Part shown: one piece after another, positions 1 to 43,475 of the stretch
How positions within the stretch are numbered: the stretch's first letter is position 1
Layout: each line of letters starts with the position of its first letter
Source: an uncultured Eubacteriales bacterium
GTDB taxonomy: Bacteria > Bacillota > Clostridia > Christensenellales > Aristaeellaceae
Assembly: GCA_902761825.1 (NCBI GenBank)
Contig: CACWLY010000012.1
Coordinates: 41,933-85,407, forward strand
Reading direction: 5' to 3'
DNA: 43,475 nt
Made by a program: the position numbers and the translations under genes
The notes under the pieces: model-generated
Database searches by the model: none
The model's input: only the letters and a program-made list of their open reading frames with translations
Told to the model about the DNA's origin: nothing

Positions 1-97
1 ACCTTCCCTTGGGATGGTTTTCAGCGAGAAACGGGCCGGAAGGCCCCGGACTCAAGCGGGCCCTTTGGCGCAGGTTTTAGGGCCGCGTAGGCCCTAA
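1..97. repeat. GC-rich hairpin repeat, copy A (cut by window edge)
   Basis: A hairpin (ACCTTCC, loop, GGATGGT, one T-T mismatch) is followed by TTTTCAGCGA, then CGGGCCGGAAGGCCCCGGA. The same order of hairpin, AGCGA-type box and GGGC..GGC..CCGGA tail recurs at 7143-7230, 39801-39866 and 39881-39948. A second perfect hairpin lies at 77-97 (TTAGGGCC, 5-base loop, GGCCCTAA). No coding function is visible. The left end is missing. Confidence 0.55.
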
Positions 98-172
98 CGT
101 TTCCTTCTCTGCTCATATTTCACCCTTTGTGAAATGGCTCTCAGGACGCGAATAGTATGAACTGACAATCGC

Positions 173-208
173 AAAAAAACGGTGGAGCGATCAGACGTTC
201 CACCGTTT
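173..208 (-). terminator. Intrinsic terminator of the oxaloacetate decarboxylase operon
   Basis: On the minus strand a 10-bp stem (AAACGGTGGA with TCCACCGTTT, 12-base loop) runs into seven T residues, 20 bases past the stop codon of the alpha subunit gene. This is a canonical Rho-independent terminator. Confidence 0.9.
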
Positions 209-227
209 GAATTATAGACGCGCGGGA

Positions 228-1637
228 TCAGTTGCCCAGGTCCTCGACGTAGAGCTCGCGCACGGCGTTGGGGTCTTCCGCAGGCTCCGCGGGGGCGGGA
301 TGATCGCGCTTTTCCAGGAACTTGGGCGCGACCTGCGGGAACAGCGCGAAGGAGAGCACGTCCTCCTCGGACTTGGCGATGCCTTTTGTCTTTTCGCGGT
401 ACTCGGGCATTTCGGGCTTGATCAGGTCGGCGGGACGGCAGGTGATCACCGGGTCGTCGCCGATGCACTTTTTACGCACGGCTTCGTCGACCTCGCCGGG
501 CAGGCGACCGTATTCGCCGCGCAGCAGGCCCTTGCTTTCCTTGCTGACCATCTTATAGCGTTCGCCGGAGAGCACGTTCAGCACGGCCTGGGAGCCGACG
601 ATCTGGCTGGTGGGCGTCACCAGCGGCGGATAGCCGAAGTCCTTGCGCACGCGCGGCACCTCGGCCAGCACGTCGTAGTATTTATCCTCGGCGTTGGCCT
701 GCTTGAGCTGGCTGATCAGGTTGGAGAGCATGCCGCCGGGCACCTGGTACACCAGCGTTTTGGCGTCGGTGTTCAGCACCTTGGGATCGAGCGTGCCTTC
801 CTTCTTCATCTTATCGGCCACCTTGCGGAAATGCTCGCTGGCCTTGAGCAGCTTGTTCATGTCCAGGCCGGTATCGTACTCGGTGCCGGCAAAGGTAGCC
901 ACCATGGATTCGGTGGCGGGCTGGCTGGTGCCGCCGGCCAGGGGCGAGAGCGCGGTATCGATGATATCCACGCCGGCCTGCGCGGCCATCAGGTACACCA
1001 TATCGCCGGTGCCGGTGGTGTTGTGGGTGTGCAGGTGAATGGGCACTTTCACGTTGGCCTTCAGCTGCTTCACCAGGGAATACGCGTCGTAGGGCAGAAG
1101 CAGGTTGGCCATATCCTTGATGCAGATCGAATCGGCGCCCATCTGCTCGATTTCCTTGGCGACTTTGACGAAATACTCCTCGCTGTGCACGGGGCTGATG
1201 GTATAGCTGATGCAGCCTTCCACCCAGCCGCCGGCCTTCTTGACGGCGCGCATGGCGCGCTCGATATTGCGGGTATCGTTCAGGGCGTCGAAAATGCGCA
1301 CCACGTCGATGCCGTTTTCCACGGACTTCTGGCAGAACGCGTCCACCACGTCGTCGGCATAGTGCTTATAGCCCAGCAGGTTCTGTCCGCGCAGCAGCAT
1401 CTGCAGCTTGGTGTTGGGCATATGCTTGCGCAGCTGGCGCAGCCGCTCCCAGGGATCCTCGTCCAGGAAGCGCATGCAGCTGTCGAAGGTAGCGCCGCCC
1501 CAGCATTCCAGGGACCAGTAGCCGATGCTGTCCAGGATCTCGCAGGCGGGCAGCATATCCTCCAGGCGCATACGGGTCGCGGCCTGGCTCTGATGGGCGT
1601 CGCGCAGGATGGTGTCGGTAATATTGATCTTAGGCAT
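228..1637 (-). CDS. oadA: Oxaloacetate decarboxylase alpha subunit, carboxyltransferase (no biotin domain)
   Basis: A 469-residue carboxyltransferase of the pyruvate carboxylase/oxaloacetate decarboxylase alpha family. It moves the carboxyl group of oxaloacetate to biotin, in the cytoplasm, docked on the membrane pump. Visible signatures are TDTILRDAHQS at residues 7-17, the lysine expected to be carbamylated in CIKDMANLL (K174) and metal-binding histidines in HLHTHNTTGTG (from H201). The protein ends after the carboxyltransferase and its C-terminal helical part. The biotinyl domain that many OadA proteins carry is a separate gene here (2874-3218). It is the last gene of the operon, 12 bases after the beta subunit. 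A close alternative is the 5S subunit of a related Na+-pumping decarboxylase; the substrate is inferred from family and context. Confidence 0.9.
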   Translation of the reverse strand: MPKINITDTILRDAHQSQAATRMRLEDMLPACEILDSIGYWSLECWGGATFDSCMRFLDEDPWERLRQLRKHMPNTKLQMLLRGQNLLGYKHYADDVVDAFCQKSVENGIDVVRIFDALNDTRNIERAMRAVKKAGGWVEGCISYTISPVHSEEYFVKVAKEIEQMGADSICIKDMANLLLPYDAYSLVKQLKANVKVPIHLHTHNTTGTGDMVYLMAAQAGVDIIDTALSPLAGGTSQPATESMVATFAGTEYDTGLDMNKLLKASEHFRKVADKMKKEGTLDPKVLNTDAKTLVYQVPGGMLSNLISQLKQANAEDKYYDVLAEVPRVRKDFGYPPLVTPTSQIVGSQAVLNVLSGERYKMVSKESKGLLRGEYGRLPGEVDEAVRKKCIGDDPVITCRPADLIKPEMPEYREKTKGIAKSEEDVLSFALFPQVAPKFLEKRDHPAPAEPAEDPNAVRELYVEDLGN

Positions 1638-1649
1638 AGTTCTCCTCCG

Positions 1650-2858
1650 TTAAGCCGCGCCAAACAGGGCCAGCAGCACGCCGGCGGCGATGGCGGAGCC
1701 GATAACGCCGGCCACGTTGGGGCCCATGGCGTGCATCAGCAGGAAGTTGGCGGGATTGGCTTTCTGGCCCTCCTTCTGGCTCACGCGGGCCGCCATGGGA
1801 ACGGCGGAAACGCCGGCGGAGCCGATGAGGGGATTGATCTTTTCCTTGAGGAACAGGTTCATGAACTTGGCCAGCAGCACGCCGCCCGCGCTGCCGCAGC
1901 CGAAGGCGAAAATGCCCATCGCCATGATCTTGATGGTCTGCCAGGTCAGGAAGGTGCTGGCCGTGGCGGTAGCGCCTACGCAGGTGCCCAGGAAGATGGT
2001 GACGATGTTCATCAGCTCGTTCTGGGCGGTCTTATCCAGGCGGTCGGTCACGCCGCACTCATGCATCAGGTTGCCCAGCATCAGGCAGCCCACCAGCGGA
2101 GCGGCCGAGGGCACCAGCAGCGCCACGAAAATGGTGACCACGAAGGGGAAGATGATCTTTTCGGTCTTCGATACCTTGCGCAGAGGACGCATGACGATCT
2201 TGCGCTCCTCCTCGCTGGTCAGCGCGCGCATGATGGGCGGCTGGATCACGGGAACAAGCGCCATGTAGGAATACGCGGCCACGGCGATAGCGCCCAGCAG
2301 GTGAGGAGCCAGGCGGATGGCGGTATAGATCGCGGTGGGGCCGTCCGCGCCGCCGATGATGCCGATAGCGCCCGATTCGGCGGGCGTGAAGCCCAGCAGG
2401 CGGGCGAGAATAAACACGATAAAGATGCCCAGCTGCGCCGCCGCGCCCAGCAGCAGCGTCTTGGGGTTGGCGAGCAGGGGGCCGAAATCGGTGCCCGCGC
2501 CTACGCCCAGGAAGATCAGACAGGGATAAATGCCCAGCTTGACGCCCAGATACAGATAATCCAGCAGGCCGGCGGAAACCGTGGTCATCACGCCGCCAAT
2601 CTCGATCTGTTCGCTTCCGGCCAGCGCCGCCCAGTGCACGTGACCGCCCGCGAACAGCTCTTCATGATAGAGGTTCGCGCCCGGCAGGTTGGTCAGCAGC
2701 ATACCGAAGGAAATGGGCAAAAGCAGCAGGGGCTCAAACTTTTTGACGATCGCCAGATACGCCAGCACGAGGGCGATGACGATCATCACCAGCGCTTTCC
2801 AGTTTTCCCCAAGCATGGAGAAACCGGTCTGCTGGAGAAAATTCATAATCGTTTCCAT
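1650..2858 (-). CDS. oadB: Sodium-translocating decarboxylase beta subunit
   Basis: A 402-residue, highly hydrophobic integral membrane protein. In this family it decarboxylates carboxybiotin and couples this to Na+ export. The diagnostic [10 protein letters not shown] segment is present at residues 169-178, with the aspartate (D172) known in the family to be needed for Na+ transport. Many hydrophobic stretches span the length, as expected for about 9-11 membrane segments. The chosen start gives METIMNF and has GGAGGG about seven bases upstream. It sits between the biotin carrier and alpha subunit genes with gaps of about 15 bases, so co-transcription is very likely. Confidence 0.93.
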
Positions 2859-2873
2859 GCCGTACCCTCCGCC

Positions 2874-3218
2874 TTACGCGATGGTCACAAGCGCGTCGCC
2901 GGACTGCACGGACTGGCCTTTGGTCACGTTGACGGCGCTCACGGTTCCGTCCACGGGGGCCATGATCTCGTTTTCCATCTTCATGGCTTCAAGCATGACC
3001 AGGATATCGCCTTTTTTGACGGCCTGGCCGGGCTTGACGCTGACGGACAGGATGGTGCCGGGCATGGGCGCGTTCACGGCGGTCCCTCCGGCGGGAGCGG
3101 CGGCCTTGGGAGCGGCGGGAGCGGCCTTGGGGGCGGGAGCGGCGGCGGCGTCGCCTTCCAGCACTTCCAGGGTAATATCATACTGGGTGCCGTTAACGTT
3201 TACACGATACTTTTTCAT
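2874..3218 (-). CDS. Biotin carboxyl carrier protein of the decarboxylase
   Basis: A 114-residue biotin carrier. The N-terminal strand (MKKYRVNVNGTQYDI) is followed by an Ala/Pro-rich flexible linker at about residues 24-50, then a lipoyl/biotinyl fold with the biotinylation motif MLEAMKMENEI; the target lysine is K80. It should shuttle carboxybiotin between the alpha subunit and the membrane beta subunit. A separate carrier is typical of the methylmalonyl-CoA and glutaconyl-CoA decarboxylase types (MmdC/GcdC) and of many Clostridia oxaloacetate decarboxylases. AAGGAAG about ten bases upstream supports the start. No biotin ligase gene is in the window. Confidence 0.92.
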   Translation of the reverse strand: MKKYRVNVNGTQYDITLEVLEGDAAAAPAPKAAPAAPKAAAPAGGTAVNAPMPGTILSVSVKPGQAVKKGDILVMLEAMKMENEIMAPVDGTVSAVNVTKGQSVQSGDALVTIA

Positions 3219-3248
3219 GGCGGTTTTATCTTCCTTTCGTTTCTTATA

Positions 3249-3593
3249 TTATACCCGTTTGATGCTGTGAATGCGGATAGCCTTCACGTCCTTGCCCAGC
3301 TCTTCGGCCAGGGCCACGGAAATGGCGGCTACCAGCTCGCCGCGGTTGGGGATCGCGTCGCCGGCGGCGGGGGCGGCGTGGGCGGGCATCGCGGCGCGGA
3401 CCGCGGCCTTCTCCGCTTCCTGCTTTTCGTTGACGCGCTTCATGACGGCGCCCAGCGCGCTGATCAGCGCGATCAGGCAGATCAGGCCGATAAACACGGT
3501 GCCTATGCCCATCACTACCACAAACCAGGTGGGAATGTCAGTGCTCGCGACGGCGGCCGCGACCTGCTCAGTCCCTTGAATGACTTCCTCCAT
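3249..3593 (-). CDS. oadG: OadG-family gamma subunit, small membrane anchor
   Basis: First gene of the operon, 114 residues. A single membrane segment lies at about residues 20-45 (WFVVVMGIGTVFIGLICLIA). It is followed by a charged Ala/Glu-rich stretch and a C-terminal domain (about 68-114) that resembles the small cytoplasmic domain of OadG-type proteins. OadG assembles the alpha and beta subunits and in some species binds Zn2+ for catalysis. The long tail histidine cluster of enterobacterial OadG is not seen. A GGGAGGT site stands upstream of ATG. The family call rests on topology and position, because OadG sequences are poorly conserved. Confidence 0.78.
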   Translation of the reverse strand: MEEVIQGTEQVAAAVASTDIPTWFVVVMGIGTVFIGLICLIALISALGAVMKRVNEKQEAEKAAVRAAMPAHAAPAAGDAIPNRGELVAAISVALAEELGKDVKAIRIHSIKRV

Positions 3594-3770
3594 CGTTTAC
3601 CTCCCTTTTACTGTGCTGCGGGCCGCACCGTGCCTCGTTTTTTTCGGTTCGTCCCGGCCATGAACTGACGCGGAAAAACTTTTTTCCGCAGGATCGTAAT
3701 ATCGGTTGGCGGCCGGTTTTTTATCAAAAAACCAACTCTCACCAAATACATCTTATTACGCCCCCGAAAA
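3594..3770 (-). promoter_or_regulatory. Structured 5' leader of the Na+ pump operon
   Basis: About 180 bases upstream of oadG carry nested inverted repeats: CGTAATA (3695-3701) with TATTACG (3754-3760) as an outer stem, GGTTTTTT (3715-3722) with AAAAAACC (3726-3733) inside it, extended by GTT (3705-3707) with AAC (3734-3736), and a separate hairpin GCGGAAA/TTTCCGC at 3670-3689. This looks like a folded leader or attenuator. I do not recognise it as a known riboswitch class. Upstream, 3780-3840 is very AT-rich and probably holds the promoter, but no convincing -35/-10 pair could be fixed on the minus strand. The rest of the gap to 4045 holds only the GH2 promoter. Confidence 0.5.
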
Positions 3771-3976
3771 AAAGTGAAATTCCGAATGGGAATATATCCA
3801 TATATAAAATTATATATTTTTCGATTTTATTACATATGGCAGCTACAGTTTTTCGACAATTTTCGCGTTTTTCTCTTTCTCAGTACATTTTTTCGTAACA
3901 CTTGCAACCGATATTTAACGAGCGATTGCGGGGCGGAGCGCGGCGGGGGAAAAGCGCGGTCTTTCGACGATTTTGG

Positions 3977-4005
3977 TTGAAAACGCGTCCGGCCTGTACT
4001 ATACT
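3977..4005 (+). promoter_or_regulatory. Sigma-A-type promoter of the GH2 gene
   Basis: TTGAAA, exactly 17 bases, then TATACT, ending 40 bases before the start codon at 4046. Both hexamers are one or two bases from consensus. Confidence 0.75.
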
Positions 4006-4045
4006 GAACGAAAGGCCCGTAAAAAAAGCCGTCAGGAGAATGCAC

Positions 4046-6733
4046 ATGAAAAATCTTGATCTTTCCGGTATATGGAGCTGCCGGATCCCCGGCTGCGAAA
4101 CCGAATTGCGGCTGCCCGGCACGCTGGACGAGCAGGGCGTCGGGTTTGCCGACGACCCCTTGCGGCAATGGAAGCTGGACAACGTGCGCGAAATCGGGTT
4201 CTGGCATGAGGGCGATCCCATCGTGACCCGGCTGACCCGGAAGCACACCTACGAGGGTGAGGCGCGCGTTTCCCGCGTGATCGACTGGACGCCGCCCGCC
4301 GGGAAACGCGTTTTTCTGGAGTGCGAGCGCGCCCGGCATCTGCGCCTGCTCGTCAACGGCAGGGAAGCGCCGACGGTCTACCCCGCCACCATTTCCACGC
4401 CGTATGTTTTCGAGGTCACCGGCCTTGCGTCGGGGCACGACGAATTCGTTTTTCTGTCCGACAACAGCTATCCCGGCTGGCCCGCGGCCGATATCATTCA
4501 TTCTTCCGCCGCGACCGATGAAACCCAGACCAACTGGAACGGCCTGCTGGGCCGCCTGCGCCTGTACGCGGAGAAACCGGCATACTTCGCAGGCGTCCGC
4601 GCGTATCCCCGGCGGGACGCACTGGACGTGTGCGTGGAGATCGACGCCGCCCGGGCCTGGGAAGGCGCGCTGCGGATCGGCTCGGACGCGATGATGCGGC
4701 CCGTGCAGCAGCGCGCGTCCGTTCCGGCCGGCCTGCATGCGGTCTGGATCAGGGATATTCCGCTGCGTCCCGACGCGCCGCGCTGGGACATGGAAGAGGG
4801 CAATCTGTGCGCCCTGACGGTTTCCGGCGACGGGCTCGGCGAAAAAACAATCCGCTTCGGACTGAGGACCTTCCGGGCGGAAAACGGCTGCCTGACGCTG
4901 AACGGCCGCCGCGTTTTCCTGCGCGCCGAGGCCAACTGCGCCGTTTTTCCGGAAACGGGCTGCTGTCCCATGGGGATTGCGGGCTGGAAAGCGATCCTGC
5001 AAAAATACCGGGCGTACGGCGTCAACTGCATGCGCTTCCACAGCCATTGCCCGCCGGAGGCCGCCTTTGCCGCAGCCGACGAAATGGGCATGCTGATGCA
5101 GCCCGAGCTTTCGCACTGGAACCCGAAGACCGCCTTTTCCACGGAGAAACCACGGCGGTATTACAGGGAGGAATTGCTGGGCATTCTGCGCGTGCTTGCC
5201 AATCATCCGTCCTTCGTGATGCTGACCTTCGGAAACGAGCTGCGCACCGACGCGGCGGGCCACGCGTACATGGACGAACTGCTGAAAACGGCGCGCGATT
5301 ACGACGGCACCCGGCTGTACGCCAACGGCTCCAACGTGCATTACGGCGCGATCGGATGCGACGCCGCGAGCGATTTCTATACGGCCATGGTCTGGCGCGG
5401 TCAGCCGCTGCGCGCGGCGTCCGACGGCGCTCAGGGGTGGCTCAACCAGGAATACCCGGACGCGAGGCACGATTATGACGCGGTCATGGCCGATATCCGC
5501 CGCGAAAGCGATCAGCCGGTCTTTTCCTTTGAGGTGGGGCAGTATGAAGTGCTGCCGGACTTTGACGAAATCCGGGCTTTCCGCGGCGTTACCAGGCCGG
5601 ACAACCTGACGCATATCCGGAAAAGGGCGCTGGCCGCCATGACGGAGGGCGAATGGAAACGCCGGGTGGAGGCTACCGGCGAGCTTTCGCTTCTGTGCTA
5701 CCGCGCCGAGGTCGAAGCCGCCCTGCGCACTGCCGGATACAGCGGCATATCGCTGCTGGGCCTGCAGGATTTTCCCGGCCAGGGAACGGCGCTGATCGGC
5801 ATGATGAACGCGCATTTGCAGCCCAAGCCCTATGACTTCGCCCGGCCTGAACGCTTTTCGGCCTTTTTCCGGGACGCGCTGCCCCTCGCGCTGCTTCCGC
5901 GCTTTACCTGTACGGCGGGCGAAACCGTGCGCGTTCCCGTGCGCGTCGCCAATTACGGGAAAAAGGAGCTGCGGGGAGAGCTGCGCTGGACGCTCTCGGG
6001 CGGAAAAGAAACCCTGCAAGGCGCGCTCCCGGACGTCCTCGCGCCCGCGGGCGGGCTGTCCGACGCGGGCGAAGTCAGCCTGACGCTGTCATGCGCTGAC
6101 CGCGCCGAAAAGCTGACGCTGGAGCTTTCCTTCTGCGGGATCATCAACCGTTACCCCTTGTGGGTGTATCCCGACTGCCGCCCCGTATGCCCGGAAAGCG
6201 TTTATGAATGCCGCGCCTTTGACGAAAACGCCCTGCGCGCGCTGGAAGCGGGCGGACGCGTGTATCTGGCGCCGGACGCTACGGCGGAAGCGCTGCCGCG
6301 TTCGATCAAAACGCAGTTCAGCCCCGATTTCTGGTCGGTATGCACCTTCCCGCACCAGGCCGGCGGCATGGGACAGCTGATCGACAGCGGGCATCCGCTG
6401 TTCCGCGCTTTCCCCACCGAAGCGCACAGCGACTGGCAGTGGTGGCCCATGGCGTCCCAGCGGGCGGTGATCCTGCCGGAGCCCGTCCGCGCCATCGTGA
6501 CCGAAATGGACAGCTACGCCTTCCTCCGGCCTATGGCAAAATTGTTTGAATGCCGCTGCCTGAACGGCAGGCTGCTGTTTTCCAGCATGGGCCTGCATGA
6601 CTTGCAGCGGTATCCCGAAGCCCGCGCGTTGCAGCAGGCCGTCTACGATTACATGACCTCCGATCTTTTCGAGCCGGAGCAGACGCTTTCGCCGGGTTGG
6701 CTGCGGCAGCTGACAGACGGCGGCAATCCGTGA
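4046..6733 (+). CDS. Glycoside hydrolase family 2-like glycosidase
   Basis: An 895-residue enzyme with the GH2 plan: an N-terminal beta-sandwich (LSGIWSCRIPG..., about 1-180), an immunoglobulin-like domain (about 180-280), a TIM-barrel catalytic domain (about 280-580) and extra C-terminal beta domains. The acid/base Glu is in LTFGNELRTD (E398) and the nucleophile candidate is in FSFEVGQYEV (E496). The barrel also has the typical FLRAEANCAVFPETG and MRFHSHCPPEAAF stretches. The start at 4046 is chosen because AGGAG lies seven bases upstream; the frame is open further upstream but without a site. There is no signal peptide, so it acts inside the cell on imported or surface-released sugars. Substrate (beta-galactoside, glucuronide, mannoside or other) cannot be read from the sequence. 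It is monocistronic, with its own promoter and terminator. Confidence 0.85.
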   Translation: MKNLDLSGIWSCRIPGCETELRLPGTLDEQGVGFADDPLRQWKLDNVREIGFWHEGDPIVTRLTRKHTYEGEARVSRVIDWTPPAGKRVFLECERARHLRLLVNGREAPTVYPATISTPYVFEVTGLASGHDEFVFLSDNSYPGWPAADIIHSSAATDETQTNWNGLLGRLRLYAEKPAYFAGVRAYPRRDALDVCVEIDAARAWEGALRIGSDAMMRPVQQRASVPAGLHAVWIRDIPLRPDAPRWDMEEGNLCALTVSGDGLGEKTIRFGLRTFRAENGCLTLNGRRVFLRAEANCAVFPETGCCPMGIAGWKAILQKYRAYGVNCMRFHSHCPPEAAFAAADEMGMLMQPELSHWNPKTAFSTEKPRRYYREELLGILRVLANHPSFVMLTFGNELRTDAAGHAYMDELLKTARDYDGTRLYANGSNVHYGAIGCDAASDFYTAMVWRGQPLRAASDGAQGWLNQEYPDARHDYDAVMADIRRESDQPVFSFEVGQYEVLPDFDEIRAFRGVTRPDNLTHIRKRALAAMTEGEWKRRVEATGELSLLCYRAEVEAALRTAGYSGISLLGLQDFPGQGTALIGMMNAHLQPKPYDFARPERFSAFFRDALPLALLPRFTCTAGETVRVPVRVANYGKKELRGELRWTLSGGKETLQGALPDVLAPAGGLSDAGEVSLTLSCADRAEKLTLELSFCGIINRYPLWVYPDCRPVCPESVYECRAFDENALRALEAGGRVYLAPDATAEALPRSIKTQFSPDFWSVCTFPHQAGGMGQLIDSGHPLFRAFPTEAHSDWQWWPMASQRAVILPEPVRAIVTEMDSYAFLRPMAKLFECRCLNGRLLFSSMGLHDLQRYPEARALQQAVYDYMTSDLFEPEQTLSPGWLRQLTDGGNP

Positions 6734-6770
6734 ACGCGTTCCAAACGGAACCCCCGCTCAGCCGGAGCGA

Positions 6771-6815
6771 AAAAGGGGCTGCTGCACGAAGAAAAAGCGC
6801 AGCAGCCCCCTTTTT
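6771..6815 (+). terminator. Intrinsic terminator of the GH2 gene
   Basis: An 11-bp GC-rich stem (GGGGCTGCTGC with GCAGCAGCCCC, A-rich loop) is preceded by AAAA and followed by TTTTT, 37 bases after the GH2 stop codon. The MITE-like repeat begins at the next base. Confidence 0.93.
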
Positions 6816-6951
6816 ATACTATTCTCAATCTAAAATCTTATCATCTTTGGGTGTCTTTTCCGTCTTGGCATTGCTTCATTCCGGTCAACGTAGCGCTGCT
6901 ACGCCTCCCTCCATTCAGCTTAGCCAGGGCGAAAAATCCATCCCAAATCTG
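6816..6951 (+). repeat. MITE-like element, truncated copy
   Basis: These 136 bases match, in opposite orientation, the right 136 bases of the complete 162-bp element at 37819-37980, with four differences counted by eye. The copy starts with the terminal repeat ATACTATTCTCA, contains the internal hairpin CGTAGC-GCT-GCTACG, and stops after AATCTG, so the distal terminal repeat is lost. It encodes no transposase. Open frames across it are side effects of its composition. Confidence 0.85.
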
Positions 6952-7015
6952 CCGGCGTTCAGCGCGGAGCGTAAACCAGACTTGATTCCGCCTGTTTGGC
7001 CTATGGGACAAGCAA

Positions 7016-7054
7016 GCTCCAGGGCGGGCCAGCGAAGCTGGCCCGCCCTGGAGC
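7016..7054. repeat. Perfect 18-bp inverted repeat with a 3-base loop
   Basis: GCTCCAGGGCGGGCCAGC, loop GAA, then the exact complement. It has no T-run on either side, so it is not a classic terminator. It could be an mRNA-end stabiliser for the ftsK transcript or a REP-like element. Confidence 0.85.
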
Positions 7055-7142
7055 GGTGGCACATCCTATCCAACTGACAGCGGCAAGTTGCTTGTTCGAC
7101 AAGCTGCGCAGCAATCGCCGCAGCCGGGGTCCGGGGGCTTTG

Positions 7143-7230
7143 AGCGCCCGAAAAACCTTCCATTGGGATGGTAATCCTGGCCTTCGGCCAGCGCAAGCGA
7201 ACAGCGAAAAGCGGGCCGGAAGGCTCCGGA
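7143..7230. repeat. GC-rich hairpin repeat, copy B
   Basis: AGCGCCCGAAAAACCTTCC, hairpin closed by GGATGGT, then an inserted CTGGCC-TTC-GGCCAG hairpin, an AGCGAA box and GCGGGCCGGAAGGCTCCGGA. The outer parts agree with copies A, C and D; the central hairpin sequence agrees with A but differs from C and D. Confidence 0.6.
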
Positions 7231-7263
7231 CAGGCTCCCTCCCCGAGGGTATCTTTTTTTCGG

Positions 7264-10032
7264 TCACTGATCCATGATTTCAGCCTGCATTTTGAGATAA
7301 TCCTCGCGGGTGATCAGGGTACGGCGCGGCTTGGGGCCCTCGTCCTGACTGACGATGCCCATGCTTGCCATGGTATCGATCAGCTTGCCCGCGCGGCTGT
7401 GTCCCAGCCCCAGGCGGCGGCGCAGCATGCTGATGGACATCTGCCCGCTTTCCACCGCCATGGCGATGGCTTTTTGAAGCAGCTCGTTTTCAGTATCGGC
7501 CTGCATTTCGTAATCGGGTTCTTTGCCGTTCGCAGCCTGCTCCTGCTCCTGCGTGGCTTTTTCCATATGCTCGTCCACGCGGGCGTCGTACAGGGCTTCG
7601 TTGTGCGTTTTTACATAATCGGCGATCTCCTGCACCTCGCTGTCGGACACGAAGCAGCCCTGCACGCGCACGGGGCGGAATTCGCTGCGCGGGAAGTACA
7701 GCATATCGCCCTTGCCCAGCAGCTTTTCCGCGCCGACCGAATCGATGATGGTGCGGCTGTCCACGTTGTTGGCCACGGCGAAGGCGATGCGGCTGGGGAT
7801 ATTGGCTTTGATGACGCCGGTGATCACGTCCACCGAGGGCCGCTGGGTGGCGACGATCATATAGATGCCCGCGGCGCGTGCCAGCGCGGCCAGGCGCTGA
7901 ATGCTCTCCTCCACCTGCTTGCGGCACTGGACCATCAGGTCGCTGAACTCGTCGATGATCGCCACGATATCGGGCATTTTATCGGCGGGATTGGTCATCT
8001 TTTTGTTATAGCCGCCGATATTGCGCACGCCGATCTGCTGGAAGCGGCGGTATCTGTCGCCCATTTCCTGCACCAGCCAGTCCAGGGCGGCGGCGGCCTT
8101 TTTGGGATCGCTGACCACTTCGGTCAGCAGGTGCGGGATGCCGTTGTAGGGCTGCAGCTCGACCAGCTTGGGGTCGATCATCAGCATGCGCACCTGCTGC
8201 GGCGTCGCGCGGAACAGGATGCTCTGGATAATGCTGTTGATGCAGACCGATTTGCCGCTGCCGGTCGCGCCGGCGATCAGCATATGCGGCATGTCGCTCA
8301 GCTCGCAGCAGATCGGCTGTCCGGTGATATCCTTGCCGATTGCGACGGCCGTGGGCGAAGAATTGGCGCGCATGATGTCGCTGTCCAGCACTTCCTTGAG
8401 CGTGACCATGGACACCTTCGCGTTGGGCACCTCGATGCCCACCAGGCTGGTGCCGGGGATGGGGATCTCAATGCGCAGGCCGATGGCCTTCATGCTCATG
8501 GCCAGGTTGTTGGAGATGGTGTTGAGCCTGTTCACGTTCACACCGTCCGCGAGGCGCAGGGCGAAGCGCGTAATGGCCGGGCCGTGCACCACGTATTCCA
8601 CGCGGGCGTCGATATTGAAGGAAGCGAGCGTATGCTCCAGCAGCTTCGCGCGGGCGTCGTCCTCGGCGCTGGTATCGACGTGCTGCTGCTTGGGCTCGCG
8701 CAGCAGCCCCATGGAGGGGAAAACGTACTGGCCGGTCGCCTGCTTGACGGCTTCGGCGGTGTGCTTGACCTCGAAAGGATCGATGCGCGGGCGGTCGTTG
8801 TTCTGGCCGGTAATGGAAATGCGCTCGCCGGTCAGCGGCACGGCGGGATCGGTATACACGGGCCGCACTTCGCCCGAGGTATGCCTGCCGCCGGTAACGG
8901 TCGACGCCGGACGCTGGACGGGCGCGGGCTTGCTTTCCGGCGCGGGCGCGGGCTCCTCCTCGCGGATCGGGGGAACGGTCTCACCGGCGGTATACCAGGG
9001 GACTTCCTCCTCGGGCGCGGGCTGCGCCGGCATCTGCTGCGCGGCGGGACGCGCGGGCATGGCCTGCTCTTCCTGCTGCTTCTGCGCCGAACGCCGGCGG
9101 CGGGCGGGCTTTTCCGCGGCAGGCGTCTGTTCCATGACGGGAATATGCTCCTCATAGAGCACGCCGGACTGCACGGGAACAAAGCTCTGCTGGCTGTCTT
9201 CGGGGGACGGCGGCGCGAATTCGCGCTCTTCCACCAGGAAGCTGGGCTCCACGTCGCTCTGCACGCTGGTGCCGGTGTACTGCACGTTCTGCTGCGGGAT
9301 CAGCGGCTGCACCGGGCAGGGATTGACCTCGCCCCATGTGGGCTGCGCGGGTTCCTCGGACTGCGCCTGGTTTTCCTCCATCCACTGCTCCTCCTCGCGG
9401 CGGTAGCGGTGGTCGCCGATCATCGATACGATGTCCGCCGGATTGACGCGCAGCATCACCAGCAGCAGGATCAGCATCAGCACGGCCAGCAGCGCCACGC
9501 CGCCCACCGGCCCGAACACGTTGTTGATCGGGTAGGCCAGCAGCATGCCCATCAGGCCGCCGCCCACCAGCTGCCCGCCGTTGAAGGCGCGCAGGTTGTA
9601 AGCGCCGGTCAGATAAGCCCCGAAGGAGGTGTTGTTCGCGATGTGCAGGGCGTCCTTGTTGCTGTTGGCGATATAGTCCATCAGCGATATGGCCCGCGAG
9701 CCGATGGAAGTGACGAGCGTCAGGATGGCCAGCAGGCACAGATACATGCCCAATGCGCAAAGGTAAACGCGCGGCGACGTTTTCCTGCGGGCCGAGGCCA
9801 GCAGCAGCCCGCCCGCCCACAGCGAAAACGCGGGCAGCAGCGCGCAAAGCGCTCCCGCAAGGCCGTTGGCCGTATCCCGGAAGAGGCGCAGCGTGCGCCA
9901 GGCGGATACGGTATCCATCACCAGGCCGAACAGCCACGCCAATCCCAGGGCGACAAAGACGCAGCTGAAGATCAGCCGCGCCATGCCTCCGCGATCGGTG
10001 GTTTTGACCTGGTTCTTTTTTGATTGCGCCAT
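7264..10032 (-). CDS. ftsK: DNA translocase FtsK/SpoIIIE
   Basis: A 922-residue septal DNA pump that moves chromosomes through the closing division or sporulation septum. The N-terminal quarter has about four membrane segments, followed by a long Pro/Glu/Gln-rich linker (about 200-450). The alpha/beta motor domain carries Walker A AGATGSGKSV (Lys 594), DPKLVELQPYNGIPHL and Walker B IVAIIDEFSDLM. The C-terminal gamma winged helix (SGQMSISMLRRRLGLGHSRA...) reads the polar guide sequences. The start at 10032 is chosen for AAGGAGT about 11 bases upstream; earlier in-frame starts lie inside the preceding gene. It follows the DUF3298-like gene by 16 bases. Whether the host sporulates cannot be judged from this window. 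Confidence 0.95.
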   Translation of the reverse strand: MAQSKKNQVKTTDRGGMARLIFSCVFVALGLAWLFGLVMDTVSAWRTLRLFRDTANGLAGALCALLPAFSLWAGGLLLASARRKTSPRVYLCALGMYLCLLAILTLVTSIGSRAISLMDYIANSNKDALHIANNTSFGAYLTGAYNLRAFNGGQLVGGGLMGMLLAYPINNVFGPVGGVALLAVLMLILLLVMLRVNPADIVSMIGDHRYRREEEQWMEENQAQSEEPAQPTWGEVNPCPVQPLIPQQNVQYTGTSVQSDVEPSFLVEEREFAPPSPEDSQQSFVPVQSGVLYEEHIPVMEQTPAAEKPARRRRSAQKQQEEQAMPARPAAQQMPAQPAPEEEVPWYTAGETVPPIREEEPAPAPESKPAPVQRPASTVTGGRHTSGEVRPVYTDPAVPLTGERISITGQNNDRPRIDPFEVKHTAEAVKQATGQYVFPSMGLLREPKQQHVDTSAEDDARAKLLEHTLASFNIDARVEYVVHGPAITRFALRLADGVNVNRLNTISNNLAMSMKAIGLRIEIPIPGTSLVGIEVPNAKVSMVTLKEVLDSDIMRANSSPTAVAIGKDITGQPICCELSDMPHMLIAGATGSGKSVCINSIIQSILFRATPQQVRMLMIDPKLVELQPYNGIPHLLTEVVSDPKKAAAALDWLVQEMGDRYRRFQQIGVRNIGGYNKKMTNPADKMPDIVAIIDEFSDLMVQCRKQVEESIQRLAALARAAGIYMIVATQRPSVDVITGVIKANIPSRIAFAVANNVDSRTIIDSVGAEKLLGKGDMLYFPRSEFRPVRVQGCFVSDSEVQEIADYVKTHNEALYDARVDEHMEKATQEQEQAANGKEPDYEMQADTENELLQKAIAMAVESGQMSISMLRRRLGLGHSRAGKLIDTMASMGIVSQDEGPKPRRTLITREDYLKMQAEIMDQ

Positions 10033-10048
10033 AAAACTGAAATACTCC

Positions 10049-10993
10049 TTACCGCAGGCTGACCTCCGCCAGATAGGCCAGGCCGCCCTCGTCATAATAC
10101 AGGGTCAGGGTTTGTTCGTCCTCCCAGGGATACTGTGCCGCCGTGCCCGGCCGCAGCCGCAGCCCGGAGGCGGCGTTTGCCTCCAGCGGGAACGCGCGGG
10201 CGGCTTCGCCCAGCAGGGCTTCGGCTTCTTCCCGGGCGGTCCCGGGGCGGACGCCCCGTATGCAGAACCGCGCGCTGCGCACGGCCGTGATCAGCCCGTC
10301 CGCGTCGGCGACGGCCTGCGCTCCGCGAAGCGCCGGGCTTTCAAACTCGTATATTTCGCCGCCCGCCACCAGATCGGGATCGGTCAGGCTGCCGTAAGCC
10401 GCCAATGCTTCTTCGATCTTTCCGCCGGGGAGAAGGGGGAAGGGCTGCTCCGGCGGCTCGGCCGCCAGCTGTTCCGCGAGCTCGTACCATTGCAGCTGCA
10501 CGGCTCCGGCGTGGCCGCTGAAATACTGAAACCGTTCCATGGGATAATGGAAGGTGACGCCCAGCGCGTCAAAGCTGACCGCGTCCAGCGGGACGGGCAG
10601 CAGGTCGCCGGCGTCCAGATACGTATTGAGCTCGTCCGCCACGTTCTCTTCCACATAGGAATCCAGAAATTCCTGCAGGGCGTCCGGGTCCGGAAACACC
10701 GCGTCGAGCGCCGTCTCTTCCCCGGTCTGCGTATCGAGCAGCGCCGTGCGCACGAGCTGCGCGTACCTTCCGAAGCGCAGATCGCCCGAAACCGTGAGGC
10801 AAAGCGACTGAACGGACCGGCCGCCGGCCAGCGTGAGCGTATACGCGCTTTCCGTTCTTTCGGCTTCGACGCCCTGCGGCGTCAGTTCGGCATATCGCGC
10901 GTCGAACCAGTCCGCTGCGAAGGACGTTTCCTCCGCAAAGGCCATGCAAACCGACAGACTAAGCAGCAGCGCGATCAACAGCGTTTTACGCAT
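10049..10993 (-). CDS. Secreted protein with RsiV/DUF3298-like domain
   Basis: A 314-residue protein with a clear signal peptide (MRKTLLIALLLSLSVCMAFA, cleavage near A20). The middle part matches the layout of the DUF3298/RsiV family: a stretch on a declared structure ('TGEETALDAVFPDPDALQEF'), then a predicted beta segment ending in VTFHYPMERFQYFSGHAG and an ELAEQL tail. In this family the domain is found in sigma-factor inhibitors and in peptidoglycan deacetylases; here it stands alone with no membrane anchor or catalytic domain. The start is chosen for GGAGGTGA upstream. A C-terminal segment (about 190-314) is not recognised. It lies directly before ftsK. Function unknown. Confidence 0.6.
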   Translation of the reverse strand: MRKTLLIALLLSLSVCMAFAEETSFAADWFDARYAELTPQGVEAERTESAYTLTLAGGRSVQSLCLTVSGDLRFGRYAQLVRTALLDTQTGEETALDAVFPDPDALQEFLDSYVEENVADELNTYLDAGDLLPVPLDAVSFDALGVTFHYPMERFQYFSGHAGAVQLQWYELAEQLAAEPPEQPFPLLPGGKIEEALAAYGSLTDPDLVAGGEIYEFESPALRGAQAVADADGLITAVRSARFCIRGVRPGTAREEAEALLGEAARAFPLEANAASGLRLRPGTAAQYPWEDEQTLTLYYDEGGLAYLAEVSLR

Positions 10994-11043
10994 ACGCTCA
11001 CCTCCGTTTCTTTTCTTTATTGTATCCCGCCGCGGGGCCAAAA

Positions 11044-11970
11044 TCAATTTTCCGCCATTGTTTTTACAACTTCGGTCAGCGTGTCGGTCAGATAGTCGAT
11101 GTTGGCCTGATCGGCTTTCGTATCCCGCCGGGTCTGGATATCGGGCGTATAGAAGCCGATCAGCCTGCGCCGCCTGCAGGCGGTGGCGGTGATCCCGCAG
11201 CGGAAGGACTGATGATCGGAATGCAGGATGCAGCCGCTGTTCGGATAGAAATGCGGCGTGATGCCGTCCCGCTGCGTAAAGGCGTTCTGAAGGAAACCGT
11301 ACGCGAAGGTGGCGCGGGCGAAATTCTTGACGCCGATCAGCAGATGATCGCCCACGCCCACGCAGTCCATGTTGAATACCGGCGAGCGCTTTTTGATCTG
11401 CTGGTGACGGGTGGCGTAGGCGCGGCTGCCCAGCCTGCCCTTTTCGCCGTTGTCAAACAGGATGAACGCCGCCTGGCCGCGGGCTTCTTCCGGGATCCGC
11501 AGCATCAGCTGCATCACCGCCGCAACGCCCGACGTGTTGCAGTTGACGTTGTTTTTGTTGGCGGGACCAACAGTAATCAGCATCAGCAGGGCGTAATAGG
11601 CCAGAATAAACGCGATCAGCGTCAGCCTTTTTTCCCGCGTCAGCAAAAAAAGGAGATAGGCCGCGCCGAAGCTGACCGCGAAGAGCAGCAGCACAACGCA
11701 GAAGTGATACAGCAGAAACAGCGGAACGTTGCGCGGGATGATCAGGTTGGGCAGCGGCTTGACCGCCGGGGTATCGTAATGGGCGGTAAAGATGATTTCC
11801 GCCGTTTCGGGATCGCCCGCGATCCAGTTGCGGTGCCTGCCGTTTTCCTCGATCCGGGCTTCATACCCCATTTTGCGGGCTGCGGCCAGGGCGTATTTCA
11901 GGAAAGCCTCTTTCTGCTCCGCCGTTTTGCGGATCGGGAACCGCGCGGTGATCTCCTGAAGAAAGGTCAT
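11044..11970 (-). CDS. M28-family peptidase-like membrane protein, probably inactive
   Basis: 308 residues with the M28 aminopeptidase order of motifs, but interrupted by membrane segments. FTAHYDTP holds the first zinc ligand (H64). Two to three hydrophobic helices follow (about 83-110 and 117-135). Then comes NVNCNTSGVAAV, where the bridging Asp of the usual DNTSG is Cys144, and FDNGEKGRLGSRAY, where the usual Glu-Glu is Gly175-Glu176. The later ligands seem kept (MDCVG D202; SDH H253). Loss of a bridging ligand and of the general base suggests it binds rather than cleaves, or is a pseudoenzyme. It lies between the Ltp-repeat gene and the DUF3298-like gene, with gaps near 50 bases on each side. 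Confidence 0.7.
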   Translation of the reverse strand: MTFLQEITARFPIRKTAEQKEAFLKYALAAARKMGYEARIEENGRHRNWIAGDPETAEIIFTAHYDTPAVKPLPNLIIPRNVPLFLLYHFCVVLLLFAVSFGAAYLLFLLTREKRLTLIAFILAYYALLMLITVGPANKNNVNCNTSGVAAVMQLMLRIPEEARGQAAFILFDNGEKGRLGSRAYATRHQQIKKRSPVFNMDCVGVGDHLLIGVKNFARATFAYGFLQNAFTQRDGITPHFYPNSGCILHSDHQSFRCGITATACRRRRLIGFYTPDIQTRRDTKADQANIDYLTDTLTEVVKTMAEN

Positions 11971-12015
11971 GTCATATCTCCTTAATACTTCGGAAATATT
12001 ATAGCAAATTATCCG

Positions 12016-12621
12016 TCATATTTCAAGGGTTTCCCAGGCCTGTCCACAGTGATCGGCTCCGTATTCCGCTTCCTTTCCGGAAAAGCTGAGCGATTTCAGC
12101 TTTTCGATCAGCGCGTCCCGGGTATACGAACCGGACGCGATCAGCTCCTTTGCCTTCCGCGCGGCCTGCTCGTTCCAGTCGAAATCGTCCGGCGAAAGCC
12201 CGTACAGAAGATCCGACAGGCTGAAGCCCTCGTAGCGAAGCTGGCGAACCAGCCCGGAATAGGAATAGGGCTTTTCCGCGATCAGCGCTCTGGCGCGCTT
12301 TCCGACGGCTGATTTCGCCCTGTAATTCTGCGACGGGGACATGCTGTAATCGAACGAGGTGGGGGCGGGCTGGATGTTCACCGTATAGCGGACGGCTTTG
12401 GGCGTGCTCGTCGGAGCGGCCGCTTTTTTGCGGCCCGCCAGATAGCTGAGCAGGATGACTACGGCGGTGATTGCGATGATCACCGCGCACGTTCCCAGCG
12501 TTGCGTACAGCGCGCGGCGTTTTTTCTCCTTCTCCTTGCGGATCGGGTGGCCGCAGTGCGGGCAGACGTCGGAATATTCCGATATGGTGTTTCCGCATTT
12601 GGGACAGGAAATCAGAGCCAT
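12016..12621 (-). CDS. Zinc-ribbon membrane protein with Ltp-type repeats
   Basis: A 201-residue protein in three parts. An N-terminal zinc ribbon (C6-x2-C9 and C20-x2-C23, written CPKCG and CPHCG) is followed by a basic stretch and one membrane helix (about 40-62). The C-terminal half has two helical repeats: RALIAEKPYSYSGLVRQLRY (from 111) and KELIASGSYTRDALIEKLKS (from 158). These resemble the Ltp repeat (PF07553), named from the superinfection-exclusion lipoprotein of Streptococcus phage TP-J34. The repeat is also common in chromosomal proteins of Gram-positives. The first copy continues into DLLYGLSPDDFDW and is the more degenerate. The helix position puts the repeats outside and the ribbon inside. 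It is 12 bases after comF. Confidence 0.65.
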   Translation of the reverse strand: MALISCPKCGNTISEYSDVCPHCGHPIRKEKEKKRRALYATLGTCAVIIAITAVVILLSYLAGRKKAAAPTSTPKAVRYTVNIQPAPTSFDYSMSPSQNYRAKSAVGKRARALIAEKPYSYSGLVRQLRYEGFSLSDLLYGLSPDDFDWNEQAARKAKELIASGSYTRDALIEKLKSLSFSGKEAEYGADHCGQAWETLEI

Positions 12622-12633
12622 GCTTTTTCTCCC

Positions 12634-13344
12634 TTATCTCGTATGTTCCTGCGCGATGGCCGCCGTCAGGATGCCCACGTCCTTCGCGCCGGCTGCCAGC
12701 AGCGTTTCGGCGCAGGCGCGGGCCGTCGCGCCGGTGGTGCGCACGTCGTCGACGAGCAGCAGCCTGAGGCCGCTTATTTCTCCGTGCGCCGCGAACGCGC
12801 CGCGCACGTTGCGCTGGCGGGCGCCCGCGCCTTTTATTTTTGCCTGCTCGTTCGTTTTGCGCGTGCGCGTCAAGGCGTCGAGCGTGGGCAGGCCCGTCCT
12901 TTGGCCGATCAGGCCGCACAGGACGGCGGACTGGTTGGCTCCGCGCATCCGCTGCCTTGCGCGGTGCAGCGGCACAGGCACGAGCGCGTCGTAACGGTTT
13001 TCCGGAAAGCACTGGGCCATCACGGCTGCCAGCGCCGCCGCGGCCTCGTCCTGATAGCCGTATTTGAGCAGATGAACCAGCGTCCTCGCCGCCCCGGCGT
13101 AGCGGAACGCGCCGTAGCCCGCCGTCATGGGCTCAAGCCTGCCCGCCCTGCAGAAGGGACAGAGGCCCTTGCCGTCCAGCGGGTGCATGCAGCGGATGCA
13201 CACGTTTTCCCGCAGCCGCAGGGAAAGCAGCTCCCGCCGGCAGTCCGGGCACAGACAATACCGCTCGTCCGCGCGCCTGGGATCGCCGCAGACCAGGCAT
13301 TCCGCGCCGCGTGGAAAGAAAAAATTGAGCAGGCGTTCCATCAT
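12634..13344 (-). CDS. comF: ComF family protein
   Basis: A 236-residue protein with the ComF layout: an N-terminal four-cysteine zinc finger region (CLVCGDPRRADERYCLCPDC, then CIRCMHPLDGKGLCPFC), a central region (LVHLLKYGYQDEAAAALAAV) and a C-terminal phosphoribosyltransferase-like domain with the PRPP loop LLLVDDVRTTGATA. In competent bacteria ComFC helps bring incoming single-stranded DNA into the cytoplasm; many non-competent Firmicutes also have it. Its ATG overlaps the recD2 stop codon by four bases (ATGA), so the two are translationally coupled, a common Clostridia pairing. No comFA or other competence gene is in view. Confidence 0.92.
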   Translation of the reverse strand: MMERLLNFFFPRGAECLVCGDPRRADERYCLCPDCRRELLSLRLRENVCIRCMHPLDGKGLCPFCRAGRLEPMTAGYGAFRYAGAARTLVHLLKYGYQDEAAAALAAVMAQCFPENRYDALVPVPLHRARQRMRGANQSAVLCGLIGQRTGLPTLDALTRTRKTNEQAKIKGAGARQRNVRGAFAAHGEISGLRLLLVDDVRTTGATARACAETLLAAGAKDVGILTAAIAQEHTR

Positions 13345-15539
13345 TCCGCGGCTCCCGGCAGTTCGCTCAGCCGTTCGGCCAGCGCCGTATAGCGCCGGGC
13401 GATGTGGTTGTTGCCGACCATGGCGGCCACGGCGTCCTCCCGGCCCACCAGCACGACCAGCTGCCTGGCCCGGGTGAGGGCGGTGTAAAACAGGTTCCGC
13501 GTCAGCAGCATGGGCGGGCCGCCCACGGCGGGCATCACCACGCAGGTGAACTCGCTTCCCTGGCTCTTGTGCACCGAAAGGCAGTAAGCCAGTTCGAGCT
13601 CCTCCAGCATGGGGTATTCGTATACCGCCGTTCGGTCGTCGTCAAAGAGCACGGTCAGCTCCTTGTCCTCGGGATCGACGGTGAGCACGGTGCCCATGTC
13701 GCCGTTGAAAACGCCCTGGCCTTCGCCGCCCTTTCCGTCTTCCCATTCGAGCTGATAGTTGTTTTTGATGTGCATGACCTTGTCGCCCCGGCGGAAGACC
13801 CTGTCGCCGTAATTCAGCTCTTTCTTGTCCGCTGCCGGGGGGTTGAGCGCTTCCTGCAGCATGGCGTTTAAGGCCAGCACGCCGCACGCGCCCTTCTTGG
13901 TGGGGCTGAGCACCTGGATATCGCGCATGGGCTCGAAGGTCTTGAGAAATTTAGGCAGACGGACGCTGCACAATTCGACGATCGATCTGGCGGCGTCCTC
14001 GCCGAAGGGGCGGCGCTCGAAGAAGAAGTTGCCGCCCTTCTGGTTCAGGATGGGCATTTCTCCCCGGTTGATGGCGTGCGCGTTGCGCACGATCAGGCTG
14101 GTTTCGGCCTGACGGAAAATCTCCGTCAGGCGGATGGAGGGCACGGCCCCGCTTTTGAGGATGTCGCCCAGCACGTTGCCCGCGCCTACGCTGGGCAGCT
14201 GGTCGGCGTCGCCCACCAGGATCAGCCGCGTTCCCTGCTGTACGGCCCGCAGGAAGGCGCGCATCAGGAACACGTCCACCATGCTCATCTCGTCCACGAT
14301 GATGCAGGTGCAGTCCAGCGGGTTTTCCTCGTCCCGGGTGAACTGGCCGTCCTCGCCGCCGTATTCGAGCAGGCGGTGCAGCGTGCTGGCTTCATGCCCG
14401 GTGGCTTCGCTCATGCGCTTTGCCGCGCGCCCGGTCGGCGCGGCAAGAAGCACGCTCTCCCGGTCCAGAAGCGAAAGGATGCAGTTGATGATGGTGGTTT
14501 TGCCGGTGCCCGGCCCGCCGGTGATCACCAGCAGCCCCTGCTGAACGGCCAGCGATATGGCCTTCCGCTGGGTTTCGGAAAAACGGATGCCGTTGGCGCT
14601 TTCAAAGCCCCTGATCTGGGCCGAAACCGTGCTGCTCATCACGGTCTGAGCGGCGGCCTGCAGGTCGCGCAGACGGCGCGCGATCTCGCTTTCGGCCTGC
14701 CACATCCGGGGCAGGAACACGCCCTCGGTATCCTCCACCACGTGGCTTCTCAGCTTGCGGCTGAGCAGCAGCCCGCTCAGGTGGGTTTCCAGCAGATCGG
14801 GATCGACCTTCAGCAGTCTTCCGGCGGTCTGCAGCAGCAAGCCGGTGGGCAGATAGGTATGCCCGGCGGTTGCCGCCGCGTCCTGCAGGGCGTAGATCAG
14901 CCCGGCGCTCAGGCGTTCGGGGCTGTCGGGCGCAACGCCCATCGAAAGGGCGATGCGGTCCGCCGTCAGGAAGCCCACGCCCTCGATATCCTCTACCATG
15001 CAGTAGGGATTGGCGCGGATCTTTTCCTGCGCCGCGCTGCCGTAAACCTTGCTGATCTTGACCGCCAGGCTGGGCGATACGCCGTAGGACTGCAAAAAAA
15101 CCATGACCTGCCGCGTGGCGTACTGTTCCTGATAGCTCTGGGAGATCTGCGCGGCGCGTTTCTTGCCGATGCCGGTGATATCGGTCAGCCGTTCGGGATG
15201 CTCGCTGAGGACCGTCAGCGTATCCTTGCCGAATTCCTGCACGATCAGCCGGGCGGTGGCCGGGCCGATGCCGCGGATCAGCCCGCTGGACAGGTAACGC
15301 TCGATGCCCAGCAGGGTGGAAGGCGTCTGGATCTCGCACTGGCTGGCCTTGAACTGCTTTCCGTACTGGGGATGGGTCGTCCAGTCGCCGTGAAAAACCG
15401 CCTTTTCGCCGGACGCCACCTCGGGCAGGATGCCCACCACGGTGACGTTTTCGCGGCCCGCGCGGCAGTTCACCACGCTGTATCCGTTTTCCTCGTTGCG
15501 AAACAGCGTTTCGCCGATCGTTGCGCGAAGCTCTTCCAT
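13341..15539 (-). CDS. recD2: RecD2-type ATP-dependent DNA helicase
   Basis: A 732-residue superfamily 1B 5'-3' helicase. The N-terminal part has the OB-like and helix-hairpin-helix repeats of RecD2 (LIRGIGPATARLIV..., LTDITGIGKKRAAQI). The motor has Walker A GGPGTGKTTI (Lys 344), motif II IIVDEMSMVD, GDADQLPSVGAGNVL, and the C-terminal motif VHKSQGSEFTCVV. RecD2 works without RecBC in DNA repair and fork processing. The length is usual for the family. The start at 15539 has GAGGAG eight bases upstream and lies 12 bases after the GH27 stop. Confidence 0.95.
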   Translation of the reverse strand: MEELRATIGETLFRNEENGYSVVNCRAGRENVTVVGILPEVASGEKAVFHGDWTTHPQYGKQFKASQCEIQTPSTLLGIERYLSSGLIRGIGPATARLIVQEFGKDTLTVLSEHPERLTDITGIGKKRAAQISQSYQEQYATRQVMVFLQSYGVSPSLAVKISKVYGSAAQEKIRANPYCMVEDIEGVGFLTADRIALSMGVAPDSPERLSAGLIYALQDAAATAGHTYLPTGLLLQTAGRLLKVDPDLLETHLSGLLLSRKLRSHVVEDTEGVFLPRMWQAESEIARRLRDLQAAAQTVMSSTVSAQIRGFESANGIRFSETQRKAISLAVQQGLLVITGGPGTGKTTIINCILSLLDRESVLLAAPTGRAAKRMSEATGHEASTLHRLLEYGGEDGQFTRDEENPLDCTCIIVDEMSMVDVFLMRAFLRAVQQGTRLILVGDADQLPSVGAGNVLGDILKSGAVPSIRLTEIFRQAETSLIVRNAHAINRGEMPILNQKGGNFFFERRPFGEDAARSIVELCSVRLPKFLKTFEPMRDIQVLSPTKKGACGVLALNAMLQEALNPPAADKKELNYGDRVFRRGDKVMHIKNNYQLEWEDGKGGEGQGVFNGDMGTVLTVDPEDKELTVLFDDDRTAVYEYPMLEELELAYCLSVHKSQGSEFTCVVMPAVGGPPMLLTRNLFYTALTRARQLVVLVGREDAVAAMVGNNHIARRYTALAERLSELPGAAE

Positions 15540-15551
15540 AGCGCTCCTCTT

Positions 15552-16796
15552 TTACTCGTTCGTCAGCTTCCACACCGCCGCGTCATGGGGCGGCAGCGCG
15601 GCGGTCAGTACGCTTTGGATCCTGCCGCTCCACATTTCTTCGGCCTTCGTGAAAGGAAGCTCGACGGCTTCCGGCGGGATCGTTACCGTCCTTGTTTCGT
15701 CGCTCAGGTTGAAGGCCGCCGCGTAGCAGCCATTCCCGTCTTTCCTCGGCGCGATCCAGGCGCATTCGGTTTCCGTCGTATACAGCGGATGCGCGCACCA
15801 GGTATCCTTTTCAATGCCCAGCACGCCGGCGTTGGTCAGCAGGCGCAGCGTGAAATCGTCGTTTTGCGGCAGGTCGCCGCCGATCATCAGCGGGGAGCGC
15901 ATCATGCACCACAGCGTCATCATCGCGCGCTGCTCGGCCTGGGTAAAGCGCGTCCAGTCCCTGCCGCCATAGCACTGGCGCAGCGCGCCAACGGGCAGCA
16001 TGTCGGCGTCCGGCCAATGCCCGGGCCCGGCGTGCACGCACCATTTTTCGGCGCGCTCGAACATCGCCCGAAGCAGCCGCCATTCATCCCAGAAATCGTC
16101 GGTGATGCGCCAGAGGTTTGCGTATTTTTTCAGGTGCTCCGCCCGCTCCAGCGGCGCGGGGCCGGGGGAAAGGCTGAGCACGATCTCCCGCCCGCAGTTC
16201 CGGCAGGCGCGGGAAATGATCTCTATTTCCTTCTCGCAGCGCGGGTATTCGCGGGCGATATCGTCGCACTTTACGTAATCCACGCCCCAGGAGGCGTACA
16301 GGCTGAATATGCTGTCATAATAGGCCTGGGCCGAGGGCAGATCGCATCTGAGCCCGTACATGTCGGGGTTCCAGGCGCAGATCGAATTGGGATCGGCGGC
16401 CTGATCACAGGTGAACGCGCCGTTCAGGATGGGCAGCCGCCGGTGCGCCGCCATGCGGGGCAGGCCGCGCATGATATGAATGCCGAACCTGAGCCCCAGG
16501 GCGTGCACGTAATCGGCCAGCGGCCTGAACCCCGCGCCGCCCGCCGCGCTGGGGAAACGGTTTTCGGCGGGGAGCAGGCGGCCGAAGCCGTCCATGCGCA
16601 CGTCGGAAAACGGTTCATAGGCATGGGTGGTGGCCGTGGGCTGATACCACTGGATATCCACCACGACGTATTCCCAGCCGAAGGGACGCAGATGCTTTGC
16701 CATATATTCCGCGTTGGCGCGCACGGCGTCCTCGGTCACCGCCGCGCCGAAGCAATCCCAGCTGTTCCAGCCCATGGGCGGATACTGCGCGATCAT
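15552..16796 (-). CDS. Glycoside hydrolase family 27, alpha-galactosidase-like
   Basis: 414 residues opening with PPMGWNSWDCFG, the GH27 hallmark. The barrel carries YVVVDIQW, GLRFGIHIMRG, the nucleophile in DYVKCDD (D178) and the acid/base Asp in WRITDDFWDEW (D233/D234). A C-terminal beta domain begins near 330. GH27 enzymes cut alpha-galactosides or alpha-N-acetylgalactosaminides with retention. The long loop after VVVDIQWYQPT and the motif CDQAADPNSIC are seen in bacterial members of uncertain substrate. There is no signal peptide. It is embedded between a DUF4317 gene (16-base gap) and recD2, an odd place for a sugar enzyme. Confidence 0.88.
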   Translation of the reverse strand: MIAQYPPMGWNSWDCFGAAVTEDAVRANAEYMAKHLRPFGWEYVVVDIQWYQPTATTHAYEPFSDVRMDGFGRLLPAENRFPSAAGGAGFRPLADYVHALGLRFGIHIMRGLPRMAAHRRLPILNGAFTCDQAADPNSICAWNPDMYGLRCDLPSAQAYYDSIFSLYASWGVDYVKCDDIAREYPRCEKEIEIISRACRNCGREIVLSLSPGPAPLERAEHLKKYANLWRITDDFWDEWRLLRAMFERAEKWCVHAGPGHWPDADMLPVGALRQCYGGRDWTRFTQAEQRAMMTLWCMMRSPLMIGGDLPQNDDFTLRLLTNAGVLGIEKDTWCAHPLYTTETECAWIAPRKDGNGCYAAAFNLSDETRTVTIPPEAVELPFTKAEEMWSGRIQSVLTAALPPHDAAVWKLTNE

Positions 16797-16812
16797 CCGG
16801 ATCTTCCTTTCT

Positions 16813-17946
16813 TTACATCGGCATGATGCTGATATTCACGCCGTTTACCTCCACGCCCTCGTCGGCGCGGATCAGGATATACTTGCTGCCGTTGATCACA
16901 CGCGTTTCCACCAGGTCGCTGTGATCGGGATCGACTTTGATCACCACGTTCGGCGTGCGCACCTCGAACTGCCGGGTGTCCACCACGTTGACGGCGCTTA
17001 CGTCCATTCCGCCGCCGAACTGCTCCTGATAGCGCTGCTCGAAGGCCGTCATCTTTTCTTCGGGCACGCCGCAGACCTCCAGCGCCTGCCGGATCTGCGG
17101 CGCGGACACCTTGAGCGGCGGCGCCTGCCGGTCGTGCTTCTGCTCGGCGATCTGTTCGCGCAGCTGATCGTGCACGCTCTGCACCACTTCCAGGCTGCAT
17201 TCCTCGGCCAGCGTATCCTGCAGGATCTCCCGGAAGGCTTCCTTCTGTTCGGCGGCGGGCATGGGCGGCGCGGCGCCGAACACGGCGCTGATAAAGCTTT
17301 CGTGGCTCTCGGCGGTGTCCTTGGTATAGCAAAGGGCGTTGTAGATATTGGCCGCGCGTTCCTCGAATGCGGGGAACATGAAGCCGAGTTCCGGCGCGCC
17401 GACTACCCAGTTGGGCTCCTCGGGATGGAACAGGTTGTCCCCCGCGCTGTAGGCGAGGCCGGGCTTGCTGAGCCTGACCGGGCATACGGCGCACAGGATG
17501 TATCTGAACATTTCGCCGGCGATATCGTCGTCTCTTTCGCCGCCGCCGCGAAAGGGGATGTCGTAGGCGTCGTGGGCCAGCAGGATCAGGCAGGCTTCCT
17601 GGGGATTCAGCCCGTCGATGACCCGCTGGAAAAACACCTGGGCCATGTCGTCGTCGTTCAGCGCGCTGTCCTTGAGCGCCGTCAGCAGCCTGTGCTCGTC
17701 GCTGACGCCCACGGCCTCGTTGGCGAAGGCGATGTCCACCAGGTTTTTATCCGGCGTGCCGGAAAGCGCCTTTTTGAAGATCGAGAGGTATTTTTCGCAT
17801 TCCTCCGGCGGCAGCGATACGGGCGGCAGGCGGAAGAGCGATATGATTTCTTTCTTGCTGCTCACGTAGCAGCCGCGGATGCAGGTCAGGTTATTGTTGT
17901 CCGGCGTCAGGCGGCGGCGGATCTCGTTGATATCTCTGCTGTTCAT
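16813..17946 (-). CDS. DUF4317 domain-containing protein
   Basis: A 377-residue protein recognised as DUF4317 by its start (MNSRDINEIRRRLTPDNNN...IRGCYV) and overall length. The family is nearly confined to Clostridia and has no known function. No signal peptide, membrane helix or catalytic motif is apparent. The C-terminus (VNVVDTRQFEVRTPNVVIKV) predicts a beta-rich module that would bind rather than catalyse. It is the first gene of the long minus-strand run ending with ftsK. TACAAT and TATGAT boxes lie 40-50 bases upstream, but no good -35 was found. Confidence 0.85.
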   Translation of the reverse strand: MNSRDINEIRRRLTPDNNNLTCIRGCYVSSKKEIISLFRLPPVSLPPEECEKYLSIFKKALSGTPDKNLVDIAFANEAVGVSDEHRLLTALKDSALNDDDMAQVFFQRVIDGLNPQEACLILLAHDAYDIPFRGGGERDDDIAGEMFRYILCAVCPVRLSKPGLAYSAGDNLFHPEEPNWVVGAPELGFMFPAFEERAANIYNALCYTKDTAESHESFISAVFGAAPPMPAAEQKEAFREILQDTLAEECSLEVVQSVHDQLREQIAEQKHDRQAPPLKVSAPQIRQALEVCGVPEEKMTAFEQRYQEQFGGGMDVSAVNVVDTRQFEVRTPNVVIKVDPDHSDLVETRVINGSKYILIRADEGVEVNGVNISIMPM

Positions 17947-18116
17947 GTTGTTTGTCCGTTTCTGAAAATTGGCGGATATTGCCGCGGAATCATTGTATCA
18001 TACTTCCGCCGGAAAGAACAGAGCCGATCTTCCGCGCGGCGGCAAAAAGCGTTCCCGGCAAAAGGCGGGCGATTGAATCTGTTTTGTATTTTTATGGCGG
18101 AAGATGCAAAACTTTA

Positions 18117-18145
18117 TTGACACTTTTTCGCGGGCAGCGTATAGT
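18117..18145 (+). promoter_or_regulatory. Consensus promoter of the ABC permease operon
   Basis: TTGACA (18117-18122), exactly 17 bases, then TATAGT (18140-18145). The transcript would start near 18152 and run through a Cys-codon leader ORF and a terminator before reaching the first permease. The remaining bases of the 17947-18116 gap hold only weak upstream boxes of the divergent DUF4317 gene. Confidence 0.85.
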
Positions 18146-18169
18146 TAAAACAGGAGGAGGTGCTGCGGC

Positions 18170-18250
18170 GTGAAAAAACGGACCGTGCGCTGGGAAGAGC
18201 GGGCGCTGTGTTGCAGCTGCGCTGTTTTTTGCTTGCCGCCGCGCTGCTGA
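18170..18250 (+). CDS. Cys-rich leader peptide (26 codons), predicted attenuator ORF
   Basis: GTG at 18170, AGGAGG nine bases upstream, stop TGA at 18248-18250. The 26-residue product has five cysteines, at positions 14, 15, 17, 21 and 26, in the order LCCSC...C...C before the stop. The codons are TGT TGC AGC TGC, then TGC and TGC. It is followed 20 bases later by an intrinsic terminator and then by an importer whose binding protein is cysteine-type. The order promoter, leader ORF rich in one amino acid, terminator, transport gene is that of ribosome-mediated attenuation. Experimental support is absent; a chance Cys-rich frame is possible but less likely given the second module at 20516. Confidence 0.7.
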   Translation: MKKRTVRWEERALCCSCAVFCLPPRC

Positions 18251-18270
18251 AACCTTTGAACGGATATGGA

Positions 18271-18301
18271 GGAGCGGGCCGCGGGGCGCCGCTCTTTTTT
18301 T
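18271..18301 (+). terminator. Leader terminator (attenuator) upstream of the first permease gene
   Basis: GAGCGG (18272-18277) pairs with CCGCTC (18289-18294), with further GC pairing possible inside, followed by seven T residues. It lies between the leader ORF and the permease start, so it would block the operon unless bypassed. GAGCGGGC also occurs in the leader ORF (18197-18204). That copy could pair with the same 3' arm and give a competing fold. No strong antiterminator with the 5' arm was found by eye. Confidence 0.8.
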
Positions 18302-18329
18302 CATCGGGGATTCCCAAAAGGAGATCGGG

Positions 18330-18995
18330 ATGGACTGGACGTTTATTCAGCGCTTTACGCCCATGTACGCGGAAGCCGCGCTGCTGACGCTGCGCATGGG
18401 CCTGACGGGCATCGCGCTGTCGATGGCGGTGGGGCTTTTGTGCTGCCTTGCCCAGCATTACCGGCTGCCGGCGCTGCGGCAGATCGCCCGCGCGTATATC
18501 GAGCTGGCCCGGAACACGCCGCTGCTGGTGCAGCTGTTTTTCCTCTATTTCGGCCTGCCCAAGGTGGGCGTCCGCCTGAGCAGCGAAACCTGCGCCGTGA
18601 TCGGCCTTACCTTCCTGGGCGGGGCGTACATGGCCGAGGCTTTCAGAAGCGGCCTGGAGGCCGTGGACAAAACCCAGCGGGAGGCCGGGGAATGCCTTGG
18701 CCTGACGGGCCTGCAAAACCTGCGGTATGTGATTTTTCCCCAGGCGCTTGCCACCGCTGTGCCCGCCGTATGCGCGAACGTGATCTTTCTGACCAAGGAA
18801 ACCAGCGTCTTCAGCGCCGTGGCGCTGGCCGACCTGATGTACGTCGCCAAGGATCTGATCGGCATGTATTACAAGACCGATGAAGCGCTGCTGATGCTGG
18901 TGGCCGCCTATCTGGTGCTGCTGCTGCCCATCTCGGTCGTTTTCTCCTGGCTGGAAAGGAGGCTCCGCTATGCAGGCTTTGGACGTGCTGCTTAA
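18330..18995 (+). CDS. Amino-acid ABC transporter permease (first of two)
   Basis: A 221-residue HisM/GlnP-type permease (PF00528) that forms half of the membrane channel. Five or so membrane segments are visible. The EAA loop that docks on the ATPase reads SGLEAVDKTQREAGECLGLTG, the usual form in polar amino-acid permeases. RNTPLLVQLFFLYFGLP is a further family hallmark. AAGGAG six bases before ATG supports the start. Its 3' end overlaps the second permease by 26 bases. Substrate is inferred as cysteine/cystine from the binding protein and the leader. Confidence 0.93.
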   Translation: MDWTFIQRFTPMYAEAALLTLRMGLTGIALSMAVGLLCCLAQHYRLPALRQIARAYIELARNTPLLVQLFFLYFGLPKVGVRLSSETCAVIGLTFLGGAYMAEAFRSGLEAVDKTQREAGECLGLTGLQNLRYVIFPQALATAVPAVCANVIFLTKETSVFSAVALADLMYVAKDLIGMYYKTDEALLMLVAAYLVLLLPISVVFSWLERRLRYAGFGRAA

Positions 18996-19638
18996 GGGCC
19001 GCAATCTGGCGCGCCTGCTGCAGGGGCTATGGGTCACGCTGAGCCTGTCGCTGGCGGCCATCGCGCTGTCGGTTGCGCTCGGCCTGCTGGTGGGCATGCT
19101 CATGACCATGAAAAACAGGGCGATCCGCGCCTTCTGCCGCCTGTGGCTCGAGACCATCCGCATCGTGCCGCAGCTGGTATTGCTGTTCCTGGTGTATTTC
19201 GGCATGGCGAAGGCCTTCGATATCCAGCTTTCGGGCGAGGCCTCGGCGGTGATCGTGTTCACCTTCTGGGGCGCGGGGGAGATGGGCGATCTGGTGCGCG
19301 GCGCGGTGCAGTCCATTCCCCGGCACCAGACCGAAAGCGCCAACGCGCTGGGACTGACCCGCGGGCAGGTGTACCGCTATGTCATCATCCCGCAGACCGT
19401 GCGGCGACTGATCCCGCAGGCCATCAACCTGGCGACGCGCATGATCAAAACGACCTCGCTGATCATGCTGATCGGCGTGGTGGAGGTGCTCAAGGTGGCG
19501 CAGCAGATTATCGACAACGCGCGCTACGACGCGCTGCAGGCCGCCGTGGGAATCTACGGCGTGGTGTTTTTCCTGTATTTTATCGTTTGCTGGCCCATAT
19601 CGCTGGCGGCCGGCAGGCTGGAAAAGAAGTGGGCGTGA
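18970..19638 (+). CDS. Amino-acid ABC transporter permease (second of two)
   Basis: A 222-residue permease of the same family, expected to pair with the previous one. It shows ETIRIVPQLVLLFLVYFGMA and the EAA loop GAVQSIPRHQTESANALGLT, ending in IPQTVRRLIPQ. The start at 18970 is preceded by AGGAGG. The overlap with the upstream gene implies coupled translation and a heterodimeric channel, unlike the TcyB-type systems that use one permease. Confidence 0.93.
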   Translation: MQALDVLLKGRNLARLLQGLWVTLSLSLAAIALSVALGLLVGMLMTMKNRAIRAFCRLWLETIRIVPQLVLLFLVYFGMAKAFDIQLSGEASAVIVFTFWGAGEMGDLVRGAVQSIPRHQTESANALGLTRGQVYRYVIIPQTVRRLIPQAINLATRMIKTTSLIMLIGVVEVLKVAQQIIDNARYDALQAAVGIYGVVFFLYFIVCWPISLAAGRLEKKWA

Positions 19639-19666
19639 ACCGCGCGTTTGAAGGAGGTACGTTTTC

Positions 19667-20443
19667 ATGGCCAATCCCCTGTTGGAAGTGCGCCATATCA
19701 GCAAGGGCTTTGACGGCACCGGCGTATTGGAGGATGTGTCGCTGACCGTCCACGAGGGCGAGGTGCTGGTGGTCGTCGGGCCCAGCGGCTGCGGAAAATC
19801 CACGCTGCTCAGGTGCATCAACGGCCTGGAGCGCATCGACAGCGGCGAGATCCTGCTGCGGGGAAAGCCCATTACCGGCGAAAAGCGCGACCTTGTGGCC
19901 GTGCGGCAGAAGGTGGGCATGGTGTTCCAGAGCTACGATCTGTTCCCGCACATGGACGTGATGGGCAATCTGCTGCTCGGGCCGACGAAGGCGCTCAGGC
20001 GGCCCAAGGCCGAGGTGGAAGCCGAGGCGATGGCCATGCTGAAACGCGTGGGCTTGGAGGAAAAGGCGCACGCCCTGCCGCGCACGCTCTCCGGCGGACA
20101 GAAGCAGCGGGTGGCGCTGGTGCGCGCCATGCTGATGAAGCCCGAAATGCTGCTGCTGGACGAGATCACCGCCGCGCTGGACCCCGAAATGGTGCGCGAA
20201 GTGTTAAACGTCGTGCTCGATCTGGCGAAGGAGGGCATGACCATGGCGATCGTGACCCATGAAATGCGCTTCGCCGAAGCCGTGGCCGACCGCGTGATCT
20301 TCCTGGAAGGCGGCGTGATCGTGGAGGAGGGCGCGCCCGCGCAGTTTTTCCATCATCCGAAAACCGAGCGCGCGCGGCAGTTCCTCAACACCTTCGTTTA
20401 CGAGGCGGCCAAAAAACAAAGCGAGAACAGCGCGGACGCTTGA
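19667..20443 (+). CDS. Amino-acid ABC transporter ATP-binding protein
   Basis: A 258-residue GlnQ/HisP-type ATPase. Walker A is GPSGCGKST (38-46), the Q-loop is VFQSY, the signature is LSGGQKQR (141-148), Walker B is MLLLDE (161-166), followed by ITAALDPEM in place of the usual PTSALDPE, and the switch histidine is in VTHEM. It powers import through the two upstream permeases. AAGGAGG lies just upstream. Its stop codon TGA (20441-20443) falls within the -35 box of the promoter for the downstream module. Confidence 0.95.
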   Translation: MANPLLEVRHISKGFDGTGVLEDVSLTVHEGEVLVVVGPSGCGKSTLLRCINGLERIDSGEILLRGKPITGEKRDLVAVRQKVGMVFQSYDLFPHMDVMGNLLLGPTKALRRPKAEVEAEAMAMLKRVGLEEKAHALPRTLSGGQKQRVALVRAMLMKPEMLLLDEITAALDPEMVREVLNVVLDLAKEGMTMAIVTHEMRFAEAVADRVIFLEGGVIVEEGAPAQFFHHPKTERARQFLNTFVYEAAKKQSENSADA

Positions 20444-20468
20444 CAGCGCCGTACGGGCATGCTATAAT
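20440..20468 (+). promoter_or_regulatory. Consensus promoter of the binding-protein unit
   Basis: TTGACA (20440-20445), 17 bases, TATAAT (20463-20468): both hexamers are perfect. The -35 box overlaps the stop codon of the ATPase gene. The 353-base gap 20444-20796 holds this promoter, a leader ORF, a terminator and a further small ORF. Confidence 0.9.
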
Positions 20469-20515
20469 CCAACCATTCCGATAGGTATTAAGGCTAATGA
20501 GAGGAGGCGCGGGGT

Positions 20516-20590
20516 ATGCGGACAGGATTCACCGGGATGTGGATGTGTTGTCGCCGCTCCGTGCGCCTGCCGCGTCCGGAAAGCCTTTGA
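20516..20590 (+). CDS. Leader peptide with Cys-Cys pair (24 codons), predicted attenuator ORF
   Basis: ATG at 20516 with GAGGAGG eight bases upstream; TGA at 20588-20590. The 24-residue product contains MWMCCRRS, with adjacent TGT TGT codons at 11-12 (20546-20551). The next nine bases, CGCCGCTCC (20552-20560), are perfectly complementary to GGAGCGGCG (20619-20627) in the 5' arm of the following terminator, so an antiterminator can form. A ribosome held at the Cys codons would cover part of this segment, which is not the classical trp-type geometry. The direction of control is therefore open. Confidence 0.72.
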   Translation: MRTGFTGMWMCCRRSVRLPRPESL

Positions 20591-20612
20591 CGTACCCTGA
20601 TCGGGCTGCGCA

Positions 20613-20654
20613 AAAGCGGGAGCGGCGGAGAAAAGAGCCGCGTTCCCGCTTTTT
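20613..20654 (+). terminator. Leader terminator (attenuator) upstream of the binding-protein gene
   Basis: AAAGCGGGA (20613-20621) with TCCCGCTTT (20644-20652), plus inner CGGC with GCCG, followed by a T-rich tract (TTTTTATTTT). It also ends read-through from the permease/ATPase operon. Its 5' arm can pair instead with 20552-20560 in the leader ORF. Confidence 0.9.
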
Positions 20655-20683
20655 ATTTTCAACGAACGCAAGGAGGAAAGCAT

Positions 20684-20764
20684 ATGCCGCGCAGGATGCC
20701 TTACCATGATTTCAACCGATGTTGCGCCGGAAGGCGAATCGCTTATTCCCCAATCGACGGCTGA
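20684..20764 (+). CDS. Small ORF of 26 codons with Cys-Cys pair, before the binding protein
   Basis: AAGGAGG stands about seven bases before ATG; TGA ends at 20764, 32 bases before the binding-protein start. The product contains NRCCAGRR, comparable to CCRRS of the leader at 20516. It lies after the terminator, so it would be translated only in read-through mRNA. It could add a translational control step or be a relic of a duplicated leader. No homologous family is recognised. Confidence 0.5.
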   Translation: MPRRMPYHDFNRCCAGRRIAYSPIDG

Positions 20765-20796
20765 TAAAATAAAGATAAAAAAAGGAGATTGAAACC

Positions 20797-21633
20797 ATGA
20801 AACGCTTTGTAAAGATGATCGTATTCGCCCTGATCCTGACCCTGACCGCCGCTGTCTTCACTTCCGCGCTGGCCGACAGCAAAGCCCGCAGCCTGGACGA
20901 TATCAAAGCCGCCGGCGAACTGGTGATCGGCGTGTTCTCCGATAAGAAGCCCTTCGGCTACGTGGATGAAAACGGCGAGTACCAGGGCTACGACGTGTAC
21001 CTTGCCAAGCGCCTGGCCGAGGATTTGGGCGTTACGCTCAAGCTGGTGCCGGTGGACGCGCCCAACCGCGTGGAATACCTGACCAGCGCCAAGGTCGATA
21101 TCATCCTGGCGAACTTCACCGTGACGCCCGAACGCGCCGAAGTGATTGATTTCGCGCTGCCTTACATGAAGGTCGCCCTGGGCGTCGTGTCGCCCGACAG
21201 CGCGCTGATCACCGACGTCGCGCAGCTGGCCGGCAAGCAGCTGATCGTCAGCAAGGGCACGACGGCGGAGACCTATTTCACGGCCAACCATCCCGAGGTC
21301 AAGCTGCAGAAGTACGACACCTACACCGAAACCTTCAACGCCCTGCTGGACGGCCGCGGCGACGCCCTGTCCACCGATAATACCGAGGTGCTGGCCTGGG
21401 CGATCGAGAACCCCGGCTTCACCGTCGGCATCGAAAGCCTTGGCAGCCTGGATACCATCGCGCCCGCCGTTCAGAAGGGCAACGAATCCGTCCTGGCCTA
21501 TATCAACGAGGAGATCGTCAAACTGGCCGACGAGCAGTTCTTCCATGCCGACTACGAAGCCACGCTGAAGGATGTGTACGGCGACGCCGTGAACCCCGAC
21601 AATCTGGTCGTTGAGGGCGGCGTGATCGATTGA
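20797..21633 (+). CDS. Cysteine-type amino-acid ABC transporter substrate-binding protein
   Basis: A 278-residue family 3 solute-binding protein. The signal sequence is MKRFVKMIVFALILTLTAAV followed by FTSALA-DS. The body shows strong CjaA/PEB1-like wording: GVFSDKKPFGYVDENGEYQG, DAPNRVEYLTSAKVDIILAN, FALPYMKVALGVV, SKGTTAETYF, RGDALSTDN, DEQFFHADYEATLK. CjaA of Campylobacter jejuni is a structurally known cysteine-binding protein. The protein contains no cysteine at all, so it has no lipobox, unlike most Gram-positive binding proteins; how it stays at the surface is unclear. It is the fourth gene of the importer, separately promoted. AAGGAG lies about 10 bases before ATG. Confidence 0.88.
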   Translation: MKRFVKMIVFALILTLTAAVFTSALADSKARSLDDIKAAGELVIGVFSDKKPFGYVDENGEYQGYDVYLAKRLAEDLGVTLKLVPVDAPNRVEYLTSAKVDIILANFTVTPERAEVIDFALPYMKVALGVVSPDSALITDVAQLAGKQLIVSKGTTAETYFTANHPEVKLQKYDTYTETFNALLDGRGDALSTDNTEVLAWAIENPGFTVGIESLGSLDTIAPAVQKGNESVLAYINEEIVKLADEQFFHADYEATLKDVYGDAVNPDNLVVEGGVID

Positions 21634-21756
21634 TGAAAGCGCTGCGGCGGACGGGGAAGGGAGACTTTTCTCCATCGCCTGCCGAATATACGGGAGAGGT
21701 TTCCGACGCGGGTTTCAGGCTGCCGGCAACCCCGTTCTCCCACCCGCGCACACAAT

Positions 21757-21797
21757 AAAAGGGGATGTTGCAGAAGCCAATCTGCAATATCCTCTTT
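21757..21797. terminator. Terminator-like hairpin after the binding-protein gene
   Basis: GGGGATGTTGCAGA (21761-21774) pairs over 14 bp, with two G-T pairs, with TCTGCAATATCCTC (21781-21794). It is flanked by AAAA on the left and TTT on the right, so it could work on both strands, better on the minus strand. Confidence 0.65.
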
Positions 21798-21875
21798 GTT
21801 AACAGGTATATTGGTTCTCACAAAAGAATGAGCAACAGTGAGTACCGGGAAATCGAAAAGGAAAAGGCGTTTCTC

Positions 21876-21929
21876 TCGATCAAATGGAGGATCCATTTGA
21901 TCGATGGGGCTGTGCAACAGCCCCTTTTT
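21876..21929 (+). terminator. Perfect inverted repeat followed by an intrinsic terminator
   Basis: TCGATCAAATGG (21876-21887) is repeated in exact complement at 21893-21904. It is immediately followed by GGGGCTGT-GCA-ACAGCCCC (21906-21924) and five T residues. The second hairpin is a clear terminator. The first, AT-rich one lacks a T-run and may be an operator-like site or a repeat end. Confidence 0.75.
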
Positions 21930-21981
21930 ACATGCGTTTTTCGTTTTTTCCGGGAAGAGCGGATGACCGGTTCCCGCAGGC

Positions 21982-23004
21982 TCAGTCCGCTTTGGTGATT
22001 TCCAGGATGCTGCCGCCGCTGCTGAGCTTGAGCCTGACCTTGTCGCCGATGTTCAGCGCCTGCCACTGGTCGAAAGGCAATTCGGTGGTGTAGGTGTTTT
22101 TGTCGTTCGCGCATTTGAGGGCGTAGCGCTCGCTGCGGCCGTATTCGCGTTCGGTATCGGCGGCGAGCGTTTCCTCCGGCCAGTAGGGCGTGTCGGCCTC
22201 GCCGGAAGCGGTCAGCGTGCGGTTATAGACCCAGCGCTGGATCTTGAAATAATACCGGGTGTCGTAGATCGGCTCGTCGCGGTAAACGGCCTCGTCGTAG
22301 TATTCCGTGCGGTAGCGCGTGGCGTACTGCGGCACCTGATAGGACTGGAAGTAGCCGTTGCCCATGTCCCGGTATTCGGTGGAATAGCCGGATATGTACT
22401 GCTCGGGCACCTGACGGCTGCGGGTTTCGTAGTGATCCAGCACGCGTTCGTAATCGCGGATCTCGCGGGCGGTCTCCTTGAGCTCCGCGCCCTGGGGCAG
22501 CGTCCAGTCCGAATCGTCCACCCATTCCAGCGACTGCACGGCGATCTCCCGCTGCCAGGCTTTTGCGGTGATCTGCGCGTCGGCGTTGCGGGGGATCAGG
22601 GAATTGATCAGGAAAAACGCCGCGACCGCCGCGAGGATGATCAGGAGGATCGGGGCGCGCTTGCTGGCCGGTCCCCGCGTTACGGGCGCGCTTTCCTGCT
22701 GCGGCTGCGCCTGCGCGGCGGCCTGCTCCTTCTGCACCTCAAAATAGTCCTTGCCCGAGCGCGGCGCGCCGCAGTTGGGGCAGTATTTCGCGCTGTCCGG
22801 CGCGTAGGACTGGCAGTATTCGCACATCCAGTCCGGGCCTTTCTCGGGCACGTCGGCGGCGACCACGTCGTTCGGGTCCGCCACATAGAATTTCACGTCC
22901 GCGCCACGGCCTTTGCCGCAGCCCGGGCAGTGCTTGTATCTTCCCTGGATCATCTTTTTGCCGCAGGACGAGCAATCCCACCGGCCTTCTATCATCTGTC
23001 CCAT
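21982..23004 (-). CDS. Double zinc-ribbon membrane protein of unknown function
   Basis: A 340-residue protein. Two N-terminal zinc ribbons are formed by C11/C14/C26/C29 and C61/C64/C75/C78. A Gln/Ala-rich linker (about 88-106) and one membrane helix (about 117-137) follow. The rest (140-340) is a Tyr- and Arg-rich region with repeated short motifs (YSTEYRDMGNGYFQSYQV, YRTEYYDEAVYRDEP) and a C-terminal beta-like part ending GDKVRLKLSSGGSILEI. The ribbons lie at the cytoplasmic side if the helix is a plain anchor. No enzyme motif is seen. It is a single-gene unit, divergent from rpsO. Confidence 0.75.
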   Translation of the reverse strand: MGQMIEGRWDCSSCGKKMIQGRYKHCPGCGKGRGADVKFYVADPNDVVAADVPEKGPDWMCEYCQSYAPDSAKYCPNCGAPRSGKDYFEVQKEQAAAQAQPQQESAPVTRGPASKRAPILLIILAAVAAFFLINSLIPRNADAQITAKAWQREIAVQSLEWVDDSDWTLPQGAELKETAREIRDYERVLDHYETRSRQVPEQYISGYSTEYRDMGNGYFQSYQVPQYATRYRTEYYDEAVYRDEPIYDTRYYFKIQRWVYNRTLTASGEADTPYWPEETLAADTEREYGRSERYALKCANDKNTYTTELPFDQWQALNIGDKVRLKLSSGGSILEITKAD

Positions 23005-23034
23005 GACTACCTTCTCCCATCGTTTTCTGCGTCC

Positions 23035-23063
23035 ATTTTACAACTTTATTCGGCGCTCCGCAA
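23035..23063 (-). promoter_or_regulatory. Promoter of the double zinc-ribbon gene
   Basis: On the minus strand TTGCGG (23063-23058), 17 bases, TAAAAT (23040-23035), 30 bases before the start codon. Confidence 0.65.
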
Positions 23064-23115
23064 TCATTTGAAGAAAAAACAATAAAATTTCCCCGGAAAA
23101 ACCTGAAAACACATG

Positions 23116-23144
23116 TTTACAAACCCCTGCGGCCATGATAAAAT
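23116..23144 (+). promoter_or_regulatory. Promoter of rpsO-pnp
   Basis: TTTACA (23116-23121), 17 bases, TAAAAT (23139-23144). The leader of about 105 bases to rpsO is GC-rich and could hold an S15 autoregulatory fold, which I cannot resolve. Confidence 0.7.
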
Positions 23145-23255
23145 GGTAGGCGTGGTTTTATGAACCGTACGCGCGGGGCGCCGCTGCTCCAACGGCCTGC
23201 TGCGCATACGGCATTTATGAAAAGGGGCAGCCACCCCCAAGAGGAGGAAACACCT

Positions 23256-23516
23256 ATGACCATCAACAAGGCTGAAATCATGCAGCAGTACGCCCGCCAT
23301 GAAGGCGACACCGGTTCTCCCGAAGTCCAGGTCGCTCTGCTCACCGCTCGCATCAACCACCTGAACGAGCATCTGAAGCTGAACAAGAACGACCATCACA
23401 GCCGTCGCGGCCTGCTGCTCATGGTTGGTCAGCGCCGTGGTCTGCTGGACTACCTGAAGAAGACCGATATCGAGCGCTACCGCGCGCTGGTGGCTCAGCT
23501 GGGTCTGCGCAAGTAA
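23256..23516 (+). CDS. rpsO: 30S ribosomal protein S15
   Basis: An 86-residue protein, near the usual length (about 88). It shows the S15 signature from [20 protein letters not shown] to [21 protein letters not shown]15 binds 16S rRNA early in 30S assembly. GAGGAGG nine bases before ATG fixes the start; the frame is open further upstream without a site. It is followed by a terminator and then pnp, the order seen across Firmicutes. Confidence 0.98.
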
Positions 23517-23526
23517 GCGCAAAGGG

Positions 23527-23586
23527 AAAGCTAACGGAACGCATCTGCGGTCCAGCAACCGCGGCGGCTGACCGTTAGCTTTTCTG
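23527..23586 (+). terminator. Terminator between rpsO and pnp
   Basis: AAAGCTAACGG (23527-23537) pairs over 11 bp with CCGTTAGCTTT (23572-23582), with a smaller GC hairpin inside, ending in TTTTCTG. It probably lets part of the transcripts read through into pnp. Confidence 0.8.
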
Positions 23587-23647
23587 TTATGGTACGGATG
23601 CAGGTGCGCCGTATCTGGAAGAAGATGTGGAGGAGAGAGAAAAAACA

Positions 23648-25813
23648 ATGGAAAACAAGACTTACACCATGGACTTCGCGGGCTATCCGCTGTCCTTCAA
23701 CTTCGGCCACTATGCCGAGCAGGCCGATGGCAGCGTGCTGGTCCGCATGGGCGACACCGCCGTGCTGGTCAACGTATGCGCGTCCGAAACCCCGCGCGAG
23801 GGCGTGGATTTCTTCCCGCTGGCGGTGGACTTTGAAGAGAAGCAGTACGCCGTGGGCAAGATCCCCGGCGGCTTCATCAAGCGCGAAGGCCGTCCCACCG
23901 AGAAGGCGACCCTGACCTGCCGCCTGATCGACCGCCCCCTGCGCCCCCTGTTCCCCAAGGGAATGCGCAACGACGTGCAGGTCGTGGCGACCGCCCTGTC
24001 CGTGGATACCAATATTCCCCCGGAGATCCCCGCCATGCTGGGCTCTTCGATCGCTCTGGGCATCAGCGATATCCCCTGGGCCGGCCCCACCGGCTCCGTG
24101 CATGTCGGCATGGTGGACGGCAAGTATGTGCTCATGCCCAACGAGGAGCAGCGCGAAAGGAGCAGGATCAGCCTTTACGTCGCCGGCACCAAGGACGCCA
24201 TCATGATGGTGGAAGCCGGAGCCAACGAGGTTTCCGAGGATACCATGCTGGACGCCATCCTGTTCGCCCATGAGGCGATCAAGGAGCTGGTCGCGTTCCA
24301 GGAAAAGATCATTGCCGAGATCGGCAAGGAAAAGCGCGATTTCCCGCTGAACATCACGGGCGACGACGTGACCGCCGCCGTTCGCGAGTATGCGTACGAT
24401 AAGGCCGTATGGTCCTTCGATACCTTCGACCGCGCCGAGCGCCAGCAGCGCGAGGAGCAGGTCAAGCAGGAAGTGCTGGAGCACTTTGCCGATATCTTCC
24501 CCGAGCGCGAAGCCGAAGTGGCCGACGCCCTGTACTACCTGAACAAGGAAGTCATGCGCCGCCGCATCCTGGATAAGGGCATCCGCGCCGACGGCCGCCA
24601 GATCAAGGAGATCCGTCCCATCTGGTGCGAGACCGGCGTACTGGCCCGCACGCACGGCAGCGCCGTGTTCACCCGCGGCCAGACCCAGGCCCTGACCGTG
24701 ACCACCCTGGGCTCGCTGCGCGAGGTGCAGGTGCTGGACGGCCTTTCCAACGAGGAGAGCAAGCGCTATATCCATCACTACAACATGCCGCCCTACGCCA
24801 CCGGCGAGGCCGGCCGCATGAAGGCTCCCGGCCGCCGCGAGATCGGCCACGGCGCGCTGGCCGAGCGCGCTCTGCTGCCCGTGATCCCCGACGAGACCGA
24901 ATTCCCCTACGCCCTGCGCCTGGTCAGCGAGATCCTGAGCTCCAACGGCTCCTCCTCGATGGCTTCCGTGTGCGGCAGCACCCTGAGCCTGATGGACGCG
25001 GGCGTGCCCATCAAGGCGCCCGTCGCCGGCGTGGCCATGGGCCTGATCAAGGACGACAAGAGCGACAAGGTGGTCGTGCTTTCCGATATCCAGGGCCTGG
25101 AAGACTTCCTGGGCGATATGGACTTCAAGGTAGCCGGCACCCAGAACGGCATCACCGCCATCCAGATGGATATCAAGATCAAGGGCATCAGCCGCGAGAT
25201 CCTCAAGCAGGCGCTGACCCAGGCCGAGGAAGGCCGCATGCATATCCTCAAGATCATGCTGGACTGCCTGCCCGCCCCGCGCGACCATATGAGCCCCTAC
25301 GCGCCCAAGATCATCTGCTTCAGCATCAATCCCGACAAGATCCGCGAGGTCATCGGCTCGGGCGGCAAGATGATCAACAAGATCATCGCCGAAACCGGCG
25401 TCAAGATCGATATCGAGGACGACGGCCGCGTATCCATCGCCACGCCCGACGAGGAGGCCGCCAACAAGGCCCGCCGCATCATCGAGGGCATCGTGAAGGA
25501 TATCGAAGTGGGCGAAGTGTACCAGGGCAAAGTGGTGCGCATCCTCTCCACCATGGGCGCTTTCGTGGAGCTGCTGCCCGGCAAGGACGGCCTGCTGCAC
25601 ATCAGCAAGCTGGCCAACGAGCGCGTTGAAAAGGTCGAGGACGTGCTGAACATCGGCGATGAAGTGGAAGTCAAGGTCAGCGAGATCGACAGTCAGGGCC
25701 GCGTGAACCTGATCCGCAACGATATCGTGTACACCCGTTCCACCGCCCCCCGCGGCGATAAAGGCGGCGAGCGCCGCCGTCCTCCCCGCAGGGAATCCAG
25801 CCGCAACGACTGA
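23648..25813 (+). CDS. pnp: Polyribonucleotide nucleotidyltransferase
   Basis: A 721-residue 3'-5' phosphorolytic RNA nuclease. Domains in order: first RNase PH core (about 10-210), helical domain, second RNase PH core with FTRGQTQAL and the catalytic region (about 315-540, including VAGVAMGLI and DIQGLEDFLGDMDFKVAGT), KH domain (INPDKIREVIGSGGKMINKI) and S1 domain (GEVYQGKVVRILSTMGAFVE). The start at 23648 (MENKTYTMD) is preferred, with GGAGGAGAG upstream; an in-frame ATG at 23627 is possible. Directly downstream of rpsO, as usual. Confidence 0.98.
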   Translation: MENKTYTMDFAGYPLSFNFGHYAEQADGSVLVRMGDTAVLVNVCASETPREGVDFFPLAVDFEEKQYAVGKIPGGFIKREGRPTEKATLTCRLIDRPLRPLFPKGMRNDVQVVATALSVDTNIPPEIPAMLGSSIALGISDIPWAGPTGSVHVGMVDGKYVLMPNEEQRERSRISLYVAGTKDAIMMVEAGANEVSEDTMLDAILFAHEAIKELVAFQEKIIAEIGKEKRDFPLNITGDDVTAAVREYAYDKAVWSFDTFDRAERQQREEQVKQEVLEHFADIFPEREAEVADALYYLNKEVMRRRILDKGIRADGRQIKEIRPIWCETGVLARTHGSAVFTRGQTQALTVTTLGSLREVQVLDGLSNEESKRYIHHYNMPPYATGEAGRMKAPGRREIGHGALAERALLPVIPDETEFPYALRLVSEILSSNGSSSMASVCGSTLSLMDAGVPIKAPVAGVAMGLIKDDKSDKVVVLSDIQGLEDFLGDMDFKVAGTQNGITAIQMDIKIKGISREILKQALTQAEEGRMHILKIMLDCLPAPRDHMSPYAPKIICFSINPDKIREVIGSGGKMINKIIAETGVKIDIEDDGRVSIATPDEEAANKARRIIEGIVKDIEVGEVYQGKVVRILSTMGAFVELLPGKDGLLHISKLANERVEKVEDVLNIGDEVEVKVSEIDSQGRVNLIRNDIVYTRSTAPRGDKGGERRRPPRRESSRND

Positions 25814-25834
25814 TATATAAACCTTTGCAAATGA

Positions 25835-25865
25835 CAGGAGCCGGGCAATACTGGCTCCTGCTTTT
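25835..25865 (+). terminator. Terminator after pnp
   Basis: CAGGAGCC (25835-25842), 10-base loop, GGCTCCTG (25853-25860), then CTTTT. The M16 gene starts 19 bases later, so partial read-through is likely. Confidence 0.75.
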
Positions 25866-25883
25866 GTCAGGGGACGACGAGGT

Positions 25884-27131
25884 ATGAGCATGGTTGAGCA
25901 ATATACCCTGCCCAACGGCCTGCGCGTGATCGTCGAGCCGCTGCCGCATCTGCGGTCGGTATCGATCGGCGTGTGGGTACGGGCGGGTTCCATCCTGGAA
26001 AAGCCGGAGGAAAACGGGCTTTCCCATTTTATCGAGCATCTGGCCTTTAAGGGCACGGCAAGGCGCAGCGCGCGGCAGATCGCGCAGGAGATGGACGCCG
26101 TAGGCGGCTACCTGAACGCCGCCACCAGCAAGCTGGCTACCACGTATTACGCCAAGGTGATCGACGAGGATATCGACCTGGCCGCCGATATCCTTTCCGA
26201 TATCGTGATCCATCCGGCCTACGAACCGAAGGAGCTGGACAAGGAGCGCTCGGTCGTGCTGGAGGAGATCAGCATGACCGACGACAGCCCGGAGGACGTG
26301 GCGTACGATCTGGTCGCGGAGGCCATGTTCGGCGACCAGGCGCTGGGACGCACGATCCTGGGCCCGCGGGAAAACATCGAGGGCTGCTCCCGCGAGGATA
26401 TCCTGGCGTACCGCGCGCGGCATTACAGCCCGATGAACGCCTGCGTGGCCGTGGCGGGAAATTATGATGCCGGACGGCTGAAGGAGATACTGACAAAGCA
26501 CTTCGGCGGCTGGCAGGGAAGCGCGAGCGAAATGTACCCGGTAAACCTGGTCAACCGGCAGCCCAATATCCTGACGGCCGACAAGGATACCGAGCAGGCG
26601 CATATCTGCCTGGGATACAACGGGAAAGAGCTGGGCAGCGAGGACGTGTACGCCATGGCGGTGTTCAACAGCGTGCTGGGCGGGGGCATGAGCAGCCGCC
26701 TGTTCCAGCGCATCCGCGAGGAGAGCGCGATGGCGTACAGCGTGTACAGCGCGCCTTCCGCCTATCCGTACTGCGGCGATTTTACGGTATACGCCGCCGT
26801 GTCGCCCAAAAACGTCAGGGCTGTGGTGGGCGAGATCGACGAGGAAATCGGAAAGCTGCTGCGGGACGGCATCACCGAGGAGGAATTCCGCATGGCGAAG
26901 GCCCAGCTCAAGGGCGGATTCATCCTGGGCCAGGAGAGCGCGTACAACCGCATGAACGGCATGGGCAGCAATCTGGCGCTGATGAACCGCTATATCCCCA
27001 CGGAGGAGACGATCCGCCGCATCGAGGCCGTGACCCGGCAGGACGCGCAGCGCGTGGCCGAGGAAACGCTTCGCGGGCCGCGGTCCGAGGCGTATGTGGG
27101 AAGAAAAATCGATAAAGTACTGAAGAAATAA
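25884..27131 (+). CDS. M16 family zinc peptidase (MlpA/YmxG type)
   Basis: A 415-residue pitrilysin-like peptidase. The inverted zinc motif reads SHFIEHLAFKGT (H48, E51, H52) and the third ligand lies in ERSVVLEEISMTDD. The C-terminal half has the R/Y pair of the family (GGGMSSRLFQRIREE...MAYSVYS). The position after pnp matches ymxG/mlpA of Bacillus. Its substrate in bacteria is not established. Starts at 25884 or 25890 (second Met) are both possible; GACGAGG precedes the first. Confidence 0.93.
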   Translation: MSMVEQYTLPNGLRVIVEPLPHLRSVSIGVWVRAGSILEKPEENGLSHFIEHLAFKGTARRSARQIAQEMDAVGGYLNAATSKLATTYYAKVIDEDIDLAADILSDIVIHPAYEPKELDKERSVVLEEISMTDDSPEDVAYDLVAEAMFGDQALGRTILGPRENIEGCSREDILAYRARHYSPMNACVAVAGNYDAGRLKEILTKHFGGWQGSASEMYPVNLVNRQPNILTADKDTEQAHICLGYNGKELGSEDVYAMAVFNSVLGGGMSSRLFQRIREESAMAYSVYSAPSAYPYCGDFTVYAAVSPKNVRAVVGEIDEEIGKLLRDGITEEEFRMAKAQLKGGFILGQESAYNRMNGMGSNLALMNRYIPTEETIRRIEAVTRQDAQRVAEETLRGPRSEAYVGRKIDKVLKK

Positions 27132-27145
27132 AACGGAGGCGCATC

Positions 27146-27505
27146 ATGGACAGGCTGGATGAAATTTTTCGCATGCAGAAAGCGCTGAACGACGATATCA
27201 TTGCGCGGCGGCATCTGGAGGGCATCAGCGATACCGAATGGATCCAGAAGCAGACCCTCGCGATGCTGTCCGAAATGGCCGAGCTGCTGAACGAAGTCAA
27301 TTTCAAATGGTGGAAAAACCCCAAACCCGTGGATGACCGCGCGGTCAAGGAAGAGCTGGTGGATATCCTGCATTTCTTCGTCAGCATGTGCCTGCGGGCG
27401 GGCATGACGCCGCAGGAAATGTACGATATCTACATGGAAAAGAACCGCGAGAACTTCAACCGCCAATTGGGCCTGAGCAAAAAGGAAGGCTATAAAGCGC
27501 CGTAA
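27146..27505 (+). CDS. Dimeric all-alpha dUTP diphosphatase
   Basis: A 119-residue member of the all-alpha NTP pyrophosphatase superfamily (dUTPase_2). Metal-binding acidic helices read LSEMAELLNEVNFKWWK and EELVDILHFFVSM. The FKWWK segment and the following KPVDDRAVKEE are typical of the dUTPase branch rather than MazG. It would hydrolyse dUTP to dUMP and limit uracil entry into DNA. CGGAGGC nine bases before ATG. It follows the M16 gene by 14 bases, a frequent Clostridia arrangement. Confidence 0.9.
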   Translation: MDRLDEIFRMQKALNDDIIARRHLEGISDTEWIQKQTLAMLSEMAELLNEVNFKWWKNPKPVDDRAVKEELVDILHFFVSMCLRAGMTPQEMYDIYMEKNRENFNRQLGLSKKEGYKAP

Positions 27506-27507
27506 CC

Positions 27508-28263
27508 ATGAGCGAAGAGAAACACATCAGCGTGCGGCGGTTCATCGACCAGATGGACCGCTGCTTTGACAGAAACGATATGAAGGCCGCCCGGGACTGC
27601 CTGCGGGCCTGGGAGAGCGAAGCCCGGAGCCTGGGGGACGAGCGCGGCCTGCTGGCCGTGCTCAACGAGGCGGTGGGCTTTTACCGGCGCACGCAGAAAA
27701 AGGAAAAGGCGCTGGCGGCCATGGAGGAATGCCTGCGCCTGGTGGACGCCTTGGCGCTGGACGGCAGCGCTTCCGGCGCGACGGTGCTGACAAACGCCGC
27801 GACCACGCTGGCTTTTTTCGGCAGGCCGGAGGAAGGACTGCCGCTTTACGGGCGAGCCGCCGCGTGCTTTGAGGCCGAAGGCAGGACGGACACGTATGAG
27901 TACGCCGCCCTGATGAACAACCGCGCGGGCGCGCTGTACGCGCTCAGGCGCTATGACGAAGCCGAGGCGTGCTGGAAAGAAGCGGTGCGGATCCTGAAAG
28001 CCGAGGGACGTCACGACGGGGAGATCGCGATATCGCTGGTGATGCTCGCGCATCTGACCTTTGACCGGGACGATACCGCCTATGAACAGGTGGAAGCGCT
28101 GCTGGACGAGGCCTGGGAGCATATCAACGCGCCCGGCCAGCCCCGGGACGGCAATTATGCGTATGTGCTGCGGAAATGCGCGCCTTCCTTCGATTATTTC
28201 CGGCGTCCGGAGGCGGCGCAGGCGCTGCGGGAGGTGGCAAAGGAGATTTATGCGGGGACTTGA
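27508..28263 (+). CDS. Tetratricopeptide repeat protein
   Basis: A 251-residue, all-helical soluble protein with about five TPR-like units. The clearest are ACLRLVD-type helices after LAVLNEAVGFYRRTQKKEKA, and YAALMNNRAGALYALRRYDE followed by AEACWKEAVRIL. The start lies two bases after the dUTPase stop. Its 3' end overlaps the next gene by 14 bases, so these two are translated together and the products probably interact. The N-terminus (KHISVRRFIDQMDRCFDRND) resembles regions described in Clostridia TPR proteins paired with DUF4037. No catalytic motif. Confidence 0.8.
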   Translation: MSEEKHISVRRFIDQMDRCFDRNDMKAARDCLRAWESEARSLGDERGLLAVLNEAVGFYRRTQKKEKALAAMEECLRLVDALALDGSASGATVLTNAATTLAFFGRPEEGLPLYGRAAACFEAEGRTDTYEYAALMNNRAGALYALRRYDEAEACWKEAVRILKAEGRHDGEIAISLVMLAHLTFDRDDTAYEQVEALLDEAWEHINAPGQPRDGNYAYVLRKCAPSFDYFRRPEAAQALREVAKEIYAGT

Positions 28264-29167
28264 ACTGGCGCGCGCCTATTATGAAGCATACGGAAAGCCT
28301 ATGCTGGAACGGGATTTTGCCGCCGAGCGCGGGCGGATCGCCGCGGGGCTGTGCGGCCACGGGTCGGAATGCTTCGGCTTTGACGACGAGGTCAGCCGCG
28401 ATCACGATTTTGAACCGGGTTTCTGCCTGTGGCTCACCGATGAGGACGAGCGCGCGTTCGGCTTCCGGCTTTTTCGCGCGTACGGCAGGCTGCCCGCTGA
28501 GTTTGACGGCGTAACGGCGCAAAAAAGGAGCCTGTTCGGCTCGGACTTCAAGGGCGTGCATACCATTTCGCAGTTTTATTCTTTTTATGTGGGGAGCAGG
28601 CTGCCCGAAACCAACGCGGATTGGCTCTCCATTCCCGATTTTTATCTGGCGGAGGCTACAAACGGACAGGTGTTCGACGATCCGCTGGGCGAGTTTACCC
28701 GCGCGCGGCAGTATTTGCTGAACAGGCCGGAGGACGTGCGCCTGAAAAAGCTGGGTTCGGCGGTATTCCACATGGCGCAGCTGGGCCAGTACAATTATTC
28801 CCGCTGCCTGAAGCACGGCGAGCGGGCGGCCGCGGCCGTGGCGCTGGCGGATTTCTGCCGTCAGGCGGCGCAGGCGGTCTATCTGATGAACAAGGCGTAC
28901 GCGCCGTATTATAAATGGCTGTTCCGCGGCATGCGTTCGCTGCCGACGCTCGGGGACGGGGCCGAAACGCTGACCGCCCTGCTGGCCGCGCCGTTTGACG
29001 AAGCCGCGAACGTATCCCGCATCGAGCGCTTCTGCGCCGCTATCGCCGCCGCCCTGCGCGGACAGGGGCTTGCCGCCTGTACCGGCGATTATCTGGAGCC
29101 CTACGCCTACGAGATCGGCGAGCGTATCCGGGACGGCGAACTGCGCAACAGCCCGGTCATGCTGTAA
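28250..29167 (+). CDS. DUF4037 domain protein, nucleotidyltransferase-like fold
   Basis: 305 residues. The N-terminal part has HGSECFGFDDEVSRDHDFEP, fitting the GS...D-x-D pattern of the nucleotidyltransferase fold, with FGSDFKGVHTISQFYSFY further on. The C-terminal half is helical. DUF4037 proteins are annotated near minimal nucleotidyltransferases, but substrates are unknown. The start at 28250 has AAGGAG six bases upstream; open frame further upstream lies inside the TPR gene in another phase. It ends 15 bases before the convergent ECF gene; only a weak 5-bp hairpin lies between. Confidence 0.8.
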   Translation: MRGLELARAYYEAYGKPMLERDFAAERGRIAAGLCGHGSECFGFDDEVSRDHDFEPGFCLWLTDEDERAFGFRLFRAYGRLPAEFDGVTAQKRSLFGSDFKGVHTISQFYSFYVGSRLPETNADWLSIPDFYLAEATNGQVFDDPLGEFTRARQYLLNRPEDVRLKKLGSAVFHMAQLGQYNYSRCLKHGERAAAAVALADFCRQAAQAVYLMNKAYAPYYKWLFRGMRSLPTLGDGAETLTALLAAPFDEAANVSRIERFCAAIAAALRGQGLAACTGDYLEPYAYEIGERIRDGELRNSPVML

Positions 29168-29182
29168 AACCGTTTCGCAGGT

Positions 29183-29716
29183 TTATTTGTTCAGAGACAG
29201 CCCGGCTTTTTCCATCGCGATCACCAGGATTGGGATCAGGATCAGATGCAGAATGATGCCGGGGATCGCGTTGGTGATTGCCCCGGCCAGGAACATGGCC
29301 CAGGTAAAGCTGCTGCCCGACAGACCGGCAAGGATCACCCGCACGGCGCCCCAGACGGCGCGCCCGGCGATCATGGCGATCGGCAGCACGGCGTAAACGA
29401 TGCCCTTTTTCTTCGGCAGCAGGCGGATGAGCAGGCCCGAAACCCCGCCGTAAACCGCCAGCTCGAAGGCCATTGCCACGGCGGTGGGGAAAAGCGTCGG
29501 CATGCCGAACACGGCTGAGCGAAGCAGCGGCGCGATAAACCCCACCGCGAGCCCCCAGGGCCAGCCGCACATGAATCCGCACAGCAGCGCCGGGATATGC
29601 ATGGGGCACAGCATGGAGCCGATTTCCGGTATCTGCCCCGTAACGAAGGGCAGCACCATGGCGATGGCCAGGTAGAGCGCCGCGTACGTCAGCTTCCGGA
29701 TCCGAAGTGCAGTCAT
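29183..29716 (-). CDS. ECF transporter S component (substrate unknown)
   Basis: A 177-residue membrane protein with about six hydrophobic segments. Short motifs fit PF12822 S components: MHIPALLCGFMCGWPWGLAV followed by GFIAPLLRSAVFGMP, FELAVYGGVSGLL and WGAVRVILAG. It would bind a vitamin or cofactor and use shared EcfAA'T energisers, which are not in this window. The true start is the ATG at 29716 with GGAGGGA upstream. It overlaps the stop of the lipoprotein gene as ATGA. The partner lipoprotein hints at a heme-, corrinoid- or metal-related ligand, but this is only context. Confidence 0.82.
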   Translation of the reverse strand: MTALRIRKLTYAALYLAIAMVLPFVTGQIPEIGSMLCPMHIPALLCGFMCGWPWGLAVGFIAPLLRSAVFGMPTLFPTAVAMAFELAVYGGVSGLLIRLLPKKKGIVYAVLPIAMIAGRAVWGAVRVILAGLSGSSFTWAMFLAGAITNAIPGIILHLILIPILVIAMEKAGLSLNK

Positions 29717-30714
29717 AGATCGTTCCCTCCAGGACCGGTGTAATAGAAAACGCCGGACGGAACGCTGCCGGTCGCTTCCTCGGCCAGCATGCCCAGCGCC
29801 TTGTCGATCTCCACGTCGTCCATGAGCGCGGGATAAGCGATTTTGGCGATCATAAGCATCGCGGCCGTCTGCATGGAGGGCGAATTCAGCAGCTCTTCCG
29901 ATATCAGCAGCACGCGTCCGTTCCGAACGGCGTCCATCGCGGACCATCCATCGCGGGCAAGCAGGCCCGCGTATATTTTTTGCGCGGCGCTGCTGGAGAA
30001 TACGCCCGCGCCGAGCGCGCCGCCGTCCACGGCTTTTACGACGACGCCGGGATCCTTTCGCCCGATCCACCCGTCGTCCACCCGCAGGTTTTCCCGCAGC
30101 AGGCGGGCCGACACGTCGTAAGCTCCCGCGCCCAGGATCACGGCGTGCTCGGGGGACGTTTTGAATACCGTCACGTGATCCGCGGCGGTCTCCCAATACG
30201 CGTTCAGTCGCTGGCACTCGAAGAGGCTGCCCGTGCGCTCCTTCAGCAGCACGGTATAATAGGTCAGTGCGGAATCGGCCTCCCGGGCGTCCTCCGATAT
30301 GCCCATCTCTTCCGCCTGCTCGGCCGCGACGGTCTGCGTGGCGGTTTTTTCGGCGTCGCCGTTCAGCTTGTCGGCGGAAGCGGCCGCGTCCTGCCCTTCG
30401 GCGAAAGCGCCGCCGCCTTCGCCCGCTCCGTGAAGAACGCGCTCCGCGCCGGGGACGATCTCCGCCGGGGCGTTTTCATCATATTCTTTTCGGGATGCTT
30501 CGGGGTTTTCCTTCGTCCGCCCGTTCGTTTCCCCGCTTTTTTCGCGCTCATCCGCGCCGTCGGAGAGCAAGGCCCCGGACAGCGCGGTTTCCGCCCGCCC
30601 GTCCCCGCTTTCGGGCTGATATTGCGCCCCGCCCGTTGTACGCGTGCGGCAGCCGGATAAGGCCAGGCACAGCGCGGCCAACAGAAGCAGGCAAACATAT
30701 CGATTCCGTTTCAT
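29713..30714 (-). CDS. Lipoprotein with the C-terminal half of a class III (BtuF-like) binding protein
   Basis: A 333-residue protein with a lipoprotein signal (LALSGC, lipidated C22). A long Glu/Ala/Gly-rich low-complexity stretch runs from about 25 to 140. The C-terminal part (about 150-333) has the wording of the second lobe of vitamin B12/iron-type binding proteins: VFKTSPEHAVILGAGAYDVS, GWSAMDAVRNGRVLLIS and AKIAYPALMDDV. The first lobe appears to be missing or replaced by the low-complexity part. The start at 30714 is set by the ATGA overlap with the DUF58 gene. It may deliver substrate to the ECF S component encoded next. Confidence 0.68.
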   Translation of the reverse strand: MKRNRYVCLLLLAALCLALSGCRTRTTGGAQYQPESGDGRAETALSGALLSDGADEREKSGETNGRTKENPEASRKEYDENAPAEIVPGAERVLHGAGEGGGAFAEGQDAAASADKLNGDAEKTATQTVAAEQAEEMGISEDAREADSALTYYTVLLKERTGSLFECQRLNAYWETAADHVTVFKTSPEHAVILGAGAYDVSARLLRENLRVDDGWIGRKDPGVVVKAVDGGALGAGVFSSSAAQKIYAGLLARDGWSAMDAVRNGRVLLISEELLNSPSMQTAAMLMIAKIAYPALMDDVEIDKALGMLAEEATGSVPSGVFYYTGPGGNDL

Positions 30715-32216
30715 TCGTATAAACACATCCAATACTTCAGCCGCAGGCGCTGTTTCCGGCCGGCGGCTTTCCAAAGCGCGGTCTCGGTTTCCTTCAGCAG
30801 GTCCATCGCCAGACGGCGTTTTTCTTCCGCGAGCGCATGGCTGCTGTATGCCGCTTCTTCATAGTCCTCCGCGCAGCGGGAAAAGCGTTCGGCGTACCCT
30901 TCCGGCATGCCGCCGAGCAGCGTATCCGCCCATTCCCGGTACAGCCGATTATCCGCGCCGAAGCCCGTTTCGCTGAGCCACGCGATGACCTGCCGGAAAA
31001 TGGCGCATACGGCCTCGTTCACGTTTTCAGAGGCGAAGGCTTTCCTGATTTCCTGCGCCTTCTTTTTGCGGGCGTTCAGCAGGACAAACGGCGCGAAAGG
31101 CAGGATCACCAGCGCCGCGGACAGAAGCAGCAGCAGCGCGATTTTCAGATAATTGATCCAGTACGGCTGCGAAATCTGCTCCTCCTCCACCGTTACGAGC
31201 CTGAACTCCCCGTCGGTCGCGGCCTCGTTGTCCCCGGCTTCCAGCGATCGCGTGTGGATATGGCGGGTTTCGGTTTCGCCCTCCGGCGCTTCCGATACCG
31301 ATCCCGTGATCTGCTGCGCGATGCGGCTCAGCCGGTCGCGCACGGCTTCCGACGCCGCTTCGGTCGCCGCGTCCACCCCGGGACAGAGCAGCGCCGTCAG
31401 CAGCGCCACCGATAGCGCGGCCGCGCAGAAACCGATCAGCGGCCCGCGCCCAAGCGGCCGCTTCAGCGCCGCCAGCGCCAGACAGCCGTACAGCGGAATA
31501 TTGATCCACGCGGGGAACGACAGGCCGAAGTACGCCTGAAGGAGCGCGAAAGCGGCGGCGAGACAAAGGGCAGCCGCGCGCCTTTTCAGCAGGAACGCCG
31601 TCAGGACGAGCGCAAGGAGCGCGGCGGTCAGCAGAACGGCCGCCAGGAAAACGGGCTGCTCCTCCGGCACGGGAAAGCGGTCGTAAACGTATGCGTTAAC
31701 GCTTTCGCTGGCCGCGAAAAGCCGGTTGAACAGCGCCTGCGCGCCGTGGTTCGCCTCCGGGATCAGCGCAAGCAGCGCCGCGCACAGCAGAAAAGCGCAG
31801 ATCAGCGCCCGGAGCAGCCGCTTCCGGGAACGGTTTTTTAGTTCATCCGCGGAAGAAGCGCCAAACTGCTCCGCCTGGACGGTCTCGGTTTCGGCCGCCG
31901 TTTCGCGGATCAGCAATTCGTCCTTCTTCGCGGACAGCTTCCAATGAATGCGGCGGATCGGATCGCCGGGCCGATACGCGCGCACGTCGCCCGGCTCGTC
32001 GGCTTCCCGGCAAACGAAAACCCGGACGGTCTGCGGCTCGGGCGCTTTCCCTTCCGGGGGAACGTCCGCCCCGAATAAAGCGCCGCGCAGCGGGGGAATC
32101 AGCGGAAACAGCAGCGCGCACGCCAATATGACCCGCGTGCCCGTGTTGTTTTCAAAGAAGTACAGGCAGGCGGCCAGCAGCAGCCAGACGGCGTAAGCAA
32201 ACCAGCGCTTCCTCAT
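30711..32216 (-). CDS. DUF58 protein fused to a DUF4129-like C-terminus
   Basis: 501 residues. Two membrane helices at the N-terminus precede the DUF58 hallmark RAYRPGDPIRRIHWKLSAK (79-97). More helices follow at about 127-150 and 185-265, an extracellular stretch, one more helix (about 355-375), and a charged helical tail (FRQVIAWLSETGFGADNRLY) like the DUF4129 C-terminus of TgpA-type transglutaminases. The transglutaminase catalytic domain normally between these parts is not found. DUF58 partners of MoxR are thought to be folding or complex-assembly clients. The start at 32216 is set by the ATGA overlap with moxR. Confidence 0.75.
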   Translation of the reverse strand: MRKRWFAYAVWLLLAACLYFFENNTGTRVILACALLFPLIPPLRGALFGADVPPEGKAPEPQTVRVFVCREADEPGDVRAYRPGDPIRRIHWKLSAKKDELLIRETAAETETVQAEQFGASSADELKNRSRKRLLRALICAFLLCAALLALIPEANHGAQALFNRLFAASESVNAYVYDRFPVPEEQPVFLAAVLLTAALLALVLTAFLLKRRAAALCLAAAFALLQAYFGLSFPAWINIPLYGCLALAALKRPLGRGPLIGFCAAALSVALLTALLCPGVDAATEAASEAVRDRLSRIAQQITGSVSEAPEGETETRHIHTRSLEAGDNEAATDGEFRLVTVEEEQISQPYWINYLKIALLLLLSAALVILPFAPFVLLNARKKKAQEIRKAFASENVNEAVCAIFRQVIAWLSETGFGADNRLYREWADTLLGGMPEGYAERFSRCAEDYEEAAYSSHALAEEKRRLAMDLLKETETALWKAAGRKQRLRLKYWMCLYE

Positions 32217-33166
32217 TTTTTCAGCCCCGCCAGGAAACCGCGGCGGTCCGGGTTTTCCACCTTTTTCAGCAGCTCGTCCAGCACCTGATCCACCGTGTAT
32301 TCCCGCGCGCTTTCCTTCAAAAGCACGCGATGCGCGCACACGTCCCTGAAAACGGCCTGCACGTCCCCGCCGGTGACGTAATCCCTGTTTTCCAGAAAGG
32401 CTCTGGCCTTTGCCATCCGATCGATGAACAGCGCGCCGCGCGGGCTGATGCCGACCTCCACCGCCTCATGCGCGCGGGAGGCCATCGTCAGCCGGGTGAT
32501 GTAATCCAGGATCGCGTCCTTCACGGTGACGGCGCGCGCCTCGCGCTGCAGGGAAAGCAGCTCTTCGGCGCTCATCACGCAGGATACGTTTTCCAGCGGG
32601 TTTATGGCCTGCCGGTCGCGCAGCATGGCCATCTGCGCTTCGTAATCGGGATACCCCAGCGACAGACGCACCAGAAAGCGGTCCATCTGCGCGTAGGGCA
32701 GATGCTGCGTGCCCGCCGTGCCCACGCTGTTTTCGGTGGCGATCACCAGAAAGGGCGATTTCAGCGGATAGCTTTTGCCGTCCACCGTGACCTGCCGTTC
32801 TTCCATGGCTTCCAGCAGGGCGGACTGGGTCTTGCTGGAGGCGCGGTTGATTTCGTCCCCCAGCACGAGATTGGCCGCGTTCAGCGCCCCGGGGCGGTAT
32901 ACGAATTCGCTGCTCGCCTTGTCGTACATGGAAAAGCCCACCAGATCGGAGGGCAGCACGTCCGGGGTGAACTGGACGCGCTGAAAGGCAAGGCCGACGG
33001 CCCGGCTCAGCGCCACCGCCAGTGTGGTTTTGCCCACGCCGGGCACGTCGTCCAGCAAAATATGGCCTTCCGCCAGCAGCGCCGTCAGGATCTTTTCGAT
33101 CACATCCCGCTTTCCGACGATGGCTTTTTCCACTTCGCGTAGCACGTTTTCAAGCTGCGGCCGCAT
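32213..33166 (-). CDS. MoxR family AAA+ ATPase
   Basis: A 317-residue ATPase with Walker A VPGVGKTTL (K46), Walker B LVLGDEINRASSK and sensor 1 FLVIATENSV. The first motif after the Walker B, QSALLEAMEERQVTVDG, is typical of MoxR. In known cases MoxR acts as a chaperone-like ATPase on a DUF58/VWA partner; here the DUF58 gene follows directly by ATGA overlap. GGGAGG lies nine bases before ATG. Confidence 0.93.
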   Translation of the reverse strand: MRPQLENVLREVEKAIVGKRDVIEKILTALLAEGHILLDDVPGVGKTTLAVALSRAVGLAFQRVQFTPDVLPSDLVGFSMYDKASSEFVYRPGALNAANLVLGDEINRASSKTQSALLEAMEERQVTVDGKSYPLKSPFLVIATENSVGTAGTQHLPYAQMDRFLVRLSLGYPDYEAQMAMLRDRQAINPLENVSCVMSAEELLSLQREARAVTVKDAILDYITRLTMASRAHEAVEVGISPRGALFIDRMAKARAFLENRDYVTGGDVQAVFRDVCAHRVLLKESAREYTVDQVLDELLKKVENPDRRGFLAGLKK

Positions 33167-33238
33167 AGATACGAACCTCCCTGAAACGCGGAAAATGCAA
33201 GTCGCAGGGCTTGCCTTTCCGCGCGGCGTTTTATTCCG

Positions 33239-34105
33239 TTATCGGATGATAATACGGCCTGCGTTCTCGGCGTAGGCTTCGCCGACCACATTGTTCAGCG
33301 CATCCGCCAGATACTGCCAGACCACGTCGCGCACGACGGCGGTGGTGATCGTGCTCTTTTCGTTTTCCTCGGCAGCGGCCTTGAACACATAGGAGGAATC
33401 CATGCCGTTGAAGTTGGCGTTGCTGGTGATCACGGCGTACAGCGCTTCGGCGTCGAAGGGCTGGCCGTTCACTTCGTCAACGGTCACGCGGCCCAGGGAA
33501 GCGGAGCGGAACCACTTGTCGTTGTACGCTTCGCCCCTGTCGTATTCCTTCGACGTATCCACGGTATACCGGAGGCCGGATACCTGCATGAAGGACGCGC
33601 AGGCTGCGGCGGTTTCCTCGGTATAGGGCAGGGCCTGGGAGGCGGCTTCCAGCGCTTCCGTGAGCTGGCTTCCCGTCATGTAGACCACGGCCACCTTGTT
33701 GGGATAGGGCAGCACTTCGGCCAGCTGTTCCGCGCCGAATTTGCCTTCCGCTACGTCGGCGCGCAGATTGCCGCCGTTCCACAGCGCCACGATATGATCG
33801 GCGTCCACGGCGATCGCCGTGTTGCCCGCGGTCACGTCGTCTTCCTCGAAGAAATTGTTGATTTCGCCGGATACAGCGAACCAGCGCAGCGCGTCGGACC
33901 ACAGATCGCCCAGATTGGTTTCACCTTTGCGGGCGGCGTCGTCCGCGCCGCAGAGCGTATAGCCGGCGTACGCTTCCAGCGAATCGTCCAGCTCGATCAC
34001 GTTGCCGTGCGCGTCGGTAAAGGTGGACGCGGAAGCGCCCGCGGCAAGGCCGCAGAGCAGGCACAGCGCCAGCAGCAGGCTGAAGAGCTTTTTCATGGAT
34101 TTCAT
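33239..34105 (-). CDS. Secreted stand-alone 5'-nucleotidase C-terminal domain protein
   Basis: 288 residues with a signal peptide (LFSLLLALCLLCGLAAGASA). The rest matches the 5_nucleotid_C domain (PF02872): TNLGDLWSDALRW, ALWNGGNLRADVAEGKFGAE, VVYMTGSQLTEAL, QVSGLRYTVD and SNANFNGMDSSYVF. This domain normally follows a metallophosphatase core of about 300 residues with DxH and GNHE motifs; no such core is here. It may bind a nucleotide or nucleoside without cleaving it. The start at 34105 has GGAGG nine bases upstream. First gene of its operon, under the promoter at 34257-34286. Confidence 0.82.
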   Translation of the reverse strand: MKSMKKLFSLLLALCLLCGLAAGASASTFTDAHGNVIELDDSLEAYAGYTLCGADDAARKGETNLGDLWSDALRWFAVSGEINNFFEEDDVTAGNTAIAVDADHIVALWNGGNLRADVAEGKFGAEQLAEVLPYPNKVAVVYMTGSQLTEALEAASQALPYTEETAAACASFMQVSGLRYTVDTSKEYDRGEAYNDKWFRSASLGRVTVDEVNGQPFDAEALYAVITSNANFNGMDSSYVFKAAAEENEKSTITTAVVRDVVWQYLADALNNVVGEAYAENAGRIIIR

Positions 34106-34144
34106 CTGATCGTTCCTCCCTTTATCGTTTTGGGCCCGAAACAC

Positions 34145-34184
34145 AAAAAGGCGCCGTCGCCCCTGTCCAAGGGCGGGCGGCACC
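34145..34184 (-). terminator. Terminator-like hairpin in the leader of the 33239-34105 gene
   Basis: As minus-strand RNA, GGUGCCG (34184-34178) pairs with CGGCGCC (34156-34150) through a G-U pair. A second GC helix sits inside, and five T residues follow (34149-34145). It lies between the promoter and the start codon, so it could be an attenuator. The G-U pair works only on this strand. No known riboswitch fold was recognised upstream of it. Confidence 0.65.
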
Positions 34185-34256
34185 TTCATGATACCGTTGA
34201 TCGATATGAGCGGCCCGCCTGCGCGGACCCGGCGCCGATTTGCGCTTACACGGAGT

Positions 34257-34286
34257 ATGTTAGCATGAAACAGATGTTTTTGTCAA
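34257..34286 (-). promoter_or_regulatory. Promoter of the 5'-nucleotidase-domain/MoxR operon
   Basis: Minus strand TTGACA (34286-34281), 18 bases, TAACAT (34262-34257). It stands just past the PBP stop codon and about 150 bases before the gene start at 34105. Confidence 0.8.
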
Positions 34287-34305
34287 TGCGGTTTTATATT
34301 CTGCG

Positions 34306-35700
34306 TTATTTGCAGACATAGGTGAAAATCCGCTGCGCGAGGGGGGCGGCGATGTTGCCGCCCGTACCGCTGTCTGCCACGACGACGCAGACGGCGACGG
34401 GAACGGGGCCGTTTTCGACGAAGCCCACGAACCAGGCGTTGTCGTTTTTCTGCGTGTCGATCTCGGCTGTGCCGGTTTTGCCGCAGACGGTCAGCCCGCT
34501 CACCCGCGCGCTGCGCCCGGTGCCGGACTGCACCACGTCCTTCATATAGCTGCGAACGGTCTGCGCCACCTGCGTGGGCAGGGCGGTGCGGTAAGGAATG
34601 GCCTCAAAGGCCGCGCGGATGATGCCCGTGGGCGAAGTGGCCGACAGCAGCAGGCGGGGCTCCATCATCACGCCGTCGTTGGCGATGCCGGCGGCGATCA
34701 TGCACATATGCAGCGGGCTGATGCCCAGCTGGTGCTGGCCCGCGCCGGTCCAGGCCAGATCGGCTCCCTGCAGCGGCTGATCGCCGACGGAGAAGGCCGA
34801 GTTTTCGACTACCAGATCGCGGAACGTGAAATCGTCGCCGATGCCGAAGCTTTCGGCTGTGCGGCGCAGCGCTTCGTCGCCCATTTCCACGGCCAGCGAG
34901 GCGAACGTGCTGTTGCAGCTCTGCGCGAAGGCCTTGCGCAGCGAAAGCTCGCCGTGCGAGGTATCGCCGTAATCGCGCACGGTGCGCTTGCTGCCTTCAA
35001 AGCTCAGTTCGCCCTCGCAGGTAAACGTGCGCTCCTCGATATCCGGCATGCTTTGAAGGGCCGCGGCCAGCGTGACGATCTTGAACGTGCTGCCCGGCGC
35101 GCTGAGCCAGCGGGTAGCGCGGTTCAGCGACGGATTGACGCCCGGGTATACGGGCGACGCCGGATCGAACGTCGGGAAGGAGTTCATCGCGTAAATTTCG
35201 CCGGTCTTGTAATTCATGACCACGACCGCGCCGCTTTTTTCCGCGGGAAAGATGCTTTCGATATAGGCGGAAAGGCCGCTGTCCAGCGTCAGCATCAGGT
35301 CGTCGCCGCGCAATTCGCCGCGCATGCTCTGGTTGAAGCGCTCGAGAAAGGACATGTTCGCGCCGTACAGCGAATCGGCGAAAAAGGTTTCCACGGCGTT
35401 CTTGACCGATCCGCGCGCGTTGCCCAGCACATGCGCCAGCGCGCGGCGAAGCGTTTCGTCCCCGGAATAAATCCGCTCGCGGGTTTCGGGATCGGTGGAA
35501 GCCAGCAGCACGCCGCCGCGGTCGTAGATATTCCCGGCGATCACGCCGGATTTCATGCCGGTCAGGTACGTGTTGTATTCCGACGTGCGCCAGCGCGTTC
35601 CGTACCGGATCAGGCTGTATCCGCCGTAAAGCATGGGCAGCACTATCATGACGGAAAGCAGCAGCGCGCACAGGCGAATGGCATGCCGTAGCTGTTTCAT
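34306..35700 (-). CDS. Class B penicillin-binding protein (PbpA/FtsI-like transpeptidase)
   Basis: A 464-residue peptidoglycan transpeptidase. An N-terminal membrane helix (about 8-30) is followed by a short pedestal domain (GVIAGNIYDRGGVLLASTD) and the transpeptidase domain. The active-site motifs are STFK (S204-K207), SCN (261-263) and KTGTAE (K408). The protein is short because the N-terminal dimerisation domain is small, as in PbpA of the FHA-RodA-PbpA clusters of Actinobacteria and Clostridia. The start at 35700 is set by the ATGA overlap with the FtsW/RodA gene. Confidence 0.93.
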   Translation of the reverse strand: MKQLRHAIRLCALLLSVMIVLPMLYGGYSLIRYGTRWRTSEYNTYLTGMKSGVIAGNIYDRGGVLLASTDPETRERIYSGDETLRRALAHVLGNARGSVKNAVETFFADSLYGANMSFLERFNQSMRGELRGDDLMLTLDSGLSAYIESIFPAEKSGAVVVMNYKTGEIYAMNSFPTFDPASPVYPGVNPSLNRATRWLSAPGSTFKIVTLAAALQSMPDIEERTFTCEGELSFEGSKRTVRDYGDTSHGELSLRKAFAQSCNSTFASLAVEMGDEALRRTAESFGIGDDFTFRDLVVENSAFSVGDQPLQGADLAWTGAGQHQLGISPLHMCMIAAGIANDGVMMEPRLLLSATSPTGIIRAAFEAIPYRTALPTQVAQTVRSYMKDVVQSGTGRSARVSGLTVCGKTGTAEIDTQKNDNAWFVGFVENGPVPVAVCVVVADSGTGGNIAAPLAQRIFTYVCK

Positions 35701-36986
35701 GGCATATCCTCCCCGCCCTCGGCCAGCATGCGATCCTCCCGGAGGATGCGCTCGTTGCGGTTGGCTACGCCCTGCACCAGGCCCATGATGCCCATGCAGG
35801 ATACCAGCGAAGTGCCGCCGGCGCTGAGAAAGGGCACGGTGACGCCGGTCATGGGGATCATTTTGGTTATGCCGCCCAGGATCACAAAGGTCTGCACGGA
35901 CAGCAGCGCCGCGCCGCCCACGGCCAGCAGGGCGTGGAAGGCCGACGTGCTGCGCAGCGCGATATCGGCTGAGCGCAGCACGATCAGCGCGTATATCAGC
36001 AATACGATCAGCGAAAACACGAGGCCGAACTCGTTCATGACGGCGGAAAAAATGAAGTCCGTGCTGTATTCGGGAATGGTATTGGCGTTGCCAAGCCCCA
36101 GCCCTACGCCCCACCAGCCGCCGTTCGCCATGGCGATCAGGGCGTGCACCATCTGGTATCCGCCGCCCAGCTGATTATAGGTGGCGAACGGATCGATCCA
36201 GTTGCGGACGCGGTTCTGCACCGTCAGGAAAAAGCTGTCCTTGAACAGCATGTACAGCGCGGCCACCGTGCCTGCGCCCGCGCCTAAAAGACCCAGGATC
36301 AGAAGGATGCTGCTTGTGGCGGCGTACAGCGTCACCAGCGCGGTGCCGCAGTAAATCGCCGCCGTGCCCAGGTCGCGCTGAACGATCAGGAAAGCCAGCA
36401 TGACGCCGGTGAAGATCAGGGAAAACACGACCCGGCGGCGGGAAAGGAAGTATGCCAATATGATGACGTAGGCGATCTTTACGATCTCGCTGGGCTGCAT
36501 GCGGAAGCTGCCGGATACGACCCAGGCCGTCGCGCCGAGCCTCGCGTTGCCCGCGCGGAACAAGAACGGCAGCGCAAGCAGGCCGCAGCAGGCAGCGATC
36601 ATGGGCCAGACCAGCACGCGCCAGTGACGGACAAACCGAACGGCCAGGGCGCAGCTGATCATCGCTACCAGTCCGGCGGCGTAATTGAGGCATTGATTCA
36701 GGCCGCGGACGGGGCTGAAGCGGTACTGCATCAGCACGCCCAGGGCGCATAAAAAGTCGATCAGGCTCAGCAGCAGCCTGTCCATGGCGAACATGCGCGG
36801 AAGCAGGCGTTCCACCAGCCAGACGGCGGCGGGAACGGCGAACAGCATCACGCCGGTCAGCGGCGTCGGCTTTTGCAGCATCAGCAGCAGAAAGCCGCAG
36901 AACGAAAACAGCATGACCGTTCCGGTGATCAGCGCGTTTTCCCTGCCGCTGTTTTTATTTTTTGTGGCCTTCAGGGCGATGTTCAT
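35697..36986 (-). CDS. FtsW/RodA/SpoVE family peptidoglycan glycosyltransferase
   Basis: A 429-residue SEDS protein with about ten membrane segments. Family stretches include FRMQPSEIVKIAYVIILAYF, QRDLGTAAIYCGTALV and VPFLSAGGTSLVSCM. SEDS proteins polymerise lipid II together with a class B PBP, encoded next by ATGA overlap. The start at 36986 has AGGAGG 11 bases upstream and overlaps the stop of the FHA gene. Which of the division, elongation or sporulation roles it has cannot be decided. Confidence 0.93.
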   Translation of the reverse strand: MNIALKATKNKNSGRENALITGTVMLFSFCGFLLLMLQKPTPLTGVMLFAVPAAVWLVERLLPRMFAMDRLLLSLIDFLCALGVLMQYRFSPVRGLNQCLNYAAGLVAMISCALAVRFVRHWRVLVWPMIAACCGLLALPFLFRAGNARLGATAWVVSGSFRMQPSEIVKIAYVIILAYFLSRRRVVFSLIFTGVMLAFLIVQRDLGTAAIYCGTALVTLYAATSSILLILGLLGAGAGTVAALYMLFKDSFFLTVQNRVRNWIDPFATYNQLGGGYQMVHALIAMANGGWWGVGLGLGNANTIPEYSTDFIFSAVMNEFGLVFSLIVLLIYALIVLRSADIALRSTSAFHALLAVGGAALLSVQTFVILGGITKMIPMTGVTVPFLSAGGTSLVSCMGIMGLVQGVANRNERILREDRMLAEGGEDMP

Positions 36987-37801
36987 TTCTCTCGCCTCCT
37001 GTCGCTGCGGCGATGGCGCTGCTGCGCCGCGGCGGGGTTCTCCGCTGGATACGCGGGCGGGAAACCGTCGAAGCATGGCTCCGTTTCTTCTTCCTCCGGC
37101 TGCTTATCGTCCCCGGGCAGGAAGGCCGGGGAATCGCGATAGAACGCGGGCGGCGTTTCCGGAACCGCGGGGGCCTGGACGGTCCTGGGCGGCGCGGGCG
37201 GCAGGGGCTGATCCGAGGGCGCCAGATCGAACAGCGGTATTTCGCCGCTGTCGGGCAGGCTGCCCTGCGGATAAAAGCCCGCTGTCTGCGTGTCGCCGGG
37301 CGCGTAATACTCCTCCTCCGGCGCGGGCTGCCAATGCTCCTGGCAGAAGGAGGCTTCCGGCACGTCGAGCCCGGCGAACAGGCGGATGCGCAGCGTATGA
37401 ACGCCCACACTCAGCATTGCGCCATGCAGGGCGTAGGCGGGGCGGTTTAGGTCGCGTCCATCCAGCTGCGCCGCCGTGCGGCGGTGGCAGGGCGAAAGCA
37501 GGATGCCCTTGCCCGGCACGTACGAAAAAGCGACGTGACGGCGGCGCAGGCCCTTGAGGCGGATATCGCATCCGCGCCCGCTGCCCAGCACGCCTTCGCG
37601 GGGCAGGGGATAGCTTTTATCGGTTTCCAAATCCCGCATTTCGCCCACCATGCCGGCGTCGGGCAATTGCTTCAGCAGCTTTTTGCGGGCTCTGTGCTGG
37701 CTCAGAAGGCAGATCAGCGCGCGCAGCGCCACCAGCGCGGCCAGCGCGATAAAAAGGGCGCGCGCGGCCAGCGCCAACAGCTGATATAAATGCTCCGGCA
37801 T
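36983..37801 (-). CDS. FHA domain membrane protein
   Basis: 272 residues. One N-terminal membrane helix (about 10-35) precedes an FHA domain (about 50-145) with VLGSGRGCDIRLKGLRRRHV, the phosphothreonine-binding signature in slightly altered form. A long acidic, Pro-rich tail follows. FHA proteins in such clusters recruit Ser/Thr-kinase-phosphorylated division or wall-synthesis partners. ATG at 37801 is preferred: AAAAGGAGGG lies eight bases upstream; a GTG six bases earlier is possible. The ribosome binding site directly abuts the MITE-like repeat, so the element forms the 5' leader of the operon. Confidence 0.85.
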   Translation of the reverse strand: MPEHLYQLLALAARALFIALAALVALRALICLLSQHRARKKLLKQLPDAGMVGEMRDLETDKSYPLPREGVLGSGRGCDIRLKGLRRRHVAFSYVPGKGILLSPCHRRTAAQLDGRDLNRPAYALHGAMLSVGVHTLRIRLFAGLDVPEASFCQEHWQPAPEEEYYAPGDTQTAGFYPQGSLPDSGEIPLFDLAPSDQPLPPAPPRTVQAPAVPETPPAFYRDSPAFLPGDDKQPEEEETEPCFDGFPPAYPAENPAAAQQRHRRSDRRREK

Positions 37802-37818
37802 TTTCACGCCCTCCTTTT

Positions 37819-37980
37819 ATACTATTCTCAGTATAAAAGATTATCAGATTCGGGATGGATTTTTCGCCCTGGCTAAGCTGAATGGAGGGAGGCGTAGCAA
37901 CGCTACGTTGACCGGAATGAAGCAACGCCAAGACGGAAAAGACTCCCAAAGATGATAAGATTTTAGATTGAGAATAGTAT
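37819..37980 (-). repeat. MITE-like element, complete 162-bp copy
   Basis: It is bounded by perfect 12-bp terminal inverted repeats ATACTATTCTCA (37819-37830) and TGAGAATAGTAT (37969-37980). Imperfect pairing extends inward to about 37 bases. An internal hairpin CGTAGC-GTT-GCTACG is present. The other copy, at 6816-6951, is in the opposite orientation. No transposase is encoded; a trans-acting one is expected elsewhere. Target duplication is uncertain: both copies are preceded by a T-run, and TA or TTA flanks are possible. Confidence 0.85.
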
Positions 37981-37998
37981 TAAACGATTATTTGCAGG

Positions 37999-38037
37999 AA
38001 AAAGGGCGGGAACGGAAATTTGCCTCCATCCCTGCCC
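37999..38037 (-). terminator. Terminator of the divIVA unit
   Basis: Minus strand GGGCAGGGA (38037-38029) with TTCCCGCCC (38012-38004), one mismatch, then TTTTT. It lies 21 bases after the divIVA stop. Confidence 0.75.
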
Positions 38038-38058
38038 TGTAAGTATCGCGGTAAAAGT

Positions 38059-38541
38059 TCAGTCCAGTTCGGCCGCGTCCAGCCTGGCGCGCAGCTCGTC
38101 CATCAGTTCGATGATCCTGTCGCGGTAGGCGCGCGCGTTCTGATGCATATCGTTCACCTGCTGCTCCAGCGCCGCCTTTTCCTCCGACAGGCCGTCGCCC
38201 GCGGTATCCTTGGCCTTGGCGATGATCGCTGCGGCTTCTTCCCGGGCCTGGGCAATGGTCTCGTCATACAGACGCTGGGCGTTTGCCATCAGCTTCTGCG
38301 CGCTTTCGGAGACGTCCTGCGCTGCGGCGGGGGCGGGAGCCGGACGCTGGGGCGCGGGCTGCACATAGGCCATATCGCGCTTGGTCTGCGCCAGCTGGGC
38401 CTGCAGGCGGGCGATCTCCTCCTGCATCACGATCATCTCGTCGCAGATTTCGTCCAGAAATTCATCCACTTCCACAGGATCGTAACCGCGTACTTTGGTT
38501 TTGAATTCCTTTTCTTCGATCATCGGCACAGTGATAGGCAT
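38059..38541 (-). CDS. DivIVA domain protein
   Basis: A 160-residue coiled-coil protein. The N-terminal membrane-binding head has IEEKEFKTKVRGYDPVEVDE followed by FLDEICDEM, and a coiled coil follows. A Pro/Ala/Gln linker (about 60-76) separates a second, longer coiled coil. DivIVA senses negative membrane curvature at the poles and septum. It is 18 bases after the sepF stop. Confidence 0.93.
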   Translation of the reverse strand: MPITVPMIEEKEFKTKVRGYDPVEVDEFLDEICDEMIVMQEEIARLQAQLAQTKRDMAYVQPAPQRPAPAPAAAQDVSESAQKLMANAQRLYDETIAQAREEAAAIIAKAKDTAGDGLSEEKAALEQQVNDMHQNARAYRDRIIELMDELRARLDAAELD

Positions 38542-38559
38542 GGAAAGGGCTCCTTTCGG

Positions 38560-39570
38560 TTACATGGTCGCTTCCTGCGGATAGTCCGCGTTCTGCTGGT
38601 CGGGGGAATAGCCTTGGGCGGGGTCCTGCGCCGCGTAAGCCGCCTGCGGCTGCTGATAAGCGGGCTGCTGCGGGGCGGAATACTGCGGCTGCTGCGGGGC
38701 GGCATAAGCGGGCCGCGCGCTGAAGGCCGTCTGCGGCGCGGCGTAAACGTTCTGGAACGTCGGCTGCGCGGCGCGCGGACGCTGGGGAGCGCGGGACTGC
38801 TGGTTCATCTGGGTCGTGGTCTGATCGGTCAGCACCTGCATGTTCGCGGGAGCGAGGAAGTACACGCCCACGCGGGAAGAGGTGCGGGTCATCGTGCAGC
38901 CCAGCGAGAAGCACGCGCCGTTGAGCGTATCCACATAGCGGCGCACTTCGGCCTGGTCGGCGATGCTGTCGATCACGGCGATCACGCAGTCGCCCGAACG
39001 CAGGATGCCGATCGCGCTGCGGCAGTCGCCGATGTTGCGCACGTTGATCACGCAGGCCGAGGGCTTTTTCTGCTCGGAAGCGGGCGCGGCCTGCTGCGGG
39101 GCGGCGGATTGCTGCGGCTGCTGAGGCTGCTGCTGCGCCGCCGCGCCGGGGAAGGGCACCACGTTCTCCCGCGTCTGGATATGCTGCGCGGTGCGGCGGT
39201 TGCGGGGAGGCACGTACGCCTGGTTCACCGTCTGCTGCTGAAAGCCGTATTCCTGCTGCTGCGGCTGCTGGTAATCAGGCTGATACTGCGGCTGCTGATA
39301 CGTCTGCTGCGGCTGCTGATAGGCCTGCTGCTGCGGCTGGTATCCCTGCTGCCGGAAGGGCTGCTGATAGCCCTGCTGCGGGTTAAAATAGCCGTTTTGC
39401 GGCTGCTGATAGCTGTTCTGCTGGGAAGCGTAATCGGCCGCAGCGGGGGCCGCGCTCTGCTGCGCGTAATACTCGCCGCCGGACGTTTCCTCTTCGCGGG
39501 CTCCGTTGAAAAACCTGTTGTTGGGGCCGAAAAAGTACTTGAGGCCTTTGGTCAGATTGCGAAAAGCCAT
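38560..39570 (-). CDS. sepF: SepF with long Gln/Pro/Tyr-rich low-complexity flanks
   Basis: 336 residues against a usual 140-200. The N-terminal membrane-targeting amphipathic helix is present (MAFRNLTKGLKYFFG). The SepF core (about 171-246) reads VINVRNIGDCRSAIGILRSG, ADQAEVRRYVDTLNGACFSL and GVYFLAPANMQV. SepF anchors FtsZ to the membrane. Residues about 35-165 and 252-336 consist of QQPQ, YQQPQ and QAYQQ units, a prion-like composition not part of the typical family. GGAGG precedes ATG and a strong promoter lies at 39634-39662. Confidence 0.9.
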   Translation of the reverse strand: MAFRNLTKGLKYFFGPNNRFFNGAREEETSGGEYYAQQSAAPAAADYASQQNSYQQPQNGYFNPQQGYQQPFRQQGYQPQQQAYQQPQQTYQQPQYQPDYQQPQQQEYGFQQQTVNQAYVPPRNRRTAQHIQTRENVVPFPGAAAQQQPQQPQQSAAPQQAAPASEQKKPSACVINVRNIGDCRSAIGILRSGDCVIAVIDSIADQAEVRRYVDTLNGACFSLGCTMTRTSSRVGVYFLAPANMQVLTDQTTTQMNQQSRAPQRPRAAQPTFQNVYAAPQTAFSARPAYAAPQQPQYSAPQQPAYQQPQAAYAAQDPAQGYSPDQQNADYPQEATM

Positions 39571-39633
39571 GCCATCCTCCAGTCAACGGGCAAAGGCGAA
39601 CTTCACCCAATACAATCCTTAATATTCTTAGTT

Positions 39634-39662
39634 ATTATATACAAAGTATGATGGAATTGCAA
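39634..39662 (-). promoter_or_regulatory. Promoter of sepF-divIVA
   Basis: Minus strand TTGCAA (39662-39657), 17 bases, TATAAT (39639-39634). It stands 64 bases before the sepF start. Confidence 0.85.
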
Positions 39663-39800
39663 CAGAAAAATCACAAAATCGCGCGTTTGCCGCTTAAAAC
39701 AGTATCCATTGTCCCAAAGAAAAATGATATAGCAGGGAAAGAAATAAACTCCGGGAAAGCATGAAAGGGCCCGCAGGCCCGTTCATTTTCAATCCGCAGG

Positions 39801-39866
39801 GGCCGTAGCGCCCGAAAAATAGTCCAGTGGACTGTTTTTAGCGAAGGCCGGGCGGCAGCCCAAAGC
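39801..39866. repeat. GC-rich hairpin repeat, copy C
   Basis: TAGCGCCCGAAAAAT, central hairpin AGTCC-AGT-GGACT, TTTTTAGCGAAG, then GGCCGGGCGGCAGCCC. The box order matches copies A, B and D. Confidence 0.6.
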
Positions 39867-39880
39867 GTGTACGTCACCGA

Positions 39881-39948
39881 GGGCCCGCAGCGCCCGGAAA
39901 ACAGTCCGGTGGACTATTTTTAGCGAGGGCGGGCTGGCAGGCCCCGGA
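39881..39948. repeat. GC-rich hairpin repeat, copy D
   Basis: CAGCGCCCGGAAAAC, central hairpin AGTCC-GGT-GGACT, ATTTTTAGCGAGGGCGGGC, then GGCAGGCCCCGGA. It is a near-tandem neighbour of copy C, about 80 bases apart. Confidence 0.65.
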
Positions 39949-40085
39949 TAAAAATTGAAGGAGGGAGCGCAGTCGACCGGATGAAATTTTCCTTCCTTGC
40001 GGTTTTTCCGCCCGGGAGCCCCCGCAGGGGCGAGAGGAAAAACCGTTTCCGCCGGGGGAAAATCTCCTTTTCCGCCGGCGGCCAA

Positions 40086-41576
40086 TCAGAACACTAATAC
40101 GGTTGAACCCTCGGAAAGGATGTTGTTGAGCAGCGGCACGATGTGCGCTTCGCGGGCGTCCTGGCTGATCACTTCCACGGGCAGGAAGTAATTGCCGTCA
40201 GGCTGCACCACCACAACGCCCAGCTGTCCGGCGTCGTCGGTCAGCGCGCCGGCGGGCACGGTCAGGCTGTAAATGCTTTCGGACAGCTGCACATGGCAGG
40301 AACGGATATAGAGCACGGGGGATACTTCGCTGTGAATGCTCAGGCGCAGCAGCAATTCGCCCTCCGAGCGGGTGATGGATTCCACCGTGGCGGACACGCG
40401 GGTGTTGTCGAAGCTCTCCAGCAGCAGCTCATAGGAAGCGCCGACCGTGGGCGTCCAGGAGGGATCGTCGCACAGCATCAGCACGGTGTAGCCGCCCTGA
40501 CGCACAATGCGGTATACGGGCACCTCGTTGCGGCCCAGTGGCGCGGTGTCGGGCAGTACGCCCCTGTACATCTGCCGCACCTGGGCGGGCGAGAAGTTCT
40601 CATAGGTATTGACGTTCAGCACACGCTCAAAGCCGTCCGTATAAAAGCTCACGATGCCGGTATCGCCCGCCGCGAAGGGCTTGGTCCAGGTTTCGATGCG
40701 CTGCAGCTGCGTCTTTTCGTCGTCGTACAGGCGGTTCAGCTTCTGATCGTCGGCGTACTTCTGCTTGAGGTAATAGGAGCGCTCCTGAATATCGGTGGAG
40801 AGCAGCGATTCGTGGTTGATCAGGTTGCCGGCCTGCAATTGCACCATCTGCTGCGTTTCCAGCGCGCGCGCCAGCACGGCGGTGTTGAGACGCTTGAGCT
40901 GGCTGTCGGTCTCGATGTTGGTGGAGGCCAGCAGCGATTTCTGGTATTCCTTGATCTGCGTGCGGTAATTGTTCAGCGTGGTCCATTCCCTGGTGCTGAA
41001 GCCGCTGGTATACACGGTGCACACCTTTTCGCCCCGGCGCACCAGCGTGCCTTCGGTGGCGATGTAATCGATCTGGGAAATGCCCTCCTGGGTGTACATG
41101 ACCTCGTTGCGCACAAGCACGGCGTCGCCGGTGTAATTGGCGCCCAGCGTGCCCGCGCTGACCAGCGCGGTGCGCGTTTTATCCTTGCTGAACGTCTGCG
41201 AAATAGCCACTGCGCCCAGCACGATCACAAGAGCCGCGATGACCAGCCCGAGAAACACGTTGATCCGGTTGTAATTGTGCGTTCTCGGCGCGCGGTAAGG
41301 CTGCTGAGCCGTTTGGAAGGGCGCGGGCTCCTGGGGCAGATAGGCGTCCTGGGCGTATTCGTTGGGCTGCTGCGCGCTCTGGTAGGGCTGCTGCTCATAG
41401 GCGGGCTGCTGCGGCGCGTAGGGCGGCGGCATGTCCGGCCCCACCTGCTGCTGCACGGGCACCTGCGGCTGCGGCGTATAATAGGGCTGCTCCGGCTGCG
41501 GGGGAAAGGCCGGATTGACCGATGTGAATCCCTGCTGCTCGTAGGGATTGCCTTGATCATTGGTGGAATTCTGCAT
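40086..41576 (-). CDS. HlyD-like membrane adaptor of the division locus
   Basis: A 496-residue protein. The cytoplasmic N-terminus (1-97) is rich in Gln, Pro and Tyr (YAPQQPAYEQQPYQSAQQP). One membrane helix follows (about 104-128). The outer part has a barrel-sandwich region (GDAVLVRNEVMYTQEGISQI), a long coiled coil (about 205-290), and returning beta domains up to ISQDAREAHIVPLLNNIL. The layout fits HlyD/RND adaptor proteins but with no transporter gene nearby. Similar genes sit beside yggS and sepF in many Clostridia; their role is unknown. TCGGAGG lies five bases before ATG. Confidence 0.75.
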   Translation of the reverse strand: MQNSTNDQGNPYEQQGFTSVNPAFPPQPEQPYYTPQPQVPVQQQVGPDMPPPYAPQQPAYEQQPYQSAQQPNEYAQDAYLPQEPAPFQTAQQPYRAPRTHNYNRINVFLGLVIAALVIVLGAVAISQTFSKDKTRTALVSAGTLGANYTGDAVLVRNEVMYTQEGISQIDYIATEGTLVRRGEKVCTVYTSGFSTREWTTLNNYRTQIKEYQKSLLASTNIETDSQLKRLNTAVLARALETQQMVQLQAGNLINHESLLSTDIQERSYYLKQKYADDQKLNRLYDDEKTQLQRIETWTKPFAAGDTGIVSFYTDGFERVLNVNTYENFSPAQVRQMYRGVLPDTAPLGRNEVPVYRIVRQGGYTVLMLCDDPSWTPTVGASYELLLESFDNTRVSATVESITRSEGELLLRLSIHSEVSPVLYIRSCHVQLSESIYSLTVPAGALTDDAGQLGVVVVQPDGNYFLPVEVISQDAREAHIVPLLNNILSEGSTVLVF

Positions 41577-41624
41577 AGTACCTCCGATAGGAGCGCGAGA
41601 TCGGAAAAAAGATAGCTTTAGCGG

Positions 41625-43220
41625 TCAGCGGGCCGCGCATACGGCCTCGGCGGCGCGCAGGCCGTCCACGGCGGCGCTCATGATGCCGCCCGCGTAGCCC
41701 GCGCCTTCCCCGGCGGGATAGACGCCCGCGATGTTGCATTCCAGGGTATCGCCGCGGGGAATGCGCACCGGGCTGGAGGAACGGGCCTCGATGCCGGTCA
41801 GCACCGCGTCGGGATGATCAAAGCCGACGAGACGTCTGCCCAGCAGCGGAATAGCCGCCCGCAGCCCGCGCAGCGCGAAGTCCGGCAGCACGTCGTTCAG
41901 GTCGCACAGTGTCACCCCCGGCCGATAGGTGGGCGTCACGTCGCCCAGGCGGGTCGAAGCGCGGCAGCGCAGAAAATCCTCGGATCGCTGTACGGGCGCG
42001 TAATAATTGCGTCCCCCGGCGATAAAAGCACGCTGCTCCCATTGGCGCTGCATCAGCATGCCGCTCAGGGGATGCGCGGAAGGAAAATCATCGGTTCGCA
42101 CGTCCACCAGCAGCGCGGCGTTGGCGTTTTCGCCGTCCCGGGCATACGCGCTCATGCCGTTGGTGCATACGCCGCCTTTTTCGCTGGCCGCGGCGATCAC
42201 CTGCCCGCCGGGACACATGCAGAAGCTGTACGCGCCGCGGCCGTCGGGCAGCTTGCAGTTCAGCTTGTATTCCGCAGCGCCGAGCGCCGGATGATCGGCG
42301 AAAGCGCCGTACTGCGAGCGGTTGATCATCTGCTGCCTGTGCTCGATGCGCACGCCGACCGAAAACGGTTTTTGCTCCATATGGATCCCGCTGTCGTGCA
42401 GCATGGCGAAGGTGTCGCGCGCGCTGTGGCCGATGGCCAGGATCAGCTGGCGCGCGGGGATCTCGGTTTCCTCGCCGCCGCGCAGGCAGCGGACGGCGCA
42501 GAGCGCGTTATCGCGGAGAACAAGGCCGGTCAGCTGGGATTGGAACAGCACCTGCCCGCCCAGCGAAACGACCTCTTCCCGGATCGCGGAAACGACCTGC
42601 GGCAGATGATCGGTGCCGACGTGCGGATGGGCCAGATAAAGGATGCTGTCCGGCGCGCCGTGGGCATGCATGATCTCCAGTACCTGACGGCAGCGGGGAT
42701 CCTTGATGCCCGTGGTCAGTTTGCCGTCGGAAAAAGCGCCCGCGCCGCCCTCGCCGAACTGCACGTTGCTGTCCTCCCGCAGGGGCGCGCCGTCAAAAAA
42801 TGCGTTCACCGTGCGCGAACGGTCTTCCACGCGCTCGCCGCGCTCCAGACAGATCGGTTTCAGCCCGGCGCGCGCGAGATACAGCGCGGCAAACAGTCCG
42901 CAGGGGCCCATGCCGACCACGATCGGCGCGGGATCGCGCGCCGGGAGGCGGATGGGGGAAAAGAAAACGGGATCGGGCACGGCAGCGGCGATGCCGGGCT
43001 TCAGACGGGAAAGAAAAGCCTGTTCATCGGATTTCAGGGAGATATCGATGGAAAAAACGAAATGCACGTCGCCCTTGTCGCGGGCGTCCACGCTGCGCTT
43101 CGATATATGCCATTCGCGGATCTGGTCCGGCGACAGACGCAGCTTTTTCAGCGCCAGATTACAGGCGGCCTGATCGGCCCTTTCCTGCAGCGGCACGTGA
43201 ATGTTGGCGACGCGCAGCAT
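41625..43220 (-). CDS. FAD-dependent oxidoreductase (COG2509 type)
   Basis: 531 residues. An N-terminal RNA-binding-like small domain (about 1-90: KKLRLSPDQIREWHISKRSV) precedes the FAD-binding Rossmann motif VVGMGPCGLFAALYLARAG and the characteristic NVQFGEGGAGAFSDGKL and GIKDPRCRQVLE. A C-terminal return to FAD binding is GVYPAGEGAGYAGGIMSAA. The family is widespread and uncharacterised. The substrate is unknown. GGGAGG precedes ATG, and a promoter lies at 43251-43279. The HlyD-like gene follows after 48 bases. Confidence 0.9.
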   Translation of the reverse strand: MLRVANIHVPLQERADQAACNLALKKLRLSPDQIREWHISKRSVDARDKGDVHFVFSIDISLKSDEQAFLSRLKPGIAAAVPDPVFFSPIRLPARDPAPIVVGMGPCGLFAALYLARAGLKPICLERGERVEDRSRTVNAFFDGAPLREDSNVQFGEGGAGAFSDGKLTTGIKDPRCRQVLEIMHAHGAPDSILYLAHPHVGTDHLPQVVSAIREEVVSLGGQVLFQSQLTGLVLRDNALCAVRCLRGGEETEIPARQLILAIGHSARDTFAMLHDSGIHMEQKPFSVGVRIEHRQQMINRSQYGAFADHPALGAAEYKLNCKLPDGRGAYSFCMCPGGQVIAAASEKGGVCTNGMSAYARDGENANAALLVDVRTDDFPSAHPLSGMLMQRQWEQRAFIAGGRNYYAPVQRSEDFLRCRASTRLGDVTPTYRPGVTLCDLNDVLPDFALRGLRAAIPLLGRRLVGFDHPDAVLTGIEARSSSPVRIPRGDTLECNIAGVYPAGEGAGYAGGIMSAAVDGLRAAEAVCAAR

Positions 43221-43250
43221 GGTACACCTCCCTTTGATTCCTGAATATGT

Positions 43251-43279
43251 ATCATATCATATTTTTGTCGTTTTGTCAT
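43251..43279 (-). promoter_or_regulatory. Promoter of the FAD oxidoreductase gene
   Basis: Minus strand ATGACA (43279-43274), 17 bases, TATGAT (43256-43251), 30 bases before the start codon. Confidence 0.75.
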
Positions 43280-43475
43280 CTTTCTATGTATGGCAAAAGG
43301 TCGGTGCGAAAGCGTGAAACCGGGAAAGGCAAATATTTCTGCTCCCGTAATGTATGATCAGATACGATTTGCGTTTTAAGAGCCATGATGTGAATGGTCA
43401 AATAAGACAAGAAGCACTGTTTTTCCGCGAAACAAGGAGGAAAAACGCGCTTTCTTTGGGAAAAGAAAGCTGAGC
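43280..43475. other. Terminal intergenic stretch
   Basis: No gene was found. AAGGAGGAAAAA (from about 43434) resembles a ribosome binding site, but no start codon follows before the window ends. CTTTCTTT...AAAGAAAG (43450-43470) forms a weak hairpin. Confidence 0.4.

Follow-up and report, generated by a model that had tools for sequence, protein, structure and literature searches.

Several families of small bacterial repeats and transposons offer models for the element described here. The RUP, Correia and ERIC families duplicate a TA target, REPs are not known to make a target duplication and are mobilised by Y1 transposases, and PIF/Harbinger-like elements (DDE_Tnp_4) use a 3-bp target of the TWA type. 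RUP of Streptococcus pneumoniae, Correia of Neisseria and ERIC are short, non-coding and intergenic, with inverted ends and a target duplication (PMC3049150, PMC10969869). The pneumococcal BOX, RUP and SPRITE repeats form consensus hairpins with pair-preserving changes and are enriched between convergent genes (PMC3049150), and the REP elements associated with RAYT transposases are high-copy extragenic palindromes (PMC2817692). Among insertion sequences, the IS1031 subgroup of the IS5 family generates a 3-bp target duplication of the form TNA (PMC12016507).

We analysed an element located upstream of a cell-wall operon in the window (the whole 43,475-nt stretch of DNA under study) from a genome referred to here as G000 (2.87 Mb, 178 contigs, 87% complete). 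It is short and lacks a transposase gene, carries terminal inverted repeats, is bordered by a target duplication, and occurs as dispersed near-identical copies for which empty sites also exist, which are features of a miniature inverted-repeat transposable element (MITE). We are confident that it is a non-autonomous DNA transposon of this kind, that its conserved folded core is under selection, and that it marks a rearranged junction. In contrast to RUP, Correia and ERIC, its target is TNA with a variable N instead of TA, its sequence is unrelated, and, when species are compared, its ends are less conserved than its inner core. It resembles the same families in being present in about 100 or more copies and in being folded when transcribed (PMC3049150, PMC10969869). 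The BOX, RUP and SPRITE repeats belong to one species, whereas here a single core is shared by many genera, and its ends differ. The REP/RAYT model fails on the absence of a target duplication, since the element has one. The target of PIF/Harbinger-like elements is of a comparable 3-bp type, and the TNA duplication is the same as that of IS1031; however, a published GA-type end of the IS1031 type, GAACCTGTCTAGTATCT, does not match TACTATTCTCA. Our literature search on repeats of such kind in the rumen or in Christensenellales returned nothing relevant.

Boundaries, copies and mobility of the element

The copies were aligned together with their flanks, and the exact element was defined by the positions where similarity stops (Table 1). 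The first-pass annotation had proposed a MITE-like element of 162 bp with 12-bp perfect terminal repeats. Its mobile nature stands, while the length is corrected to the 160 bp that lie between directly adjoining TTA duplications. The terminal repeat is also real, but the element itself accounts for only 11 bp of this perfect inverted repeat, the outer A/T being part of the target duplication. The element is non-coding and too short to accommodate a transposase gene. With its surroundings it forms an imperfect palindrome (37812-37987), with 80% complementarity between its 44-nt arms (37812-37855 and 37944-37987).

Table 1. Features of the element and its gene neighbourhood in the window
Feature	Position	Strand	Remarks
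MITE copy 1	37820..37979	+ (A strand on +)	160 bp, terminal inverted repeats TACTATTCTCA / TGAGAATAGTA
MITE copy 2	6812..6951	- (A strand on -)	without one end; 3' of two converging genes
Target-site duplication TTA, left	37817..37819	.	identical TNA on both sides in 21/21 intact own-genome copies
Target-site duplication TTA, right	37980..37982	.	same TNA test
Conserved hairpin core, about 90 nt	37857..37946	+	tandem G.A mismatches GG[GA]GGCGTAGC..GCTACGTT[GA]CC; covariance model R1
FHA-like gene, first of downstream operon	36983..37807	-	FHA by eye; kept in 10/11 genus genomes; native promoter absent in window
FtsW/RodA/SpoVE-type gene	35697..37076	-	PF01098; reading frame as listed
Penicillin-binding transpeptidase gene	34306..36114	-	PF00905; reading frame as listed
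divIVA-like gene, upstream	38059..38541	-	Pfam DivIVA; before mscS-type gene in six sister genomes
Intrinsic-terminator-like hairpin after divIVA	38002..38032	-	between divIVA and element

An identical TNA flanks the element on both sides in all 21 intact copies tested from its own genome (TTA in 8, TAA in 7, TCA in 5 and TGA in 1), as compared with 6.6 such copies expected and 15 in the best of 20,000 permutations. In other species the flanking TNA is identical for 22 of 26 elements. The 12-bp end, for which a genome search had been suggested, occurs as ATACTATTCTCA 293 times in G000 (177 forward, 116 reverse), while the reversed control sequence does not occur at all. The 177 forward-strand matches therefore correspond to at least 177 element sites in the genome; at least about 40 copies, with 82-100% identity, were scored by BLAST. 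The second copy noted about 31 kb away with few changes is indeed present in the window, agreeing at 135 of 140 bases.

To find empty sites, we joined the flanks of elements and looked for copies of the surrounding repeat in which the element is absent. Such element-free paralogous sites were found in place of the sister-strain sites proposed earlier, each with a single TNA-like target (L025 versus L227, with TTA; L017 versus window positions 7027-7227; L103 versus L097). Together with the TNA duplications and the dispersed sites, they confirm a MITE-like mobile element. The window stretch 7016-7227 is itself an unrelated dispersed repeat that starts with an 18-bp perfect inverted repeat (7016-7054), and other genomic copies of this repeat carry the MITE.

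We propose that the element would be moved in trans by a DDE-type transposase acting on its TACTA...TAGTA ends. The expected transposase with matching ends was not found among the fetched loci, the IS5-type loci or the fragmented, 87% complete G000 assembly. In a search of 11 genus genomes, the same assembly contained no IS5/IS1031 transposase domains (DDE_Tnp_1, PF01609; DUF4096, PF13340) and no PIF/Harbinger-like DDE_Tnp_4 (PF13359). The PF01609 loci of other genus genomes were rejected as partners, having no TACTA ends. Long elements with the same ends were also considered as autonomous partners, and the only two among the fetched loci, L120 and L091, carry no transposase. L120 (3417-4679) measures 1,260 bp and has TAA duplications, TACTA-type ends, the full core and a complete 287-aa passenger gene that looks acetyltransferase-like by eye and has no Pfam match; judging from its structure, MITE ends may move a passenger gene in this case.

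Partial copies also occur in G000. Among the listed places, interior elements with one end only keep the left end in 17 cases ('+') and the right end in 2 ('-') in contig coordinates (p 7e-4), and the loss falls on the right side of the contig regardless of the direction of the element. Because the direction in which a contig is written has no biological meaning, most truncated copies and length variants of this assembly are best read as scaffolding artefacts, and on the same grounds we rejected the size variants as biological subfamilies. The second window copy is probably one such case, since its absent end lies on the side of the contig where the assembly loses ends. Runs of N were observed at the same spot in G000 contigs (for example, L066 and L068). 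Elements of this kind distort metagenome assemblies in a strand-biased manner, and this recognisable artefact could mislead repeat studies.

The junction between divIVA and the FHA-like gene

The identities of the FtsW, penicillin-binding and DivIVA proteins are confirmed by Pfam, while the FHA-like gene has no Pfam match at E<0.001 and was labelled by inspection. The first-pass annotation described the edge of the element as touching the ribosome-binding site of the FHA-FtsW-PBP operon; this edge and the GGAGG of that gene are 5 nt apart. We correct the accompanying view, in which the insertion took the place of the native leader or divided it, on the basis of the left flank and of the gene order and promoters of related genomes. 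In the reading direction, the sequence to the left of the element comes from the divIVA terminator region and not from upstream of the FHA-like gene, and the ribosome-binding region of the latter lies on the other side. The divIVA gene was found in 9 of the 11 genus genomes and is followed by an mscS-type gene (a label that comes from reading the translated sequence) in G001, G002, G003, G004, G005 and G007. In the sister genomes the FHA-like gene has other upstream neighbours, never adjoins divIVA and has its own promoter, TTTTGC...TATGnTATACTG, which is kept in 8 of 8 genomes about 25-50 nt before the ribosome-binding site and is missing at the window site. Because of the divIVA-mscS order elsewhere and the missing native promoter, we place the element at a divIVA/FHA-like rearrangement breakpoint, unless the junction is misassembled. 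A close mscS gene, which would mark the reciprocal junction, was sought in G000 and not found.

As to the origin of this junction, we give an even chance to insertion of the element into an already rearranged divIVA-FHA region, rather than recombination between two MITEs. The identical TTA on both sides is certain under insertion and would arise about three times in ten under recombination of two copies, and thus mildly favours the former. On the other hand, insertion requires that the operon was without its own promoter beforehand, and no such intermediate was seen. Misassembly across the repeat is an unlikely source of the divIVA/MITE/FHA-like arrangement. The assembly clearly mis-joins at elements, as indicated by the strand-biased truncations and N runs, and the gene order is unlike that in all sister genomes; however, this full-length copy has three private base differences at distances of about 32-53 nt (less than 60), and so it can be assembled uniquely.

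Scoring for sigma-70-like promoters detected none in the element, the only -10-like word being TATACT in its end. The element may act as an operon leader or promoter. With the native promoter absent, it would now constitute the whole leader of the FHA-like/FtsW/PBP operon, and expression would depend either on read-through from divIVA or on the TATACT-containing end. If so, a repeat at a gene-order breakpoint can become the entire leader of a cell-wall operon.

The folded core, its distribution and orientation

Both strands of the element, in which an internal hairpin had been noted earlier, fold strongly as RNA, with energies of -68.2 and -59.5 kcal/mol (z-scores of -9.5 and -8.9, respectively); as DNA, one strand folds with almost the same energy as the other. 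A hairpin of 60 pairs is common to 14 elements from different genomes, and compensatory changes were observed at 25 of these pairs. For the inner 90 nt, aligned for 27 sequences with three end types, 95.3% of the cells are paired, with 71 double-change cells as compared with 19 after shuffling and a covariation of 0.317 versus 0.156 (reached in 0 of 500 shuffles). When the core alignment is slid, pairing falls to 39-48%. In a strand-neutral self-alignment, the A strand (the plus strand of the window) has 294 purine-purine versus 21 pyrimidine-pyrimidine mismatches, and 92 G-T versus 38 A-C mismatches. Covariation, strand asymmetry and the tandem G.A mismatches at the conserved centre point to selection acting on a single strand in its folded form, either RNA or DNA. 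A covariance-model search of the described Rfam families gave no match to the element, even at E<=5.

A pattern scan identified at least 64 stretches with the core, nearly all of them in metagenome genomes of ruminant-gut Clostridia, and the host is a probable gut bacterium. Since the scan selected on the centre of the core, part of the core conservation in those loci reflects search bias; the search with model R1 and the BLAST matches in sister genomes are less biased. Within the order, model R1 matches 22 of 248 genomes, representing 14 of 116 genera, and several of these genomes carry 15 or more copies. Elsewhere in the phylum, it matches 5 of 397 genomes (E down to 7e-8). The ends around the same core differ and include TACTATTCTCA, TACTAAACTCAAGC, TACTATTTCTCGTC, TACTAAATACC, TACTAAGTCAAA and TACTAAAATCTGA, as well as the further types TTAAGGCAACACC and GATGCTCACACAAGG. 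Five loci (L034, L038, L099, L083, L105) combine the core with quite different ends (TTAAGGCAACACCGCACAAT, TTAAGGAAACGCTGATTTAAT) and possibly have TTAA or TA targets.

In most MITEs, conservation would be expected mainly at the ends, which the transposase needs. Here the interior lasts and the ends are exchanged, which makes the existence of a selected folded module in small bacterial repeats testable. Across genera, compensatory changes preserve the inner core, and the outer arms and ends are variable; we infer from this that the fold is under selection, which suggests that the core has a function. Tentatively, and at somewhat less than an even chance, we view the folded core of about 90 nt as a mobile structured RNA or single-stranded DNA module that persists in different genera of the phylum whichever transposon ends accompany it (TNA-TACTA, TTAAGG and GATGCTCAC ends). 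Selection would maintain it for a function of its own, different transposases would carry it, and its insertion would follow a chromosome-level orientation. Our best guess is that single-stranded folding would be selected either as DNA during replication or excision, or as RNA when the element is read through.

The elements lie at convergent gene pairs in 23 of 33 cases, as compared with 26 of 151 ordinary gaps, and never at divergent ones, in a set of loci partly chosen for convergence; the first, less selected set comprised 20 convergent, 14 tandem and no divergent sites. Neighbouring elements point in the same direction in 36 of 42 pairs (p 3e-6), independent of gene direction. At 29 of 36 sites, among them 21 of the 23 convergent ones, G is depleted on the A strand (negative GC skew); the respective bias in other species is not significant (28 versus 19). 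The long same-direction blocks in G000 are compatible with insertion coupled to replication or with survival that depends on orientation. A strict rule by which genes always read the B strand held at 37 of 37 sites at first and was abandoned after longer flanks revealed five A-sense tandem sites; with the B strand in sense at 14 tandem sites and the A strand at 5, it is a bias only.

In one possible, though not probable, reading, a functional RNA such as a 3'-UTR or leader element makes up the core and is carried by transposon ends, and selection acts on the transcript. This reading accords with the strong covariation, in which one strand has G-U and tandem G.A pairs, and with the presence of the core with at least three unrelated end types. 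However, the elements do not keep one sense relative to genes, most sites are convergent, the better-folding strand is the one less often read at tandem sites, and no Rfam match was found. Alternatively, the core could be a single-stranded DNA structure (a hairpin or cruciform) that is recognised by a shared factor and is required for transposition or replication-coupled excision, with ends supplied by different transposases. We hold this, too, as a possibility well short of even, consistent with a fold that is kept while the ends change and with the chromosome-level orientation blocks in the own genome, and set against a 3-bp duplication that points to a double-strand DDE mechanism and nearly equal DNA folding energies of both strands. 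A fixed, non-mobile structural RNA, which the first-pass annotation would have seen in a single occurrence at orthologous sites, accords with the strong fold and is scarcely credible in view of the target duplications, copy number and empty sites.

Carriage by phages or plasmids was rejected, as searches of plasmids and viral contigs gave no match and a single weak phage record was found; in this metagenomic phage record (MT837947.1, 4755-4840), half of the element is matched at 75.6%. Finally, one locus from another family of the order (L176, 1342-1750; genome G015, with at least 15 copies) contains three tandem diverged core hairpins at a spacing of 159 bp.
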